Below are positions 1 through 60,169 of a DNA stretch of 60,169 nt, piece by piece. How positions within the stretch are numbered: position 1 is the first letter of the stretch; every line of letters begins with the position of its first letter. Made by a program: the position numbers and the translations under genes. The stretch is from NCBI GenBank assembly GCA_937124585.1, contig CAKZKT010000030.1:1-60169 (forward strand), written 5' to 3'. This DNA is from an uncultured Anaerolineae bacterium. GTDB taxonomy: Bacteria > Chloroflexota > Anaerolineae > CG2-30-64-16. A model generated the notes under the pieces. It searched no databases, was not told the DNA's origin, and saw only the letters and a list, made by a program, of their open reading frames with translations.

Positions 1-35
1 GCTCCTCAAAACACCGCTTCGGCCGATGCAACAGC

Positions 36-701
36 TCACTCAATAGCGCCGGCTGCCATACGCAGCCCCTGCACATCGCGCAGCTCGATCTTGCGATAGC
101 CCAACTCGACCAATCCCTCATCCTTGAAACTGCGCAGGATCGCGCTGATCGTCTCGCGATAGGTTCCCAGCATGTCGGCAAGAGACTGATGGCTGGTCCC
201 GCGAATGAGACGGCCGCCATTTGCCAGCTCAAGCAGCAGGCTCGCCAGGCGCTCTGGCAGCCGTTTGTAGGCTACCTCCTCCATGCGGCTCTCCACCTGC
301 GCCAGGCGCTGGCCGACCGTCTGCAACAAGCCCCAGCTGAGCACCGGATAACGGAAGGCCAACGCCTCGGCCTGGGGCGCCGGCACCATCCAGACAACAC
401 AATCGGTCAGTGCGACCGCCTTGACACTCCAGTCCACCGCACCCAGGAGCGCGCCCTCGCCGAAGACGGCACCCGGCCCCAATGTGGCAATCGCAAGCCG
501 TCGGCCATTCGGCCCCTCGCGGATCAACTGGACGCGGCCCTTCATTAGGGTGAACAGGTTGCGACTCAAGACATCGGCCTCCGCCACAGTCTGACCCGCC
601 CGAAACGAATGCGCCACGATTGCCCGGCGGAACTCCGCGTCATCTTCGCGCAGCTCGATCAACACCTCAGGTACCGACTTGTGTTTGCCCCAAAATGCCA
701 T
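36..701 (-). CDS. Crp/Fnr-family transcriptional regulator
   Basis: 221 residues, the normal length for the family. Residues about 30-120 form the cyclic-nucleotide-binding-type beta-roll (GxVFGEGALLG segment near 75-85), followed by a dimerisation helix and a C-terminal Crp-type winged helix-turn-helix around residues 168-210 (SLADMLGTYRETISAILRSF is the recognition-helix region). The N-terminus lacks an Fnr-like cysteine cluster, so oxygen sensing by an Fe-S cluster is not supported; the effector is unknown. The ATG is preceded by GAGGAGGG five bases upstream. Two sigma70-type promoters read into it (769-797 and 942-970). It lies downstream of the CooC/CarH-type pair but is separated from it by a terminator. 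Confidence 0.9.
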   Translation of the reverse strand: MAFWGKHKSVPEVLIELREDDAEFRRAIVAHSFRAGQTVAEADVLSRNLFTLMKGRVQLIREGPNGRRLAIATLGPGAVFGEGALLGAVDWSVKAVALTDCVVWMVPAPQAEALAFRYPVLSWGLLQTVGQRLAQVESRMEEVAYKRLPERLASLLLELANGGRLIRGTSHQSLADMLGTYRETISAILRSFKDEGLVELGYRKIELRDVQGLRMAAGAIE

Positions 702-768
702 GTGACCCTCCTCTATCCTTTGCTCACTGCGGCTTGCCTATCTCGGGTTTCTTTTGATTTCACTCAAC

Positions 769-797
769 ATTATATATGAAATTCCGGACCAAGTCAA
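769..797 (-). promoter_or_regulatory. Proximal sigma70 promoter of the Crp/Fnr gene
   Basis: On the minus strand TTGACT (792-797) is separated by exactly 17 bp from TATAAT (769-774), about 70 bases before the ATG. The -35 is embedded in ACAAACTATTGAC (793-805), which recurs at the distal promoter. Confidence 0.75.
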
Positions 798-941
798 TAG
801 TTTGTCGAAAGCTCTAAGGAAATCTTAACCAAATCTTCCTTCCCGGCGAGAGCCGACCGGCTTTTCATGCCGCCGGCTCGACCGTATATCGGGCGCCCCA
901 CAGATGCCCAATACACGGCAAGAAAAACATTTACAAAACGG

Positions 942-970
942 AGTATAGCACAATGCGAACGATTTGTCAA
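942..970 (-). promoter_or_regulatory. Distal sigma70 promoter facing the Crp/Fnr gene
   Basis: TTGACA (965-970), 17 bp, TATACT (942-947) with an extended TGC before the -10, on the minus strand. It sits just past the terminator at 991-1023 and would give a leader of about 230 nt before the Crp/Fnr ATG. That leader contains an imperfect GC hairpin near 849-878. The rest of the 702-1125 gap shows no convincing standard gene. Confidence 0.75.
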
Positions 971-990
971 TAGTTTGTTTATGCTTTGCC

Positions 991-1023
991 AAAAAACGGG
1001 CCGACCTGGAGCTGGTCGGCCCG
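991..1023 (-). terminator. Rho-independent terminator of the CooC/CarH-type operon
   Basis: Perfect 10-bp stem (CGGGCCGACC at 997-1006 against 1014-1023) with a 7-nt loop, followed on the minus strand by six T (991-996). Confidence 0.9.
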
Positions 1024-1045
1024 CTGTGATGCGAGATCATGAAAG

Positions 1046-1129
1046 TCAGAATAATCCAACCATGGCCTTCGCCGAGCAGATGCTCATGTCGGGCACGACG
1101 TCGAGGCCCTTGCCGGTGAAACAGCTCAA
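1046..1129 (-). CDS. Possible 27-residue small protein coupled to the MerR/B12 regulator
   Basis: A TTG whose last two bases form the beginning of the preceding stop codon (TTGA overlap) opens a short frame rich in G/C at third positions, ending 23 bases before the terminator. The product would begin MSCFTGKGLDVVPDM and contain two cysteines (C3, C18). There is no separate strong ribosome binding site. It could instead be a remnant of a deleted gene. No family was recognised. Confidence 0.25.
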   Translation of the reverse strand: MSCFTGKGLDVVPDMSICSAKAMVGLF

Positions 1130-2079
1130 GTCTTGGTGAGGGCGGCGATCAATTCTCGAGGTGAGGTGCCCAGATAGGCTTGAGAAAAACGCGCCCGCAC
1201 ATCCTCGCGCGTATTCAAGAGGCGACCGCCCAAGACCAGGCGCGGCTTTGGCTCGGGCAGGTGTTCAATCGCCTCGGCCACAGCCGTCAAGCCGTCGAGG
1301 CTTTCGGGCGTGGTCGCAGAGAGGCAGACCAGCTTCGGATGCAGGCGCTGGATCTCTTCGGCCAGATGCGCCGCAGGCACGTTCTGGCCAAGATGAATGA
1401 CCCGCCAGCCATGCCGACGCAAGGCCAGCGCCACCAGCAAGATGCCGACGTCGTGCCATTCGCCGGGCGCCGAACCGGTGATCGCCAACGGCCCGTTCGC
1501 CGGCTGCGGATAGGCATGAAACAAAGCGGCCAGCCGATGGCGCAGAAATGTGGTCGCGAAGTGTTCCTGGACGACCGTGACTTCGCCCCGATGCCAGCGC
1601 TCGCCGATCTCCACCAGCACCGGCGCGACGATCTCCTCGGCGACATGCTCAACCGGATAGAGCGCGAAAGCCTCCGTCAAAACGGCTTCCGCTTCGGCCT
1701 CCCGGAAGGTCAACACAGCACCGAGAAGCTGGCGGTTGAGAGTCTGGGCATGCCGCGGGCCGCGCGCTGGCTCGGCACGAGCAGCCGGTTGAGACTCGGG
1801 CGTGGGCCCAAAGCCCGCCTGCTGCTGAAGCTCCAACAACGCGACCGCGCTGCTGATCGAGACGCCCGCGTCCACCTGGGCCTTCAGCCAGCGCAGGACG
1901 GCGATATCGCGCTCCGAATAGAGGCGATAACCGCCGCCACTCCGCCCCGGCGACAGGATGCCATAGCGGCGCTCCCACGCACGCAGCGTCGCCGACGTGA
2001 TGCCGGTCTGCTGCACGACGGTTTTTATGGTATAGATCGGTTTGTCGTCGTACATAGTGGGATGACTCAGTTCAGCCAT
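1126..2079 (-). CDS. MerR-family regulator with CarH-type B12-binding domain
   Basis: 317 residues from the ATG at 2079, which has CAGGGG six bases upstream; a GTG at 2094 overlapping the cooC stop is the alternative. Residues about 15-85 are a MerR winged helix (ATLRAWERRYGILSPGRS). Residues about 110-190 contain W162-x9-E172-H173, the Wx9EH signature of CarH/CarA cobalamin photoreceptors, and E207-W-H209-D-V-G matches the ExHxxG lower-ligand motif of B12-binding domains. Family knowledge: CarH binds adenosylcobalamin in the dark as a DNA-bound tetramer and releases DNA in light. Light sensing here is inferred from motifs only. It follows the CooC-like gene in one transcript. Confidence 0.88.
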   Translation of the reverse strand: MAELSHPTMYDDKPIYTIKTVVQQTGITSATLRAWERRYGILSPGRSGGGYRLYSERDIAVLRWLKAQVDAGVSISSAVALLELQQQAGFGPTPESQPAARAEPARGPRHAQTLNRQLLGAVLTFREAEAEAVLTEAFALYPVEHVAEEIVAPVLVEIGERWHRGEVTVVQEHFATTFLRHRLAALFHAYPQPANGPLAITGSAPGEWHDVGILLVALALRRHGWRVIHLGQNVPAAHLAEEIQRLHPKLVCLSATTPESLDGLTAVAEAIEHLPEPKPRLVLGGRLLNTREDVRARFSQAYLGTSPRELIAALTKT

Positions 2080-2090
2080 TATTACCCCTG

Positions 2091-2864
2091 TCACATTGCC
2101 GCCAGGCGGTCGGCGATCCGTTCGGCCGCGGCCACCAGCTCAGGCGCCTGATCGAACACGGCGCTGCCGCCCTGATCGGCGGCCACTGCTGTGAGCGAGA
2201 AAGGAAGGCTGCCGAGGAGAGGCAGGTCGGCCACATGCTGGCGCACGAAGGTTTCGTCTTCCGGTCCACGCACCTTGTTCGCCACCAGATAGAACCGCTT
2301 GATGCCGATCTCAGATGCCAGATGGCGGATCTGCTCGGCCGTGCCCAGGCTGCGCAGGCCGGGCTCGACAACGATGATGAAGGCATCCACCGCGCTCGCC
2401 GTCCCGCGGCCCAAATGCTCCACGCCGGCCTCCATGTCCAGGATCAGGGTCTGATTGCGGCGCAACAGCAAGTGGGTGACCAGCGCCTTGAGCAACGCGT
2501 TTTCCGGGCACAGACAGCCGGCGCCACCGGCACGCACCGTGCCCAGGCGCAACAGCCGCACGCCACGATGCCGCAGGCTGAAGGTGTCCGGAATATCATC
2601 CACCTTCGGATTGAGACGGAACACACCGCCGATGGTCCCCTTCTGCGCGCCCGTCCGCTCGTAGATCAGGTCCTCCATCTCGGCGATCGGTTTCAGCGCG
2701 GCGTCGAGGTGTGCTGGCAGGCCAAAAGCCAGCCCCAGATTCCCTGCCGGATCGGCATCAATGGCAATGACATCTTGCCCGCGCCGGGCATAGACATAGG
2801 ACAACAATGCGGTCAACGTCGTCTTGCCGACGCCGCCCTTTCCGGTAATTGCGATTTTCGGCAT
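2091..2864 (-). CDS. cooC: CooC-type nickel-insertion ATPase
   Basis: 257 residues. Deviant Walker A GKGGVGKTT at residues 8-16 (MinD/SIMIBI class), IDADP at about 35-39, and C117-x-C119 in GGAGCLCPEN, which corresponds to the CXC metal-binding motif of CO dehydrogenase maturation factor CooC. Known family role: ATP-dependent nickel delivery to the CODH/ACS C-cluster. No CODH gene is in the window, so the client is elsewhere or different. It overlaps or abuts the downstream B12-binding MerR regulator, suggesting co-regulation. A -10-like TATAAT lies about 75 bases upstream (near 2938-2943), without a good -35. Confidence 0.82.
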   Translation of the reverse strand: MPKIAITGKGGVGKTTLTALLSYVYARRGQDVIAIDADPAGNLGLAFGLPAHLDAALKPIAEMEDLIYERTGAQKGTIGGVFRLNPKVDDIPDTFSLRHRGVRLLRLGTVRAGGAGCLCPENALLKALVTHLLLRRNQTLILDMEAGVEHLGRGTASAVDAFIIVVEPGLRSLGTAEQIRHLASEIGIKRFYLVANKVRGPEDETFVRQHVADLPLLGSLPFSLTAVAADQGGSAVFDQAPELVAAAERIADRLAAM

Positions 2865-3112
2865 GGCTCACCTCGAGACAGTGACATGGGTTCAAGAATA
2901 CGAAGTAAAGCGGCCTGAGCCGCATACCTCAAAATACATTATACAAGGTTACCACAAAGTACGCACTGAGACAGGATGGCGGGTTACATTCTGAGCCAGC
3001 AAAATGAATCCCTCTGGGGCCGGCGGCTGCCCCAGTTTGACGGTTTGCTTCAAGGACGGTATGATCGGACAGAATGCGCAATCGCACCACCCGCAGCAGA
3101 GAGAAATCCGCC

Positions 3113-5914
3113 ATGAAACGGGATACCGCGTCTGCTCCTGCCTGGTCTACCCTTGGCCTGCCCGATGTGCTGGCCCGATTGCGCGTGGATGCATCTCAGG
3201 GGCTGACGCTGACCGATGTCGAGGCCCGGCGCGAGCGTTATGGGCTCAATACACTGCCCGGCCCGGATTACTCGTCTCGCTTTGTACAAAAGCAATTGAC
3301 CCATCCCCTGGCCCTGCTCTTGCTGGTTGCGGCGGCCGGCGCAGCGATCACGGGTGAACTCGCTGCAGTCGTGGCGCTGGGCGGCGTCCTGATCGCCAAT
3401 GCCCTGCTCCTGCTCGCCCAGATGCACCGCGCGACCCCTACCGTTGCGGCCGCGCGGCGCCTCGCCGCGACCCGTATACGCGTCCGCCGCGAAGGCCAGG
3501 AAATGTCCATCCCGGCAGCCCAGCTCGTACCCGGTGATATCGTGTTCCTGGAGACCGGCGAAACGGTGCCGGCCGATGGCCGGCTCATCGAGGTGGCCAA
3601 CCTGCACATCCGGGAAGATATCCTCACCGGCGAGCCGGAGCCGGCAGCGAAGATCACGGCCCCGGTTCCCGGCCCCGACGCGGCGCTCGATTACCGGCGC
3701 AACATGGCCTTCATGGGCACCACGGTCACGCACGGCCGGGGCCAAATGGTGGTGGTCGGGACCGGCATCAGCACGCAGTTGGGCCGCGTGGCACAGCTGA
3801 CGCAGGAGACGGCGCCACCGACATCGCCACTGAGTCGCCAACTTCACCGTGTAAGCCGGGAAATGGCCCTGGTCGCCTGCCTGCTGATCGGAGTGGCAGC
3901 CGGTCTGGGCATCCTGCTGACGAGACCGCTGCACGCCACCACGACCCAGATGGCTCGGCTGGCTCTTGCGCTCGCACCGGCGAGCCTGCCCCTGGTCGCT
4001 ACGGCGGCGTTGATCTTCGGCATTCGCCATATGAGAGCGCAACGCGCCCACATCCGTCGGCTGGACGCGGCCGCCACGCTCGCCGCGGTGACTGTGCTGG
4101 CCGCAGATCAGACCGGCGTGTTGACAGAAAACCATGTCGAGATCGTCGCCGTGGATCTGACGGGCCACCGGCTGGAGCTGCTCGCGAGCTATCATCGCGA
4201 CGAGCCGGTGATCCTGCCGGATGAACCGACCATGGCCGCCGACGATCTGTCGGCGACGTTGCGCTTGCTCCTCGCCGGCTGTGCGCTGTGTACCGATGCC
4301 GCCCTGCGCGCCGATCCGAGTCGGCCCGGTCACTTCCACGCGGCCGGCGATCCCAAAGAAGGTGCCCAGGTCGTAGCCGCAGCTCGCGCCGGCCTGTGGC
4401 AAAGCGACCTGAGCACCCTCTGTGGTCGCGTCGAAAAGCTGATGCCTCACGGCGAACGCCAGCGGATGATGACCGTGCATCAGGCAGACAGAAATCGTTG
4501 CATCGGGACGCCGTTTGCCGCCCTTTTTGCCCATCGCCCTACCCTCTTGCCGATGCTCTGGCTCGTGCTCTGCAAAGGCCCGGTCGAACAGGTGGCTGCG
4601 CTCTGCGATCACGTCTGGATTGCCAACCGGCCGGAACCGCTGGACGAAACCTGGCGCGCACGGCTGACTGCGCTGCACGAGGAGCTGAGCGCTCCCGACC
4701 GCATCGTGCTGGCCCTGGCGTTTCAGATCATCGAGCCAGAACTGACCGACAACTTCGAGGTGTCTCCCCATCTCCCTGCGGATACAGACCTGGAGCGCCA
4801 TTTTACACTGGTGGGGCTGATCGGCCTGGCCGATCCACCGCGCGCCGGCGCGGCGACGGCGCTGGCTGCCTGTCGGGCGGTAGACGTGCGGCCGGTGATG
4901 CTGTCTCGCGATCGGCCGGCGGCTGCGTCTCAGGCCGCCCGCGCGCTCGGTATCGGCGATGGCCGCATGGTGCGCGGAGCCGAGCTTGACCAGATGATGC
5001 CGGAAGCGCTGCAGGCCGCCGTCGCGGGAAGCGAGGTGTTCGCCGAAATCGCTCCCCGGCACAAACACACCATCGTCCAGGCCCTGCATCGCCGCGGTCA
5101 GATCGTGGCGATGACGGGCGCGGCCATAGATGATGTCCCGGCACTCATAGCGGCCGATGTCGGCATGGCGATGGGCGCGCAAGGCGCTGCTGTGACGCGA
5201 GATGCGGCCGCCGTGACGCTGCTCGACGACGACGTCACAACGCTTCCGGCGCTGGTCATCGAAGGCCGGCGTATCTGTGCCAACGTGGAGCGCTTCTTCC
5301 GGCTGGCGCTGGCCGGTAGCATCGGCAAAGCGTTCATCGCGCTGGCTGCGCCGTTGCTGGGGCTGCCCTTGCCGTTCACGCCGCTCCAGTTGCTCTACCT
5401 GAGCCTGGTCACAGACGGGGCGCTTGGCGCCGGCATCGCAGCAGGACGCATCCGCTCCGCCGCGGAAGAAGATGCGCCGTGCCGGTTCAGCTTCAGCCTG
5501 TTCGGCCGAGATGCGGGCCTGGGCCTGCTGGCGCGCGGCGCCCTGATCGGTGCCATCGGCCTGGCGCTCGGCATCATGGCCGGGATGCAGGCGATTCACG
5601 AGAGGCATTGGAATACCCTCCTTCTGACAGCCATCGTCGCGGGACAGGCGTTCCATGCCCTGGCGCTTCGACCCGAGGACAGCGCTTCGCCGATCATCGA
5701 ACCATCTCGCAACCGGTCGCTGCTGATCGCCATTTGCATCGCGCTCGGCGTCCATCTGGCCGTGCTCTATCTCCCCGGCCTGAACCGCCTGTTGACGGTA
5801 ACGCCGCTCGCGGCCGATGAACTGCTCATCGCCCTCGGCCTTGGCTCGGCGATGCTATGGGCCAGTGAGTTGCGTCGGTTGTTTGGCCGTTGGCTGTTGA
5901 GGCGGCCGATTTAG
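3113..5914 (+). CDS. P-type ATPase-like protein with eroded catalytic motifs
   Basis: 933 residues, length and layout of a P2-type cation ATPase: N-terminal cation-ATPase domain, actuator domain, phosphorylation and nucleotide domains, and C-terminal membrane helices. The start ATG was chosen because family similarity begins shortly after it. The phosphorylation site reads D332-QTGVLT instead of DKTGTLT, the actuator loop T172-GEP instead of TGES, the M4 segment PASLP instead of PEGLP, and the hinge motif near 667-676 MTGAAIDDVP instead of TGDGVNDAP; KGAPE reads KGPVE. The acceptor aspartate is kept, but the usual lysine and GDG residues are lost. It may be inactive, regulatory or mechanistically altered. 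The substrate cannot be assigned. Confidence 0.85.
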   Translation: MKRDTASAPAWSTLGLPDVLARLRVDASQGLTLTDVEARRERYGLNTLPGPDYSSRFVQKQLTHPLALLLLVAAAGAAITGELAAVVALGGVLIANALLLLAQMHRATPTVAAARRLAATRIRVRREGQEMSIPAAQLVPGDIVFLETGETVPADGRLIEVANLHIREDILTGEPEPAAKITAPVPGPDAALDYRRNMAFMGTTVTHGRGQMVVVGTGISTQLGRVAQLTQETAPPTSPLSRQLHRVSREMALVACLLIGVAAGLGILLTRPLHATTTQMARLALALAPASLPLVATAALIFGIRHMRAQRAHIRRLDAAATLAAVTVLAADQTGVLTENHVEIVAVDLTGHRLELLASYHRDEPVILPDEPTMAADDLSATLRLLLAGCALCTDAALRADPSRPGHFHAAGDPKEGAQVVAAARAGLWQSDLSTLCGRVEKLMPHGERQRMMTVHQADRNRCIGTPFAALFAHRPTLLPMLWLVLCKGPVEQVAALCDHVWIANRPEPLDETWRARLTALHEELSAPDRIVLALAFQIIEPELTDNFEVSPHLPADTDLERHFTLVGLIGLADPPRAGAATALAACRAVDVRPVMLSRDRPAAASQAARALGIGDGRMVRGAELDQMMPEALQAAVAGSEVFAEIAPRHKHTIVQALHRRGQIVAMTGAAIDDVPALIAADVGMAMGAQGAAVTRDAAAVTLLDDDVTTLPALVIEGRRICANVERFFRLALAGSIGKAFIALAAPLLGLPLPFTPLQLLYLSLVTDGALGAGIAAGRIRSAAEEDAPCRFSFSLFGRDAGLGLLARGALIGAIGLALGIMAGMQAIHERHWNTLLLTAIVAGQAFHALALRPEDSASPIIEPSRNRSLLIAICIALGVHLAVLYLPGLNRLLTVTPLAADELLIALGLGSAMLWASELRRLFGRWLLRRPI

Positions 5915-5922
5915 CGTCGTTT

Positions 5923-5951
5923 TTGGCGGCCGTTCGTCCTTGTGCTAGAAT
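5923..5951 (+). promoter_or_regulatory. Promoter of the O-antigen ligase-like gene
   Basis: TTGGCG (5923-5928), 17 bp, TAGAAT (5946-5951) preceded by TGC. Transcription from here argues for the TTG start at 5981 over an upstream GTG at 5942 that lies within the promoter. Confidence 0.65.
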
Positions 5952-5980
5952 CGGTTTATTCATCATGCAGGGTTGAGCGA

Positions 5981-7336
5981 TTGATCACGTTCTTGAAAGT
6001 CGGCTGGCGAGGTTTTGGCGCGGTTTTGCCCTGGCTGGAAATACTGGCCGCAGGCGTCGCCGCGCCGCTGTTGCTTTTTCCCACCGTGCGGCCCACGTGG
6101 ACGGCCGCCGTGCTGGTCGGCCTGGTGGCAGTCTATCTGCTGCGGCTGGTCGTGCGTCGCGAACCGTGGCCTGTGACGCCGTTCAACGGGGCACTTTTCC
6201 TGTTCATGCTCATGCTTCCCGTGGCGGTCTGGGCCTCGGCGTTCCCCGATCTGAGCCTGCCCAAGCTCACCGGCCTGATCCTGGGGCTGGCCGCGTTTCG
6301 GGCGGTCGCCTTCTTCGTGCATGATCGCCGCCGTCTGTTCTGGGCGCTGGCGGCTTTCTTGATGGTGGGCCTGGGCATCTGGGCCGTCGGCTTCTTGGGC
6401 ACAGGCTGGCCGGCGAAGTTTCCCGTGCTGGCGCCCCTGGTGCGGCGCCTGCCGCGTGCGCTGCTGGCGCTCCCCGGCTCGCCCGATGCAGGGATCAATG
6501 CCAATCAGCTGGCCGGCGCGCTGGTGCTCTACATTCCGATCGCCGTCAGCCTCACCGTGGGGTGGCTGCGAGAACGGCGCTTCGTGGCAGCTCTCGTCGC
6601 GCTCATCATCGGCGGCCTGTTCGCTGCGACGCTGGTGCTCACCCAATCGCGCAGCGGCTGGATCGGCGGAGTAGCCGGCATGATCGGCCTGAGCGTGCTT
6701 GCGGCCTGGAGCATGGGCAGAAAGTTCGGCCGCGTGCTCGCCCTGGCTTTGCTGAGCGCAGCCATCATTGCCGTCGTGGTGCTGGTCGCCATCCGGCCCG
6801 ACATCCTGGGCAGCTTCCTCGGTACCGCGCGCGATCCCGAAGGCGAAATCTCGCTCGCCGGCCGCCCTGAAATCTGGTCGCGTGCGCTGTATGCCATACA
6901 AGATTTCTCTTTCACCGGCACCGGCCTGGGGACATTTCGGCGGGTAGTTCACCTGCTTTACCCGCTGTTCATGATCAGCCCCGACATTGACATCGCGCAC
7001 GCGCACAACATCTTCCTGCAGGTGGCCCTCGACGTAGGCCTGCCCGGCCTGATCGCCTACCTGGCCTGCCTGTGGCTCGCCTGCGAGATCGCCTGGCGCA
7101 GCGCCAGGCAGGGTTCGGCTGCGCTGCGCGGCCTGGCGCTGGGGCTGCTGGCCGGGCTGATCGCGCTGCACATCTACGGCCTGACCGACGCGATTGCGCT
7201 GGGCGCCAAGCCGGGCCTCGCCTTCTGGCTGGCCCTGGGCCTCATCGCCGGCCTTGCAGGCCTGCATGACCCGGGCACGAGCTCCCGTGCGCAATCGGTA
7301 TCGCCGCCTACTGTGGGCGAAACGCAGCCGTGCTAG
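5981..7336 (+). CDS. O-antigen ligase/polymerase-like membrane protein
   Basis: 451 residues, almost entirely hydrophobic helices (about ten to twelve). The large periplasmic loop and following helix carry the Wzy/WaaL-type signature region GLGTFRRVVHLLYP...HAHNIFLQVALDVG (roughly residues 320-360), where a histidine-rich HAHN motif is typical. Known relatives join or polymerise lipid-linked glycans at the outer face of the membrane. The TTG start at 5981 is downstream of the promoter and has AGGG eight bases before it. No other polysaccharide gene adjoins it; the nearest glycan-related genes are at 14-16 kb. Acceptor and donor are unknown. Confidence 0.75.
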   Translation: MITFLKVGWRGFGAVLPWLEILAAGVAAPLLLFPTVRPTWTAAVLVGLVAVYLLRLVVRREPWPVTPFNGALFLFMLMLPVAVWASAFPDLSLPKLTGLILGLAAFRAVAFFVHDRRRLFWALAAFLMVGLGIWAVGFLGTGWPAKFPVLAPLVRRLPRALLALPGSPDAGINANQLAGALVLYIPIAVSLTVGWLRERRFVAALVALIIGGLFAATLVLTQSRSGWIGGVAGMIGLSVLAAWSMGRKFGRVLALALLSAAIIAVVVLVAIRPDILGSFLGTARDPEGEISLAGRPEIWSRALYAIQDFSFTGTGLGTFRRVVHLLYPLFMISPDIDIAHAHNIFLQVALDVGLPGLIAYLACLWLACEIAWRSARQGSAALRGLALGLLAGLIALHIYGLTDAIALGAKPGLAFWLALGLIAGLAGLHDPGTSSRAQSVSPPTVGETQPC

Positions 7337-7374
7337 AAGTATGGCGAAGGTGATCTCACGATACAGAAACGACT

Positions 7375-8343
7375 ATGCAAACGAACGTCATCATTGACCC
7401 CGTTCCTCAGGAAACCGCTGCACCCTTCCCGGTGCGCGAGGGACGTCGCGCCCGGCTGGCGCAGGCCGAGCCGACCCCTGGCCGCCGACCCGAATGGCTG
7501 CGCGTCAAGCTGAGCCAGGGGCCGGAATACTGGCGGCTGAAATCGCTGATGCGCGCGCAGACATTGCACACGGTCTGCGAAGAAGCCTTCTGCCCGAACC
7601 TCGGCGAGTGCTGGAGCCGCGGCACGGCCACCTTCCTGCTGATGGGCGATATCTGCACCCGCTCGTGTCGTTTTTGCAACGTGAAGACCGGCAAGCCGTT
7701 GCCGCTGGACGAGGACGAGCCGCGCCGCGTGGCTGAATCGGTAGCTGCCATGAACTTGCGCCATGTGGTGCTCACCAGTGTGGACCGCGACGATCAGCCG
7801 GATGGCGGCGCTCACATTTTCGCCAACGCCATCCGCGAGATCCGGGCGCGGCAGCCGGGCTGCACGATCGAGGTGCTCATCCCCGACTTCAAAGCCGATC
7901 CGGCCGCGCTCAAACTGGTGATGGACGCGCGGCCCGAAATCCTCAACCACAACGTCGAAACAGTGCCCCGGCTTTCCCGCTGGGTGCGGCCACAGGCCCG
8001 CCACGAGCGCAGCCTGGCCGTCCTGCGCATGGCGAGAGACATGAATCCCGCCGGCCTGACCAAGTCGGGGATGATGGTCGGCCTGGGCGAAACCTGGGAG
8101 GAGATCCTCCAGGTGATGGACGACCTGCGCGCGGTAGATGTGGACATCCTGACGATCGGTCAGTATCTGCAGCCGAGCAAAAATCACCTGCCGATCCAGC
8201 GCTACTATCACCCCGACGAGTTCGTGACGCTGAAAGAAGAAGCGATGCGCCGTGGCTTTACATGGGTCGAATCCGCGCCGCTGGTGCGCTCGTCCTATCA
8301 CGCAGACGGCCAGGCGCGGCTGTTTGACAAGGCGACAGAGTGA
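7375..8343 (+). CDS. lipA: Lipoyl synthase
   Basis: 322 residues, a little longer than typical LipA because of an N-terminal extension. It inserts two sulfurs into octanoyl groups on lipoyl domains using S-adenosylmethionine. Both clusters are visible: the auxiliary cluster cysteines C68, C73 and C79 ([12 protein letters not shown]) and the radical SAM motif C94-x3-C98-x2-C101 (CTRSCRFC). The C-terminal part ends with the conserved VRSSYHA segment. The start has only a weak ribosome binding site. No lipB is adjacent. Confidence 0.96.
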
Positions 8344-8409
8344 CAGGGTGACAGGATGAAACAACCCGTTGCACGCCTGGCGCCTGGCGCCTGACGCTTC
8401 ACGTCCTGG

Positions 8410-9546
8410 ATGTCAGCCATGCAGATCCTCGCAGTAGACATCGGCACCGGCACGCAGGATATTTTCCTGTTCGACAGCGAGCGGACGCCGGAGAACTGCC
8501 TGAAACTGGTGATGCCCTCGCCGACTCTGTTGATCGGCGAGCAGATCAAACGGGCGACTGCAGCTGGCCTGCCCCTGCTCATCCACGGCGTGGTGATGGG
8601 CGGCGGCCCGGTGACCTGGGCGGTCGAGGCGCATCGGCGCGCAGGCCGGCGCGTCCTCGCGACGCCGGCCGCCGCGACCACCTTCAACGACGACCTGGAT
8701 TGGGTGCAGCGAGAGATGGGCGTGGAGATCATCGCCGAAAGCACTGCCCGCGAGCTACTGACCCATCCCGAGTACGCGGCCATTCGCTTTCGCGACTTCG
8801 ACTATACGGCCATCCGGCAGGCGTTCGCTGCGTTCGGCTATGACCTCCGGCCCAATGCGCTGGCGCTGGCCGTGTTCGACCACGGCGCAGCCCCGCCTGA
8901 CGTGAGCGATCGCCAGTTTCGCATGGACTACCTGGTCGAACGCCTGCGCCAGAACGAACGGCTGAGCGCGTTTGCCTTCCGGGCGGCCGAGGTTCCGGCC
9001 ATCATGACCCGTCTGAAGGCGCTGGCCGAGACGGCTGCTGAGCAGACTGGCTTGCCGGTGATTGTGATGGACACAGCGCCGGCAGCCATCCTGGGTGCGC
9101 GCGATGATCCGGTTGTGGCGCGCCACACGGACGGTATCGTCGTCAATGTGGGCAATTTTCACACTCTGGCCTTTCAGTTTCGACAGAACCGTTTCGTGCG
9201 CCTGTTCGAGCACCACACCGGCCTGCTGACGCCCGCCACCCTGGCCGGCTGGCTGCGCGCGTTGGCCGATGGCACGCTCACGCACCGCGCGGTCTTCGCT
9301 GACCACGGTCACGGTGCGCTGGTGCTCGACCACACACCGGCGCCGCTCGATTTCGTGGCCGTCGTCGGCCCGCGCCAGGCCATGCTGCGCGATGCCAACC
9401 TGCCTGTCTACCACGCGGTGCCGCATGGCGACCAGATGTTGGCGGGCTGTTTTGGTCTGCTGCGCGCCTGCGCCGACCTGGTTCCTGAGTGGGCGCCCGT
9501 CATCGTCCAGGCGCTGGCCGGCCAGACCGATCATAGCCTGTGGTAG
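8410..9546 (+). CDS. DUF1786 family protein (ASKHA-like fold)
   Basis: 378 residues starting with LAVDIGTGTQDI, a phosphate-loop-like segment of actin/sugar-kinase/Hsp70-type folds, which is the hallmark of DUF1786. A second glycine-rich motif VVNVGNFHTLAF near residue 245 resembles the second phosphate-binding loop. Relatives are often annotated as pyruvate formate-lyase activating-like, but there is no radical SAM motif here and I would not transfer that name. ATG at 8419 is an alternative start. The 8344-8409 gap contains short repeats (GTGACAGG, CTGGCGC) and nothing else recognisable. Confidence 0.75.
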   Translation: MSAMQILAVDIGTGTQDIFLFDSERTPENCLKLVMPSPTLLIGEQIKRATAAGLPLLIHGVVMGGGPVTWAVEAHRRAGRRVLATPAAATTFNDDLDWVQREMGVEIIAESTARELLTHPEYAAIRFRDFDYTAIRQAFAAFGYDLRPNALALAVFDHGAAPPDVSDRQFRMDYLVERLRQNERLSAFAFRAAEVPAIMTRLKALAETAAEQTGLPVIVMDTAPAAILGARDDPVVARHTDGIVVNVGNFHTLAFQFRQNRFVRLFEHHTGLLTPATLAGWLRALADGTLTHRAVFADHGHGALVLDHTPAPLDFVAVVGPRQAMLRDANLPVYHAVPHGDQMLAGCFGLLRACADLVPEWAPVIVQALAGQTDHSLW

Positions 9547-9613
9547 TCCTGTGGCCACCAACGGCCGTTGGCCGAGGATAGACAATCTCTGATCTCAGAT
9601 CCCTGGAGGTAAT

Positions 9614-10099
9614 ATGCCCGATCGCGACATCACCAAAGAAGTGTTGCGCATGTTTTCCTACGGCCTCTATGTAGTGTCCGCGCCGGGGCCCGATGGCCCG
9701 CGGGCGGCAACAGTGAGCTGGGTCACACAAGCATCGTTCGAGCCGCGCCTGATCGCGGTTGCCATGCGCAAAGGCACAACGATCTGCGAAGCGGTAGCCG
9801 CCAGCCGGCGTTTCGTCCTGCAGGTCGTGACCGAAGAGCAGGCCGATTTCGCGAAAGCGTTCTTCCGCGTCAACTCGGCGGGGCCAGATCAGATCAGCGG
9901 CTATCATCTGACGCCCACTGCCCACGGCCTGCCTCTGTTCGACGCGGCAGCCGCATGGCTGGAATGCGAGGTGCTGGAAGAGGCCAACGCCCAAGGCGAT
10001 CACAGCCTCTTCATCTGCCGCATCCTGGACAGCGGCCTGCGCGAGCCATCGCGGCCCAGCCTGGCGCTGCGCGATACGCCGTGGCACTACGGCGGCTGA
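9614..10099 (+). CDS. Flavin reductase-like FMN-binding protein, copy 1
   Basis: 161 residues, single flavin-reductase-like (split barrel) domain. Motifs shared with the next gene include the N-terminal NGLY/YGLYV segment, AATVSWVTQASFEP near residue 35, and the terminal DTPWHYGG. GGAGGTAAT precedes the ATG. Such proteins bind FMN and reduce it with NAD(P)H or serve as flavoredoxins. No monooxygenase partner adjoins. Confidence 0.85.
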   Translation: MPDRDITKEVLRMFSYGLYVVSAPGPDGPRAATVSWVTQASFEPRLIAVAMRKGTTICEAVAASRRFVLQVVTEEQADFAKAFFRVNSAGPDQISGYHLTPTAHGLPLFDAAAAWLECEVLEEANAQGDHSLFICRILDSGLREPSRPSLALRDTPWHYGG

Positions 10100-10121
10100 G
10101 CCAGCACGCGGAGGGTCGGCC

Positions 10122-10631
10122 ATGACATCAGAACAGACGACGACAGACGTGCGCAACGCCGCGCTGCGCCTGCTGACAAACGGCCTGTACGTCCTGACGA
10201 CCTGTGTCCACGATACGATCCACAGCGCCACAGTGAGCTGGGTCAGCCAGGTATCGGTGCAGCCGACCCTGGTGCTGGTCGCGTTGCGCCGCAACTCCCG
10301 GCTGGCGCAGGCAGTGCGCGAGGCGCATCGTTTTGCGCTCAACATCCTGGGCGCCGATCAGGAGGCATTGGCGGCCCAATTCTTCACCCACCATGTCGAG
10401 CCGGCAACCGCAACGCGCCTCGGCGATGCTGCATTTCGGCCCGGCTCAGGCCATTGTCCGCTGCTCACCGACGCGCTGGCCTGGCTGGAATGTCGGCTGG
10501 CCGCGGAGCTGACCTCGCCAGGCGATCATACGCTGGTGCTGGGCGAGGTCACGACTGCGGGCGTGCGCCGGTCGGGGCAGCCACTGGTGCTGGGGAACAC
10601 ACCGTGGGCCTATGGAGGCACACCAGAATGA
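10122..10631 (+). CDS. Flavin reductase-like FMN-binding protein, copy 2
   Basis: 169 residues, a diverged tandem paralogue of the preceding gene: SATVSWVSQVSVQP aligns with AATVSWVTQASFEP and both end in DTPWxYGG or NTPWAYGG. The start is 22 bases after the first copy's stop with GGAGGGTC upstream. The stop overlaps the ATG of the M20 hydrolase (ATGA), so the three genes form one translationally linked operon. Two different split-barrel paralogues may form a heterodimer, which is an inference. Confidence 0.85.
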   Translation: MTSEQTTTDVRNAALRLLTNGLYVLTTCVHDTIHSATVSWVSQVSVQPTLVLVALRRNSRLAQAVREAHRFALNILGADQEALAAQFFTHHVEPATATRLGDAAFRPGSGHCPLLTDALAWLECRLAAELTSPGDHTLVLGEVTTAGVRRSGQPLVLGNTPWAYGGTPE

Positions 10632-11818
10632 ACCTGAGCTATCGCGCCGAGGCTGAAGGTTTATTCTCACAGCTGGTGGCGTGGCGCCGCGACCTGCATC
10701 GCCATCCCGAGCTCAGCTTCCAGGAGGTGCGCACATCGGGCATCGTCGCCCGCACGCTGCTCGATCTGGGCTACGAGGTGCGCACGGGCGTGGCGCAGAC
10801 GGGCGTGGTGGCGCTGCTACACGGTGGTCGGCCTGGCCCGACGGTCATGCTGCGCGCCGACATGGACGCGCTGCCCATCCAGGAGAGCAGTGAGGCGTCA
10901 TATGCGTCGGCCCATCCCGGCGTGATGCACGCCTGCGGCCATGATGGGCACGTGGCCATGGGCCTGGGCGCGGCCACACTACTGGCCCGGCACGCCGCCG
11001 AGCTGGCGGGCAACATCCTGTTCGTCTTCCAGCCGGCCGAGGAGCGAGATGGCGGTGCGGCTGCGATGTTGGCATCCGGCGCGCTGCACGATCCCAAGCC
11101 GGATATCATCTTCGGGCTCCACCTGTGGAACACGCTCCCAGCCGGCCGGGTCATCGTACAGGCCGGGCCGTTCATGGCCGCGGCCGATGTGCTGCGCATC
11201 GTGGTGCGCGGTCGTGGCGGCCACGGCGGCCTGCCTCACGAGACGATAGACGCGATCGCTGTGACCGGTCAGGTGCTGACGGCGCTGCAGACAATCGTCA
11301 GCCGCAATGTGAATCCGCACGACACGGCAGTGCTCAGCATCGGCATGGTGCACGGCGGCACAGCCTTCAATGTCATCGCGGAAACGGTGGAGCTGTTGGG
11401 CACGCTGCGCACGTTCGAGCCGACTGTGCGCGAGACGGTTTTGGCCCGGCTGCGGGTGCTCCTGGACGGCGTCACAGCAGGCATGGGCGCCGAGGCTGAG
11501 CTGATCGTGGAGCCGCTCACCGGGCCGGTCATCAACGATCCGACCGCCAGTGAGACGGCCCGGCTGGCCGCGCTTCAGCTGGTCGGCAACGCGGCGGTCG
11601 GCCGGATCACGCCGCTGATGGTCTCGGAGGATTTCGCCGAGTACGGGAAGCTGGCGCCCTCCTGTTTCATACTGCTGGGTTCGGGCAATGCCGAACTGGG
11701 ATTGGATGCACCTCATCACAGCCCACGTTTCGACTTCGACGAGCGGGTGCTGCCCACCGGCGCGGCTCTGCTGGCTGCGGTCGCCACGCGCTATCTGGTC
11801 GAAAAAGCAGGCACATGA
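10628..11818 (+). CDS. M20-family metal-dependent amidohydrolase
   Basis: 396 residues, usual for amidohydrolase/IAL-type M20D enzymes such as hippurate hydrolase or N-acyl-amino-acid deacylase. Metal-binding motifs are complete: RADMDALPI, HACGHDGH near residue 100, QPAEE near 137, and HHSPRFDFDE near the C-terminus; GRGGHGGLPH marks the lid/dimerisation domain. The ATG overlaps the preceding stop by four bases. Substrate is an N-acyl amino acid or similar amide and cannot be narrowed. Confidence 0.92.
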   Translation: MNLSYRAEAEGLFSQLVAWRRDLHRHPELSFQEVRTSGIVARTLLDLGYEVRTGVAQTGVVALLHGGRPGPTVMLRADMDALPIQESSEASYASAHPGVMHACGHDGHVAMGLGAATLLARHAAELAGNILFVFQPAEERDGGAAAMLASGALHDPKPDIIFGLHLWNTLPAGRVIVQAGPFMAAADVLRIVVRGRGGHGGLPHETIDAIAVTGQVLTALQTIVSRNVNPHDTAVLSIGMVHGGTAFNVIAETVELLGTLRTFEPTVRETVLARLRVLLDGVTAGMGAEAELIVEPLTGPVINDPTASETARLAALQLVGNAAVGRITPLMVSEDFAEYGKLAPSCFILLGSGNAELGLDAPHHSPRFDFDERVLPTGAALLAAVATRYLVEKAGT

Positions 11819-11887
11819 CGTTGGCCCTGCGAATAATGGCCCGCAGGTGGAGATTAATCTCGTCCTGCAACATTGCGAGCAACAAGG

Positions 11888-12550
11888 ATGTCGTCACTAC
11901 TGTCGCTCTACGCCACGTTCATGTTGATCAGTCTGTCGGGCGCGCTCTCGCCCGGCCCGCTGACCGCGCTGGCGATCAGCGAGGGCGCGCGTACGGGTCG
12001 CTGGGCCGGCGCGCGGCTGGCGGTCGGCCACGGCCTGGTGGAGATCCCGCTCGTCTTTGCCATCGCCTACGGCCTCGGCGAATGGCTGCGCCAACCGCTG
12101 GTCGGCGGGCTGATCGGCCTGCTGGGCGCAGCGATGTTGCTGTGGATGGGCTACGGGCTGACGATCGGCGCGTGGCGCGGCCGTTTGACCCTGGCTGCAG
12201 CTACGAACGGCGCGCCGCCGGCCGGATTGCGCTTCGGGCATGTGCCCGGCGGGGTGATCTTCACGCTCACAAATCCGTACTGGTCGCTCTGGTGGGCCAC
12301 CCTGGGCGCGGCATATGTCGCGCGCGTCGTCACCCATGCGGCGACGCCTGTCGCGGTCGGCGGGCTGGCGTTGTCTCACTGGAGCGTTGACCTGGCCTGG
12401 CTGGGCGGCTTGAGCCTGGTGGTGGCCTCGGGCCGCCGGTTCATCGGCGACCGCGGCTATCGCATCCTGCTGCTGGTGTGCGGCGTCTTTCTGTTGGTGT
12501 TCGGCCTCTTCTTCGGCTGGAGCGGCCTGCGCATGGTGAGCGGAATCTGA
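11888..12550 (+). CDS. LysE-family amino acid exporter
   Basis: 220 residues, six predicted membrane helices. The N-terminal [31 protein letters not shown] is the LysE/RhtB signature (SPGP followed by GxxxG). The second half has [13 protein letters not shown]. It exports amino acids or similar small solutes in known relatives. ATG at 11888 is preferred; a TTG at 11873 in the same frame is possible. It is transcribed in the same direction as glutamate dehydrogenase, which has its own promoter. Confidence 0.85.
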
Positions 12551-12558
12551 GCGCGAAT

Positions 12559-12587
12559 TTGGCCCGCCGTGGCGCCGCGAGTATAAT
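12559..12587 (+). promoter_or_regulatory. Promoter of glutamate dehydrogenase
   Basis: TTGGCC (12559-12564), 17 bp, TATAAT (12582-12587), 31 bases before the ATG. Confidence 0.75.
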
Positions 12588-12618
12588 GTGCTCAGACAAC
12601 ATCACAAAGAGGTGTGTT

Positions 12619-13890
12619 ATGTCTTCCAAACCCAATCCTTTTGCCATCGCTCAGCAACAGCTCGACGATGCGGCCGCAATCCTCGGCCTTTCCCCTGCCA
12701 TGCACGCGTTCCTGCGTGTGCCGATGCGTGAATACCATTTCAGCATCCCTGTCCAAATGGATGACGGCAGCTATCAGGTGTTCCAGGGCTTCCGTGTCCA
12801 GTACAACGATGCGCGCGGTCCGGCCAAAGGCGGCATTCGCTTTCACCCCGACGAGACGATTGACACAGTGCGCGCTCTGGCCGCCTGGATGACGTGGAAG
12901 ACGGCCGTGGTGGATATCCCCCTGGGCGGCGGCAAAGGCGGCGTGATCTGCAGCCCCAAAAATATGTCGCGGGAAGAGCTGGAACGGCTCAGTCGCGGCT
13001 ACATGCGCCGCCTGGCGCATCTGATCGGCCCCGAAAAAGATGTGCCGGCGCCAGATGTCAACACCACCCCGGAGATTATGGCGTGGATGCTGGACGAATA
13101 CGAGACGATCACCGGCCGACATTTGCCCGGAGTGATCACGGGCAAACCGGTGCCGCTGTTTGGCTCGCTGGGACGGAGCGATGCGACCGCGCGCGGAGGC
13201 ATCTACACCGTGCGCGAGGCAGCTAAAATGCTCGGCATCGAGCTGGAAGGGGCCCCGGTGGCGATCCAGGGCTTCGGCAACGTCGGCGGCTGGGCGGGCA
13301 TTCTGTGCCATCAGATGGGCATGAAGGTGATCGCCGTCAGCGATGAGACCGGCGGCCTGTACAATCCCCACGGCTTGAACATCCCGGCGCTGGCGAAACA
13401 TGTCCAGCAGCACCCAAAACGCTGGATCGAGGGCTATACCGAGCCCGGCGCGGAGCGCATCCCCAAAGAAGAGGGCGGCAAAGTCTTGGAGCTGCCGGTG
13501 ACGGTGCTCTTCCCGGCCGCGCTGGAAAATGTGATCACGCAGGAGAATGCCGATCGCATCCAGGCGAAGATCGTGGCCGAGCTGGCGAACGGCCCGACCA
13601 CGCCCGAAGCAGATCGTGTCCTGTACGAAAAAGGCATTTACGTCATCCCGGATTTCTTGTGCAACGCGGGCGGGGTCACGGTCAGCTATTTCGAGCAGGT
13701 GCAAAACGCCTACAACTTCTACTGGCCGGCAGAAGAGGTCGTCAAGCGACTGGACGAGCGCATGACCACAGCATTTCACGCCGTCCATGAGATGGCGCAG
13801 CGCCGCAAAGTGCACAATCGGCTGGCGGCCTACCTGGTCGCTGTGCAGCGCGTGGCCGAGGCGGTGGCGTTGCGGGGGTGGGTGAAGTAG
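12619..13890 (+). CDS. Glu/Leu/Phe/Val dehydrogenase (glutamate dehydrogenase)
   Basis: 423 residues, the hexameric short-form GDH length. It interconverts glutamate and 2-oxoglutarate with NAD(P)H. The N-terminal dimerisation domain holds the substrate lysine regions [10 protein letters not shown] and PLGGGKGG, with APDVNT near 145; the Rossmann part has [13 protein letters not shown] near residue 215. AAAGAGGTG precedes the ATG. A candidate convergent terminator hairpin follows at 13968-14006. Cofactor preference was not determined. Confidence 0.95.
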
Positions 13891-13932
13891 GGAGACGGGG
13901 AAACAAGGAGACAGGGAAACAAGGAGACAAGG
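13891..13932. repeat. Purine-rich 16-bp tandem repeat
   Basis: Two 16-bp units ggagac(g/a)gggaaacaa (13891-13906 and 13907-13922) and a partial third. The same repeat type recurs at 59326-59375. Confidence 0.7.
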
Positions 13933-13967
13933 GGGCGATTCCTCTGGGAGCGTCTGCTGGGGTGGGC

Positions 13968-14006
13968 ACGGAGGGGGTGGGCTTTTATGGCCGTCTCCCC
14001 CTCCGT
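13968..14006. terminator. Candidate bidirectional terminator between convergent genes
   Basis: Perfect 10-bp inverted repeat ACGGAGGGGG (13968-13977) and CCCCCTCCGT (13997-14006) between the ends of the GDH gene and the glycosyltransferase gene. No long T tract. Confidence 0.45.
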
Positions 14007-14010
14007 ATGA

Positions 14011-14955
14011 TTATCGGCGGAGCAGGCACTCCAGTTCGGCGTCTGATGTGATGCGCGTACGCTGTACGCTGCGACGCCAACAAAGCACCTTCGGCAGGCC
14101 GAGCAGCCCGGCGAGCTGTCCGCGCAACCGCGCGCGCGCGGCGGCGCCACGCCAGGCGCGCAACGCATCCCACGTGATCCGGGCCTGTCCGGCGATGATC
14201 TGGCCAAGATGGCGACGGATCAGCGCGGCGGGCATGTCTTTGGCGATCACCCAGATGGTGTTGCGGCCCACATAGAAGCTCGCCAGCGTGCCGCCGCCGG
14301 TGGCGCTCAAATGGTGATAGAGGCGAGCGGCCGGCGCGAAAACCGCGCGCCAACCCAGCAGCTGCAAACGCCAGGCCAGATCTACATCCTCCAGATACAT
14401 GAACAACCGCTCGTCGAAGCCGCCTGCCTGCTCCCATGCTGCTCGCCAGTAGGCCACGCCGCCGCCGCACCCCCCGAAAATAACCGGATCGGCATCGTAC
14501 TGGCCCGTATCACGCTCCCATACGCCCCGGTTGCGCGGGATGCCGTCCACAGCCATCACGTCGCCCGCGTTGTGCAATGTGTCCCGCCGATCGAACAGCA
14601 GCATCTTGCTGGCGATGGCACCCGCCTGGGGATGGGCGACCGCGCATGCAACCAGCGCCTCAAGCCAGCCCGCCTCGACCTCGGTATCATTGTTGAGCAT
14701 CACCAGCAGCTCGCCCGAAGCGACGCGCGCGCCAGCATTGCAGGCTGCGGCCAGACCGCTGTTGCGCGGCATCTGCACGACGATTACCTCCGGATAGTGC
14801 TGGCGCACAAACGCCACCGAGTCATCGCTGGAAGCGTCATCCACCAGGATGATCTCGGTCAACGCGTGATCATAGGTCTGGCGGCGCAACGCGTCCAGGC
14901 AGACGGCGAGGAAACGCCGGCCATTGTAGTTGGGAATGATGACGCTAACCTTCAT
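14011..14955 (-). CDS. Family 2 glycosyltransferase
   Basis: 314 residues. GT-A fold: VSVIIPNYNGRRFL at the N-terminus, VDDASSDDSV near 40, the metal-binding LNNDTEVEAGWLEAL near 95, and the acceptor-side YLEDVDLAWR near 195, typical of rhamnosyltransferase-like GT2 enzymes. The ATG overlaps the stop of the upstream reductase gene (ATGA). The pairing with a dTDP-rhamnose reductase-like gene suggests deoxysugar transfer onto a surface glycan, which is an inference. Confidence 0.9.
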   Translation of the reverse strand: MKVSVIIPNYNGRRFLAVCLDALRRQTYDHALTEIILVDDASSDDSVAFVRQHYPEVIVVQMPRNSGLAAACNAGARVASGELLVMLNNDTEVEAGWLEALVACAVAHPQAGAIASKMLLFDRRDTLHNAGDVMAVDGIPRNRGVWERDTGQYDADPVIFGGCGGGVAYWRAAWEQAGGFDERLFMYLEDVDLAWRLQLLGWRAVFAPAARLYHHLSATGGGTLASFYVGRNTIWVIAKDMPAALIRRHLGQIIAGQARITWDALRAWRGAAARARLRGQLAGLLGLPKVLCWRRSVQRTRITSDAELECLLRR

Positions 14956-15827
14956 AGCGAGCATAGCGAGCCCGGTGAGCCTGGCGAGTTTGACAGGCCT
15001 GCAGCCATGTAGTCGGCCAGCGCGTCTTGCCACGACCGCAGGACAATGCCCAGGCTGGCCGCCGCCGTGTTCGCCAGCACGGCGTGCAGCGGCGGCCGGG
15101 AGGGCCGCGGCCACTCCGCGCTGAGAATCGGCGTGATGGGCAGATCGGGCCGGCCGGCCAGGCGCATGATCTCTCGCGCGAACTCGTAGCGCGAGCAGAA
15201 GCCGGTATTGGTCAGGTGATAAATGCCGAAATGCCCGGTTGCAACCAGACGACCGATGGCTGCAGCCAGGTCGGCCGCGTAGGTGGGGTTGCCGAACTCA
15301 TCGGCGGCCACGCGCAGCGCGGCCGTCTTTTCCGCCGCGGCCAGGATCTTGGTGACGAAATTGTTGCCGCCTGGGCCGAACAGCCAGGCGATCCGCACGA
15401 TGTAGAAACGACCCGCCAACAGATCGCGCACGATTTGCTCGCCCGCGGCTTTGCTGCGCGCGTAGATGCTCATCGGGCTGAGCTGATCCCATTCGCGATA
15501 GAGGTCGCGCCGGGTACCGTCGAACACTTCGTTGGTGCTGATGTAGAGCATGGCCGCGCCGACCTGCTGCGCGGCCAGCGCCACATGCTGCGTGCCGACT
15601 GCGTTTACGCGAAAAGCCAGCTCCGGGTCTCGCTCGCAGCCGTCCACGTCGGTGTAAGCCGCCGCATGGAGCACCAGATCGGGGCGCCAGGCGGCCAAAC
15701 GGCCGCTCATGGCCGGCTGGGTGATGTCCTCTTCGGGCAGGTCGAGCCCCCACAGCTCATGGCCGGCAAAGGCAGCCATGAGCTGCCGCCCCAATTGTCC
15801 TCTGGCGCCGGTGATCGCAATCCGCAT
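14952..15827 (-). CDS. rfbD: dTDP-4-dehydrorhamnose reductase-like (RmlD/SDR) protein
   Basis: 291 residues from the ATG at 15827, where the family-typical MRIAITGARGQLG begins and GAGGAGG lies 11 bases upstream; an upstream ATG at 15860 overlapping the pcm stop would add eleven residues. NAD(P)-binding GARGQLG, STNEVFDG and the catalytic YARSKAAGE (Tyr-x3-Lys) are present. Known role: last step of dTDP-L-rhamnose synthesis. The rest of the rml pathway is not in the window, so a related sugar or RNA-modification branch of the family is possible. The C-terminal tail is Ser/Gly/Pro rich and unusual. Confidence 0.82.
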   Translation of the reverse strand: MRIAITGARGQLGRQLMAAFAGHELWGLDLPEEDITQPAMSGRLAAWRPDLVLHAAAYTDVDGCERDPELAFRVNAVGTQHVALAAQQVGAAMLYISTNEVFDGTRRDLYREWDQLSPMSIYARSKAAGEQIVRDLLAGRFYIVRIAWLFGPGGNNFVTKILAAAEKTAALRVAADEFGNPTYAADLAAAIGRLVATGHFGIYHLTNTGFCSRYEFAREIMRLAGRPDLPITPILSAEWPRPSRPPLHAVLANTAAASLGIVLRSWQDALADYMAAGLSNSPGSPGSLCSL

Positions 15828-15856
15828 GAAAGGGGCATCCTCCTCACGTCGTTGGT

Positions 15857-16546
15857 TCATTGGCCGAACAATTCCTGGAGCTGCTGGCGCACGGCGACCA
15901 ATGCAGGATCATCCTCCTGACCGACCGACATCGTGGCCACCAATGGCACAAAGCGCACCTCGGCCAACAATTCCCGGCGCAGACCGCCAGGGGTTTTCTG
16001 AATCAACCACAGCAACTGATCCCAGGTCGTCTCGCCAACCGGAATGACCAGCCGGCCGCCCTCCGCTAGCTGCGCGACCAGGGCCGGCGGCACATCGGGC
16101 GCGGCCGCGGTGACGATGATGGCATCGAACGGCGCGTGTTCGGGCCATCCCAGCCGGCCGTCTCCCACCCGCACCTGAACCGGATAGCCCAGCGCGGCCA
16201 GCCGCTTCTGTGCGGCCTGGGCCAGCTCAGGCAGCGTCTCGATGCTCCAGACGTGCGGCGTGATCTGCGCCAGAATAGCGGCCTGGTAGCCGGAGCCGGT
16301 GCCGATCTCGAGCACACGGCTGGTAGGCCGCAGACGCAACGCCTGGGTCATGAGCGCTACAATGTAGGGCTGCGAGATCGTCTGCTCGAAGCCGATGGGC
16401 AATGGCATATCATCGTAGGCCTGATCCCGATAGTGCTCGGGCACGAACAGATGTCGTGGCACGGTCGCCATCGCGTGCAAGACGGCGCGATCGGTGATAT
16501 CAGGCCAGGGCGGAGGCCAGTGGGCGGGGGGTCGCTGCGCTCCCAT
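15857..16546 (-). CDS. pcm: Protein-L-isoaspartate O-methyltransferase
   Basis: 229 residues. It methylates isoaspartyl residues in damaged proteins using S-adenosylmethionine. Motif I is [15 protein letters not shown] near residue 77, preceded by [34 protein letters not shown] near 125-147 covers motifs II and the post-II region. AGGAAGAAGG precedes the ATG. It is first in a three-gene minus-strand operon with a strong promoter at 16603-16631. Confidence 0.93.
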
Positions 16547-16602
16547 GGCACCTTCTTCCTGCGCCGAATGCGCCTGAATTCGTCTTCAAATCACGATATT
16601 CT

Positions 16603-16631
16603 ATTCTAGCATCAGGCGTCTGCAGCCGCAA
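16603..16631 (-). promoter_or_regulatory. Promoter of the pcm operon
   Basis: Minus strand TTGCGG (16626-16631), 17 bp, TAGAAT (16603-16608) preceded by TGC. Confidence 0.65.
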
Positions 16632-16722
16632 ACATGAAACTATTCGTCGTTGTCGCGCAGTTTCTCATGCGGCAGCCCGGGTACCGGAATGCGAAATCGG
16701 CCGCGCGACAGGCGACTATTTT

Positions 16723-16748
16723 CGAAGCAGCGTGCTTCGTGCTATACT
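16723..16748 (+). promoter_or_regulatory. KBL promoter with overlapping palindromic operator candidate
   Basis: Extended -10 TGC-TATACT (16740-16748). A perfect 7-bp inverted repeat CGAAGCA-GCG-TGCTTCG (16723-16739) fills the -35/-10 spacer and touches the -10, a typical repressor position. The -35 is weak (TTTCGA). Confidence 0.55.
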
Positions 16749-16784
16749 TGGTTTGCATTTACCCATTCGCACAGGAGCGCAACG

Positions 16785-17969
16785 ATGACCTCCGATAAGC
16801 TGGCCTTCATTCAGGCCGAGATGGACAATCTCCGTGAGAGCAATCTGCTCATCACCATCCGCACGATGGGCTCGCCGGCCGACGCCTGGATGATCGTGGA
16901 CGGCCGCCGCGTGCTCAACTTCTGCACCAACAATTACCTGGGGCTGGCCAATCATCCTCGCCTGAAAGAAGCGGCCAAAGCAGCCATTGATCGGTGGGGC
17001 GTCGGCCCGGCTGCGGTGCGCTCGATCGCCGGCACCCAGGCGCTGCACCTGGAGCTGGAACGTCGCCTGGCCGCGTTCAAAGGCGTGGAGGACGCGCTCT
17101 ACGTGCAGAGTGGCTTCTGCGCCAACCAGGCCGCGATCCCGCCGCTGGTAGGCAAAGAGGACGTGATCTTCTCCGACCGGCTGAATCATGCCTCGATCAT
17201 TGACGGCGCGCGACTCAGCGGCGCCAAGATCATCATCTACGAGCACTGCGATCCGGCCGACCTCGAAGCCAAAATCCGCGAACATTTGCCCGGCTATCGC
17301 CGCGGCCTGATGGTCACGGATGGCGTCTTCAGCATGGACGGCGATATCGCGCCGCTCGACAAACTGATGGAGGTCGCCGACCGCTACGGCGTGCTGACCA
17401 TGGTGGACGACGCTCATGGCGAAGGTGTGTTGGGCCGGGGCGGCCGTGGCATTGTGGATCACTTCGGCCTGCACGGCAAGTTCGACGTGGAGATCGGCAC
17501 GCTGAGCAAAGCGTTCGGCGTAGTGGGCGGCGTCATCGCCGGCAAGAAGACCATCGTGGACTACATCCGCCAGAAGGCTCGGCCCTTCCTCTTCTCCAGC
17601 GCGGTGACGCCAGCCGACACGGCCGCGTGCCTGGCTGCCGTAGATCTGCTGGAGGAATCCGAGGCGCTGGTGCGCAAATTGTGGGACAACGCGGCCTGCT
17701 TCCGGGCCGAGATGCAGCGGCTGGGCTTCGATACCGGCCGCTCGCAGACACCCATTGTGCCGGTGATGCTGGGCGATGCCGGCTTGGCCAAGCAATTCAG
17801 CCGGGAGCTCTTCGAGGCAGGCGTCTTCGCAATGTCCATCGGCTTCCCCACCGTGCCGCGCGGCCAGGCGCGCATCCGCGTGATGAACACCGCAGCGCAC
17901 AGCCGGGATGACCTGGCCCAGGGCCTGGATGCTTTCGCCAAAGTAGGGAAGAAGCTCGGTGTGATCTAG
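16785..17969 (+). CDS. kbl: Glycine C-acetyltransferase (2-amino-3-ketobutyrate CoA ligase)
   Basis: 394 residues, alpha-oxoamine synthase family. PLP-dependent; cleaves 2-amino-3-ketobutyrate with CoA to glycine and acetyl-CoA in threonine breakdown. [12 protein letters not shown] near 47, [15 protein letters not shown] near 208, and the Schiff-base lysine K242 in [11 protein letters not shown] are present. CAGGAG is nine bases before the ATG. Threonine dehydrogenase is not adjacent. 8-amino-7-oxononanoate synthase is a related alternative, but the N-terminus and length favour KBL. Confidence 0.9.
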
Positions 17970-17982
17970 CCCGCTCACCCCA

Positions 17983-18059
17983 ACGTCCCAGGCACTCTGA
18001 AAGATGTCTGGCACGTGAGACCCAGACGTGCCAGGCACTCTGAAAGATGCCTGGCACGT
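17983..18059. repeat. Pair of 34-bp palindromic repeats
   Basis: Copy 1 at 17983-18016 and copy 2 at 18026-18059, nine bases apart. Copy 2 has perfect 12-bp arms (ACGTGCCAGGCA / TGCCTGGCACGT) around a CTCTGAAAGA loop; copy 1 differs at two positions. Related copies lie at 23362-23389, 30411-30444 and 55050-55082. Confidence 0.85.
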
Positions 18060-18066
18060 GATATCG

Positions 18067-18192
18067 TTCCCGCTTCCCCCCCCCGATATCTCACGAGAGC
18101 AAATCTCTCACATTTCGCTAACACGCCGCCAACGCTGTGCTAACGCGGAAGCGGGAAACTGTAAATAAAACGCTGGGAGACTAACGAGAGAT
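18067..18192 (+). promoter_or_regulatory. Structured upstream region of clpB
   Basis: Contains an 11-bp inverted repeat (TTCCCGCTTCC at 18067-18077, GGAAGCGGGAA at 18147-18157), a 7-bp one (ATCTCTC at 18103-18109, GAGAGAT at 18186-18192) and a direct repeat GCTAACRCG (18117-18125, 18139-18147). No CIRCE or HAIR consensus was found. It may hold the heat-shock control site. Confidence 0.35.
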
Positions 18193-18247
18193 AGCCGCCA
18201 AACGTGCCCGGAACGTGGACACGGCTTTGTTTTCATCGGAGGCAATT

Positions 18248-20848
<2,601 letters not shown>

Positions 20849-20879
20849 TCAGCGCCCGGACACCTGGAGCGCGCGCTCA

Positions 20880-20919
20880 GCTGTGCGCTCACAGCGTTTG
20901 CGCGCTGTGAGCGCACAGC
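20880..20919. terminator. Hairpin between convergent clpB and phosphatase genes
   Basis: Perfect 17-bp inverted repeat (20880-20896 and 20903-20919) with a 6-nt loop. It overlaps the last ten codons and stop of the phosphatase gene. No T tract, so it may be a transcription barrier or RNA-stabilising element. Confidence 0.5.
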
Positions 20920-21530
20920 AGATGTGCGATCTCGCCGAGCGAAGTGATGTGCCAGGCGTCGTCCTCGTGTCGATAGGTCACCCGGCTCAAGCTCCCGTTC
21001 GCCAACGTAAAGCGTCGTGGTGCAACCAGGCTGATGTCGAGCACGTGGCGCAGGAACATCCCCAACAGCGCGCCGTGCGAAACGACGATCAACCGGCCGC
21101 CGGGATGACGTCGGGCCAGCTCACGCAGGGCCGCGATCCCGCGCTGCTGCGCGGTGACCAGGCTCTCACCGCCGGGCGGCGCGTAGTCGGGTCGCTTCTC
21201 GGCCAGCAGCGCCGCCACCTCCCGGTGGCGCGTTTCGACCTCGTCGTATTTCAGCCCCTCCAGAATGCCGAAACTTTTCTCGCGCAGCCGCTCATCCGGG
21301 ATCGGCTGCAACCCACACATAGCCGCGATCTCGAGCGCCGTGCGCCAGGCGCGCAGCAAGTCGCTGCTATAGAGCGCGTCGGCCGGCTCGGCGGCCAGAC
21401 ATGCCGCAATGGCACGCGCCTGAGCCAGGCCGCGCGCGGTCAGCGGACTGTCGGACTGGCCCTGGCGTCGGCCTTCCAGGTTCCACACGGTCTCGCCGTG
21501 GCGGACCAGGATAAAATGGGTCTCAGTCAT
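20889..21530 (-). CDS. Histidine phosphatase family protein
   Basis: 213 residues, phosphoglycerate mutase-like fold. The catalytic LVRHGET has H11; R and E residues of the pocket lie in SSDLLRAWRTAL near 55 and in REKSFGILEG near 83, and the second histidine is in VVSHGALLG near 152. Relatives include fructose-2,6-bisphosphatase-like, alpha-ribazole phosphatase and broad-specificity phosphatases; the substrate cannot be set. The C-terminal codons are part of a large hairpin. Confidence 0.9.
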   Translation of the reverse strand: MTETHFILVRHGETVWNLEGRRQGQSDSPLTARGLAQARAIAACLAAEPADALYSSDLLRAWRTALEIAAMCGLQPIPDERLREKSFGILEGLKYDEVETRHREVAALLAEKRPDYAPPGGESLVTAQQRGIAALRELARRHPGGRLIVVSHGALLGMFLRHVLDISLVAPRRFTLANGSLSRVTYRHEDDAWHITSLGEIAHLLCAHSAQTL

Positions 21531-21644
21531 GTCGCCTTGTTTATCGCCAGAAATGGTCTATCTTCCTGAATATGCGTTGCAGGATCAACGCGCTGAAAGC
21601 GCCCCATGCGCTCCTGACGGCCTCATCAATCCTGTCAAAAAACG

Positions 21645-23213
21645 CTATCGCCGTGCCGCAGGCGGTACCGCCGTGTCCACGAGGATCAACGGAAAAAAGG
21701 TGAGCCGCGGCCGATCGCGCGCCGTGACCGTCACCAGCGCCGAGACGCTCTGATTGCCGCCTGCGTCAAACGCCGAAACCTGCAACACATGCGGCCCACT
21801 CGCCTCGAGCGTCCAGGTCACGGTGAAAGGCGGGCCGGTCTGCAGCGCGAAGAGCCGGCCATCTCCCTGCCAGGCCACGAGCGTGACGCCGATATCATCG
21901 CTGACGGTTGCTGTCGCGGTGATCGTCTCTCCGACGAAGATCGTCTCAGCCGATAGCTCGATGCTCACGGTCGGCGAGATCACGTCGCCGCCCTCGCCGA
22001 TCACCTTGCGCGGATTGTCTGCGACCGCGGCCAGATATGTGACCGCGGCGTGATTGCGCTGCGTCTCTCGCTCGATCACGCTGGCCGGCGGATAGAAGCC
22101 CGGCGGGTTGGAACGCGGATACATCTCAAAGGTGAAGGCGAAGATGCCGCGTTCGCCGTACAGCCAGTCCACGGCATCGCCAGATGTGATGTAGAGGTCG
22201 CTGGCCTGCTGCGGCGTGTAGCCGTTGGTCTGCGCCATGCGGCCGGCCAGGGCAACGAACGTCCGATGATCCTCGTCGGTCATGTCGGCAGGCACATCCT
22301 CATAGGTGTAACCGAACGGATAAAGGATCAGCTCGCTGTAGGTGTGAAAGGTGATCGCGGCCGTGATGTCGGGATGCGCCAGCACGAAATCGCGCACGAC
22401 CTGCGTCTCCGGCTCCGAAAACGCGGCAGGCCCTCGATAGACTTCGCTGAAGGGCCACCCGCTCGACCCGCCGCAACAGCCCCAGTTATAGCTGTAGTTG
22501 CGGTTCAGGTCAACTCCGTAACTGCCATCTTCGTTCGGCCGACGGTTCTTGCGCCACCAGCGATAGTAACCCGCCTCGATGTCGTATTCGCTGCCGTCCG
22601 GGTTAACGTTCGGCATCACCCACAGCTCGCGCGTGTTCACCAGATTGGTCAGGGCCGGATCGGTGCCGTAGCCCGCAGTGAACAGCCGGATGATCTCCAG
22701 CGCCATCTCGACCGTCAGATGCTCGCGCGCATGGGTGAGGCTGAAGAAGAGCACGGCCGGCTCGGTCGGGTCGTCGGCGTCGGGGTCGTCGCTGATCTTC
22801 ATCGCAAGGATCGCCCGCCCCTCCAGGCTGAACCCGACCGTGTAGACGCGCGTGATGTCAGGATGGGCCGCCGCCACCTGTCCCACCGCGGCGACCATCT
22901 CAGCGTAGTTGTGATAGGCGCTGTCCGCAGGCGGGAAATCGAGCGGCACAATGGCGAGCGGCGTCAGGCCCTGGCGATAGAACGCGAACGCCTGGTCGGC
23001 CTTCACGATGGTCGTGATCGTATCCGGGCCGATGGCATCAATCGCAATGCCCTGGCGCGCCAGCGCGGAACGCGCCTCGCGATCGGGCGCCGGCAAAGTC
23101 ACCTGGTAGAGGGGCGGCGGCGGTGCCTGACCCCCCGCCGATGGAACGCTCACCAGGCAGAAGAGGCAAAACACGCTGACGATGCGGCCGATAATAAGAA
23201 ACAGACCGGACAT
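21645..23213 (-). CDS. Secreted M14 zinc carboxypeptidase with Ig-like C-terminal domain
   Basis: 522 residues. An N-terminal signal peptide (about 1-28) is followed by a short pro-like region and the M14 catalytic domain. Zinc ligands H-x2-E in [12 protein letters not shown] and a distal histidine in [16 protein letters not shown], substrate-binding [11 protein letters not shown], and the catalytic glutamate in FTFEMYP are all present. Residues about 415-505 form a beta-sandwich Ig-like domain ([10 protein letters not shown]...VTVTA), followed by LTFFPLIL, a motif shared with other secreted proteins here. It removes C-terminal residues from peptides outside the cell. Confidence 0.93.
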
Positions 23214-23361
23214 AACGGTCTCTGCGCTGAGCTCGTGGGTGCATCATCGGATTGCTGGTCAGTTGATGCGAGCTCCTGCCGGACATGATATCACCGGGTC
23301 GCGCAGAAGTCCAGGTGCCGCCTCATGGCGCGCGTGTTTCAAACGACGCACAGCCACACCA

Positions 23362-23389
23362 GGCCGGGCACCCGACAAGATGCCTGGCC
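23362..23389. repeat. Degenerate copy of the 34-bp palindromic repeat
   Basis: GGCCGGGCA and TGCCTGGCC around CCCGACAAGA, similar in arm and loop to the copies near 18.0 kb. Confidence 0.5.
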
Positions 23390-23406
23390 CACCTCATCGC
23401 TGCAAT

Positions 23407-23445
23407 TTGACGAAATTTTACAGATGGCTTATACTGACTGCAAAA
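23407..23445 (+). promoter_or_regulatory. Promoter and candidate operator of the TetR/radical SAM operon
   Basis: TTGACG (23407-23412), 17 bp, TATACT (23430-23435). An inverted repeat TTTTACAG (23416-23423) / CTGCAAAA (23438-23445), one mismatch, brackets the -10, suggesting TetR autoregulation. Confidence 0.65.
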
Positions 23446-23478
23446 TTACACGCGCTATAAAATTACAGGCGGTAGATC

Positions 23479-24123
23479 ATGACCCTCTCTCTGCGCGACG
23501 TCAAACGTTCGTTGACCGAACAAACGATCGTCGAGAAAGCCCTGGCGCTCTTCAAGGAGCGCGGCTTCGCCCAGGTTTCTGTGCGCCAGATCGCCAAAGC
23601 CGCCATGGTGAGCGAGAAAACGGTCTTCAACTACTTTCCCTACAAAGAACTGATCATCGTTGCCGGGATGCAGCCCAGGCTGGCCGCGTTCATGGACCAG
23701 ATCCAGCAGCAAATTGATGCCATCGCCGACTCGGCCGAGATCCTGCGCAACTTCGGCCTTAACCTGGCCGAGATCTGCACCGAAGACCCCGAAGCAGCCG
23801 GCATCCTGATGGTCGAGTTGCTGACGCTCGATCCGATCCGGCAGGCGGCCGCGCTGCGCTACCTGCCCGACTTCTACGGCCCGATCCGCACAGTGATGAC
23901 GCTGGCCCGTGCGCAGGGCCGGCTGCGCAGCGAGGTGAGCGTCGAATATGCCACCGATTTCTTCCTGAGCAGCGTGCTGAACGTCATTCGCACGCATCTG
24001 GCCGCCGGCCGCAGCGAACGCATCCGACCGATGCTGGCCGCCATGCTGGAGATCTTCATGCACGGCGCCTTCACCCTGGCTGCCGGCGATCCCCCAACCC
24101 ATGTAGAGGGAAAAAACCTATGA
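23479..24123 (+). CDS. TetR-family transcriptional regulator
   Basis: 214 residues. N-terminal HTH at residues about 15-60 (ALALFKERGFAQVSVRQIAKAAMVSEKTVFNYF), then a helical ligand-binding domain of unknown ligand. The stop overlaps the ATG of the radical SAM gene (ATGA), so regulator and enzyme are translationally coupled and the enzyme's lipid or small-molecule product or substrate is a candidate ligand. A well-formed promoter with an inverted repeat around the -10 lies upstream. Confidence 0.9.
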   Translation: MTLSLRDVKRSLTEQTIVEKALALFKERGFAQVSVRQIAKAAMVSEKTVFNYFPYKELIIVAGMQPRLAAFMDQIQQQIDAIADSAEILRNFGLNLAEICTEDPEAAGILMVELLTLDPIRQAAALRYLPDFYGPIRTVMTLARAQGRLRSEVSVEYATDFFLSSVLNVIRTHLAAGRSERIRPMLAAMLEIFMHGAFTLAAGDPPTHVEGKNL

Positions 24124-25598
24124 ACGTCCTGTTGCTCTATCCCGAATTTCCCGACACCTTCTGGAGCTTCAAACACGCCCTCAAATTCGTGCGCAAACGC
24201 GCCTCGATGCCGCCGCTGGGCCTGCTTACGGTGGCGGCCATGCTGCCACAGAGCTGGAACCTGCGCCTGATTGATCTCAACGTCACCCAGCTGACCGAGC
24301 GCGACCTGGCCTGGGCCGACTGCGCGTTCGTGAGCGCGATGGTCGTGCAGCGCAATGCCGCCCGGCAGGTGATCGCGCGCTGCAAGCAGGCCGGCCTCAC
24401 CGTGGTGGCGGGCGGCCCGCTCTTCACCCTGGAGAGCGAGCAGTTCCCCGACGTAGACCACTTCGTCCTGAACGAGGCCGAGCTGACCCTGCCGACCTTC
24501 CTGGCCGACCTGGCCCAGGGCACGCCGCGCCGCATCTACACCGCCGAGGGCTACGCCGATATGACGCGCAGTCCAACGCCGCTGTGGCATCTGGCCGACC
24601 TCAAACGTTACGCCTCGATGGGGGTGCAGTTCTCCCGCGGCTGCCCGTTCAACTGCGACTTCTGCAACGTCACTGCGCTGCTGGGCCATCGGCCGCGCAC
24701 CAAAACCACCGCCCAGATCCTGGCCGAACTGGACGGCCTCTACGCGCTCGGCTGGCGAGGCGGCGTCTTCTTCGTAGACGACAACCTGATCGGCAACAAG
24801 CGGTATCTGAAGGAAGAACTGTTGCCGGCGCTGATCGCGTGGCGCCGCGGCAAGACGGGCATGCCGTTCAACACCGAAGCGTCCATCAACCTGGCCGATG
24901 ACGAAGAGCTGATGCAGCTGATGGTCGAGGCCGGCTTCACCACCGTCTTCATCGGCATCGAGACGCCCGACGACCAGAGCCTCGCCGAGTGCAACAAGAA
25001 GCAGAACCGAAATCGCGACCTGGTGGCCGACGTCAAACGGCTGCAAAAGGCCGGGCTCGAGGTGCAGGGCGGCTTCATCGTCGGCTTCGACAGCGACACG
25101 CCGACGATCTTTGCCCGCCAGATCGAGTTCATCCAGCGCAGCGGCATCGTCACCGCCATGGTCGGCATGCTCCAGGCGGTCCCCGGCACGAAGCTCTACG
25201 AGCGGCTGGCACGCGAAGGCCGGCTGACCGGCGCCGCCTCGGGCGACAACGTGGACGCAACCACCAACATCCTGCCGGTCATGTCACTGGAGACGCTGTA
25301 CAACGGCTATCGGTCGGTACTCCGCCACCTGTACGCCCCTCGCCACTATTACGAGCGGGTGCGGACCTTCCTGCGGGAATATCGCCTGCCCAAAATCCAG
25401 GAGCCGATCACTTTTCAACACGTGCTGGCGCTCTTCCGTTCCATCGTGCAGCTGGGCATCGTCGGCCGCGAACGGCTGGAATACTGGCGGCTCTTCCTGT
25501 GGACCCTGTTCCGCCGGCCCCGCCACTTCCCGCTGGCGATCACTCTGGCCATCTACGGCCATCACTTCCGGCAGGTGTGCGACTTGCACGTTGGCTGA
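24120..25598 (+). CDS. B12-binding-domain radical SAM protein, DUF4070 family
   Basis: 492 residues. N-terminal cobalamin-binding-like Rossmann domain (about 1-140, without the usual DxHxxG histidine motif), radical SAM core with C175-x3-C179-x2-C182 in RGCPFNCDFCNV, and a C-terminal DUF4070 region from about 370. Members include hopanoid C-2 methylase HpnP and many enzymes of unknown substrate; HpnP-like activity is possible but not shown by sequence here. It begins within the TetR stop codon. Confidence 0.88.
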   Translation: MNVLLLYPEFPDTFWSFKHALKFVRKRASMPPLGLLTVAAMLPQSWNLRLIDLNVTQLTERDLAWADCAFVSAMVVQRNAARQVIARCKQAGLTVVAGGPLFTLESEQFPDVDHFVLNEAELTLPTFLADLAQGTPRRIYTAEGYADMTRSPTPLWHLADLKRYASMGVQFSRGCPFNCDFCNVTALLGHRPRTKTTAQILAELDGLYALGWRGGVFFVDDNLIGNKRYLKEELLPALIAWRRGKTGMPFNTEASINLADDEELMQLMVEAGFTTVFIGIETPDDQSLAECNKKQNRNRDLVADVKRLQKAGLEVQGGFIVGFDSDTPTIFARQIEFIQRSGIVTAMVGMLQAVPGTKLYERLAREGRLTGAASGDNVDATTNILPVMSLETLYNGYRSVLRHLYAPRHYYERVRTFLREYRLPKIQEPITFQHVLALFRSIVQLGIVGRERLEYWRLFLWTLFRRPRHFPLAITLAIYGHHFRQVCDLHVG

Positions 25599-25621
25599 TG
25601 CGGCCAATGTGATAAAAGTCA

Positions 25622-25672
25622 TTGTTCTCGGTCTGGACTCCGGCTAGACTTACTGCGAGTTATTTGCAATAA
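25622..25672 (+). promoter_or_regulatory. Candidate promoter and palindrome upstream of the FTR1 gene
   Basis: TTGTTC (25622-25627), 17 bp, TAGACT (25645-25650). Just downstream is TTATT-TGC-AATAA (25660-25672), an inverted repeat well placed for a metal-responsive repressor; the regulator is unknown. Confidence 0.4.
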
Positions 25673-25736
25673 ACCCTGCCAGCCACGCGCAGCGCACCGA
25701 ACAGGGCCTGCGCCATCCCTTCTATCCGGAGTCCAC

Positions 25737-26564
25737 ATGACCGCGTTTGTGATCAGCCTGCGCGAGGGGCTGGAGGCCGCCCTGATCGTGGGCATTTTGT
25801 TGGGCGCGCTCAAACAGCTGGGCCGGCCGCAACTCGGCCGTGCCGTCTGGCTGGGCGTGGCGAGCGCGCTGATCGTCAGCCTGCTGGGCGCTGCCGGCCT
25901 GATCGTGGCCGGCATCGAGCTGGAGGGCCGCGCCGAGGAGATCTTCGAGGGCGTGACACTGCTTCTGGCGGCAGCATTTCTCACCACGATGATCCTCTGG
26001 ATGCATCGGCAGGCCGGGACATTGCGCGCGACATTGACCGCGCAAGCGAAGCAAGCCGCCGCCGCACCGCACCGATGGGCGCTGTTCGGCGTGGCATTTT
26101 TTGCAGTGGTGCGCGAAGGCCTGGAACTGACGTTGCTGCTCGTTGCCACATCGCTGCAAAGCTCTGCCCTCGCCGTGGCGCGCGGCGCGCTGCCCGGCCT
26201 GACGGTCGCTGTGCTGCTCGGCATCCTGATCCATCACGGCGTGCTGCGACTGAATCTGCGGCTCTTCTTCACCGTGACCAACCTGCTGCTGCTGTTGTTC
26301 GCCGCCGGCATGGTGGGGTTGGGCATCCATGAGCTGGTCGAGGCGGGTGTCCTGCCGGCGATCGTGGATCCGCTCTACGATATCAACGTGTTCTTCAGCG
26401 ACCGATCGGTGACCGGCGAGCTCCTACGGGGGCTGTTCGGCTTCAACGGCAACCCGGCGCTGAGCGAGACCATCGCCTATCTGGGCTATCTGATCGGGAT
26501 CGGGTGGCTGATCTTCGGCCCGGGCAGCCGGCGCAGGCCCGCGCAGCCGGCTGCTGCCGGGTGA
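25737..26564 (+). CDS. FTR1-family iron permease
   Basis: 275 residues, about seven membrane helices. Two REGLE motifs, LREGLEAALIVG near residue 9 and VVREGLELTLLL near 127, are the signature iron-translocation sites of FTR1/EfeU/FtrC permeases. It imports iron across the cytoplasmic membrane, usually with a periplasmic oxidase or binding partner, none of which is adjacent. CGGAG lies before the ATG. Confidence 0.92.
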   Translation: MTAFVISLREGLEAALIVGILLGALKQLGRPQLGRAVWLGVASALIVSLLGAAGLIVAGIELEGRAEEIFEGVTLLLAAAFLTTMILWMHRQAGTLRATLTAQAKQAAAAPHRWALFGVAFFAVVREGLELTLLLVATSLQSSALAVARGALPGLTVAVLLGILIHHGVLRLNLRLFFTVTNLLLLLFAAGMVGLGIHELVEAGVLPAIVDPLYDINVFFSDRSVTGELLRGLFGFNGNPALSETIAYLGYLIGIGWLIFGPGSRRRPAQPAAAG

Positions 26565-26588
26565 GGCGGTTGATGTCGGCCGGACCGC

Positions 26589-28499
26589 TCACGGCAGAGG
26601 CCATCGTGCCAGGCCGAGGTTGACGAAGCCGTCCTCTGCCGTGCGCCGGTAAAGAATCACGGTCAGGCCATCGGGCCGGGCGCCGGCCGGAAGTGTGAAC
26701 GGATACACGTCGAGGATCACCTCGCCCGGCAACCAACGACCGGTGGGATAGGCCCCGAAGACGGGATGCTGATGGTCGGTCTGGGCAATCTCCTGGCCGG
26801 CCTGGGTCAGGCGCACCGACACGGACCAATCTTCTGTCGGCCGGCTGCTTGCCTCCCAGGCCAGCCAGATCACCATCTCGCGAGTCGTCGGATGAAAGTC
26901 GGCTTTGCCGCCCGCCAGACGCAGCGCAGGATCGAAATCATGCATCCACGGCTGAAGTCCCGCCGGTCGCTCGCGCTGCGGCGTCATCGAGACGCGAATC
27001 AACGTCCGGCCCAGCGCGCTGTAGTGAGCGTCCGGCGTCACTTCCTGGGCGACCAGCGGCAACGCGGCCCGGGTGACGACGGCCGCGTCGCCGCGCGCCA
27101 GAAGATCGCGCACCTGCGCGCTGGTCACTGTGCGCAGATCGGGTCGCCGGCCCCAGATCACGGTCAGGTAGTCGAGCGCCGCCGCTTCGGGCCGCGTGCC
27201 CAGAATGGCTGCGCCGGCCGGCGGATCATCGGCCAGGATGGCCCAGCCGGGTGCCAGGCCGGTATCGTCGGGCCGGTTGGCTGCGTTGGCAGCCGGATAG
27301 GACAGGGCCGCGCGGTAGAGCACCAGGGCGCTGAGAGCAACCAGGATGAGCCGTGGCCAGACGGGCTGCAACCGGAGCAACGGCGAGTGCTGTGCCAGCC
27401 AGGTGGCTCCGGCGGCCATCCCCACGGCCAGCAACGCATACAGCGGCATGATCACCTGATACCAGTTGCCCAGCCGATCCACCCAGCACAGGGCCAGGTA
27501 GAGGGCGGCCGTAGCATACAACGCCAGCGCCGGCCGCCGGTCGAGCGTGGCCCAGCCGAACAGTCCGGCAAACAGGCCGGGCACGGTCAGCTCGCGCCAG
27601 ATCAGCGATGGGAAGATGGCGGTCAAAAACGGCGTCCACGACCAGGTCAGCTCCGCACGGCCCTGACCGGTTGAAATGAAACTCCAAAACCACGCCCAGG
27701 TGCTGTCCCACTCGCCGGCCCCGCGCCACTCCGGATGCCGCGCGCCCACCATGTACACATACAGATAGCTGGTCAGCGGCAACAGCGCCAGTCCGAGCGC
27801 GGCCGCGATCAGCCGGGGGCGGCGCAGCAGCCCCGGCTCGCTGCGCAGAATCCACCAGAGGAGCGGCGGCAGGACGATCGGCAGCGTCACCTGATGGGCC
27901 AGCGCCACGCCGGCCAGAAACGCGACCGCCAGCAGATAAGCATCCCGCCGCGTGCGTTCCCAGCGCAACACGAGCCAGAACACGGCCAACGTCCACGCCA
28001 CCGAGGACGCGTACTGCTCCGTCGTGACCGCGTAGTACCAGAAGAAATAGGTGACGCCGTAAAACGCGGTGACCAGGGCGGCGACCGGCCAATTGCCCCG
28101 GCCGTCTCGACGGGCCATGACCTCCAGGATCAGCGCGTAGAGCAGCCCCAGCGCCGTCAGCGCCCAAAAGGTCGAGTAGCTGGCCAGCAGCGAGATCGGA
28201 TTGGCATCCGGGCCGAAGATCAGCCGGCCGATGCGGAACCAGAGCCAGCCTCCCATCGTGTAGAGAGGATAGCCGGGCGCGTTGCTGAAGCGGCCCTGCA
28301 CCTGCGCGTACTGATGCGTGATCAGGTCGCCGCCTTCGAGCTCGCCCGGCCGCAGGCCGTTGTCGAGCGTGAGCAGATAGAGCAGCGCGAACGCCAGCAG
28401 CAGACCGATCCCGCCGCGATGTGCGGCATCGGTGAACCAGGACCCAACGGCCGCCGCCCGATCTTCGATCCAGGACAGGGAATGGATAGCGCGACGCAT
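26589..28499 (-). CDS. DUF2723-like multi-pass membrane protein
   Basis: 636 residues. About eleven hydrophobic helices over residues 25-420, then a soluble C-terminal domain of about 200 residues with beta-rich character. LEGGDLITHQYAQVQGRFSNAPGYPLYTMGGWLW near residue 55 resembles the DUF2723/GT-C glycosyltransferase first loop (GELxxAAxxLGVAHPPGYPLY). Relatives are protein O-mannosyltransferase-like. The ATG at 28499 coincides with the predicted transcription start, so the message is probably leaderless. Glycosyltransferase function is an inference. Confidence 0.65.
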   Translation of the reverse strand: MRRAIHSLSWIEDRAAAVGSWFTDAAHRGGIGLLLAFALLYLLTLDNGLRPGELEGGDLITHQYAQVQGRFSNAPGYPLYTMGGWLWFRIGRLIFGPDANPISLLASYSTFWALTALGLLYALILEVMARRDGRGNWPVAALVTAFYGVTYFFWYYAVTTEQYASSVAWTLAVFWLVLRWERTRRDAYLLAVAFLAGVALAHQVTLPIVLPPLLWWILRSEPGLLRRPRLIAAALGLALLPLTSYLYVYMVGARHPEWRGAGEWDSTWAWFWSFISTGQGRAELTWSWTPFLTAIFPSLIWRELTVPGLFAGLFGWATLDRRPALALYATAALYLALCWVDRLGNWYQVIMPLYALLAVGMAAGATWLAQHSPLLRLQPVWPRLILVALSALVLYRAALSYPAANAANRPDDTGLAPGWAILADDPPAGAAILGTRPEAAALDYLTVIWGRRPDLRTVTSAQVRDLLARGDAAVVTRAALPLVAQEVTPDAHYSALGRTLIRVSMTPQRERPAGLQPWMHDFDPALRLAGGKADFHPTTREMVIWLAWEASSRPTEDWSVSVRLTQAGQEIAQTDHQHPVFGAYPTGRWLPGEVILDVYPFTLPAGARPDGLTVILYRRTAEDGFVNLGLARWPLP

Positions 28500-28505
28500 G
28501 CGCCG

Positions 28506-28534
28506 ACTATAGCAGAGCAGCGCGCGGCTGTCAA
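28506..28534 (-). promoter_or_regulatory. Leaderless promoter of the DUF2723-like gene
   Basis: TTGACA (28529-28534), 17 bp, TATAGT (28506-28511) preceded by TGC, on the minus strand. The expected start point falls at or next to the ATG at 28499. Confidence 0.8.
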
Positions 28535-28576
28535 AGCGAGACGAGGAAACATACGGGTCGCAAAGGCCCGGGGGTT

Positions 28577-28605
28577 TTGCGCCTCGTTGCCGAAGGCGGT
28601 ATAAT
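28577..28605 (+). promoter_or_regulatory. Promoter of the glutamine amidotransferase-like gene
   Basis: TTGCGC (28577-28582), 17 bp, TATAAT (28600-28605). Confidence 0.65.
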
Positions 28606-28690
28606 GCCAGGCCGAATCCAAATATCCCGGCTTTCGGGCATGCAGCGCGGCGCCTCTGTGCCGTCGGCAGCCGGGAAGGAGCACAAAAGC

Positions 28691-29461
28691 GTGTCTGGCA
28701 CATCGTTTCTGGAGGACAAAAAACACCGGCGGCCACTCATCGGCATCCCGGCCGCCAGCCTGGAGCCGCCGCCGAATCCCGGCGCGCGCTATTTCCAATT
28801 CAGCGGCAACTATCCGGCTGCGCTGGCCGCATCGGGCGCGCTGCCGGTGATTATCCCGCTCGGCCTGCCCGAAGAGGCCATGCGAGAGATGTTCGAACGG
28901 CTAGACGGCCTGTTGCTGGCCGGCGGGGTAGATATCGCGCCGGAGGAGTATGGCGAAACGCCTCATCCGCAGCTCGGCCGGGTGGACCGACTGCGCGATG
29001 CCACCGAGCTAACGCTGGCGCGCTGGGCCCTGGCCGCCGACCTGCCCATCCTGGGCATTTGTCGGGGGATCCAGTCGCTCAACGTAGCAGCCGGCGGCAC
29101 CCTCTACCAGGATCTCGCCGCGCAATATCCCGGCGCCTGCCGGCATACCTATCAGCCTGCCGAGTCACCGTGGGAGAAGCCAACGCATCAGGCCAGGCTG
29201 GCGGCCGGCAGCCGGCTGGCGGCCATCCTGGGCGTCCCAGAACTGGCCGTCAACAGCTTTCACCATCAGGCCGTGAAACAGCCTGCGCCGGGCTTCACGC
29301 CGGTCGCCTGGGCCGAAGACGGCGTGATCGAAGGCATTGAAGACGCGGCCCGACAATTCGTGATCGGCGTGCAATGGCACCCCGAGGGGATGTTTCAGAC
29401 AGATCCGCTGGCGCGACGGCTGTTCGCCGCGTTCGTCGCCGCGACCAGGACAGATCGGTAG
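28691..29461 (+). CDS. Class I glutamine amidotransferase-like (gamma-glutamyl-gamma-aminobutyrate hydrolase-type) peptidase C26
   Basis: 256 residues from a GTG at 28691 with AAGGAG nine bases upstream; longer frames upstream run through the promoter. The nucleophile elbow LGICRGIQSLNV has C124, and the histidine and glutamate of the triad are in GVQWHPEGM near residue 229. GGVDIAPEEYGE near 79 is typical of PuuD-like hydrolases. It probably hydrolyses a gamma-glutamyl amide. It precedes the sugar kinase gene by three bases. Confidence 0.88.
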   Translation: MSGTSFLEDKKHRRPLIGIPAASLEPPPNPGARYFQFSGNYPAALAASGALPVIIPLGLPEEAMREMFERLDGLLLAGGVDIAPEEYGETPHPQLGRVDRLRDATELTLARWALAADLPILGICRGIQSLNVAAGGTLYQDLAAQYPGACRHTYQPAESPWEKPTHQARLAAGSRLAAILGVPELAVNSFHHQAVKQPAPGFTPVAWAEDGVIEGIEDAARQFVIGVQWHPEGMFQTDPLARRLFAAFVAATRTDR

Positions 29462-29464
29462 ACC

Positions 29465-30400
29465 ATGCGATCCGATGCACAGCCGCTGTGGGATGTCCTG
29501 GGCCTCGGCATCGTCGCCGTGGACGACCTGTACTACGTGGCCCACTTTCCCGAGCCGGATACCAAGCGGCCGCTGCTGGCCGAACGGCGACAGGGCGGCG
29601 GCCTGACGGGCACGGCCCTGGTGGCCGCGGCCCGATTGGGCGTCCGCGCGGCCTATTGCGGCGTGATGGGGCATGATGAGCTGGCCCTCTTCACCCTGGA
29701 GGAGCTGGCACGCGAGGGCGTGGATTGCTCGCCGGTGTTGCGCCGGCCAACCGCGCGGCCGATCCATGCCGTCATCGTCGTCGAGCAGGCGACCGGCCGC
29801 CGGACGATCCTCTACACGCACGAAGGTTTCGTCACCCCTGCGCCGGAGGAGATCAGCGAGGCGCTGATCGGCCGCTGCCGTGTCCTCCTGATGGATGGCT
29901 ATGCGGGCGAGGGCGGCGTGCGCGCCGGCCAAATCGCCCGGCACCTGGGCATCCCCTTTGTCGCCGACATCGAACGCATGGAGGAGCCGACCAGCCGCGC
30001 GCTGTTCGACCTGGCCGATCACCTGATCGTCGGCGTCGAGACGGCCAGCCAGGCCACCGGCGCGCGCGATCCGGCCGTGGCCGCGGCGCGCCTGGCCCGA
30101 TCGGGCCGGGCCTGCTGCGCCGTGACGGCCGGCGAGCAGGGCTGCTGGTACGCCGTGGCCGGCGGACCGGTGCGTCATTTTCCCGCCCTGCGCGTCCAGG
30201 TGGTGGACACGACCGGCTGCGGCGATGTCTTTCATGGCGCTTATGCTGCTGCGTTGGCGCGCGGGGCGACGGTCGAGCGCGCCATTCAGATCGCCACAGT
30301 CGCGGCCGGCCTCAAGGCCACGCGGCCTGGCGGTCGACCGGGCATTCCCGATTGGGCGACGGTCGAGGCCCACCTGGCCGCGCATCGGCCGGCATCGTAA
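29465..30400 (+). CDS. PfkB-family carbohydrate or nucleoside kinase
   Basis: 311 residues, ribokinase fold. N-terminal GLGIVAVDDLYYV, GGGLTGTALVAAARLG near 48, and the C-terminal catalytic DTTGCGDVFHGAYAAAL near 240 (usual DTxGAGD with Cys in place of Ala). It phosphorylates a sugar or nucleoside with ATP. Substrate is not evident. It is the second gene of a long plus-strand run that leads into the lar genes. Confidence 0.9.
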   Translation: MRSDAQPLWDVLGLGIVAVDDLYYVAHFPEPDTKRPLLAERRQGGGLTGTALVAAARLGVRAAYCGVMGHDELALFTLEELAREGVDCSPVLRRPTARPIHAVIVVEQATGRRTILYTHEGFVTPAPEEISEALIGRCRVLLMDGYAGEGGVRAGQIARHLGIPFVADIERMEEPTSRALFDLADHLIVGVETASQATGARDPAVAAARLARSGRACCAVTAGEQGCWYAVAGGPVRHFPALRVQVVDTTGCGDVFHGAYAAALARGATVERAIQIATVAAGLKATRPGGRPGIPDWATVEAHLAAHRPAS

Positions 30401-30410
30401 CATTGCGTCC

Positions 30411-30444
30411 ACGTGCCCGGCATTTTGCACGATGCCCGGCGCGT
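30411..30444. repeat. 34-bp palindromic repeat copy
   Basis: Imperfect arms ACGTGCCCGGCAT and ATGCCCGGCGCGT between the kinase and dinB-like genes; same length as the copies near 18.0 kb. Confidence 0.6.
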
Positions 30445-30474
30445 TTGGCCGTCATTTCCAGAACAGGAGCATCC

Positions 30475-30969
30475 ATGGGCCCACGCGTCGAATTTTTGAT
30501 CCGTCGGCTGCGCGCAGAGGGCGATGCGCTGTTGACACAGCTGCACGCGCTCGCGGTGGAAGCCTGGGCGACGCCCGTCTATGCCGGCGCCACGACCTGG
30601 ACGATTCACAGCGTGCTGGCACACCTGGTGAGCGCCGAGCACTACCTGCAACTGATGATCGCCGATATTGCGGCGGGCGGCCCGGGCGCGCCCGCCGACG
30701 TAGACGTAGACGCGATCAACGCGGCCGAAGTGGCGACGCTCACCCGGCTCAGCCCGGCCGAGCTGATCGAGCGCCTGGCCATGGCCCGCGAGCGAACCGT
30801 TGTGCTCGTCTCCACCTTCGACGAAGATACCCTCGATCGTCGCGGCCGCCATCCGGTGCTGGGCGAGATCACGCTCGATGACTTCGTCAAGCTGATCTAT
30901 CGCCACGCCAAAATGCACATGCGCGATGTCCAGCACGCGCAGAATTCAAATTTGATGAGAACAGGGTGA
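30475..30969 (+). CDS. DinB-like four-helix-bundle protein
   Basis: 164 residues, all-helical. Histidines at the expected DinB/YfiT metal-binding places: TWTIHSVLAHLVSAEHYL near residue 42 and YRHAKMHMRDVQ near 142. Function of such proteins ranges from thiol transfer to unknown. CAGGAG precedes the ATG. The stop overlaps the larE start (TGATG), so it may work with the Lar proteins, an inference from coupling only. Confidence 0.75.
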   Translation: MGPRVEFLIRRLRAEGDALLTQLHALAVEAWATPVYAGATTWTIHSVLAHLVSAEHYLQLMIADIAAGGPGAPADVDVDAINAAEVATLTRLSPAELIERLAMARERTVVLVSTFDEDTLDRRGRHPVLGEITLDDFVKLIYRHAKMHMRDVQHAQNSNLMRTG

Positions 30970-31775
30970 TGGAAGAGAAGCTAGAAAAACTGAAGCGTCT
31001 GCTCACCGACATGGGCAGCGTGGCTGTGGCCTACTCGGGCGGCGTGGACAGCTCGCTGCTGCTCAAGATCGCCCATGACTGCCTGGGCGATCGGGCGGCC
31101 GGCATCACCGCGGTGTCGCCCAGCGTGCCCGCGCACGAACTGGCGACCGCGCAGGAGGTCGCCCGGCACATCGGCGCCCGTCACTTCGTGATCGAATCGC
31201 ACGAACTGGAAGATGAGCAATACCTGACAAACAGCCCACAGCGCTGCTATTTCTGCAAAAACGCCACCTACAGCGAGTTGATCCCCTTTGCCCAGGCGCA
31301 CGGCTACCGATACGTGGTGGACGGCAACAACCTCGACGACCTGGGCGATCATCGGCCGGGCCAGCGGGCCGCGCGCGAGCGCGGGGTGCGCAGCCCGCTC
31401 CAGGAGGCCGGCTTCACCAAAACCGAGATCCGGACGCTGGCGCGACAGCTCGGATTGCCCAACTGGGACATGCCCTCGGCAGCTTGCCTTTCATCGCGCG
31501 TCCCCTACGGGACGCGCATCTCGGTGCCCATCCTCTCGCAGGTGGAGCGGGCCGAACTGGCGCTGCGCCGGCTGGGCCTGCGCCAGGTGCGGGTGCGCCA
31601 TCACGATCAGGTGGCGCGCATCGAGGTGCTGCCGGAGGATTTTCCTACCGTGCTGGCGCACCGCGAAGTGCTGGTCAACGAATTCAAGACGCTGGGCTAC
31701 ACCTTCGTGGCGCTCGACCTGGCCGGCTTTCGTTCCGGCAGCATGAACGAGGTGCTGACACAACATGGACGTTGA
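30969..31775 (+). CDS. larE: ATP-dependent sacrificial sulfur transferase LarE
   Basis: 268 residues. It converts the carboxylates of pyridinium biscarboxylic acid mononucleotide to thiocarboxylates for the nickel-pincer nucleotide cofactor. The PP-loop SGGVDSS is at residues 23-29, and C173 in SAACLSSR is at the position of the sacrificial cysteine of the lactobacillar enzyme. A second pair, C93 and C96 (RCYFCK), is present. Start overlaps the dinB-like stop; the end overlaps larB by 11 bases. Confidence 0.94.
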   Translation: MEEKLEKLKRLLTDMGSVAVAYSGGVDSSLLLKIAHDCLGDRAAGITAVSPSVPAHELATAQEVARHIGARHFVIESHELEDEQYLTNSPQRCYFCKNATYSELIPFAQAHGYRYVVDGNNLDDLGDHRPGQRAARERGVRSPLQEAGFTKTEIRTLARQLGLPNWDMPSAACLSSRVPYGTRISVPILSQVERAELALRRLGLRQVRVRHHDQVARIEVLPEDFPTVLAHREVLVNEFKTLGYTFVALDLAGFRSGSMNEVLTQHGR

Positions 31776-32541
31776 TCGCTTACGCGCGCTGCTGACAGAG
31801 GTCCATTCAGGTCGGCTGGATGTGGAGCAGGCGCTCGACCAGCTGCGCACCCTGCCCTATGCCGACCTGGGCTATGCCCGGCTCGACACCCATCGAGCAC
31901 TGCGCCAGGGCCTGCCCGAGGTCGTCTTCTGCCAGGGCAAAACGGCCGAGCAGGTGGCCGGCATCCTGGAACGGCTCTGGCAAGACCACGATCGCGTGCT
32001 GGGCACGCGCGCCGCGGCCGAGCAGGCCGCGTTCGTACAAGCGCGGCTGCCCGCGGCCCGCTATAACCCGGTCTCGCGGCTGATTACCCTGGCGCGCACG
32101 TCCCTGCCCCCGCCGGCCGCGACGGCGCCCTACGTCATGGTGGTGACGGGCGGCACGGCCGACATGCCCGTCGCCGAAGAGGCCGCCCAGACTCTGGAAT
32201 TCCTGGGCCGGCGCGTCGTGCGCGCCTACGATGTGGGCGTCGCCGGCATCCATCGCGTGCTCAGCCGCGCCGAACAGCTGGCCGACGCCGCAGTGGTGAT
32301 CAGCGTGGCCGGCATGGAGGGCGCGCTGACCAGCGTCGTGGCCGGGCTGGTCAGCTGTCCGGTCATCGGTGTGCCGACGAGCGTGGGCTACGGCGCGCAT
32401 TTCGGGGGCGTGGCGCCCCTGCTCACCATGCTTAACTCCTGCGCGCTCGGCGTGGCCGTGGTGAACATTGACAACGGCTTCGGCGCAGCCGTGTACGCGC
32501 ACACGATTCTCAGACAAAACTGTCGGGGTGATGCCACATGA
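31765..32541 (+). CDS. larB: Nickel-pincer cofactor biosynthesis protein LarB
   Basis: 258 residues. LarB carboxylates and hydrolyses nicotinic acid adenine dinucleotide to the biscarboxylic acid mononucleotide. The PurE-like core is seen in VMVVTGGTADMPVAEEAAQTLEFLG near 125 and in SVAGMEGALTSVVAGLVSCPVIGVPTSVGYG near 185, typical of the family. Overlaps larE and larC at either end (ATGA with larC). Confidence 0.95.
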   Translation: MDVDRLRALLTEVHSGRLDVEQALDQLRTLPYADLGYARLDTHRALRQGLPEVVFCQGKTAEQVAGILERLWQDHDRVLGTRAAAEQAAFVQARLPAARYNPVSRLITLARTSLPPPAATAPYVMVVTGGTADMPVAEEAAQTLEFLGRRVVRAYDVGVAGIHRVLSRAEQLADAAVVISVAGMEGALTSVVAGLVSCPVIGVPTSVGYGAHFGGVAPLLTMLNSCALGVAVVNIDNGFGAAVYAHTILRQNCRGDAT

Positions 32542-33707
32542 AGATCGCCTATTTTGACTGTATCGGCGGCGCCAGCGGCGATATGATCCTGGGTGCTCTG
32601 CTGGATGCCGGCCTGCCGCTGACGACCTTGCGTGAACGGCTGGCCGCGCTGCCGCTGCGCGATTTCACGCTCGACGCGCGGCGGGTATCCAAGAACGGCT
32701 TCAGCGCCACAAAAGTGGATGTCGTCGTCGCGGACGATGCGCCGGAGCGCCATCTGGCCGAGATCGCGGCCATCGTGGAGGCCGGCGACCTGGCGCCAGG
32801 CATCAAGGAGCGAGCGCTGGCCATCTTTCGACGCCTGGCCGAGGTGGAGGCGAACATCCACGGCACGAGCGTGGACCACGTGCATCTGCACGAGCTGGGC
32901 GGCGTGGACACCATTGTGGATGTGGTCGGCTGCCTGGTGGGACTCGACGCGCTGGGGATCCAGCGGGTCTACGCCTCGCCTCTGCCGTTGGGCCGCGGGT
33001 TCATCCGAGCCGCACACGGCCAGATCCCGCTGCCCGCGCCGGCCACGGTGGCCCTGCTGCGGGGCGCGGCGGTCGTGGGCACCGACATCGAAAAGGAGAC
33101 GGTGACCCCCACCGGCGCCGCGCTGCTCACCGCGCTGGCGGCCAGCTTCGGGCCTATCCCGGCGATGACGTTGACCGCGGTGGGCTACGGCGCAGGCGGC
33201 CGCGACCTTCCCATCCCGAACGTCGTGCGCCTGCTGATCGGCGATGGGGTCGCGCCGACACATCTGGGCGTGGAATCGGTGGCCATCCTGGAGACCAACA
33301 TTGACGATCTCAACCCGCAGATGTATGATTATGTCATGGCTCGGCTGTTCAAAGCGGGCGCGCTCGACGTGTTTCTGACGCCGATCCAGATGAAGAAGAA
33401 CCGGCCCGGCACGCTGTTGCGCGTGATTTGTCGGCCAGATGACAGTGGGCCGCTCACCAATATCCTGCTCGCCGAAACGAGCACGCTGGGCGTGCGCCAG
33501 CAGATCATGGCGCGCGTGTCTCTGCGCCGCGAGGTGCGGACGGTGGAAACGCCCTACGGCCAGGTGCGCGTCAAGATTGCGACGCTGGGAGATGGGACGC
33601 GGCGTGCCGCGCCGGAATACGACGACTGCCGGCGGCTGGCCGAAGAAACGGGCGCGCCCCTGCGCGAGATCACTCGCGCCGCCGAACGCGCCGCCGACGA
33701 CATGTAA
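32538..33707 (+). CDS. larC: Nickel insertion protein LarC
   Basis: 389 residues, encoded as one uninterrupted gene rather than larC1/larC2 with a programmed frameshift. LarC is a CTP-dependent nickel cyclometallase that completes the pincer cofactor. The N-terminal FDCIGGASGDMILGALLDAG, VHLHELGGVDTIVDVVG near 113, and the C-terminal ETNIDDLNPQMYDYV near 254 match the family. The user enzyme, lactate racemase LarA or a homologue, is not in the window. Confidence 0.95.
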   Translation: MKIAYFDCIGGASGDMILGALLDAGLPLTTLRERLAALPLRDFTLDARRVSKNGFSATKVDVVVADDAPERHLAEIAAIVEAGDLAPGIKERALAIFRRLAEVEANIHGTSVDHVHLHELGGVDTIVDVVGCLVGLDALGIQRVYASPLPLGRGFIRAAHGQIPLPAPATVALLRGAAVVGTDIEKETVTPTGAALLTALAASFGPIPAMTLTAVGYGAGGRDLPIPNVVRLLIGDGVAPTHLGVESVAILETNIDDLNPQMYDYVMARLFKAGALDVFLTPIQMKKNRPGTLLRVICRPDDSGPLTNILLAETSTLGVRQQIMARVSLRREVRTVETPYGQVRVKIATLGDGTRRAAPEYDDCRRLAEETGAPLREITRAAERAADDM

Positions 33708-33715
33708 AAAATCGT

Positions 33716-33766
33716 CACGCGCCAGGGCCTTGGCCCAACCGGCAAAATCAAGGCGCCTGGCGCGTG
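33716..33766. repeat. Inverted repeat between larC and the restriction-modification genes
   Basis: CACGCGCCAGG (33716-33726) and CCTGGCGCGTG (33756-33766) pair perfectly, with a further CCTT/AAGG inside. Could be the larC terminator or mark an island boundary. Confidence 0.6.
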
Positions 33767-33798
33767 CCGAAACGGACTTTGGGACAGGAGATTTTCAG

Positions 33799-34902
33799 AT
33801 GTGCTCCCCAGCGACGGAACAGCTCAGGCTGAGCTTCGATGATGAAGCGAATTGCAAGGCCACAGCCGCCGACAAAGCCATCGAACTCCCGACCGACCGG
33901 CCCGACTTCGACATCGAACGCCTGCCTAAAGAACTACAAGAACGCTTTCGCGCCCTGTATCAGAATAGCCAACAGACGAGCGACTTTCTCGCGCCCAACG
34001 AGATCTATCAGGGCGATGCACGCGATCTGTTGCCGCGCATCAGGCCGAATAGCATCGCCTTGAGCGTCTGGTCTCCTCCCTATTTCGTGGGCAAGGAATA
34101 CGAAGCGCATCTCAGTTTCGCGGACTGGCAGCAATTGCTTGCCGACGTGATTCGTCTGCATTTTCCCATCATCATACCGGGCGGTTTCCTGGTGGTGAAC
34201 ATTGCCGATATCCTGACGTTCAAAGACCTTACCATGCCGCGCATTCAAGCCGAAGCGCCTTCCCGACGACGGTCGCAAGTCACCAAAGAAGACATCCTGC
34301 GGGTGATGGCCGAACACCCGGAGTTCAACCGGTATCAGATCGCCGCTGTACTCGGCTGCAGCGAGCAGACGGTTGATCGCCGACTTCACGGCAACAACAT
34401 TCGGGGCGGCAAGCATGAGCCGCAGACTCGCGTCAAAATTGTGGGTGGTCTCGTCGAACAGTGGGCACTGGATGCCGGTTTTTATCCCTACGACCGCCGC
34501 ATCTGGGTCAAGGATCCGGCCTGGGAGAACTCGCGTTGGCATAGCCTGTCATACAAAGCCGTAGATCAGTTCGAGTATCTGTATTTCTTCTGGAAACCCG
34601 GCATCACGCGTTACAACAGGCAGCGACTCTCGGCCGAGGAGTGGGCTGCTTGGGGATCGCTGGCCGTATGGAGTTTCCCCTCCGTGCGCGCGAACGACGA
34701 TCATGAGGCAAAGTTTCCCATCGAACTGCCTGCGCGTGTCATTCGCCTGCTTACAGATCCGGGCGATGTGGTGCTGGATTGCTTCATGGGCAGCGGAACG
34801 ACCGCCCTGGCTGCGCTGAACCTGGGACGTCAGTACATCGGCATCGAACTACAAGAAAAATACGTTGAATTAGCACGCCGACAGATCGCATCGAGGAGAT
34901 AA
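33799..34902 (+). CDS. Type II DNA methyltransferase, probably N4-cytosine
   Basis: 367 residues. The catalytic motif IV SPPY (92-95) precedes the SAM motif I region DCFMGSGTTALAAL near 325, i.e. the permuted beta class. SPPY is usual for N4-cytosine enzymes. An inserted segment near 155-200 looks like a small helix-turn-helix (YQIAAVLGCSEQTVDRRL), perhaps for target recognition or autoregulation. ACAGGAG precedes the ATG. It is six bases from the SfiI-like nuclease gene and would protect the same site. Third codon positions are less GC-rich than in neighbours, which suggests transfer. Confidence 0.88.
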   Translation: MCSPATEQLRLSFDDEANCKATAADKAIELPTDRPDFDIERLPKELQERFRALYQNSQQTSDFLAPNEIYQGDARDLLPRIRPNSIALSVWSPPYFVGKEYEAHLSFADWQQLLADVIRLHFPIIIPGGFLVVNIADILTFKDLTMPRIQAEAPSRRRSQVTKEDILRVMAEHPEFNRYQIAAVLGCSEQTVDRRLHGNNIRGGKHEPQTRVKIVGGLVEQWALDAGFYPYDRRIWVKDPAWENSRWHSLSYKAVDQFEYLYFFWKPGITRYNRQRLSAEEWAAWGSLAVWSFPSVRANDDHEAKFPIELPARVIRLLTDPGDVVLDCFMGSGTTALAALNLGRQYIGIELQEKYVELARRQIASRR

Positions 34903-34908
34903 TCGGCC

Positions 34909-35625
34909 ATGTCGCTCATCAACCCCTATGGTTTGGCCAATGATCTGGATCGTCTGGAGGAAATCGAAAAGGCTTCTTTGAGATTGGTCGTGCAGACTTT
35001 GTACGAATATCGGGATATCGCCGCAGATATCTTTCGCCTGGAAAGCGATCTGGTTGCTGACATCGCGGAAGACGTTTCGCGCGAGGCCCTGGATCGCCTG
35101 GGAATGTCGCGCATTGATCAGCGTCTGTTCGGCAAAGTGGACTACAAACGCGCTCGTTATCTCTTCCATCCCGAATACACGATTAAGCAAGCCCTGTTTG
35201 TGGACTCAAAAGCCGAAAAGATCAGCGACGAGAATTCGGCGACGCTGCAAACTTCACAACTCTCCCTAACGGTCCGTCAGATTCGCGCCGGTCGCCCCAT
35301 TAACGAACCAGGCAAATTGCCGTCTGTTCTATCTATCAAAGATGAGCCCTATATCACCACCACTTTGTTTGTGAAATACAACTACGAGGATGAAGGCGTC
35401 CATCATCTCCTCAGGCACATCACGGTAGCCGCGCTGCCGAATGGCATGTTGCAGGAACGGTACAACCCTGATGTCAACGACACGATCTGGCTGGCCGGCC
35501 GGGACGCGCCCAGTCGCGGGGAAGAGTTTCGCGTTCGGTTGAGCTTCGCTCGTTTGCGACGAAAAGCGCCGTGGCGTGTGCAACGCATCCCGATGTCTCC
35601 CGAACCCTTCATCTGGAACGAGTAA
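34909..35625 (+). CDS. SfiI-like type II restriction endonuclease
   Basis: 238 residues. From memory of SfiI, the pattern is collinear: EIEKASLRLVVQTLYEY, FGKVDYKRARYL, QALFVDSKAEK, TLQTSQL, TTTLFV, QERYNPD and the final RGEEFRVRLSFARL...PWRVQ. Putative active site D78 with D99-x-K101 matches a PD-(D/E)xK nuclease. SfiI cuts GGCCNNNNNGGCC as a tetramer acting on two sites; the same target is an inference here. The gene is compositionally unlike its flanks and lies between larC and an aminotransferase gene. Confidence 0.82.
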   Translation: MSLINPYGLANDLDRLEEIEKASLRLVVQTLYEYRDIAADIFRLESDLVADIAEDVSREALDRLGMSRIDQRLFGKVDYKRARYLFHPEYTIKQALFVDSKAEKISDENSATLQTSQLSLTVRQIRAGRPINEPGKLPSVLSIKDEPYITTTLFVKYNYEDEGVHHLLRHITVAALPNGMLQERYNPDVNDTIWLAGRDAPSRGEEFRVRLSFARLRRKAPWRVQRIPMSPEPFIWNE

Positions 35626-35628
35626 ACC

Positions 35629-36861
35629 ATGTCCACACAACTTGCCATCGAGGGCGGCACGGCCGTCCGCACTGAGCCGTTCCCGGCCTGGCCCGTCTAC
35701 GACGAGCGGGAGGAACGCAATCTGCTGGAGGTGCTGCATTCCGGTCGCTGGGGGATCGGCGGGACGAAGGTCGCCGAGTTCGTGCAGCGTTTTGCCGCGT
35801 ATCAGGATGCCCGGTTCGGCGTCTGCGTGCCGAACGGCACCCTGGCGCTCCAGATGGCGCTGCACGCGCTGGGCATCGGCCCCGGCGACGAGGTGATCAC
35901 GACGCCCTACACTTTCATCGCCACCGCCAGCGCGGCGCTCCAGCAGGGAGCAGTGCCCGTGTTCGTGGACATTGACCTCAACTCCTACAATCTGGACCCG
36001 ACGCAAATCGAGGCGGCCATCACGCCGGCCACAAAGGCCATCGTGCCGGTTCATCTGGCCGGCCGGCCCGCGGACATGGATGCGATCATGGAGGTAGCCC
36101 GGCGACACGACCTGCGCGTGCTCGAAGACGCCTGTCAGGCGTGGGGCGCGGCATGGCGCGGCCGCCGAGTAGGCGCCATCGGCGACCTGGGCTGCTTCAG
36201 CTTTCAATCCAGCAAAAACGTCTCGGCCGGCGAGGGCGGCATCGTGATCACCAACGATGAGGCGCTTGCCGAGCTGTGCTGGTCACTGCACAACGTGGGC
36301 CGGGTGCGCGACGGTGCCTGGTATCAGCACGAGATCATCGGCGGCAACCTGCGCATGACTGAATGGCAGGCCGCGGTGTTGCTGGCCCAGCTCGAACGCC
36401 TGACCGAGCACGCCGCGCGGCGCGAGGCCAATGCGCGCTACCTGGCCGAGGCGCTGTCCGAGGTGCCTGGCGTGACGCCGCTCCCCTGGGATGATCGGAT
36501 CACCGGCCACGCGCACCATCTGTTCATCTGCCGCTACGACCCTGCCGCGTTCGGCGGCCGCTCGCGCGCTGACTTCGTGGCCGCGCTGGTGGCCGAGGGG
36601 ATCACCACCGCCAGCGTGGGCTATGCCACGCCGCTCCACCGCAACAACGCCATCCGCCGCAGCGTGGCCGCAAATCTAGCGCGCGTCGGCCGGAAACCGC
36701 CTCTGGCTGCGGATGGCCTGCCCGCGCTGCCGGCTTGCCCGCGGGCCGAATGGGCGACGCAGCACACTTTTTGGTTGGCGCAGAATACCCTGTTGGGAAC
36801 GCAGGCCGACATGGACAGCATCGTCGCGGCCATATGCAAAATCCGGCGGGCGTGGGGATAG
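35629..36861 (+). CDS. DegT/DnrJ/EryC1-family aminotransferase
   Basis: 410 residues, fold type I PLP enzyme. The PLP lysine is K196 in SFQSSKNVSAGEGG, with LEDACQAWGA near 165 and TTPYTFIATASAAL near 91. Relatives aminate keto-sugars or act in cyclitol and aminoglycoside pathways. It is followed by a sugar isomerase-like TIM barrel, so a sugar or cyclitol metabolite is likely, without further detail. Confidence 0.9.
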   Translation: MSTQLAIEGGTAVRTEPFPAWPVYDEREERNLLEVLHSGRWGIGGTKVAEFVQRFAAYQDARFGVCVPNGTLALQMALHALGIGPGDEVITTPYTFIATASAALQQGAVPVFVDIDLNSYNLDPTQIEAAITPATKAIVPVHLAGRPADMDAIMEVARRHDLRVLEDACQAWGAAWRGRRVGAIGDLGCFSFQSSKNVSAGEGGIVITNDEALAELCWSLHNVGRVRDGAWYQHEIIGGNLRMTEWQAAVLLAQLERLTEHAARREANARYLAEALSEVPGVTPLPWDDRITGHAHHLFICRYDPAAFGGRSRADFVAALVAEGITTASVGYATPLHRNNAIRRSVAANLARVGRKPPLAADGLPALPACPRAEWATQHTFWLAQNTLLGTQADMDSIVAAICKIRRAWG

Positions 36862-36936
36862 CAGCCGGCGCCGGGCCGTGTGGCCCGAAGCCCGAAAAGT
36901 CTTGATGGGCTTGATATCATCATCGGAGAAAAAGCC

Positions 36937-37755
36937 ATGAAAATCGGCGCAGTGAGTCTGGGGTGGACCGGCAAGCCGTTGACGCAGGCCATGGCCGACA
37001 TCGTCGCGTTCGGCGGCGACTGCATCGAGATCAACGGCCGGCCTGGGGTGCACGCCGGCCTGGTGCTGGATGACACGAGTGCGGCCCAGGTGCGCCGCTG
37101 GGCGGCCGAGGCCGGCCTGCAGATCAGCGCGGTGAGCGGCTACTGCGACTTCGCCCAGGCCGATCGCGCGGCGCGGCTGCAGGAGGTTGAACGCCTGCTG
37201 ACGGCCTGTCGGGCTGCCCATGCGCTGGAGGTGACGGTGGTGCGCGCGTTCGCCGGCGATGCCAAACCCGGCCTGACCCTGGACACGGCCTGGCCATGGC
37301 TGGTGGAGGGGTTACAGGAAGCCGCGCGACGGGCGGCACCGCTGGGTGTGCGGCTGGCCGTGGAGAATCACGGTCGGCTGCTCAACGATGGGCCGGCGCT
37401 GGCCCGCCTGGTGACCGAGATCGCCGCGCCGAATGTCGGGATCACGCTGGACACCGGCAATTTCGCCTGGGCCGGCCACGATGCCGAACAGGTGCGCGTC
37501 GATTTCGAGGCAGTGCTGCCCCACGTGCTCAGCCTGCACGTGAAGGATGGCGTCTGGCGGCCGACCGGCGACGGCACCGGGAGAACCTTCGAGTTCGTGC
37601 TGGCCGGTCGCGGGCAACTGCCTCTGGCGGAATGGCTGGCCACGCTGCAGGCGCGCGGCTTCACCGGCGCGGCTTGCAGCGAATACGAGGGCGCCGGCGA
37701 CTTTCGCGCAGGGACGCAGGCCAGCCTCGCCTATCTGATCGCGCAACGTCGTTGA
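36937..37755 (+). CDS. Sugar phosphate isomerase/epimerase-like TIM barrel protein
   Basis: 272 residues, xylose isomerase-like TIM barrel (AP endonuclease family 2). Metal-site residues are visible in GVRLAVENHGRL near 144 (Glu), GITLDTGNFAWAGHD near 180 (Asp), LSLHVKDGVW near 205 (His, Asp) and CSEYEG at the end (Glu). CGGAG precedes the ATG. It probably isomerises or epimerises a sugar or inosose with the neighbouring aminotransferase. Confidence 0.85.
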   Translation: MKIGAVSLGWTGKPLTQAMADIVAFGGDCIEINGRPGVHAGLVLDDTSAAQVRRWAAEAGLQISAVSGYCDFAQADRAARLQEVERLLTACRAAHALEVTVVRAFAGDAKPGLTLDTAWPWLVEGLQEAARRAAPLGVRLAVENHGRLLNDGPALARLVTEIAAPNVGITLDTGNFAWAGHDAEQVRVDFEAVLPHVLSLHVKDGVWRPTGDGTGRTFEFVLAGRGQLPLAEWLATLQARGFTGAACSEYEGAGDFRAGTQASLAYLIAQRR

Positions 37756-37756
37756 C

Positions 37757-39862
37757 ATGGACGGCATTGCTGCGTTTCTCACCCAAAATATCGTCTACGT
37801 CTACTTCTTCTACGGGCTGGCGTTTTTTTCGCTCGGCCTGGTGGTGCTCCTCGAATCGGGCCGCGCCAGCGAATTCCGCTTCGTGCGCGCGCTGACGCCT
37901 CTGGCGCTGTTCGGCTTCCTCCACGGCGCGCACGAATGGTTCGAGATGTTCCATATCTTCGCCGCGCACGTCGGCGGCCAGACGACGGGCCTAGCCGCCG
38001 AAATCTTCCGGCTGGTCTTGCTTTCGGCTTCGTTCACCTGCCTCTTGACGTTTGGCATTCGCTTGCTGCCCGATGCCGAGGCGCATCCGCGTGCCAGCTA
38101 TGGTCGGGTCGCCGCCATGGTCGGCGTCTGGCTGGCAACCGTTCTCATCGTTTACCTGCGCCGCCGCCCCACCCGCGAAGAGCTGATTGTGGCGGCCGAT
38201 GTGCTGGCGCGCTACGTGTTGGGAATCACGGGCGCACTGCTGGCAGCCTGGTCGTTGCTGCGCGAGCGACACGATTTTCATCTGCGCGGCATGTCATCCT
38301 ATGGCCGGGCGCTGCTCTGGGCGGCCCTGGCCTTCCTCGTCTACGGAACCGTCGGCCAGCTTTTCGGGCGGCCGAGCATCGTAGCGCCTTCGCACGTCAT
38401 CAACACCGCGCTCTTCGTGCGGCTATTCGGCTTTCCGGTGCAGATATTGCGCGGCGCGGCTGCTGTGGCGATCACAATCATGTTGGGCAGCGCGCTGCGT
38501 GCCTTTGAAGCGGAAAGCCGGCTGCGCCTGGCACGGGCGAACAAGGCGCGCATCGAAGCGCAGGCCGCAGCCCTGGAGGCCCAGAGCCGCCGCACACAAG
38601 AGGTCGAGGCGCTCAACGCCCGGCTTCACGAGACAGCGCGCGAATTGACGGCCCTGGTGGAAATGTCCCGCACCCTCAGCGCCACGATCGAACTGAATCG
38701 AGTGATCCACTACGCCCTCTATCAGGTCGCCCATAGTTTCGAACGCGCGTGCTGTGCGGCTCTTTTCCTAAAGCAGGCGAACGGTGTGCCGGAACTGGCC
38801 CAGGTCTATTTCCATCCTCAAATCGTTCAGCCGGAGACGCCCCCGCCCTTCGAAGCCCTGGCCAGGCGAGCGATCGAAAGCGGTCAGGCTGTCGGCATGG
38901 ATATGGCGGCGCAAACGCTGACGATCGAAGAATTGAACGCAGACGGCCGTGTGGTGATCGGCAAACCCACCGCGCGCTATCATGCCCTGGCCGTGCCGCT
39001 CCTCCTCCAGGATGCGCCGCGGGGCAGCCTGGTTGTAATGGTCGGCCAGGATGGCAAGCCCTTCACCGGCCAGGATCTGAACCTGTTGGCGGCCTTTGCC
39101 CGCCAGATCACGACTTCCATCGAGAACGCTCGGCTCTACCAGGTCGTTCAGGAACGCGAGACGCGCCTGGCCGAATTGTTCCGCCAGCTCGTGAGCGTGC
39201 AGGAAGGCGAACGCCAGCGCATTGCGCGCGAACTCCACGACGAGACCGGCCAGAAGCTCACCGCGCTGGCCATGGGGCTGGCCGCGCTCGAGGTCAATCT
39301 GGACGGCGGCGAGCTGGCATCGGCCCGCCAGCTGGCGCGTCATCTGCGCGAGATGAGCGATCAGGCCATCGTGGAGCTGCGACGCATCATGTCGGACTTG
39401 CGACCGGCGCTGCTAGACGACCTGGGGCTGACGCCCGCACTGCGCTCCCTGGTGCAGGAGTTCACCATGCACCATCCCGAGATCAAGATCTCGTTTACGG
39501 TGGATCGGCAAGCTCCGCGCCTGGCGTCGCAATATGAGACGGTGCTGTTTCGGGTGGCACAGGAGGCGCTCAACAACATCGCGCGACATGCGCACGCCAC
39601 ACAGGTGACGATCCGGCTCGAGCACCAGGCCGGCCGTGTGCGCCTCGAGGTCGGCGACAACGGCATCGGGTTTGATCCCAAAATGCCGCCCCGTCACCCC
39701 TCCGGCAGTGGCCTGGGCCTGGCAGGCATGCAAGAACGGGTCGCGCTCATCGGCGGCCTCTGGCAGGTGCAATCCGCACCAGGCCAGGGGACGCGGATCA
39801 CGGTGGAGTTGCCGATTCCTGCGGAGTTGCACCATGAGTCCAATACGCATTCTGCTGGCTGA
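37757..39862 (+). CDS. Membrane histidine kinase (HisKA_3 type) with GAF domain
   Basis: 701 residues. Seven or so N-terminal helices (1-250) form an unassigned membrane sensor, then a short coiled coil (about 255-300), a GAF-like domain (about 305-460), and a NarX/DesK-type kinase core. The phosphoacceptor is H494 in ERQRIARELHDETGQ; the ATPase domain has VAQEALNNIARHAHA and GDNGIGFD. It is followed, with a 29-bp overlap, by a cognate NarL-type regulator. The stimulus is unknown. Confidence 0.93.
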   Translation: MDGIAAFLTQNIVYVYFFYGLAFFSLGLVVLLESGRASEFRFVRALTPLALFGFLHGAHEWFEMFHIFAAHVGGQTTGLAAEIFRLVLLSASFTCLLTFGIRLLPDAEAHPRASYGRVAAMVGVWLATVLIVYLRRRPTREELIVAADVLARYVLGITGALLAAWSLLRERHDFHLRGMSSYGRALLWAALAFLVYGTVGQLFGRPSIVAPSHVINTALFVRLFGFPVQILRGAAAVAITIMLGSALRAFEAESRLRLARANKARIEAQAAALEAQSRRTQEVEALNARLHETARELTALVEMSRTLSATIELNRVIHYALYQVAHSFERACCAALFLKQANGVPELAQVYFHPQIVQPETPPPFEALARRAIESGQAVGMDMAAQTLTIEELNADGRVVIGKPTARYHALAVPLLLQDAPRGSLVVMVGQDGKPFTGQDLNLLAAFARQITTSIENARLYQVVQERETRLAELFRQLVSVQEGERQRIARELHDETGQKLTALAMGLAALEVNLDGGELASARQLARHLREMSDQAIVELRRIMSDLRPALLDDLGLTPALRSLVQEFTMHHPEIKISFTVDRQAPRLASQYETVLFRVAQEALNNIARHAHATQVTIRLEHQAGRVRLEVGDNGIGFDPKMPPRHPSGSGLGLAGMQERVALIGGLWQVQSAPGQGTRITVELPIPAELHHESNTHSAG

Positions 39863-40505
39863 TGATCACGCGGTGGTGCGCGCCGGGCTGCGCATGCTGC
39901 TCAGCGCAGACCCTGATTTGCAAATCGTCGGCGAGGCGGAGACCGGCGTGCAGGCGCTCCGGCTGACCGCCGAGCTGCAGCCAGACGTGGTTCTGATGGA
40001 CATCTCGATGCCCGACATGAACGGCATCGTGGCCACGCGGCAGATCAAGGCCGCCCATCCGCACGTAGCAGTGCTGGCGCTCACCATGCACGAGGACGAC
40101 CAGTACTTCTTCGAAATGCTGGGTGCGGGGGCGTCCGGCTATGTGCCGAAGCGTGCTGCGCCGAACGACCTGATTTCGGCGATTCACGCCGTGCAGGGCG
40201 GGGGTGTCTTCCTGTTTCCCTCGGTCGCCCGGGCCCTGGTGCAGGACTACCTGCAGCGCTTGCCGCACACCGGCGGCGAACGTCCAGGCCGGGGCCTTGA
40301 CATGTTGACCGACCGCGAACGGGAAGTGCTGAGCCTGATCGCACAGGGGCGCAGCAATCAGGAGATCGCCGACCAGCTGGTGATCAGCATCAAGACCGTC
40401 AATCGGCATCGCGAGAACATCATGGCGAAACTGAACCTGCACAATCGGGTCGAATTGGTACGCTACGCCATCGAGAGAGGGCTGATAGACATCGAAGAGC
40501 ATTGA
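39834..40505 (+). CDS. NarL/FixJ-type response regulator
   Basis: 223 residues. Receiver domain 1-120 with acidic pocket ILLADDH and phosphoacceptor D56 in DVVLMDISMPDMNG; LuxR-type HTH at about 155-215 (LTDREREVLSLIAQGRSNQEIADQLVISIKTVNRHRENIMAKL). The ATG lies inside the kinase gene. Targets are not evident. Confidence 0.95.
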   Translation: MSPIRILLADDHAVVRAGLRMLLSADPDLQIVGEAETGVQALRLTAELQPDVVLMDISMPDMNGIVATRQIKAAHPHVAVLALTMHEDDQYFFEMLGAGASGYVPKRAAPNDLISAIHAVQGGGVFLFPSVARALVQDYLQRLPHTGGERPGRGLDMLTDREREVLSLIAQGRSNQEIADQLVISIKTVNRHRENIMAKLNLHNRVELVRYAIERGLIDIEEH

Positions 40506-40548
40506 GCGGTGGTGTCGAATCAAAATACCGGCAACGGGGGAGTATTTT

Positions 40549-40578
40549 TTGAAAATCATCCCTGGCGGGTGATATAAT
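40549..40578 (+). promoter_or_regulatory. Promoter of the DUF3048 gene
   Basis: TTGAAA (40549-40554), 18 bp, TATAAT (40573-40578) preceded by TGA. Confidence 0.7.
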
Positions 40579-40619
40579 CGGCACAGATCTTGAGGAGTTT
40601 CCGAAAACTGGAGGCGTGA

Positions 40620-41861
40620 ATGTCTGTTCGTGTTCGTTTTGGCGTGATAGTCGGCGGATTGATCATGCTGCTGGCTTTGGCCGCGTTGTTCGGCGCGTGC
40701 ATGGGCCGACCGCCGGAGCCGACCCCGACTCCGACGCGCACCCCACGGTCGGTCGAGATGAAGGCACGGCCGCCGACTGCTACGTTCGCGCCCAGCCCTA
40801 CGCTGCCGCCGACCGCTACGTCGCTGCCGACCGCCACGCCGCCGCCGACCTTCACTGCCACGCCCGCGGCCACGCCGACGCCGACCGTAGACACGAGCGT
40901 CATCGTTCCCGGCCGCGACCCGAACGTGTCGCCGTATACCGGCCTGCAACCGGCCGATCCAAAGATCCTGGAGCGTCGGCCGATGGCGATCAAAGTCGCC
41001 AACCAGGCAAGCGTCCATCCGCAATCCGGCCTGAACAAAGCGGACATTGTGGTGGAAAGCCTGGTGGAGTACAGCGAGACCCGTTACACCGTGCTGTACC
41101 ACAGCCAGGATGCCGAGCGCGTCGGCTCGGTGCGCAGCGCCCGCCTGATTGACCTGGAACTGCCGGCCATCTTCGACGCTGCGCTGGCCTACTCCGGCGG
41201 CGTACAGCCGGTGATAGACAAGCTGGCGGCTTCGGACATCGGCAAGCAGGTGTTCGACGAGACGGCTGCCGGGGTGGGCTTCTTCCGCGATCCGACCATC
41301 GTGGTGCCGGATAACCTGTTTGCCAACACCATCAGGCTGTCCGAGGTGATCGCCAGGAGAGGGCTGAACCAGCGGCCGCAGCCGGCGGCCGGCTGGGTCT
41401 TCGCGCCGGTTGCGCCTCAGGGCGGTGCGACGGCCAGCAGCATCCTGATCCCGTATCCGCGCTTTCAGGTGCGCTGGACGTACGATAGCGCCACGGGCCG
41501 CTGGAAACGCGAGATGGGCGGCAAGTCGCACATTGACAAAACCACCGGTGAACAGCTCAGCGCGGCCAATGTCGTGGTGCTCATGGCGCCTCACGTCAAA
41601 ACGTTGATCCTGGAGCATGGCACCGTGATGGAAGGCCAGGGCCAGGCCTGCCGCAACTGTTCGGTCGAGATCCAGCTCTGGGGCGAGGGACCGGCGAAGG
41701 TGCTGCGCGATGGCAAAATCTACGAAGGGAAGTGGATCCGGCCGGAGCGACATGCACCGTTCCGCATCGTAGACGCGACCGGCCAAAACATTCCGCTCAA
41801 ACCGGGCAATAGCTGGTGGCAAGTGACGCCGCCCGACATGCAGCTCACGGTCACACCCTGA
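40620..41861 (+). CDS. DUF3048 (YerB-like) exported protein
   Basis: 413 residues. A signal segment (1-27, ending near a cysteine that may be lipidated although FGAC is not an ideal lipobox), a Thr/Pro-rich linker (about 30-90), then the two-part DUF3048 domain: SPYTGLQP, RPMAIKVANQASVHPQSGLNKADIV near 120, GSVRSARLIDLELP near 165. YerB-type proteins are cell-surface proteins of unknown function. GGAGG precedes the ATG. The 41862-41996 stretch after it holds no gene I can support. Confidence 0.85.
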   Translation: MSVRVRFGVIVGGLIMLLALAALFGACMGRPPEPTPTPTRTPRSVEMKARPPTATFAPSPTLPPTATSLPTATPPPTFTATPAATPTPTVDTSVIVPGRDPNVSPYTGLQPADPKILERRPMAIKVANQASVHPQSGLNKADIVVESLVEYSETRYTVLYHSQDAERVGSVRSARLIDLELPAIFDAALAYSGGVQPVIDKLAASDIGKQVFDETAAGVGFFRDPTIVVPDNLFANTIRLSEVIARRGLNQRPQPAAGWVFAPVAPQGGATASSILIPYPRFQVRWTYDSATGRWKREMGGKSHIDKTTGEQLSAANVVVLMAPHVKTLILEHGTVMEGQGQACRNCSVEIQLWGEGPAKVLRDGKIYEGKWIRPERHAPFRIVDATGQNIPLKPGNSWWQVTPPDMQLTVTP

Positions 41862-41996
41862 GCGGATTTTTCTGAGCGAAGCTTTATGTTTTTCTCATGT
41901 GACGTTAATGTAATCGTGGCAATATGAGGTCAGACTAAGGATGAGGGTAGGGGCAGCCCAAATCCGCGGTGAGATTCCTCCTCCATAAGGTTGAGC

Positions 41997-42037
41997 AACA
42001 CAATTCCCCGGTGGGTGGGCCGGGGAATTGTGTTTTT
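41997..42037 (+). terminator. Rho-independent terminator after the DUF3048 gene
   Basis: 15-bp stem (41997-42011 and 42020-42034), 8-nt loop, followed by a T tract (42033-42037) on the plus strand. It abuts the stop of the convergent slt-like gene and may act on both. Confidence 0.85.
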
Positions 42038-44540
42038 AAGGCTCTGGCGTGTAGAGGCGCCGATAGGCCTCGAACTGGCTCAGCACCTGCTGCACGTAGA
42101 GGCGTGTCTCGCCGTAGTCAATCAATGCCACCATCAGGTCATCGTCCCCTTCAGCCAACGCGCGCCAGCGCCGCGCGTTGCCCGGGCCGCCGTTGTAGCC
42201 GGCCAGTGCTGCGGCCAGGCTGCCATCGAACTGCTTCAGCGCCCAGCTGAGATAGTAGGCACCGAATTCCACGTTGATGTACGGCCAGTAGGCCTGTTGT
42301 GGCTTGAAGTTGCGCCGGCCCTGCTGGCCGGCAATCCATTCGGCCGTGGCCGGCATGATCTGCATCAACCCCTGCGCGCCCGCTGACGAGGTGGCGGTAA
42401 CCTCGAAACGGCTCTCCTGGCGAATCACCGCGGCCAGCAGCAACGGGTCCACGTTCCAGGCAAGGGCCTGCTGGCGGATCAGGCGGGCAAACGGCAACGG
42501 ATAGACCAGCCGGCCGAGCGCCGGAGGTGCAGTCTCACGTTGGGCAGCCGGCGCGAGCGCGATCAGTTTTTCGGCGGCCGCGATGGACAATCCATGGGCG
42601 CCGGCATCGCGGAACGCCAGGGCCAGCGCCGCCAGTGCCCAGCCATCCCCGGCATGACGCTCCAGCACGCGACCCCAAGCCGTCAAGCCGGCTGTCCGCC
42701 GGCCCAGGTCGAGGAGCATTTGGCCACGACGCCAGTCCGGGTCTGCGGTCACATCGTTCGGCAGCGCTAGCGTCCCTTCGCCTGCCCAATCCCCCAGCCA
42801 GGCCGACAACGCGGCGCGTTCGGCTGCGCTCTCCTCTTCGACGGCCCACGCCGCAAGCGGACCGGCCGGCGCGAGCGTCGTCTGTCCGGCGCCGCTCAGC
42901 CAGGCTGCGGCGCGCAATCCGTAGTAGCTGCGCGGATCAGCCTGAACCGCCGCCTCCCACGAGCGTCGGGCCGCCTCGCGGTTGCCTGCGTTGGCCTGCG
43001 CTCGACCCAGCCAGAAGTAGGCCAATGGTTTGGTGAACGGCTCCAGCGGCGCTTCGGCCATCTCCCGCCATGTCTCGATGGCGGCCGTCCACTCACCACG
43101 GCGGAAATAGATCAAGCCGGCAGCCTGATAGGCGCGCCAGGCCTCATCGGCGGACGGATACTGACGGGCCAGGCTGCGATAGGCAGCCGCTGCGATCGTG
43201 AGATCGCCCAGTTCGGCCTGCCAGTTGGCCGCGCGCCAGAGTGCGGTGGGGGCCTGTGCCGCGGTGGGATGCTCTGTGGCGAACTGACGGCAGGCGCTGA
43301 TGGCCGCCGCCAGGTCACCGGCCTGGGCACGGCCGGCCGCCTGCGCCAGCCAGGCATCGGCCCAGTGCCGGTTCTCGGGGTAGGCTGCGAGCAAATTGCC
43401 CAGCTCGGCCAGCCCCTGTTCCACCCGGCCCTGTTTCAGATAGCTCAGCCCGGCATAGTACCAGGCATCGCCTTTACGGCCGGTCGGATCGGTGGCGCGC
43501 AGGCGATCGAACGCGGCATTGGCGAGTGCGTAGCGGCCGTTGAAGTAATTGACCAGGCCGCGCTGATACTCGTCCACGGTGGCCCCGGCTTCGACCAGTG
43601 CAGCCATCGCCCGATGGGCGTAAGGGCTGGTGAGGTCGGCATCCACAGCTGCCTGCCAGCGACGCTGAGCCTCGTCGGGGGCGGCTTGTGCGAGCGCAGC
43701 GCCGGCCAGCCACTGCATCTCGGCCGCCCATGCGCCCGTGGTGATTCCGCCCCGCAAGATGTCGTACTGGGTGACGGCGGCCGCGTAATCCTTCTGCGCC
43801 AGGGCCAGGTCGGCCAGATTGCGACGAATGACAACGGTGTTGGCCCAATCGGGCGAGGTTTGCAGGGCCATGCTGAAGGCTTCGGTCGCGCGAGGCAGGT
43901 CGCCTGCGCTGCGTCGCGCCGCGGCGATCCGTTGCCAGGTCAGCGAGCTGAGCTCGGCCGCGAGGGGCAGGTAGGCGGCATAGCTCACTTCGGCTTCGGC
44001 CCAGCGGTTCAGGCTGCTCAGCGCCTCGCCGAGCAGGAAATAAGCCGGGGCGCGCTGTGGCACGGTGATCGGCGCCGAGGCCAGCAGCTGCGTCAACACG
44101 CTGGCAGCCTCTGTCGCGGCATCGTCACGCAGGTAGCATTGCGCCAGCCGGTAGCGCGCCTCGGCGACGTCGGCCGGGTCAGGATCTTCGCTCACCACGA
44201 CCGCAAATTCGCGTCGCGCCGCATCGCAGTCGCCGATGGACTGCAGATATCGCCCCTCGACCAGTCGGGCCGAAGGCGCCGGAGTCGCGGTGGGCGTGGG
44301 CGTGGGCGACGATGTCGCGGTCGGGGAGGGAGTGAAGGTCAGGGTAGGCGTCGGGGTGGCAGCAGGGGTCGGCGTCGCCGGGTCTGGAGCCTGGGCTGCG
44401 GCCACGCGATCAGCGGTTGCAACGGATGGGCCCGGCATCGGTCCGGCCGGCGCGATGGGCGGCGCCACGGGCTCGGCGCGCGTGCCGCACGCGGCCAGGA
44501 TCAAAGCCAGTACCAGAAAAACAAGGCATCGGCAAAACAA
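42036..44540 (-). CDS. Soluble-lytic-transglycosylase-like lipoprotein with TPR superhelix
   Basis: 834 residues. TTG start at 44540, supported by GGAGGAAG upstream; a lipobox LAAC (C18) directs membrane anchoring. A Thr/Pro linker (about 50-90) is followed by many TPR-like helical repeats (about 95-640) and a C-terminal SLT domain with the catalytic glutamate in IRQESRFEV, then AGAQGLMQIMPATAEW and AALAGYNGGPGNARRW. It cleaves peptidoglycan glycan strands to anhydromuropeptides and is laid out like Slt70. Confidence 0.93.
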   Translation of the reverse strand: MFCRCLVFLVLALILAACGTRAEPVAPPIAPAGPMPGPSVATADRVAAAQAPDPATPTPAATPTPTLTFTPSPTATSSPTPTPTATPAPSARLVEGRYLQSIGDCDAARREFAVVVSEDPDPADVAEARYRLAQCYLRDDAATEAASVLTQLLASAPITVPQRAPAYFLLGEALSSLNRWAEAEVSYAAYLPLAAELSSLTWQRIAAARRSAGDLPRATEAFSMALQTSPDWANTVVIRRNLADLALAQKDYAAAVTQYDILRGGITTGAWAAEMQWLAGAALAQAAPDEAQRRWQAAVDADLTSPYAHRAMAALVEAGATVDEYQRGLVNYFNGRYALANAAFDRLRATDPTGRKGDAWYYAGLSYLKQGRVEQGLAELGNLLAAYPENRHWADAWLAQAAGRAQAGDLAAAISACRQFATEHPTAAQAPTALWRAANWQAELGDLTIAAAAYRSLARQYPSADEAWRAYQAAGLIYFRRGEWTAAIETWREMAEAPLEPFTKPLAYFWLGRAQANAGNREAARRSWEAAVQADPRSYYGLRAAAWLSGAGQTTLAPAGPLAAWAVEEESAAERAALSAWLGDWAGEGTLALPNDVTADPDWRRGQMLLDLGRRTAGLTAWGRVLERHAGDGWALAALALAFRDAGAHGLSIAAAEKLIALAPAAQRETAPPALGRLVYPLPFARLIRQQALAWNVDPLLLAAVIRQESRFEVTATSSAGAQGLMQIMPATAEWIAGQQGRRNFKPQQAYWPYINVEFGAYYLSWALKQFDGSLAAALAGYNGGPGNARRWRALAEGDDDLMVALIDYGETRLYVQQVLSQFEAYRRLYTPEP

Positions 44541-44587
44541 GGGACTTCCTCCGTTCCACGATCGGCCGTGCGCCGGTCATCACGGAT

Positions 44588-44596
44588 ATTGTATCA
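44588..44596 (-). promoter_or_regulatory. Extended -10 promoter upstream of the slt-like gene
   Basis: TGA-TACAAT on the minus strand (hexamer 44588-44593), about 48 bases before the TTG start. No good -35. The rest of 44541-44720 shows nothing recognisable. Confidence 0.4.
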
Positions 44597-44720
44597 CAAT
44601 TTTCGAGACGTGAGAGAGTCACCGAGGTTCCAATGCGGAGGGGGGCCGCGCGAAATTCGATCGCGTACGGAGAAAGATCGGCCAGGTGGGCGGAGGGTCT
44701 TCCGCATGAGGGTCTCGCCG

Positions 44721-44981
44721 TCACTTGCGGCTGCGCACTGCGGGGGGCAGCGTGCGCACAGGGAACGGCGTGTGCCTGGCGGGGGGCGGCGTCCCAAACC
44801 CTGTCCCGAAAACCGGCCGGGTTGGCCTGGTCGCATAGGGGCCTGCCATCCACGGCAATAGCGCTGAATTATTGAACGATGACCCTGCCGCGAGATTTCG
44901 GAGCGCCTGTGGGATGTCCTGCAACCAGTCGTTCCGTTGTTGCGCGGTCATCAAGAAGTAGGCGAAGATGGCATCGCTCAT
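44721..44981 (-). CDS. Unrecognised 86-residue protein at the end of the MNIO cassette
   Basis: ATG overlaps the stop of the preceding small ORF (ATGA). The N-terminal half looks helical (SDAIFAYFLMTAQQRNDWL), the C-terminal half is Pro/Arg-rich (PPPARHTPFPVRTLPPAV). No cysteine and no family recognised. The longer frame upstream in the same phase is Arg/Gly-rich and unlikely to be translated. Its translational linkage places it in the MNIO operon, so it may be a substrate, immunity or accessory peptide; this is an inference. Confidence 0.5.
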   Translation of the reverse strand: MSDAIFAYFLMTAQQRNDWLQDIPQALRNLAAGSSFNNSALLPWMAGPYATRPTRPVFGTGFGTPPPARHTPFPVRTLPPAVRSRK

Positions 44982-45241
44982 GCCCCTGACACGGCGCCAG
45001 CGGCAGACGCCCCCGTGCCCCCGCTGCCGGGCAACGTGCCTGTAACCGGATTGCACTGCTGCAGCAGCCGGCTGATGCTTTTCCACGTCTCCTCGCCGCG
45101 GCGATAGCCTGCGGACCCGGCCGGCGCCAGGACCAGGAGCGCCTCCGCGACGTCCTGCGCCTGGCGCAACGTTTGGCGTTCTTCTGCGCCGATGGCGCAC
45201 TCAATGAAACGGAAACTTGTGATACCCCGAGTTGGGTCCAA
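44978..45241 (-). CDS. Unrecognised small protein coupled to the MNIO gene
   Basis: Up to 87 residues if translation starts at TTG 45241 inside the MNIO gene; an ATT at 45205 that overlaps the MNIO stop codon is the only nearer start-like codon. Third positions are strongly G/C in this frame past 45201, whereas the two other frames look non-coding. Composition: a helical middle (EERQTLRQAQDVAEALLVLAP), SISRLLQQCNPVTG, and a Gly/Ala/Ser tail. Cysteines lie at about residues 15 and 67. No family recognised. Confidence 0.5.
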   Translation of the reverse strand: MDPTRGITSFRFIECAIGAEERQTLRQAQDVAEALLVLAPAGSAGYRRGEETWKSISRLLQQCNPVTGTLPGSGGTGASAAGAVSGA

Positions 45242-46700
45242 ACGTGACGCTCTCAGGGCCGTTGCCGGTCAGCATGATCTCTAGATCAATCCTTTCCTGT
45301 TCGCCGGCAAACAATTCGCCACCTGCGAGCGCCTCAAAGACGGGTACGGGATCGAAGTCGAAGCGCACCACCCGCTGCTTCCCGTCAACTAGGGAAGCGG
45401 CATTAGCGCGTTCGAACGCCAACACCTGGTTCAGGTACGGGATCTCCAGGCGTTGCGCGGCGAGATAGCCAGCAAAAGCCTCTGCCTCGGCCGACGCGTA
45501 TCCTTGCGGAGGAACTTGCGCCCAGCACTCCCCCATCAGGGCGCGAACGGCGTCCGTGCCGAGGGTCAGGAGGAGCAGCCGCATGGACATGGGCAACACC
45601 CGGACAAGCATGGAAGCACGGAACTCGCGAATCATTGCGGCGACCAGCAACACACCCTGGTCGCCGGCCAGCTCACGGCTCAGCGTTTCGGCGCCGGGCG
45701 TCCGGCCGATGACCAGGTTGCCTAGCGCGCGTTCCCACATCGCCGGAGAGGGGCCTTCGTCAAAAGATACCGGCATTGCCGTGCGACTGGATCGCACGGG
45801 CAGCGGCTCGTCCACGGCTGTACCGCGTAGTGACCAAAGCTCATGCAACCGTTCCATTTGGGCATAGATCACAGCCGCGCCTGCGGTTTCCACGAAGGAA
45901 GGGAAGATCTCGAAGATGATCGCTTTGAGATTGGGCAGACGCGAAACGATGATCCGCGAGGCTTCGAACAGCGGGTCGGGGATAGCTCCTGAGTGGGCAT
46001 CTATCCAGAAGCCATCCAGCTCCATGCCGCCGGCCAGGTGAATTTCCCAGACCCGTTCCAGCGGGATCTCGGCCAGAAACTCGGCGACCGTCTGGCGGCC
46101 GTTCAGAGCGTTGGCGAAGATGTTGTGCAGATCGAGCAGCAGCCCACAGTCGGCGTTGCGCACTACAGAACCAACGAACTGGCCGTCTGGCATCTCGTCG
46201 GAGCGCCTGCGCAGGTAGTTCACACCCGTCTCGACGGCGATCGGCACGCCCAGCCCCATTTGCAAATCCCGAACCGATGTACAGGCAACTGCCACCCCTT
46301 CAGGGGTCTGGCGGGGCGGCAGGAAGAAGCCTGTACGAAACTCAGGTGTTGAGTTGAAGCTGAGATGATCGCTCGCCCACGGCGACTGTAGCTTCTCGAT
46401 AGCTGCACGCAGCAGGGCCAACTGACCCGGATCGGGCCGGACTGTGCCCCCAACCGGAGTACCGACGCTATGCACCAGCTTCCGCATCGGATAATCCACC
46501 AGCCGCGCCAGGGTGCGCTCGTCGGGCCGGTAGGCTGCCGACTCTCCCGGCACTTCGACCCAGCTCGTCTGCGGCTCGAATTCGAGCACATCGAAGAGCT
46601 CGGGCCTGGCCTCCAGGAGGGGCTCGACCTCCGACGCGAAGGTGATACCCACTCCCAACTCAGGGAGATGTGAGTTGTCGTGCTGATAGGATAGCGACAT
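45201..46700 (-). CDS. MNIO (DUF692) oxidative enzyme fused to a DUF2063-like partner domain
   Basis: 499 residues against about 280-300 for a usual DUF692 enzyme. ATG at 46700 with GAGGGAC upstream. Residues about 12-300 are the TIM-barrel multinuclear iron enzyme: GVGITF, ASDHLSF (H112), AVETGVNYL (E157), LLLDLHNIFANALN (D190, H192, N193), WEIHLAGG (H221), IDAHSGAIPD (D234, H236) and FEIFP (E264) match the iron-ligand pattern. Residues about 315-480 resemble DUF2063 partner proteins (RALMGECWAQV, FAGYLAAQRLEIPYLNQVLAFERANAA). Family knowledge: MNIOs oxidise cysteine or other residues of precursor peptides with such a partner. The fusion call and the substrate are inferences. Confidence 0.8.
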   Translation of the reverse strand: MSLSYQHDNSHLPELGVGITFASEVEPLLEARPELFDVLEFEPQTSWVEVPGESAAYRPDERTLARLVDYPMRKLVHSVGTPVGGTVRPDPGQLALLRAAIEKLQSPWASDHLSFNSTPEFRTGFFLPPRQTPEGVAVACTSVRDLQMGLGVPIAVETGVNYLRRRSDEMPDGQFVGSVVRNADCGLLLDLHNIFANALNGRQTVAEFLAEIPLERVWEIHLAGGMELDGFWIDAHSGAIPDPLFEASRIIVSRLPNLKAIIFEIFPSFVETAGAAVIYAQMERLHELWSLRGTAVDEPLPVRSSRTAMPVSFDEGPSPAMWERALGNLVIGRTPGAETLSRELAGDQGVLLVAAMIREFRASMLVRVLPMSMRLLLLTLGTDAVRALMGECWAQVPPQGYASAEAEAFAGYLAAQRLEIPYLNQVLAFERANAASLVDGKQRVVRFDFDPVPVFEALAGGELFAGEQERIDLEIMLTGNGPESVTFGPNSGYHKFPFH

Positions 46701-46735
46701 GGTGTCCCTCACTGCGTGCAAGGTGATGCTCCACT

Positions 46736-47263
46736 TCAAGAGATCAATGGATCGTTGGTTCGCGCCACAAGTGGGAACTGCGCAAAACCAATGGCATCGA
46801 AGGATGCCAGCATTTCTTTTAGTTGTGGGTTTTCGGCAAGGTTTTCAGCAGGACTTTTTGCCCCGGGTTCCGCCGCAAAGAACTTGTCCATAACTTCTTT
46901 TCGGCCTACCATCAGGGCAACCCTGGCCGGTCGTACAAGCTCTTCTGCAAAAACGGTGTGGCCGGGCCGGATCCTACCGACGTTGATAACACCGCCATTG
47001 ACTCCTTCGGCCAACACCAGGTCATCGTCAAGCCTGGTCAGTCGCTCCAGCTTGAACCCATTGCCGATAATCGTACCGCTGCCTCCGAAGTCTGCACTTT
47101 CCTTGACGAAGATCAACGGAAAGCCACTGCAGCACTCCGGGCAGCCCAAGTCACTGACAGTCCTCTTCAACGCTTCCAAAATGCTGACCACAGGATCCGG
47201 CGCCGAGGCCGAGAACCGAGATGAAAAGCGAGGATTGGTTGAAAGCGTTAGTTCGAAGTCCAT
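46736..47263 (-). CDS. Unrecognised 175-residue protein with CPECC motif, candidate MNIO substrate
   Basis: Ideal AGGAGG five bases before the ATG. Three cysteines, C41, C44 and C45, cluster in GCPECCSGFPL; there are no others. The remainder is mixed alpha/beta (VINVGRIRPGHTVFAEELVRPARVALMVGRKEVMDKFF). It ends 35 bases before the MNIO start, so the two are almost certainly co-transcribed. MNIO enzymes usually modify cysteine-bearing precursor proteins encoded next to them, so this is a candidate substrate, although the motif is central rather than C-terminal. A metal-binding partner protein is the alternative. Confidence 0.75.
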   Translation of the reverse strand: MDFELTLSTNPRFSSRFSASAPDPVVSILEALKRTVSDLGCPECCSGFPLIFVKESADFGGSGTIIGNGFKLERLTRLDDDLVLAEGVNGGVINVGRIRPGHTVFAEELVRPARVALMVGRKEVMDKFFAAEPGAKSPAENLAENPQLKEMLASFDAIGFAQFPLVARTNDPLIS

Positions 47264-47299
47264 GTTAGCCTCCTGTGCGTGTGTTAGTAAGGTTTGGAA

Positions 47300-47506
47300 T
47301 CAAATGGGCCCTTCTACGAGGGCGGTTGCGAGCAACATGTCCCGCAGTCGCATCAGTTGCGAAAGCAGTTCCTCGATCTGTCCGGGCGTCACACCTTCAT
47401 CGTTATCATGCGCGTTCCCCGCCTGCCGATGGCAGCAGTAGAGCGTAATAGCTGCGTGCATAGCGGTCATACGTACCTGTGCCTTGAATAGTTCTGTGTC
47501 TGACAT
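47300..47506 (-). CDS. Unrecognised 68-residue protein with adjacent cysteines
   Basis: AAGGAGA eight bases before the ATG. Predicted mostly helical; C24-C25 in ITLYCCHRQ, then GVTPGQIEELLSQLMRLRDMLL. It ends 36 bases upstream of the 175-residue gene. Size and position suit a precursor peptide or a small regulator; no family recognised. Codon third positions are less GC-biased than in flanking genes. Confidence 0.65.
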   Translation of the reverse strand: MSDTELFKAQVRMTAMHAAITLYCCHRQAGNAHDNDEGVTPGQIEELLSQLMRLRDMLLATALVEGPI

Positions 47507-47619
47507 TTCAGCCGTCTCCTTGTGCTGGAATTGAAGCGACCTTGTTGGCCGTCAACTACTTTTTGGGCAGCAAGCCCCAGTGGTGCTGTGTATCGTTCCT
47601 TCGCTCGTTCATTTCTCAT
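47467..47619 (-). CDS. Possible 50-residue peptide ahead of the small-ORF cluster
   Basis: AAGGAG (47635-47640) precedes a three-codon frame (ATG at 47627) whose TGA overlaps the ATG at 47619, allowing re-initiation. The product is basic (MRNERAKERYTAPLGLAAQ at its start), has one cysteine and overlaps the 68-residue gene by 40 bases in another frame. Weak codon bias; may be a leader rather than a gene. Confidence 0.25.
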   Translation of the reverse strand: MRNERAKERYTAPLGLAAQKVVDGQQGRFNSSTRRRLKCQTQNYSRHRYV

Positions 47620-47684
47620 GATCTCATAGCGTTGCTCCTTATCAAGACAAGTACCTGCCGGACAGGGCCTGATCGCCCTGCGCA

Positions 47685-49304
47685 TCACCCCACCGGCGCC
47701 TTCAACCGTGTGATCGGGTACGGAGCGACGCTCATCTCGCTGGATCGAAACCGCGAGCACACGTTCAGCCGCATGGCCGCGCCGCCGTGGGGCAGACGGT
47801 AGAGGGTGAAGACCCCTTCCTGGCTCGGCTTGCCATCCAGCAGGGCGATCTGTTTGCGCTCGCGCAGGCTGTTGTAGTAGCCGATGAGCTGCTGCAGATA
47901 TTCGCCTTCGCCGCCGGGCGCCTCGGGGATCCGGAAGTGCGCCACCAGTTGGCGCCGCTCGTTGAACACCAGCGTGCCGCCGAAATCCACCGGAATCGGC
48001 CCCCACTCCGGGATGAGCAGGGCTTCGATGGGATAGGTGTACTCGATGATGGTCTCCTTGATCGGCTGCGCGCCCCTGGAGGTGACGCCGGACTGATCCA
48101 CGAAGTTGATGGTGGGGAAGTTCAGCCGCACCATGGTGTTCGAGGGGATGCCCAGGTCGTCGCGGTGGCGATAGATGAACTCGTACAACTCGCGCGGCTC
48201 CTGGGCCCGGTTCCATTTCAGGCTGAGGGCCGGCGCGGTCGTCAGCTCCTCCGGATCGGTGACGATGCCCCGCTCGGCAAAAACCTGCTTGATCACCTGC
48301 CGGTAGCCGTGCTCGTCTTCGGGGAACGCTTGCGCGTCTGCTGCGATCAACGCCTGGCCGTAAGTGCGGAAGAAGGCCGCAGTGGGCGGCATGTAGTTGA
48401 TGGCGCGGAACGCGATGCGGCGCAGGTGCCGCGTGGCCTCGATCAGCGCCTCGGCGTCGGTCAGCGCCTCGTCCGTGCGGCGGCGGTTGATCTCGTAGAA
48501 TGCCACCAGGATCTGGTACATGGTGGCAGTCAGCAGCACCGAAAAGTCGTGGATCTCGGTGCCCGCAGCCTCACCATAGGTGATGGGGTCGCCGGCGTAG
48601 CGCAGGAAGTAACGGCCCGGCCCATAGAGGCCGTAGCCGAACTCCTCGGCCATGAGCGAGGCGATGTTGGGCCGATTCAGGTCGCCGCCCGTCGCCTCCA
48701 TCACGCGCGCCACCACCTCCGGGAAGGTCAGCGCTGAGAACATCGCGCACAGGTCGCCGAATGCCTCGTGGAACGCGCCCGTTTCCACCGGGGCGAAGCC
48801 GAAGTAGAAGGGTTTCAGGCCATCCAGCGCCGCGTGGCCCAGCTCGTGCGCCACGATATCGTGCGAGAGGGCGGTAAACACTTTGCCGACGCGGAACGCG
48901 ATATCGAAGTAGAAGAACGCCAGCGCGCCCTCATCGCGCGAGTAGTAAGCGTTGCGGTCTTGCAGGTAGTGGGGATGGATGGCCAGCTGGGGGCCAAAAG
49001 CCCAATGCACCTGCCGGCCGATGGCGCTCTCGATCATCTCCAGGGTGCGGCGGGCAACGGCGAAGGCGTTGACCTGGTGCGTGCGCACGTCGTCCGGGCC
49101 CAGCAGCTCGAACGCGTTCTGATCCGGCAGGAAGCGCGCCGGCTGGTAGACTGCTCCCGCGCTGTGGTCCACGTCGTGGACGATGAACTGCGCGTCGCGC
49201 GGGCCGCTCTCCAGGTGGACGTTGGGAATGGCGATGGTCACCCGCTCCGGCGTGGACAGCGGGTCCTGTGCCCAGATCTGGACTTCAACGGGGTCTTGGC
49301 TCAT
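47685..49304 (-). CDS. Gluzincin (M4-like) metalloprotease without signal peptide
   Basis: 539 residues from the ATG at 49304 with AAAGGAG eleven bases upstream. Zinc motif H153-E-L-G-H157 in DIVAHELGHAALDG and the third ligand E180 in TGAFHEAFGDL resemble the HExxH and GxxNEAxSD motifs of thermolysin-like M4 peptidases. No signal peptide or membrane helix is seen, so it is cytoplasmic or exported by an unusual path. C-terminal 250 residues are of unclear fold. It has its own SARP-box-like promoter and lies 178 bases upstream of the small-ORF/MNIO cassette on the same strand, so it might process those products; this is speculative. Confidence 0.82.
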   Translation of the reverse strand: MSQDPVEVQIWAQDPLSTPERVTIAIPNVHLESGPRDAQFIVHDVDHSAGAVYQPARFLPDQNAFELLGPDDVRTHQVNAFAVARRTLEMIESAIGRQVHWAFGPQLAIHPHYLQDRNAYYSRDEGALAFFYFDIAFRVGKVFTALSHDIVAHELGHAALDGLKPFYFGFAPVETGAFHEAFGDLCAMFSALTFPEVVARVMEATGGDLNRPNIASLMAEEFGYGLYGPGRYFLRYAGDPITYGEAAGTEIHDFSVLLTATMYQILVAFYEINRRRTDEALTDAEALIEATRHLRRIAFRAINYMPPTAAFFRTYGQALIAADAQAFPEDEHGYRQVIKQVFAERGIVTDPEELTTAPALSLKWNRAQEPRELYEFIYRHRDDLGIPSNTMVRLNFPTINFVDQSGVTSRGAQPIKETIIEYTYPIEALLIPEWGPIPVDFGGTLVFNERRQLVAHFRIPEAPGGEGEYLQQLIGYYNSLRERKQIALLDGKPSQEGVFTLYRLPHGGAAMRLNVCSRFRSSEMSVAPYPITRLKAPVG

Positions 49305-49353
49305 GATTTGGTCAACTCCTTTCAATGCACTTGATTTATACAATTACGGCATA

Positions 49354-49403
49354 AATATATCACATTTACCGTTTAAAAAATCGTTTAATGGAAAACTTCA
49401 CAA
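49354..49403 (-). promoter_or_regulatory. SARP-box-like promoter of the protease gene
   Basis: Minus strand: AAACGAT (49380-49386), 5-bp spacer, AAACGGT (49368-49374), 8 bp, extended -10 TGA-TATATT (hexamer 49354-49359). The block 49368-49403 is identical, apart from one extra A, to 54433-54467. Confidence 0.7.
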
Positions 49404-49429
49404 AAAATTCATATTACAAGCTGCGAAGG

Positions 49430-50251
49430 TTACTGTCCCGTGACATCGTTCCATCGCACATATCGGATCCGCTCATACTGCATCTCGGCCGCGCCTGTAT
49501 AGTTGCGCGCGTACAGGATCCACCCGATGCCCTGGTCCAGCCAGGTGGTGTCCTGCACCGTGGCGACCTGCTGGCCGTTGATCGTCAGCAGGATGTCGGC
49601 GCCGCGGCGCTCGACCTGCATACGGTTGAACTGGCTGCCCGGCAGGATCGCGTCGGAAGAGGTCCACGGGATGAGGGGCACGCCGCCCTTCCAGTCGCCG
49701 TCGTCCACGCGGTACAGGCTGTAGCTGCGCGTGTCGGGGTTGATGCCGAACAGGTAGCCGCCGCCCTGGAGCAGGCTGCGCACGTCGAAGCCGATCCGGT
49801 AGTCGCCGTCGCCCGCGGTCTTGGCGATCTCGGCCGAGATCGCATAGTGCCGGGCGCCGTTGGTGCCGCAGCAGGCGACGATGGTATGGCTGATGTTGAA
49901 GCGCCGGATGATCAGGCCGTTGGTGGGGCTGCACTCGACGTCGTCGCGGTCGGATGGCCCGAGGGGGAACCACCCGCAGGTGGGGTTGAGCACCTGGCTG
50001 GGCGTGGCGGTCGGTGTCGGGGTAGGGGTGGGCGGGGGCGGGCCCATGATCACCGGCAGGAACGCGAACTTCGTCGCCTGCGGTGTCACGGTGTCGAAGG
50101 CGCGGCTCAGGTGGCCGGCGGTGGGCGTGCCAGCGGGTGCTGCGGTGGATACAGCCGCGACGCCCGTGGCCGGCTGGGCGAGAAGGACGCCGAACAGCAG
50201 GCTGACGGACACGAAGCCGGCAATCATAAACAACATGCCTTGTGAGCGCAT
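49430..50251 (-). CDS. Exported protein with Thr/Pro linker and LamG/DUF1080-like domain
   Basis: 273 residues. Signal segment 1-30, then KFAFLPVIMG followed by a PTPTPTPTATP linker (about 65-85), then a beta-sandwich region (about 90-270) with cysteine pair CCG and repeats of the concanavalin-like type: YRIGFDVRSLLQGGGYLFGINP, YSLYRVDDGDW, RMQVERRGADILLTINGQQVATVQD. It resembles LamG/3-keto-disaccharide hydrolase domains, which bind or cleave sugars. Third gene of the beta-helix operon. Confidence 0.7.
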   Translation of the reverse strand: MRSQGMLFMIAGFVSVSLLFGVLLAQPATGVAAVSTAAPAGTPTAGHLSRAFDTVTPQATKFAFLPVIMGPPPPTPTPTPTATPSQVLNPTCGWFPLGPSDRDDVECSPTNGLIIRRFNISHTIVACCGTNGARHYAISAEIAKTAGDGDYRIGFDVRSLLQGGGYLFGINPDTRSYSLYRVDDGDWKGGVPLIPWTSSDAILPGSQFNRMQVERRGADILLTINGQQVATVQDTTWLDQGIGWILYARNYTGAAEMQYERIRYVRWNDVTGQ

Positions 50252-50269
50252 GGTCCCCAAGTGCTCCTG

Positions 50270-50770
50270 TCACCCGCGCCCGCGCGCCGGCCGGCGGAAG
50301 TAGTAGTGCGTGCTGGCGCCGACCGGCCCGTCGTAGACCCCCTCCGCGGCGGGCCGCTCGATCACTTGCACCAGCCGCCAGCCGTCCGCGCCCAACTGCT
50401 TGAAGCCCCGGTAGTGGCTGTCGAGCAGCTCCGAGTGCGGGACGCCCTGGTCGTCCAGCCAGTCGAGATACCAGATGATGGCCGAGCCTGGCGTCCCCTC
50501 ATCGGCCTCCTGGCTGACCATCAGACAGTGCCGTTGCGCATGGTCTTCGTTCATCGTGTCATCTCCTGAGAATGGGATTGGGTTAACCGGGATGTGAGGC
50601 TGGGGCGCGGGCGCGTCCGCCAGGAACGCCAGCAGCGCCGCCCACGCCCGGAAGTGCCGCGTCTCGCCGCTGAGCACGTGCGTGGCCTGCCCGCGCCAGC
50701 CCGCTCCGGCCCCCGGCTCGGGCCAGAGGCGGACGGTGAAGAGGTGGGAGTCCGGGCGGGCGGCGTTCAT
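50270..50770 (-). CDS. Unrecognised two-part 166-residue protein
   Basis: The ATG is seven bases after the beta-helix gene's stop. Residues 1-55 (FTVRLWPEPGAGAGWRGQATHVLSGETRHF, then ALLAFLADA) resemble small conserved domains I know from other Chloroflexota proteins but have no named function. An internal ATG at 50554 with its own AGGAGA site could start a separate 94-residue protein (MNEDHAQRHCLMVSQEADEG onward) in the same frame, so this may be one fused gene or two overlapping products. Confidence 0.6.
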   Translation of the reverse strand: MNAARPDSHLFTVRLWPEPGAGAGWRGQATHVLSGETRHFRAWAALLAFLADAPAPQPHIPVNPIPFSGDDTMNEDHAQRHCLMVSQEADEGTPGSAIIWYLDWLDDQGVPHSELLDSHYRGFKQLGADGWRLVQVIERPAAEGVYDGPVGASTHYYFRRPARGRG

Positions 50771-50777
50771 CGGGTCG

Positions 50778-53700
50778 CTATCTCATGATCGTCGGCAGGT
50801 AGACAAAGTTGTCATAAGATGGAGGCGGCCCCTGCGTGGCGGTCGGCGTTGGCGTGCGCGTGAGCGTCGGTGTGGGCGACGGGGTGGCTGTGGCGGTCGG
50901 CGTCACGGTCGTCACGGTGCAGGGCGGGTCAATCGCCAGCCGGACATCATCCAGCATGAACACGCTGGGGTCGGAGAGGGCGTCGTTGGCCACGCGGAAG
51001 CGCAGCGTGACCTGCTGGCCGGCGTAGGCGGTGAGCGGGACGCTGGCCTCGGTCCAGCCGGCGGTGTTGCCCGACTGGCACAGTGGATGTGTCTTGACGG
51101 TTGTCCCGTTGACCTGCACGGCCGCAGTGTCGAAGCTGCAGTCGGTCTCCGGCGAGGATGTGTAGACCCAGTACTTGAGCAACGTCGTGACGCCGGGCGG
51201 CACCAGCACCGACTGGGACAGCTGGCTCACTTCGCCGTTGGCCACACCCATGAGCGCCGCCCAACTGCCGCCGTGGGGCGGGCGGTAGGCGGACAGCTCG
51301 GCCGCCGGCCGGATCAGGTGCGGGAGTTTGGTTGAGCTCACGGTCCAGTCGCCGTTGGCGCCGGCCTCGAAGCCGCCGTTGCGCACCAGGTCGCTGTCGC
51401 GCAGCACCGACAGGGTCACGTTGACCGCTTGCGGGCTGCCGCCCGCGCCGGTCGCTGCAAAGGTGACCGCACCGGTGTAGGTCCCGGCCGCCAGGCCGGC
51501 CTGGTTGACCGTGACCGCCGGGCTGGCCGGCGCGGCGCCCGCAGTGGGGCTGACGCTGAGCCAGGGTTGGTTCTTGGTTGCGCTCCAGCTCAAGGTTCCG
51601 ACGCCGGTGTTGGTGACGGCGAGGGGTTGGCTCGGCGGCGGCGCGGCGCAGGCGACCGCGGTGAAGGCCAGGCTCACGGGCGCGACGTTCAGGTAGGGGA
51701 TGGCCGGCTGCCACTCGAACGCGCCGATGTCGCACGCGGGGCCTTGCGGCCGGGTGACCCCGCGTTGGTCGGTGGGGGGACAGTTGGCCGCGCTGCCGGC
51801 GTCAATGGCCGGGCTGCCGTCGAGCAGGGCGTGGGTCAGCGTAGGGCCGCCGTTGGCCGCCAGCGGGCCGAGCTTGGCGTTCACTTTGACCCGATCACCG
51901 GGGGCGGTGAAAATGCACGCACCGTCATCTGAAAGATTGTGGCCGAGGGAAGCATTTGCCGGCAGCGCGGCGCAGTTGTCGCCGTCGTTGGCCGCCAGCA
52001 GGACGTTGACCATTTCCAACACAATCGTGTCGGACCCGGTGCCCCAGTTGACGGAGCCGAAAGGACACTCGGCCGCCTCTACCTCATCTCGGTCGCGTGT
52101 TTCCACGTTGACCCGGATGCCGCCTGCACCCGTCGGCGCGACATTCGCGGCGATGGTTGTGTTGTCCAGCAGCATCTTGCCGCCGTAACCGTATTGGAAG
52201 ATATTGCCATCTTTGGCGCCGCCCTGGCACAGCTTGTACACCGGCCCCCCGTGGCTGATGCCGGCGCTCTCGGCCGCCTGGTTGCCGCTGATGGTGCTGT
52301 TGCGAATCCTGACCGTCGGCCCGCCGCGGTACGCTTGAAGCAGCGAAATGCCCCCGCCCTTCTTGACCGCGCTGTTGCCGGCAATTAGGCTCTCCGAGAT
52401 CTCCGACTCGGTCACGGCCAGGCCGCCGCCGTTGGCTGCGCGGTTGCCGGTGATCGTGCTGCTGATCACCTGGACGTTACCTGCCAGGCCGCCGCCGTCG
52501 CCGCCCGCAGTATTGTCCTTCACGAGGCCTTGGCTCACGATGAGGTTGCCGTAGATGTAAGCGCCACCGCCCTTGCCGGTCGCATTGTTGCCCTGCAGGG
52601 TCACTCCGGTTGCCGTGATCATGTCGTTGCCGATGAAGCCGCCACCGTCCCCGGCAGTCGCGGTGTTGCTCAAGAATTGCGTGTTGCGAATCGTATTCTG
52701 ATAGGTGATCATGCCACCGCCGCCACCTGAGAGCCCGCCGCCGGTCTCGGCTGAGTTGCCGACGAAAATGCTCTCTGTGATGGTGTAAGGGGCAAGCCAG
52801 ATCCACACGCCGCCGCCGGCCGCCTGACTGCAGGCTGCCGTATCCACCACCGCGCGGTTGTTGCGAATAGTTGTGTTTGTGATGAGAAGAGGGCTTTTAC
52901 TGTAGTGGCTAATCCCCGCGCCAAACGGCGCGCCACAGCCGCTCGGTGTAATCGTGTGACGATGCGCGACGTTATCACTGATCGTGCTGTCCACGAAAGC
53001 GATGCTCCCGCTGCCATAGACCTCGATGCCGCCGCCCGATGGCGGATTGTCCTCACGAGCAACCTGATTTTGTACGAGTGTCGTGCGCGTCAACGTCACA
53101 GGGACGGCGGTATCAATGAACATGCCGCCCCCGCTTCCTGCACTGTTTTGGGAGAAGCTACTGTCCCGGATTGTGACTGCGGCTGCGGCGGGATTACCAT
53201 TCCCTGCATTGCTATAGAGATTCAGCCCGCCTCCACTCCTTCCATCTGTGACCCTGTTGTACTCGATGGTGCTGCCGGCGATTTCCAGGCCGGCCTGAGT
53301 TTGTAGCAACAGCCCGCCACCGCCTGCCCCGCCGTAACCGCTCGTTGCCGTGTTGTGGCTGACCACGGTGTCAACGATTTTGGCCTGGCCGTTCACAGAT
53401 GCATAGACGCCGCCACCCATTCCTGCCGTGTGCCCGGTGATGGTGCTGCCCTGCAAGATCAGCGACCCGGTCTCGGCGTATATACCGCCGCCAATTGTGT
53501 TTGTGCCGTTGGTGGTGTTATAGCTGATGGTGCTGGTTAGGACGGTAAGGGTGCCGGTTTGCTTCGAGAAGTAGATACCACCACCGCGGCCTCCGAGGGC
53601 TGTATTGCTCACCACAGTGCTGTCCGCCAGGACCACATCTGTATCATAGGCAGCAAGGCCGCCGCCCCAAAATCCAGCCTGGTTCCGGGAGATCGTGCTG

Positions 53701-54389
53701 GACCGCAGGGTCAGGCTACCCGAAGAGATGTTGATACCGCCGCCATAGCCGGAGCCCTGCCCCCCGCCAGCGGTGTTGAATGAAACCGCGCTGGATTGAA
53801 GCATTAGAGTACCGGAGCGGAAGTCAATACCGCCACCCCCTCCTGCCACAGAGGTGTTGCTCACCACTTCGGTGTGGTTCAGAGCGAGGTCGGCATAGGA
53901 TGCCTCGATACCACCAGACCATGTGCCCTGGCCGCGCTGGATCGTGAGGCCCGCCAGCGTCACGGTGATCGGCGCGCCCTCTTGCCCGTTGATGCTCAAG
54001 ATGCCGAACCCGGCTGACCCGCCATCAATCACGCTGAGGCCCGGCCCCGCGCCGTTGATCGTCGTCAACCCGGTCACATCGAGCGTGCCGAGCGTCAGCA
54101 CGTAGGTCCCCGCCGGCACGGTGATGATGTCCGCGCCGGGGCTGTCGTTGGCCGCGCCGATCGCCTCGCGCAGCGAGCAGTCCGCGTCGCACGCGCCGTC
54201 GGCGGTATCCGCGGTCTTGGTGACCACGAAGGCGCCGGCCTGGGCGAATCCGGCTCCGCTCAGCAGCGCGATGAGCGCGGCGAGCAGGCCGGCGGCGACG
54301 AGCAGCGCCAGCGGGAGGCGGCGCCGGCCGCGGTCGGCCGGGCGGGCCGCGGTCGGCCCGGCTGCGAGATGGGTGAGGTCGGTTGGCAT
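50778..54389 (-). CDS. Large CSLREAI-type right-handed beta-helix surface protein
   Basis: 1,203 residues from the ATG at 54389 (AGGAAAG upstream). N-terminal basic stretch and hydrophobic export segment (about 25-55), [12 protein letters not shown] near 75, then roughly 700 residues of beta-helix repeats with many GGG and NN/NT turns (VVSNTS, ISYNTT, ISGNQA). A BACON-like domain (about 890-960), a carbohydrate-binding-like jelly roll (about 975-1120), a Thr/Pro linker and a terminal FVYLPTIMR follow. Such proteins are exported adhesins or polysaccharide-acting proteins; no catalytic residues could be assigned. First gene of a three-gene operon. Confidence 0.88.
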
Positions 54390-54418
54390 GAGGTCTTTCC
54401 TGATTTTTATTTGGTACA

Positions 54419-54467
54419 AGGATAGCACAAGTACCGTTTAAAAATCGTTTAATGGAAAACTTCACAA
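54419..54467 (-). promoter_or_regulatory. SARP-box-like promoter of the beta-helix operon
   Basis: Minus strand: AAACGAT (54444-54450), 4-bp spacer, AAACGGT (54433-54439), 8 bp, extended -10 TGC-TATCCT (hexamer 54419-54424). The upstream 17 bp TTGTGAAGTTTTCCATT is also shared with the protease promoter. Confidence 0.75.
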
Positions 54468-54510
54468 GGTATTCGTCTCGGGTGCGCTGTTCGCCCGTTT
54501 TGATGGTTTG

Positions 54511-54519
54511 TGCTACAAT
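54511..54519 (+). promoter_or_regulatory. Extended -10 promoter of the DUF2442 gene
   Basis: TGC-TACAAT at 54511-54519, about 90 bases before the start codon; weak -35. It diverges from the beta-helix promoter. Confidence 0.45.
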
Positions 54520-54609
54520 GAAGGCACGGGATAATTGGGAACGAGTGCTTCAGGAGTTGCCACTCATTCGGATCAAGGGTTTGATTTGAGGGACAGGGGA
54601 GAGATGTAC

Positions 54610-55023
54610 ATGAGCAGTCAACCGGGTGAGATGCAGTTGCACGATGTCACTGCTTGTGCTTTCGTCAAGGATTACGTTTTGAGTGTTCGATTTGATGATG
54701 GCTTGGAACGCAGCATTGATTTCGAGCCGATCCTGAGCGGCCCGCTCTTCGGCCCACTGCGCGATCCGAGGTTGTTTCGGCAGGTCAGGGTAGACGCCGA
54801 TCTGGGCACGCTCGTCTGGGCGACAGGGGCGGATATTGACCCGAATGTCCTGCATGACTGGCCCCGGCATGTTGACGCCATCATCCAACGACGCCGGCAA
54901 CGCTGGGCGGCCGACGATAGCCCGGAGGAGGGTCACCGGCAACCCGATCGTGTTGTGTACCAGGTTGCCGAAACGAATCCGGCGCCCTATGAGGCGGACC
55001 GGTTGTCGGACGAAGTAGATTAG
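54610..55023 (+). CDS. DUF2442 domain protein
   Basis: 137 residues from ATG 54610 (GGGGAGAG upstream; ATG 54604 is possible). Residues about 8-85 match DUF2442: LHDVTACAFVKDYVLSVRFDDGLERSIDFEPIL, then LGTLVWATGADIDPNVLHDWP. Usually seen beside DUF4160 as a putative toxin-antitoxin pair, but no DUF4160 gene adjoins. The last 40 residues are polar and unrecognised. Confidence 0.8.
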   Translation: MSSQPGEMQLHDVTACAFVKDYVLSVRFDDGLERSIDFEPILSGPLFGPLRDPRLFRQVRVDADLGTLVWATGADIDPNVLHDWPRHVDAIIQRRRQRWAADDSPEEGHRQPDRVVYQVAETNPAPYEADRLSDEVD

Positions 55024-55049
55024 CCGCGAATTCCCCTTGCCGGCTTCTG

Positions 55050-55082
55050 CGTGCCGGGCACTTCCGCAAAGTGCCCGGCACG
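55050..55082. repeat. Palindromic repeat copy between convergent genes
   Basis: Perfect 14-bp arms CGTGCCGGGCACTT / AAGTGCCCGGCACG with a 5-nt loop, between the DUF2442 and AfsR-like gene ends; could also end transcription. Confidence 0.75.
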
Positions 55083-55092
55083 TGAAACCCGC

Positions 55093-58000
55093 TCACCCCG
55101 CCAGCCACTTCAGCGCGTACCCCACCGCCTGCTCCGTCAACATCGCGGAACCCAAGATCCACGCGGCGCGGAAGCGTTCGTCGCCGAGCTGTTCGCGGAT
55201 GTGCGCCAGCTGCCGGTCGTGATCGGCCTGGGCGTTGGGCGGCAGCGCCGCGGCGATGGCCTGGCGCAGGGCGTCGGCCGCGGCCATGAGCCGCGCGGCC
55301 GGGTCGGGCTGACCCTCGTCCGCCAGCAGGCCCGCGGCGTGATCCAGCACGTCGCTGAGGCCGTGCTGGCTGCCCAGCTCGTTGAACAGCGCCAGGCTTT
55401 CGGCGAAGAGGGCGTGCGCGGCCGGCCGATCCTCGCGCTCGCGGGCCAGCACCGCCAGGCTATCCAGCGTGTAGGCGGCGCCCCAGCGGTCCCCCAGCCG
55501 GCGCTGCATGGCCAGGCTTTCGTCGTTCAGGCCCCGCGCTTCCACGGCCCGGCCCTCCGACCAGGCGATGTCGGCCAGCAGGTGGAGCAGGTAGGCGATG
55601 CCCACCTCGTCGCCCAACCGCCGCCGCAGCGCCAGGCTGGCTTCGATGTGCTGGCGGCCGGTCGCGGGGTCGCCATGCTGCCAGGCTGCCAGCCCCAGGT
55701 TCGCCAGCGAGGTCGCCTCGCCTGCCCGGTCGCCGAGCTCGCAGCAGAGGGCCAGGCTCTCCCGATAGCAGGCCAGCGCCCGCTCGCAGTCCCCTTGCCC
55801 GTGGGCCACAGTCCCCAGCCCGCGCAGGATCATGGCGGTGACCGGCCGGTCGGCGAACGCTTGCGCCACAGTCAAAGCCTGTTCATAGCGCCATCGCGCC
55901 TCGGCGTAGTCCGCCTGATAATAGGCCAGCAGGGCAGCGGCGCGCAACGCGGCGAGCCGGCCCGGCGTCGGCGCCGCAGATGCGGCGGACAACAGCGACC
56001 CGGCCCAATAGCGGCCCTCTTTGAAATGCCCGCGCGTGGCCCAGAAACGGCTCATGTCGCCAACCATGCACAGGCCCATCTCGAGGCAAGTACGATCGGC
56101 CTGGCAATACGCCAGCGCCGCCCGCAAATTGTCGTGTTCCAACTCCAACCGATTGAACCAGCCGGCTTCCGAGACGTCGGGCTGAGGCCGCGCGCCATGC
56201 GCCGCCAATCCGGCATAGTGCGCGCAATGTCTGACCCTGAGCAGCGCGGTCTCGCCTGCCTCGCCCAGTTTGACCGCCGCATACTGTCTCAGGGCATCGT
56301 GGAGGCGAAAGCGGCGCGCAGCCGAGGCCGGTTCGACCTCCAACAGCGATTTGTCCTCCAGGCCGGCCAGGCGTTCCACCAGCCGCTCGGGTGCCAGGCC
56401 TGGGCCGACGCAGACCGCCGTCACAGCTTCCAGGTCGAAGCTGCCTGCGAACACGGCCAGGCGTCGAAACAGGACGCGTTCCTCCGGCGAAAGCAGACGA
56501 TGGCTCCACTCCAGCGCGGCCTCCAGCGTTTGCCGGCGCATCGGCTCATCCGTTCCCTGGCGCGTGAGGAGCAGTAACGCCTCATCCAACCGGCTGACGA
56601 TCTCATCGGGTGACAACGTCCGGATGCGCGAGGCGGCCAGCTCGATGGCAAGCGGCAGGCCGTTCAGCCGTCGGCAGATCTGCGCCACGGCCGCGACGTT
56701 GCTGGCCGTCAACACGAAGGATGGCAGGCTGATCTGGGCCCGTTCCACGAAAAGACGGACGCTCTCGCACGCATCCAGGCCGCGGAGCGGGAGCGCCGGG
56801 CCGGCGAGGCCCGCAAGTGGGTCCGGCGCAGAAGGAGCCGGGGGCGGGACGGCCAAAGGCGGCACGCGCCAGACGACCTCGTCGGCGATGCCCAACGAGC
56901 GCTGGCTGGTGACGAGGATGCACAGTTCGGCGGCGGCCTGGAGCAGTGCCTGCGCCAACAGCCCGACCGAGCCGGCGAGATGTTCGCAGTTGTCCAGCAC
57001 GAGCAACAGGCGCCGGTTCGCCAACCGTTCGGCCAGCGCCTGCAGCGGCGTGCGCCCCGGTCGCTCGCGCGCGCCCAGCGCGGCCGCAATCGTCGGTGCC
57101 ACCAACGCCTCATCGGCGACCGGGCCCAGGTCGGCCCACCACACGCCGTCGGGGAATTCGGCCCGCAGCGCGAAAGCAACGCCCAACGCCAGCCGCGTCT
57201 TGCCCACGCCGCCGGGCCCGGTCAACGTGACCAGGCGGTAGCCGGCCAACAGGCGACGCACCTGCGTCACATCATCGCCGCGGCCGATCAGGGGGGTCAG
57301 CTGCTGCGGCAGATTGTCCGTCGCCGCGCGGCCGGCGTCAGCCGGCGCCAACGCCGCGGCCGCTGCGACTTCGGCGGCCTGAGCCAGCGCCGCCTGATGG
57401 GCCGCCCGCGTTTCGTCGCCAGGAGCCGCGGCCAGCTCGCGGCGCAAAACCACCGCGCAGGCATTGAAAGCGCGCACGACGCCGGTGCGATTGCCGCTCA
57501 GCGCATGCAGCCGCATCAGCCGCCGATACGCGGCTTCGTCCAGGGGGTCGGCGCGGATGAGACGCCGGGCATAGACGATGGCCGCGGCAAAATCGTGCGC
57601 CTCTTCCAGGAGGCTTGCCAGCCGCTCGCAAGCCTGGCCGGCGGCCCGGCTCAGCCGCTCTCGAATCGGCGCGATCCAGTCGTCGTAGCAGTCGGGCAGC
57701 AGGTCGCCGGCGTACGTTTCCATGGCGACGCCCAGCGCGCGCTGTTCTGCACGGGGGTCGCCCGCTTCTCTGGCGGCCCGGGCATCCGCCAGTGTCGCCT
57801 CGAACTCAGCAACAACGAGCGCGATGGCGGCCGAGTCGGGCTGCCAGCGAATGGTGTGGCGGTCGAGCTGCAGCCAGGCCGCGCTTTCCGGCACCACATC
57901 GCGCAGGCGGTGGAGCAGGTTGCGCAGGTTGGAGCGCGCCTGCTCGTCCGAAGTGTCCGGCCAGAAGGCAAAGGCAAGCTGCTGGCGGGAGATCGCCATG

Positions 58001-58131
58001 TGTGGGTGCAGGAGCAGATAGGCGAGGAGATGCTGGAGGCGCGGCTGAGCCAGGCCGGCAATCGTCTGACCCTCTCTGGTAAACCGAAAGCCGCCAAAGA
58101 GATGGACCTTGAATGGGACGCTGGTGTCCAT
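55093..58131 (-). CDS. AfsR-like BTAD/NB-ARC/TPR transcriptional regulator
   Basis: 1,012 residues from ATG 58131; ATG 58149 would give a nearly leaderless message from the promoter upstream. OmpR-type winged helix (about 5-90, FKVHLFGGFRF...PRLQHLLAYLLL...ISRQQLAFAFWP), BTAD helical domain (about 95-235, ARRLIRADPLDEAAYRRLMRLHALSGNR), NB-ARC ATPase with Walker A GPGGVGKTR near 310, and TPRs to the C-terminus. SARP-type regulators bind heptamer direct repeats overlapping the -35. Two matching boxes lie 3.7 and 8.7 kb away, at the beta-helix and protease promoters, making it the candidate activator. Confidence 0.92.
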   Translation of the reverse strand: MDTSVPFKVHLFGGFRFTREGQTIAGLAQPRLQHLLAYLLLHPHMAISRQQLAFAFWPDTSDEQARSNLRNLLHRLRDVVPESAAWLQLDRHTIRWQPDSAAIALVVAEFEATLADARAAREAGDPRAEQRALGVAMETYAGDLLPDCYDDWIAPIRERLSRAAGQACERLASLLEEAHDFAAAIVYARRLIRADPLDEAAYRRLMRLHALSGNRTGVVRAFNACAVVLRRELAAAPGDETRAAHQAALAQAAEVAAAAALAPADAGRAATDNLPQQLTPLIGRGDDVTQVRRLLAGYRLVTLTGPGGVGKTRLALGVAFALRAEFPDGVWWADLGPVADEALVAPTIAAALGARERPGRTPLQALAERLANRRLLLVLDNCEHLAGSVGLLAQALLQAAAELCILVTSQRSLGIADEVVWRVPPLAVPPPAPSAPDPLAGLAGPALPLRGLDACESVRLFVERAQISLPSFVLTASNVAAVAQICRRLNGLPLAIELAASRIRTLSPDEIVSRLDEALLLLTRQGTDEPMRRQTLEAALEWSHRLLSPEERVLFRRLAVFAGSFDLEAVTAVCVGPGLAPERLVERLAGLEDKSLLEVEPASAARRFRLHDALRQYAAVKLGEAGETALLRVRHCAHYAGLAAHGARPQPDVSEAGWFNRLELEHDNLRAALAYCQADRTCLEMGLCMVGDMSRFWATRGHFKEGRYWAGSLLSAASAAPTPGRLAALRAAALLAYYQADYAEARWRYEQALTVAQAFADRPVTAMILRGLGTVAHGQGDCERALACYRESLALCCELGDRAGEATSLANLGLAAWQHGDPATGRQHIEASLALRRRLGDEVGIAYLLHLLADIAWSEGRAVEARGLNDESLAMQRRLGDRWGAAYTLDSLAVLAREREDRPAAHALFAESLALFNELGSQHGLSDVLDHAAGLLADEGQPDPAARLMAAADALRQAIAAALPPNAQADHDRQLAHIREQLGDERFRAAWILGSAMLTEQAVGYALKWLAG

Positions 58132-58159
58132 CCTGCTGATCTGCGGCATGCTTATCATC

Positions 58160-58189
58160 AGTATAGCACGAACAGGCCACAATCGTCAA
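58160..58189 (-). promoter_or_regulatory. Promoter of the AfsR-like gene
   Basis: Minus strand TTGACG (58184-58189), 18 bp, TATACT (58160-58165) preceded by TGC. Confidence 0.75.
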
Positions 58190-58208
58190 AGCAACGGCGC
58201 GAAACACA

Positions 58209-58261
58209 GCGAGGCCTCGGCCGGCCGCACCTGAAAAGGGTGCAACCGGCCGAGGCCTCGC
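58209..58261 (-). terminator. Large hairpin after the nifJ/dihydroorotate dehydrogenase-like unit
   Basis: Perfect 16-bp arms (58209-58224, 58246-58261) with an inner GCACC/GGTGC extension. No T tract, but it separates the upstream transcript from the AfsR-like promoter. Confidence 0.55.
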
Positions 58262-58314
58262 ACGGGCCGGGAAATGGGAGCAATGAAGTATGACGAACGA
58301 GCCGGCCGGGGGGC

Positions 58315-59307
58315 CTACTTCCAGCTTCCCAACACCTTCATGTAGTTCGCACGCTCGAAAGCGGCCGGCTCGGCCACGTTCTGCTGACTGAGCGCGCCCT
58401 TCATCTGCGTCACCGACTCGTATTCGTGCGCCTCCATCCATTGCTGCAGACCATGCACAAGCTCGCCGATGGCGCCGATGCCCTGTTCCAGCAGCACGGA
58501 GGCGACGTTGGCGATGTCCGCGCCGGCCATGAGCGCCTTGACCACGTCTTCGGCGGTGTGGATGCCGGTGGTGAGCGCCAACGAGGCTTTGACGTGGCCA
58601 TACAGGATCGCGATCCAGCGCAGCGGCAGTCGCATTTCATTGGAGTTGCTGAGCACCAGGCGTGGGGTCACGGTCAGCTCTTCGAGGTCGAAGTCGGGCT
58701 GATAAAAGCGATTAAAGAGCACCAGTGCATCGGCGCCTGCCCAGTCAAGCCGATAGGCCATGTTCGGCAGCGCGCTGAAAAACGGGCTGAGCTTCATCGC
58801 CACCGGGATCTTCACCTGGGCTTTAACTTCGCGCAGGATCTCCAGATAGGTATTCTCCACGCCATCGCTGGTCAGACTGGTGCGGGTCGGGATCAAATAG
58901 ACGTTCAGCTCGAGCGCATCGGCGCCGGCCTCTTCGATCAATTTGGCATAGCGCGTCCAGCCGCCGGGGGTGACGCCATTCAAGCTGCCGATGATCGGGA
59001 TGTCCACCGCCGCTTTCGCCTCGCGAATCAGCTCCAGATAGCCGTCTGGGCCGCGATTGAAATCGGCGGCCTGCGGGAAATAGGCGGTGGCCTCGGCCGA
59101 CATGAAGACCGTCTGCTCGAGGAAGTTATGTTGGGCCAGTGCCTCCAGGTCAATCTGCTCTTCGAAGAGTGAATACATCGTGACTGCCGCCGAACCGGCA
59201 TCTTCCAGCTGACGAATCGAACTGACGTGCCTGGACAGCGGCGACGCCGACGGCACAACGGGATTCTTCAGAGTCAAACCCATATAGGTTGTAGCAATAT
59301 CTATCAT
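58315..59307 (-). CDS. Dihydroorotate dehydrogenase-like flavoprotein
   Basis: 330 residues, class 1 DHODH-like TIM barrel. N-terminal TTYMGLTLKNPVVPSASPLS, IIGSLNGVTPGGW near 105, DALELNVYLIP near 130, VAMKLSPFFSAL near 172, and the C-terminal FMN-phosphate region ADIANVASVLLEQG near 278. Sequence differs from true PyrD, and this subfamily is often found downstream of pyruvate:ferredoxin oxidoreductase, as here, where it may pass electrons or act on an unknown substrate. AAAGGAAC precedes the ATG. Confidence 0.88.
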   Translation of the reverse strand: MIDIATTYMGLTLKNPVVPSASPLSRHVSSIRQLEDAGSAAVTMYSLFEEQIDLEALAQHNFLEQTVFMSAEATAYFPQAADFNRGPDGYLELIREAKAAVDIPIIGSLNGVTPGGWTRYAKLIEEAGADALELNVYLIPTRTSLTSDGVENTYLEILREVKAQVKIPVAMKLSPFFSALPNMAYRLDWAGADALVLFNRFYQPDFDLEELTVTPRLVLSNSNEMRLPLRWIAILYGHVKASLALTTGIHTAEDVVKALMAGADIANVASVLLEQGIGAIGELVHGLQQWMEAHEYESVTQMKGALSQQNVAEPAAFERANYMKVLGSWK

Positions 59308-59325
59308 CGCCTGTTCCTTTCAGGG

Positions 59326-59426
59326 GGTAGGTAGACAGGGAAACAAGGAAACAGGTAGACAAGGAAACAAGTCAACCTTGTCTACTTGTCTACCTGCCTA
59401 CCTGTCTACTTGTCTACCTCCCTACC
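59326..59426. repeat. Purine-rich repeat forming a 100-bp imperfect inverted repeat
   Basis: Left half has units such as GGTAGACAGGGAAACAAGG, right half their complements (TTGTCTACTTGTCTACC). The right end overlaps the last nifJ codons. The left half resembles 13891-13932. Confidence 0.7.
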
Positions 59427-60169
59427 GGCATCGCGGCCAGCTGTTCATATTGGCGCCAGCGGTTCAGGACGTCTTCCTGGGCGAGCTTGAGCAGCATTTC
59501 GGCGCGCTCTTCATCGCGCTGGGCCAACGAGAAGTAGCGGCTTTCGTTGTAAACGTAATCCTTGAGTGGGATCTTCGGTGCCTTCGAGTCGAGCTGGAGC
59601 GGATTCTTGCCTTCGGCAACCAGAGCCGGATTGTAGCGATAGAGCGGCCACGCGCCCGAATCCACCGCCAGCTTCTGCTGGTTCAGGCCATGGATCAGGT
59701 TCAGGCCCTGCTGGATGCAATGGCTGTAGGCGATGATCAGGCTGGGGCCGGGGTACGCCTCGGCCTCCAGGAACGCGCGCACGGTCTGGTTATCGTTGGC
59801 GCCCATGGCCACCTGCGCCACATAGACCGATCCATAGGTCATGGCGATCATGCCCAGATCTTTCTTTGCCAGCGGCTTGCCGGCCGCCGCGAAGCGGGCC
59901 ACGGCCGCGCGCGGGGTGGCTTTCGATGCCTGGCCGCCCGTGTTGGAATAAACCTGCGTGTCGAGCACGAGCACGTTCACATTGCGGCCCGACGCCAGCA
60001 CGTGATCCAGGCCGCCGTAGCCGATGTCGTAGGCCCAGCCATCGCCACCGACAATCCACACACTGCGCTTGACCAGCATGTCGGCGATATCGTTCAGCTG
60101 CCGCGCCCACGGCTCGTTGATCTCGGCCAGTTTCTGCTTGAGCACGGCCACGCGCGCCCGCTGTTCGGC
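59414..60169 (-). CDS. nifJ: Pyruvate:ferredoxin (flavodoxin) oxidoreductase, C-terminal part (gene runs off the window)
   Basis: 251 codons of the 3' end; the start lies beyond the right edge, and the frame stays open to 60169. It covers the thiamine diphosphate-binding domain of a fused single-chain enzyme: VGGDGWAYDIGYGGLDHVLASG, VLDTQVYSNTGGQASKATPRAAVARFAAAGK, and the terminal SRYFSLAQRDEERAEMLLKLAQEDV. The enzyme makes acetyl-CoA and CO2 from pyruvate with reduction of ferredoxin or flavodoxin. It is followed by the dihydroorotate dehydrogenase-like gene. Confidence 0.93.
   Translation of the reverse strand, partial: AEQRARVAVLKQKLAEINEPWARQLNDIADMLVKRSVWIVGGDGWAYDIGYGGLDHVLASGRNVNVLVLDTQVYSNTGGQASKATPRAAVARFAAAGKPLAKKDLGMIAMTYGSVYVAQVAMGANDNQTVRAFLEAEAYPGPSLIIAYSHCIQQGLNLIHGLNQQKLAVDSGAWPLYRYNPALVAEGKNPLQLDSKAPKIPLKDYVYNESRYFSLAQRDEERAEMLLKLAQEDVLNRWRQYEQLAAMPVGR

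Follow-up and report, generated by a model that had tools for sequence, protein, structure and literature searches.

A candidate two-gene modification cassette in an uncultured Anaerolineae bacterium, in which an MNIO is joined to its usually separate partner

What does an MNIO do when the partner protein, usually separate, is joined onto it in the same polypeptide, and which protein would such an enzyme modify? The question is raised by P0001, a protein of 499 residues encoded on the minus strand (45201..46700, behind the ribosome site GAGGG) of the window, by which we mean the whole stretch of 60,169 nucleotides analysed here (contig CAKZKT010000030.1). A first-pass annotation, made from the letters of the DNA, had proposed a one-polypeptide maturase acting on unfamiliar substrates and surrounded by a cassette of small ORFs.

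The answer begins with the catalytic domain. P0001 matches the profile PF05114 far above its curated cut-off (E 1.2e-43, 149.7 bits, cut-off 25), is the only MNIO of the host genome (4.83 Mb in 164 contigs) and has 26 homologues, many of them full length. The DUF692 ligand pattern that had been read in this ORF is genuine: all seven residues, H112, E157, D190, H192, H221, H236 and E264, are invariant in 24 aligned enzymes, as are H77, N193 and D234, and the ligands line up with those of TglH. The AF2 model, built from the 24-enzyme alignment (an input of four sequences had left the tail unmodelled), has a mean pLDDT of 88.9, and its residues ~10-290 (45831..46673, minus strand) form a TIM barrel like those of TglH and MbnB, the best solved matches found by Foldseek being TglH (8hci and 8hi7, E 2e-17), 3bww and MbnB (7fc0, E 1e-11; 7dz9). 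By profile, ligands and fold P0001 is a true MNIO, for which a multinuclear iron cofactor and an O2-dependent oxidation of a peptide are predicted. It belongs to none of the named NCBIfam MNIO types, because it stays far under every equivalog cut-off: 124 bits against 310 for BufB, the top-scoring profile (E 4.8e-36), 92 against 360 for HvfB, 89 against 400 for ApyH, 61 against 600 for ChrH and 11.3 against 325 for the methanobactin enzyme MbnB (TIGR04159).

The C-terminal region, residues ~319-480 (45261..45746, minus strand), had been said to resemble DUF2063 partner proteins, a resemblance which holds at the level of homology but not at that of the Pfam signature. Compared by hhalign, the fused tails match separate MNIO partner proteins with 99.7% probability (E 4e-25, 156 columns) and, weakly but perceptibly, DUF2063 proteins of the BufC/NGO1945 type (71.6%, E 3.5e-5), to which the separate partners as a group align at 93% (E 2.9e-7); the window tail alone has no Pfam match, PF09836 being absent up to E 10. 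DUF2063 is touched by 11 of 15 separate partners (best E 5e-5) and matched by 4 of 24 homologous tails (best E 2e-4). The tail is modelled with a pLDDT of ~85-97 as seven helices followed by a strand-helix-strand unit, an arrangement which we interpret as suiting a DUF2063-like domain that keeps a short remnant of RRE type. As to a fold match to NGO1945 (3dee) or TglI, the top 50 Foldseek matches listed for the whole of P0001 are all to the barrel; when the PDB was searched by profile, chance matches only were returned for the tail, for the separate partners and for the precursor.

Elsewhere, first in G250, the equivalent of the tail is a protein of its own encoded directly after the MNIO, the arrangement found in 44 loci once two frameshifted fusions are set aside; in the window, as in the 24 loci classed as fusions, it shares an ORF with the MNIO. 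Judged by homology, the tail is the usually separate MNIO partner joined onto the enzyme and, in the terms of Antoine et al., a PME-type 2 domain, with partner homology and without the DUF2063 signature. The PME-type 2 partner described in the available passages of that paper (PMC12452194) has its own gene after the MNIO gene, which is not so for the window tail. Two separate-partner arrangements may be recorded here: a tyrosinase-like protein is encoded directly after the CxxCxSG-MNIO-partner set of G250 (L011, 5034-6518), and on a Moraxella plasmid an IS4 transposase gene lies between the MNIO gene and the DUF2063 partner gene (L101, 2233-3405).

How often, and how many times, has this fusion been made? 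When 84,980 species genomes were scanned with an alignment of four enzymes as query, 80 loci came to light, and the enzyme carries the tail in 26 of them (L017-L042), spread over five phyla; a scan with P0001 as the sole query gave no matches. Identity to the window enzyme is 38-58% in the 23 homologues whose completeness allowed alignment, and the 26 include two frameshifted members (L040, L042) and a truncated one (L041). Closer to the host, neither the 400 phylum genomes searched nor those of 40 near relatives contain a close copy, no viral copy was found, and the tail profile gave in 298 genomes of the class two matches besides the window, G611 (apparently the same as L019) and G544. The fused enzyme is therefore real and widespread across phyla, yet rare and patchy. 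In a tree of 85 MNIO domains, which includes no curated bufferin enzymes, all fused enzymes and the two frameshifted members make one clade (SH-aLRT 99) apart from all sampled separate-partner enzymes, and a single change between fused and separate suffices; because the fused enzymes make one clade, the fusion probably arose once. The clade brings together Pseudomonadota, Actinomycetota, Acidobacteriota, Chloroflexota and Cyanobacteriota, the rows nearest to the window being a Solirubrobacteraceae MAG and two Chloroflexota MAGs. Third codon positions are less GC-rich in the cassette, as the first-pass annotation had remarked: GC3 is 0.73 in P0001, 0.59 in P0004 and 0.61 in P0005, against ~0.78-0.90 in correctly framed neighbours (the reference gene 10629-11818, taken in the wrong frame, adds slight noise to the codon model and was left out of this comparison). 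Horizontal transfer is favoured by the mixture of five phyla in one clade, taken together with a cassette that has a lower GC3 and is rare in relatives; contamination of MAGs could be the source of single odd cases.

Which protein, then, would the fused enzyme modify? P0004 (175 residues, 46736..47263, minus strand, behind an AGGAGG site) stands 35 bases upstream of P0001 and is, among the 1339 ORFs of the window, the sole match (E 4.2e-6) to a precursor profile built without the window. Its residues 40-47 (47123..47146, minus strand) read GCPECCSG, where CPECC is a CxxCC motif and Cys44 corresponds to the invariant cysteine of the precursor alignment. The motif [CHS]xxCx(A)[ST]G is found in the directly upstream ORF at 23 of the 26 fused and 38 of the 44 separate loci, while among control windows the rate is 2.3% (47 of 2038); the homologues thus do keep a small ORF beside the enzyme, which was the outcome to be looked for in the neighbourhood comparison proposed earlier. 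In the alignment it is the second Cys, the serine and the flanking glycines that are conserved, the first Cys is often replaced by His, and the usual form in the fused clade is G[CHS]xxCx[ST]G, then one variable residue, then D or N. As for the three fused loci that lack the motif, the precursor is degenerate in L025, and the enzyme is truncated in L041 and frameshifted in L042, from which precursor and enzyme genes seem to decay together. The degenerate precursor, GCPAWSSG, is that of Massilia frigida, and the broken enzymes without a precursor come from a Streptomyces and a Luteimonas.

P0004 is longer than most of its relatives, contains three cysteines and has one motif domain, whereas several fused-clade precursors, those of the close relatives L018, L019 and L116 among them, have two; its last ~115 residues match nothing. 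It has no match in Pfam or NCBIfam, and no model in Pfam, NCBIfam or the PDB matches the precursor family. Because only the motif region is conserved, a search with P0004 alone through 400 phylum genomes, plasmids and viral contigs brought up no relatives; a search of the host genome, with an alignment that included P0004, found no second precursor copy. Such a length, a domain without a known role and the lack of a visible leader-core boundary could also be expected of a partner or regulatory protein, the substrate of the enzyme being encoded elsewhere. We regard this as quite unlikely: what the family conserves is the cysteine motif itself, the order precursor-MNIO-partner is that of the bufferins, and in cyanobacterial relatives with a separate partner (L043, L046, L049 and L061, from Nostoc and Brasilonema) CPxCRSG[VF]D comes directly after a GG-type leader, as is typical of precursors. 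P0004 is accordingly retained as the probable substrate of P0001. No GG-type leader was seen in the fused clade; its presence on the separate-partner branch suggests that the wider group probably includes exported peptides. In L074, from a member of the Bacteroidota, the precursor upstream of the MNIO has the motif twice in a short stretch (CPECRSGF...CPTCRSGF) and is possibly multi-core.

The comparison with known systems bears on the chemistry to be expected. As BufB is the closest NCBIfam profile by score, the cassette might be a bufferin relative that installs thiooxazoles on a copper-buffering peptide; it shares with BufB/BufC the gene order and a predicted cysteine target, and cysteine-directed chemistry is the commonest in the MNIO family according to the available passages of Antoine et al. 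(PMC12452194). Bufferins, however, have a separate DUF2063-RRE partner, a Sec signal peptide and DoxX and sigma-factor genes, while here the score is well below the BufB equivalog cut-off, the DUF2282/Buf2 precursor is absent (P0004 does not match it in Pfam or NCBIfam), no Sec signal peptide or hydrophobic segment is visible by eye in the P0004 N-terminus MDFELTLSTNPRF, DoxX and sigma-factor genes are absent among the recurrent neighbours of fused loci, and the fused clade stands apart in the tree described above. A bufferin relationship of this kind is, in our judgement, unlikely. With TglHI of Pseudomonas syringae the likeness is structural, TglH being the best structural match of the catalytic domain, with a His at the position of H192 and likewise working with a partner protein; it differs in that this partner is separate and the substrate is a cysteine appended to the C-terminus of a scaffold peptide, and none of the other tgl genes is seen at the window locus.

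The nearest descriptions of the substrate are found in the available passages of Antoine et al. 2025 (PMC12452194), where ten adjamnio-IV precursors (CxxCC, 119-146 residues, 5-6 Cys) are listed without chemistry, in the gene order precursor-MNIO and with no partner gene, an absence that a fused tail would explain. P0004 is like them in its CxxCC motif and in the place of its gene directly before the MNIO, and unlike them in its 175 residues and three cysteines; the precursors of L024, L033 and L034 (Rhodobacterales; 140-145 residues, 5-6 Cys) do fit that description, from which we infer that relatives of P0004 belong to adjamnio-IV. By taxon and motif, the GCRPCLSGLD proteins that precede the MNIO in the Lysobacter loci L054, L056 and L057, where the partner is separate, would correspond to adjamnio-7, whose CxxC precursors, represented by a Novilysobacter protein, are also listed without chemistry in these passages (PMC12452194). 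Of the early proposal of a one-polypeptide maturase with unfamiliar substrates, the first part is supported by the homology of the fused partner, and the second has to be restricted, as relatives of the substrate appear to fit groups already listed. The same passages (PMC12452194) make no mention of a fused partner; the nearest precedent that they offer is MovX of Vibrio, an MNIO with an extra domain proposed as its partner, which is a winged helix-turn-helix and not a helical PME domain, and which belongs to a different cluster. In the literature searched, the scope of which did not extend to subscription titles, no description of an MNIO-PME fusion or of its chemistry was found. The combination of MNIO, partner and cysteine-containing precursor is of a known kind, on which the single-chain architecture and its precursor family are a new variation.

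How far does the cassette extend beyond these two genes? All four small ORFs reported to flank the enzyme exist, and the two with adjacent cysteines are P0004 and P0005 (68 residues, 47300..47506), both with strong Shine-Dalgarno sites; P0002 (44978..45241), which overlaps the end of the enzyme gene, and P0003 (86 residues, 44721..44981), in ATGA overlap with P0002, have a weak coding signal, and all lie on the minus strand. The homology that ties P0004 to the enzyme does not extend to P0005, P0002 and P0003, putative members which have no convincing counterparts in homologous loci and so fall outside the conserved unit. Among 97 neighbour proteins of fused loci, no family recurs except in near-identical genera or as common enzymes, and no transporter, protease or signal peptide is recurrent in the fused clade. 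Because no other neighbour recurs, the conserved unit, as far as gene neighbourhoods tell, is one of two genes, precursor P0004 and enzyme P0001. None of the three findings named at the outset as speaking against the reading, a tail unlike partner proteins, a loss of ligands or the want of a conserved small ORF, was made.

A likeness of P0005 to a gene adjoining the L115 cassette was tested and is not significant. P0002 and P0003 joined (44721-45241) align with a 294-residue protein encoded downstream of that cassette (5786-6670) with a score of 65, the best of 500 shuffles reaching 56, and the alignment includes the short FAYxLMTxxQR similarity of P0003; the two ORFs may be a frame-split remnant of the gene seen in L115. 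P0006 has no close relative. The region upstream of the cassette (47685-49343) encodes a very divergent HELGH metallopeptidase under the Pfam M4 cut-off (17.3 bits against 22.4), and at 30966-33707 three adjacent ORFs resemble by eye LarE, LarB and LarC of nickel-pincer cofactor synthesis. The possibly broken downstream ORFs, the lower GC3, the rarity of the cassette in relatives and the divergence of P0004 from the precursor family would all suit a transferred fragment in decay that no longer works. The frames of P0001 and P0004 are nevertheless intact, their ligands and motif are kept and their ribosome sites are strong, and we consider such a loss of function highly improbable.

The model we favour, and which we believe to be probably correct, is a compact two-gene modification cassette in which P0004 would be the substrate and P0001 a one-polypeptide maturase. 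It is built on the computed domain identities, the intact ligands, the homology of the tail, the strict CxxCxSG linkage and the single fused clade, and from it we infer that P0004 is modified, with Cys44 as the site. In MbnBC and TglHI, it is the partner that leads the precursor to the catalytic subunit (PMC12141560); by analogy, the C-terminal domain, in the role of MbnC, TglI or BufC, would bind P0004 and present its GCPECCSG segment to the iron centre of the MNIO domain; the oxidation that this centre would carry out with O2 would have Cys44, the invariant cysteine, as its focus. Oxazolone-thioamide, thiooxazole and carbon excision are among the known outcomes of MNIO action on cysteine (PMC13174530; PMC12538549). 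The modification made here may be of the heterocycle type known from other MNIOs. That Cys and His replace each other in the first place of the motif is suggestive of metal binding. Several characterised cysteine-modifying MNIO products bind copper, and on these two grounds our guess is that the mature protein would bind a soft metal such as copper. As no transporter, protease or signal peptide recurs, the product may remain cytosolic, as a small protein that bears a modification. A wider proposal, possible but put forward tentatively, is that of a self-sufficient, horizontally spreading two-gene system, whose fusion would turn the invariant cysteine of [C/H]xxCxSG, in a small protein that is not exported, into a new metal-binding or redox group; its product would then be a modified protein of the cytosol instead of a peptide that is cleaved and secreted.

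In conclusion, MNIOs carry out some of the most unusual cysteine chemistry known, and the role of the partner with which they usually act has been deduced for the most part from a small number of complexes. A naturally occurring single-chain enzyme whose substrate is encoded by one gene is close to the simplest system in which to ask what the partner does. The fused pair suits both the determination of an enzyme-substrate structure and a two-gene readout, in E. coli, of a possibly new modification, and the precursor family, now defined and without a matching model in Pfam or NCBIfam, has a motif by which further members can be mined.

Follow-up and report, generated by a model that had tools for sequence, protein, structure and literature searches.

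Two near-identical direct-repeat promoters and a large SARP form a putative local regulon in an uncultured Anaerolineae bacterium

Results

The window, meaning the whole 60,169-nucleotide stretch of DNA that we analyzed, is contig CAKZKT010000030.1 of an uncultured Anaerolineae bacterium (assembly GCA_937124585.1). Its minus strand encodes a large SARP (winged helix, BTAD, NB-ARC-like ATPase and TPR) at 55093..58131, the open frame of which reaches on to a TTG at 58182. Three genes lie on the same strand behind promoter 2 (54419..54467): 50778..54389, for a secreted beta-helix-type protein (CSLREA, choice-of-anchor Q, BACON, MAM-like); 50270..50770, for a 166-residue protein whose N-terminal ~45 residues form a SARP-linked small-protein domain, followed by a weakly DUF4177-like C terminus; and 49430..50260, for a 276-residue secreted protein with weak lectin-like matches. 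Promoter 1 (49354..49403, minus strand) precedes a metallopeptidase-like gene at 47685..49304, also on the minus strand, which bears the motif HELGH...HEAFGDL and sub-threshold M4/M36 matches, and which we refer to as the protease gene. The interval that separates the SARP gene from promoter 2 contains a DUF2442 gene (54535-55023) in the opposite orientation. An MNIO-type RiPP maturase (45201-47263; PF05114, 150 bits) follows the protease gene; its start overlaps the end of a 175-residue ORF with a CPECC motif and no known family, and 45201-47263 may encode a maturase joined to a partner domain, with a candidate substrate.

Domain searches bore out the original prediction of an AfsR-like SARP-domain regulator at 55093-58131. 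The BTAD scored 60 bits against PF03704 (cut-off 22.1) and the C terminus 76 bits against TPR_12, with NB-ARC just below its cut-off (21.6 versus 23.5 bits). The winged helix reached 21.6 bits with Pfam Trans_reg_C, under the cut-off of 26.2; the closest solved structure, AfsR 8hvr (8hvr_I), aligned continuously over winged helix and BTAD (E 1.9e-5). Judged by these matches, the protein qualifies as a predicted large AfsR-like SARP, with a BTAD, an OmpR-type winged helix, a NOD ATPase and TPR. Since the AfsR equivalog model NF053617 gave 91 bits against a cut-off of 1430, it is a relative of AfsR and not AfsR itself. By eye, the region upstream of the SARP gene (58150..58314, minus strand) contains a sigma70-like promoter (TTGACG, 18 bp, TATACT). 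No AAACG box was present in this region, and there is thus no sign that the window SARP regulates itself. Elsewhere, a SARP-like gene start (L132:1-415; G213 C13) is directly preceded by AAACGATCGAAAAACGAT and a -10, and may belong to an autoregulated SARP.

We then compared the two promoter blocks. Read on the minus strand, 49403-49368 and 54467-54433 are the same over 35 bp except for a run of six Ts in the one and five in the other. Local alignment returned the common sequence TTGTGAAGTTTTCCATTAAACGATTTTT(T)AAACGGTA, with a single-base gap in the T run where promoter 1 has the extra T, and a weaker likeness carries on into the TGTGnTAT of the -10. In promoter 1, AAACGAT (49386-49380) and AAACGGT (49374-49368) are separated by TTTTT, a 5-bp spacer and a period of 12, and the extended -10, TATATT (49359-49354), follows 8 bp after the proximal repeat. 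In promoter 2, AAACGAT (54450-54444) and AAACGGT (54439-54433) are separated by TTTT, a 4-bp spacer and a period of 11, and TATCCT (54424-54419) again follows at 8 bp. The near-identity, the repeats and the exact 8-bp distance were therefore all found in both blocks as originally described; the proposed period of about 11 bp held for promoter 2, and promoter 1, at 12, departs from it. The protease ATG (49304) lies 49 nt past the -10 of promoter 1 and the beta-helix ATG (54389) 29 nt past that of promoter 2, each with a Shine-Dalgarno sequence. Inspection by eye found no good -35 hexamer 17 bp upstream of either -10, as expected if the promoters are activator-dependent.

The box as originally described accounts for 18 of the 35 identical bases. 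The remaining identical bases, GAAGTTTTCCATT, occupy the place that a third repeat, GAAACGCTCCAnn, holds in many relatives and are degenerate in the window (49399-49387 in promoter 1 and 54463-54451 in promoter 2, both minus strand). Such a degenerate third repeat could account for the identity left over by the two heptamers.

The block proved to be confined to this locus. Its 19-bp core matched twice in the window, compared to 0.01 matches expected from shuffles, and at up to 3 mismatches these two remained its sole matches in the 4.83-Mb genome, with none for the reversed control; the likeness of the blocks is thus not due to chance. The double heptamer with a spacer of 3-6 bp likewise occurs in this genome solely at these two sites, so that its sole AAACG double boxes are no farther than 9 kb from the window SARP gene. 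The genome-wide scan proposed with the original prediction therefore did not turn up a widespread repeat unlinked to promoters, and a multi-copy mobile element was ruled out as well, the core having no other copy at up to 3 mismatches. Among 59 relatives the core was absent at up to 2 mismatches. A search for TTTTCCATTAAACGnT-N3-6-AAACG in 84,980 species genomes, which may omit records of the window's own genome, gave 8 scattered matches in unrelated, mostly AT-rich bacteria, which we take as chance.

A looser form of the architecture was more widely distributed. The pattern AAACGnT-N4/5-AAACGnT-N8-TAnnnT had 42 matches in 396 relatives compared to 9 for the reversed pattern (counted from the table), and it constitutes a promoter class within the taxonomic class. 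The matches have AAACGCT-TTTG-AAACGCT in common, often with TG ahead of the -10, and many carry a third AAACGCT 12 bp farther upstream. Placing the extended -10 at 7 bp gave ~41 matches compared to ~13 in controls, and the 7-bp spacing does occur (L150). The 12-bp period of promoter 1 is rare in the class (4 of the 42 matches), and promoter 1 may accordingly be weak. The counts across genomes draw largely on draft assemblies, whose short contigs make for fewer visible boxes. Genes behind the related boxes encode a subtilase, a trypsin-PDZ protease, an NmrA-type protein and several secreted proteins, so that the regulons seem to serve the envelope or the extracellular space rather than the making of antibiotics. 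The upstream regions of the protease relatives that we fetched held no such box, indicating that the protease is not a conserved target.

We next examined the genes surrounding these boxes, taking up to 20 kb around 40 box places. For about 14 box sites a BTAD gene lay no more than ~550 bp away, and often the box followed that gene on the same strand after 30-130 bp; with 2-36 BTAD genes per genome, chance adjacency is ~1% or less per box site. A tree built from 67 SARP N termini placed 12 of the 15 box-adjacent SARPs in one clade (support 0.996), which contains the window SARP. The window SARP was sister to L130, a locus whose box likewise ends in AAACGGT and whose first gene encodes a homologue of the 166-residue window protein. 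The clade has the recognition-helix signature QARTNLRNL (QARSNLRNL in the window SARP) and a tryptophan missing from 52 other SARPs. A profile of its winged helix gave left-out members at least 123.7 bits, the left-out window SARP 126.2 and non-members at most 81.2, and the window SARP was the sole protein of its genome to score in this AAACG clade.

Since the loci above were chosen by the AAACG word, only numbers obtained from the protein side are to be read as unbiased. We ran the winged-helix profile on 396 genomes and chose SARPs by protein alone. When a box (with a -10, up to 2 mismatches) was sought no more than 700 bp away, 22 of 63 clade SARPs had one, compared to 2 of 50 SARPs outside the clade and 0.2 when the flanks were shuffled. 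With a single mismatch allowed, the figures were 10 of 63 and 0 of 50 (p 0.002), and a clade SARP was present in 21 of 28 box genomes compared to 49 of 368 others (odds ratio 19.5, p 4e-12), both p values being optimistic because the tests treat genomes as independent and relatives are not. The association was incomplete: 41 of the 63 clade SARPs lacked a box at this distance and threshold, 7 of the 28 box genomes had no clade SARP, and three SARPs outside the clade (L112, L127 and L184) also adjoined exact AAACGnT boxes. Boxes in three genomes (G098, G316 and G377) lay away from any clade SARP gene, indicating that action at a distance occurs.

The heptamer itself followed the type of SARP. 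In a test free of any given word, 7-mer repeats followed by 8 bp and TAnnnT were found at period 11 beside 33 of 123 protein-first SARP genes, compared to 1-8 genes at periods 8-10 and 12-15. The heptamers varied between SARP clades at fixed spacing, and similarity of the SARP N termini correlated with similarity of the heptamers (Mantel r 0.617, 0 of 5000 permutations as high), a correlation to which common ancestry of whole loci contributes. The window's own genome encodes 8 BTAD proteins, and on contigs C56, C127 and C35 it has SARPs with TTTGAGAC, CTTCACG/CTTTACG and CTGACGTT/CTGACGCC repeats ahead of a nearby small-protein gene. With other heptamers alongside these other SARPs, the AAACG word is best assigned to the window SARP.

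The small protein recurred throughout. The N-terminal 45 residues of ORF 50270-50770 define a family (F-x-L/V-R-x-W ... WR ... F ... L) with 71 copies in the fetched loci, mostly adjoining SARP genes; it was also found in other members of the phylum and had no credible match in Pfam or NCBIfam. All 7 copies in the window's genome are on contigs with a BTAD gene, those outside the window being on C56 (two), C127, C35, C34 and C138 of G000. A period-11 SARP box lay upstream on the right strand of 41 of 69 copies, compared to 2 on the opposite strand; other periods from 7 to 21 gave 0-2, and period 23, corresponding to a third repeat, gave 7. The family is a usual first gene behind SARP boxes, and the second gene behind promoter 2 in the window. 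Small protein, SARP and box together look like a standing SARP module.

Discussion

We consider it highly probable that both blocks are SARP-type, activator-dependent promoters that the SARP at 58131-55093 switches on together. Promoter 2 occupies the customary position, immediately behind the SARP gene and on its strand, and promoter 1, 5 kb beyond, repeats it almost exactly with an additional T. In this model, the large SARP would bind the AAACGAT/AAACGGT repeats as a side-by-side pair, the direct repeats would stand in for a -35 element, and the bound protein would hold sigma region 4 and RNA polymerase over the extended -10 positioned 8 bp downstream. Activation would follow receipt of a signal by the ATPase/TPR part, turning on the operon for the beta-helix, small and secreted proteins together with the protease gene. 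A local regulon of the window SARP and the two promoters, as originally proposed, is well supported by sequence comparison, namely by the adjacency of clade and box, the protein-first test, the co-variation of SARP and heptamer, and the other heptamers beside other SARPs; its regulator is the only AAACG-clade SARP of the genome, and the only double boxes lie close to its gene.

Other explanations were weighed against this one. The blocks could be a recombination or duplication scar flanking the 5-kb segment 49404-54432, such that block 2 alone works and block 1 is a by-product. In favor of this are the exact direct repeat of 35 bp that brackets 5 kb of genes, the off-rule period of block 1 and the absence of the box from protease relatives in other genomes. 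Nevertheless, the genome has no further copy of the block, which therefore does not mark an end of some multi-copy element, and block 1 retains its -10, the 8-bp spacing and, 49 nt on, a start codon with a Shine-Dalgarno sequence despite diverged flanks. We regard a scar as unlikely. It is also rather improbable that the promoters are of the proposed type but answer to another regulator, either a different SARP or an OmpR/PhoB-type response regulator encoded elsewhere, with the neighboring SARP a bystander. OmpR-type regulators can also use 11-bp direct repeats, there are 8 BTAD proteins to choose from, and the boxes remote from clade SARP genes indicate action at a distance. Against this, the window SARP stands alone in the AAACG clade within its genome, the other SARPs there adjoin other heptamers, and box and clade co-vary.

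That the resemblance arose by chance, or marks a promoter for an alternative sigma factor instead of an activator site, we find scarcely credible. A single promoter can show repeats by chance, and the identical region starts with a -35-like stretch; yet the concentration of upstream repeats at period 11 and on one strand among the small-protein genes argues against coincidence, and a sigma factor would not explain heptamers that vary by SARP clade at constant spacing.

The results probably, though with less assurance than for activation by the window SARP, have a broader meaning: that SARPs across this class (probably Anaerolineae) and parts of its phylum constitute a standing module, in which a large SARP gene has its cognate repeat promoter alongside and the small protein as its usual first target. 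Each clade would have its own heptamer, and because each would read it at fixed spacing, the SARPs that coexist in one genome (8 in this one, as many as 36 in relatives) could act in parallel without cross-talk. The small protein may be a feedback partner of the SARP, and the window would represent a module of this kind that also takes in secreted proteins and a protease.

The SARP literature that we found concerns actinomycetes and antibiotic clusters, and none in the library searched dealt with SARP binding sites in Chloroflexota-like bacteria. What is new is the extent outside actinomycetes, the non-antibiotic targets and the small-protein family behind SARP boxes; a regulation scheme known from Streptomyces is thereby extended to another bacterial group. 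If correct, the SARP promoter rule is valid beyond actinomycetes, dozens of natural SARP/heptamer pairs are available for working out how the winged helix reads DNA, and the regulons of many uncultured bacteria become predictable from sequence. It also provides a first lead on a common small protein without assigned function.

By analogy, the mode of action would resemble that of known SARP systems, AfsR and PimR. The published rule places the 3' repeat 8 bp from the -10 with 11-bp spacing (PMC10936776; PMC5930380), and in the AfsR structure two SARP protomers sit side by side on 11-bp repeats, touching sigma region 4 and core polymerase (PMC10936776), a model that the window spacing fits. Like AfsR at the afsS promoter (afs box) of Streptomyces coelicolor (PMC10936776), the window has a large SARP with winged helix, BTAD, NOD and TPR, and direct repeats in the -35 region, of 11-bp period at promoter 2, with the 3' repeat 8 bp from the -10. 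It differs in its heptamer, its phylum and its targets, which are a protease and a secreted beta-helix operon instead of afsS or antibiotic genes. PimR at the pimM promoter of Streptomyces natalensis (PMC5930380) shares heptameric direct repeats with 4-bp spacers; its main operator has three repeats and its second tolerates an off-rule spacer, so that both three heptamers and irregular spacing are found in known SARP operators. In contrast to the window, however, the PimR heptamer is CGGCAAG, PimR lies within an antibiotic cluster and has a main operator clear of the -35, whereas the third repeat of the window is 12 bp upstream and degenerate.
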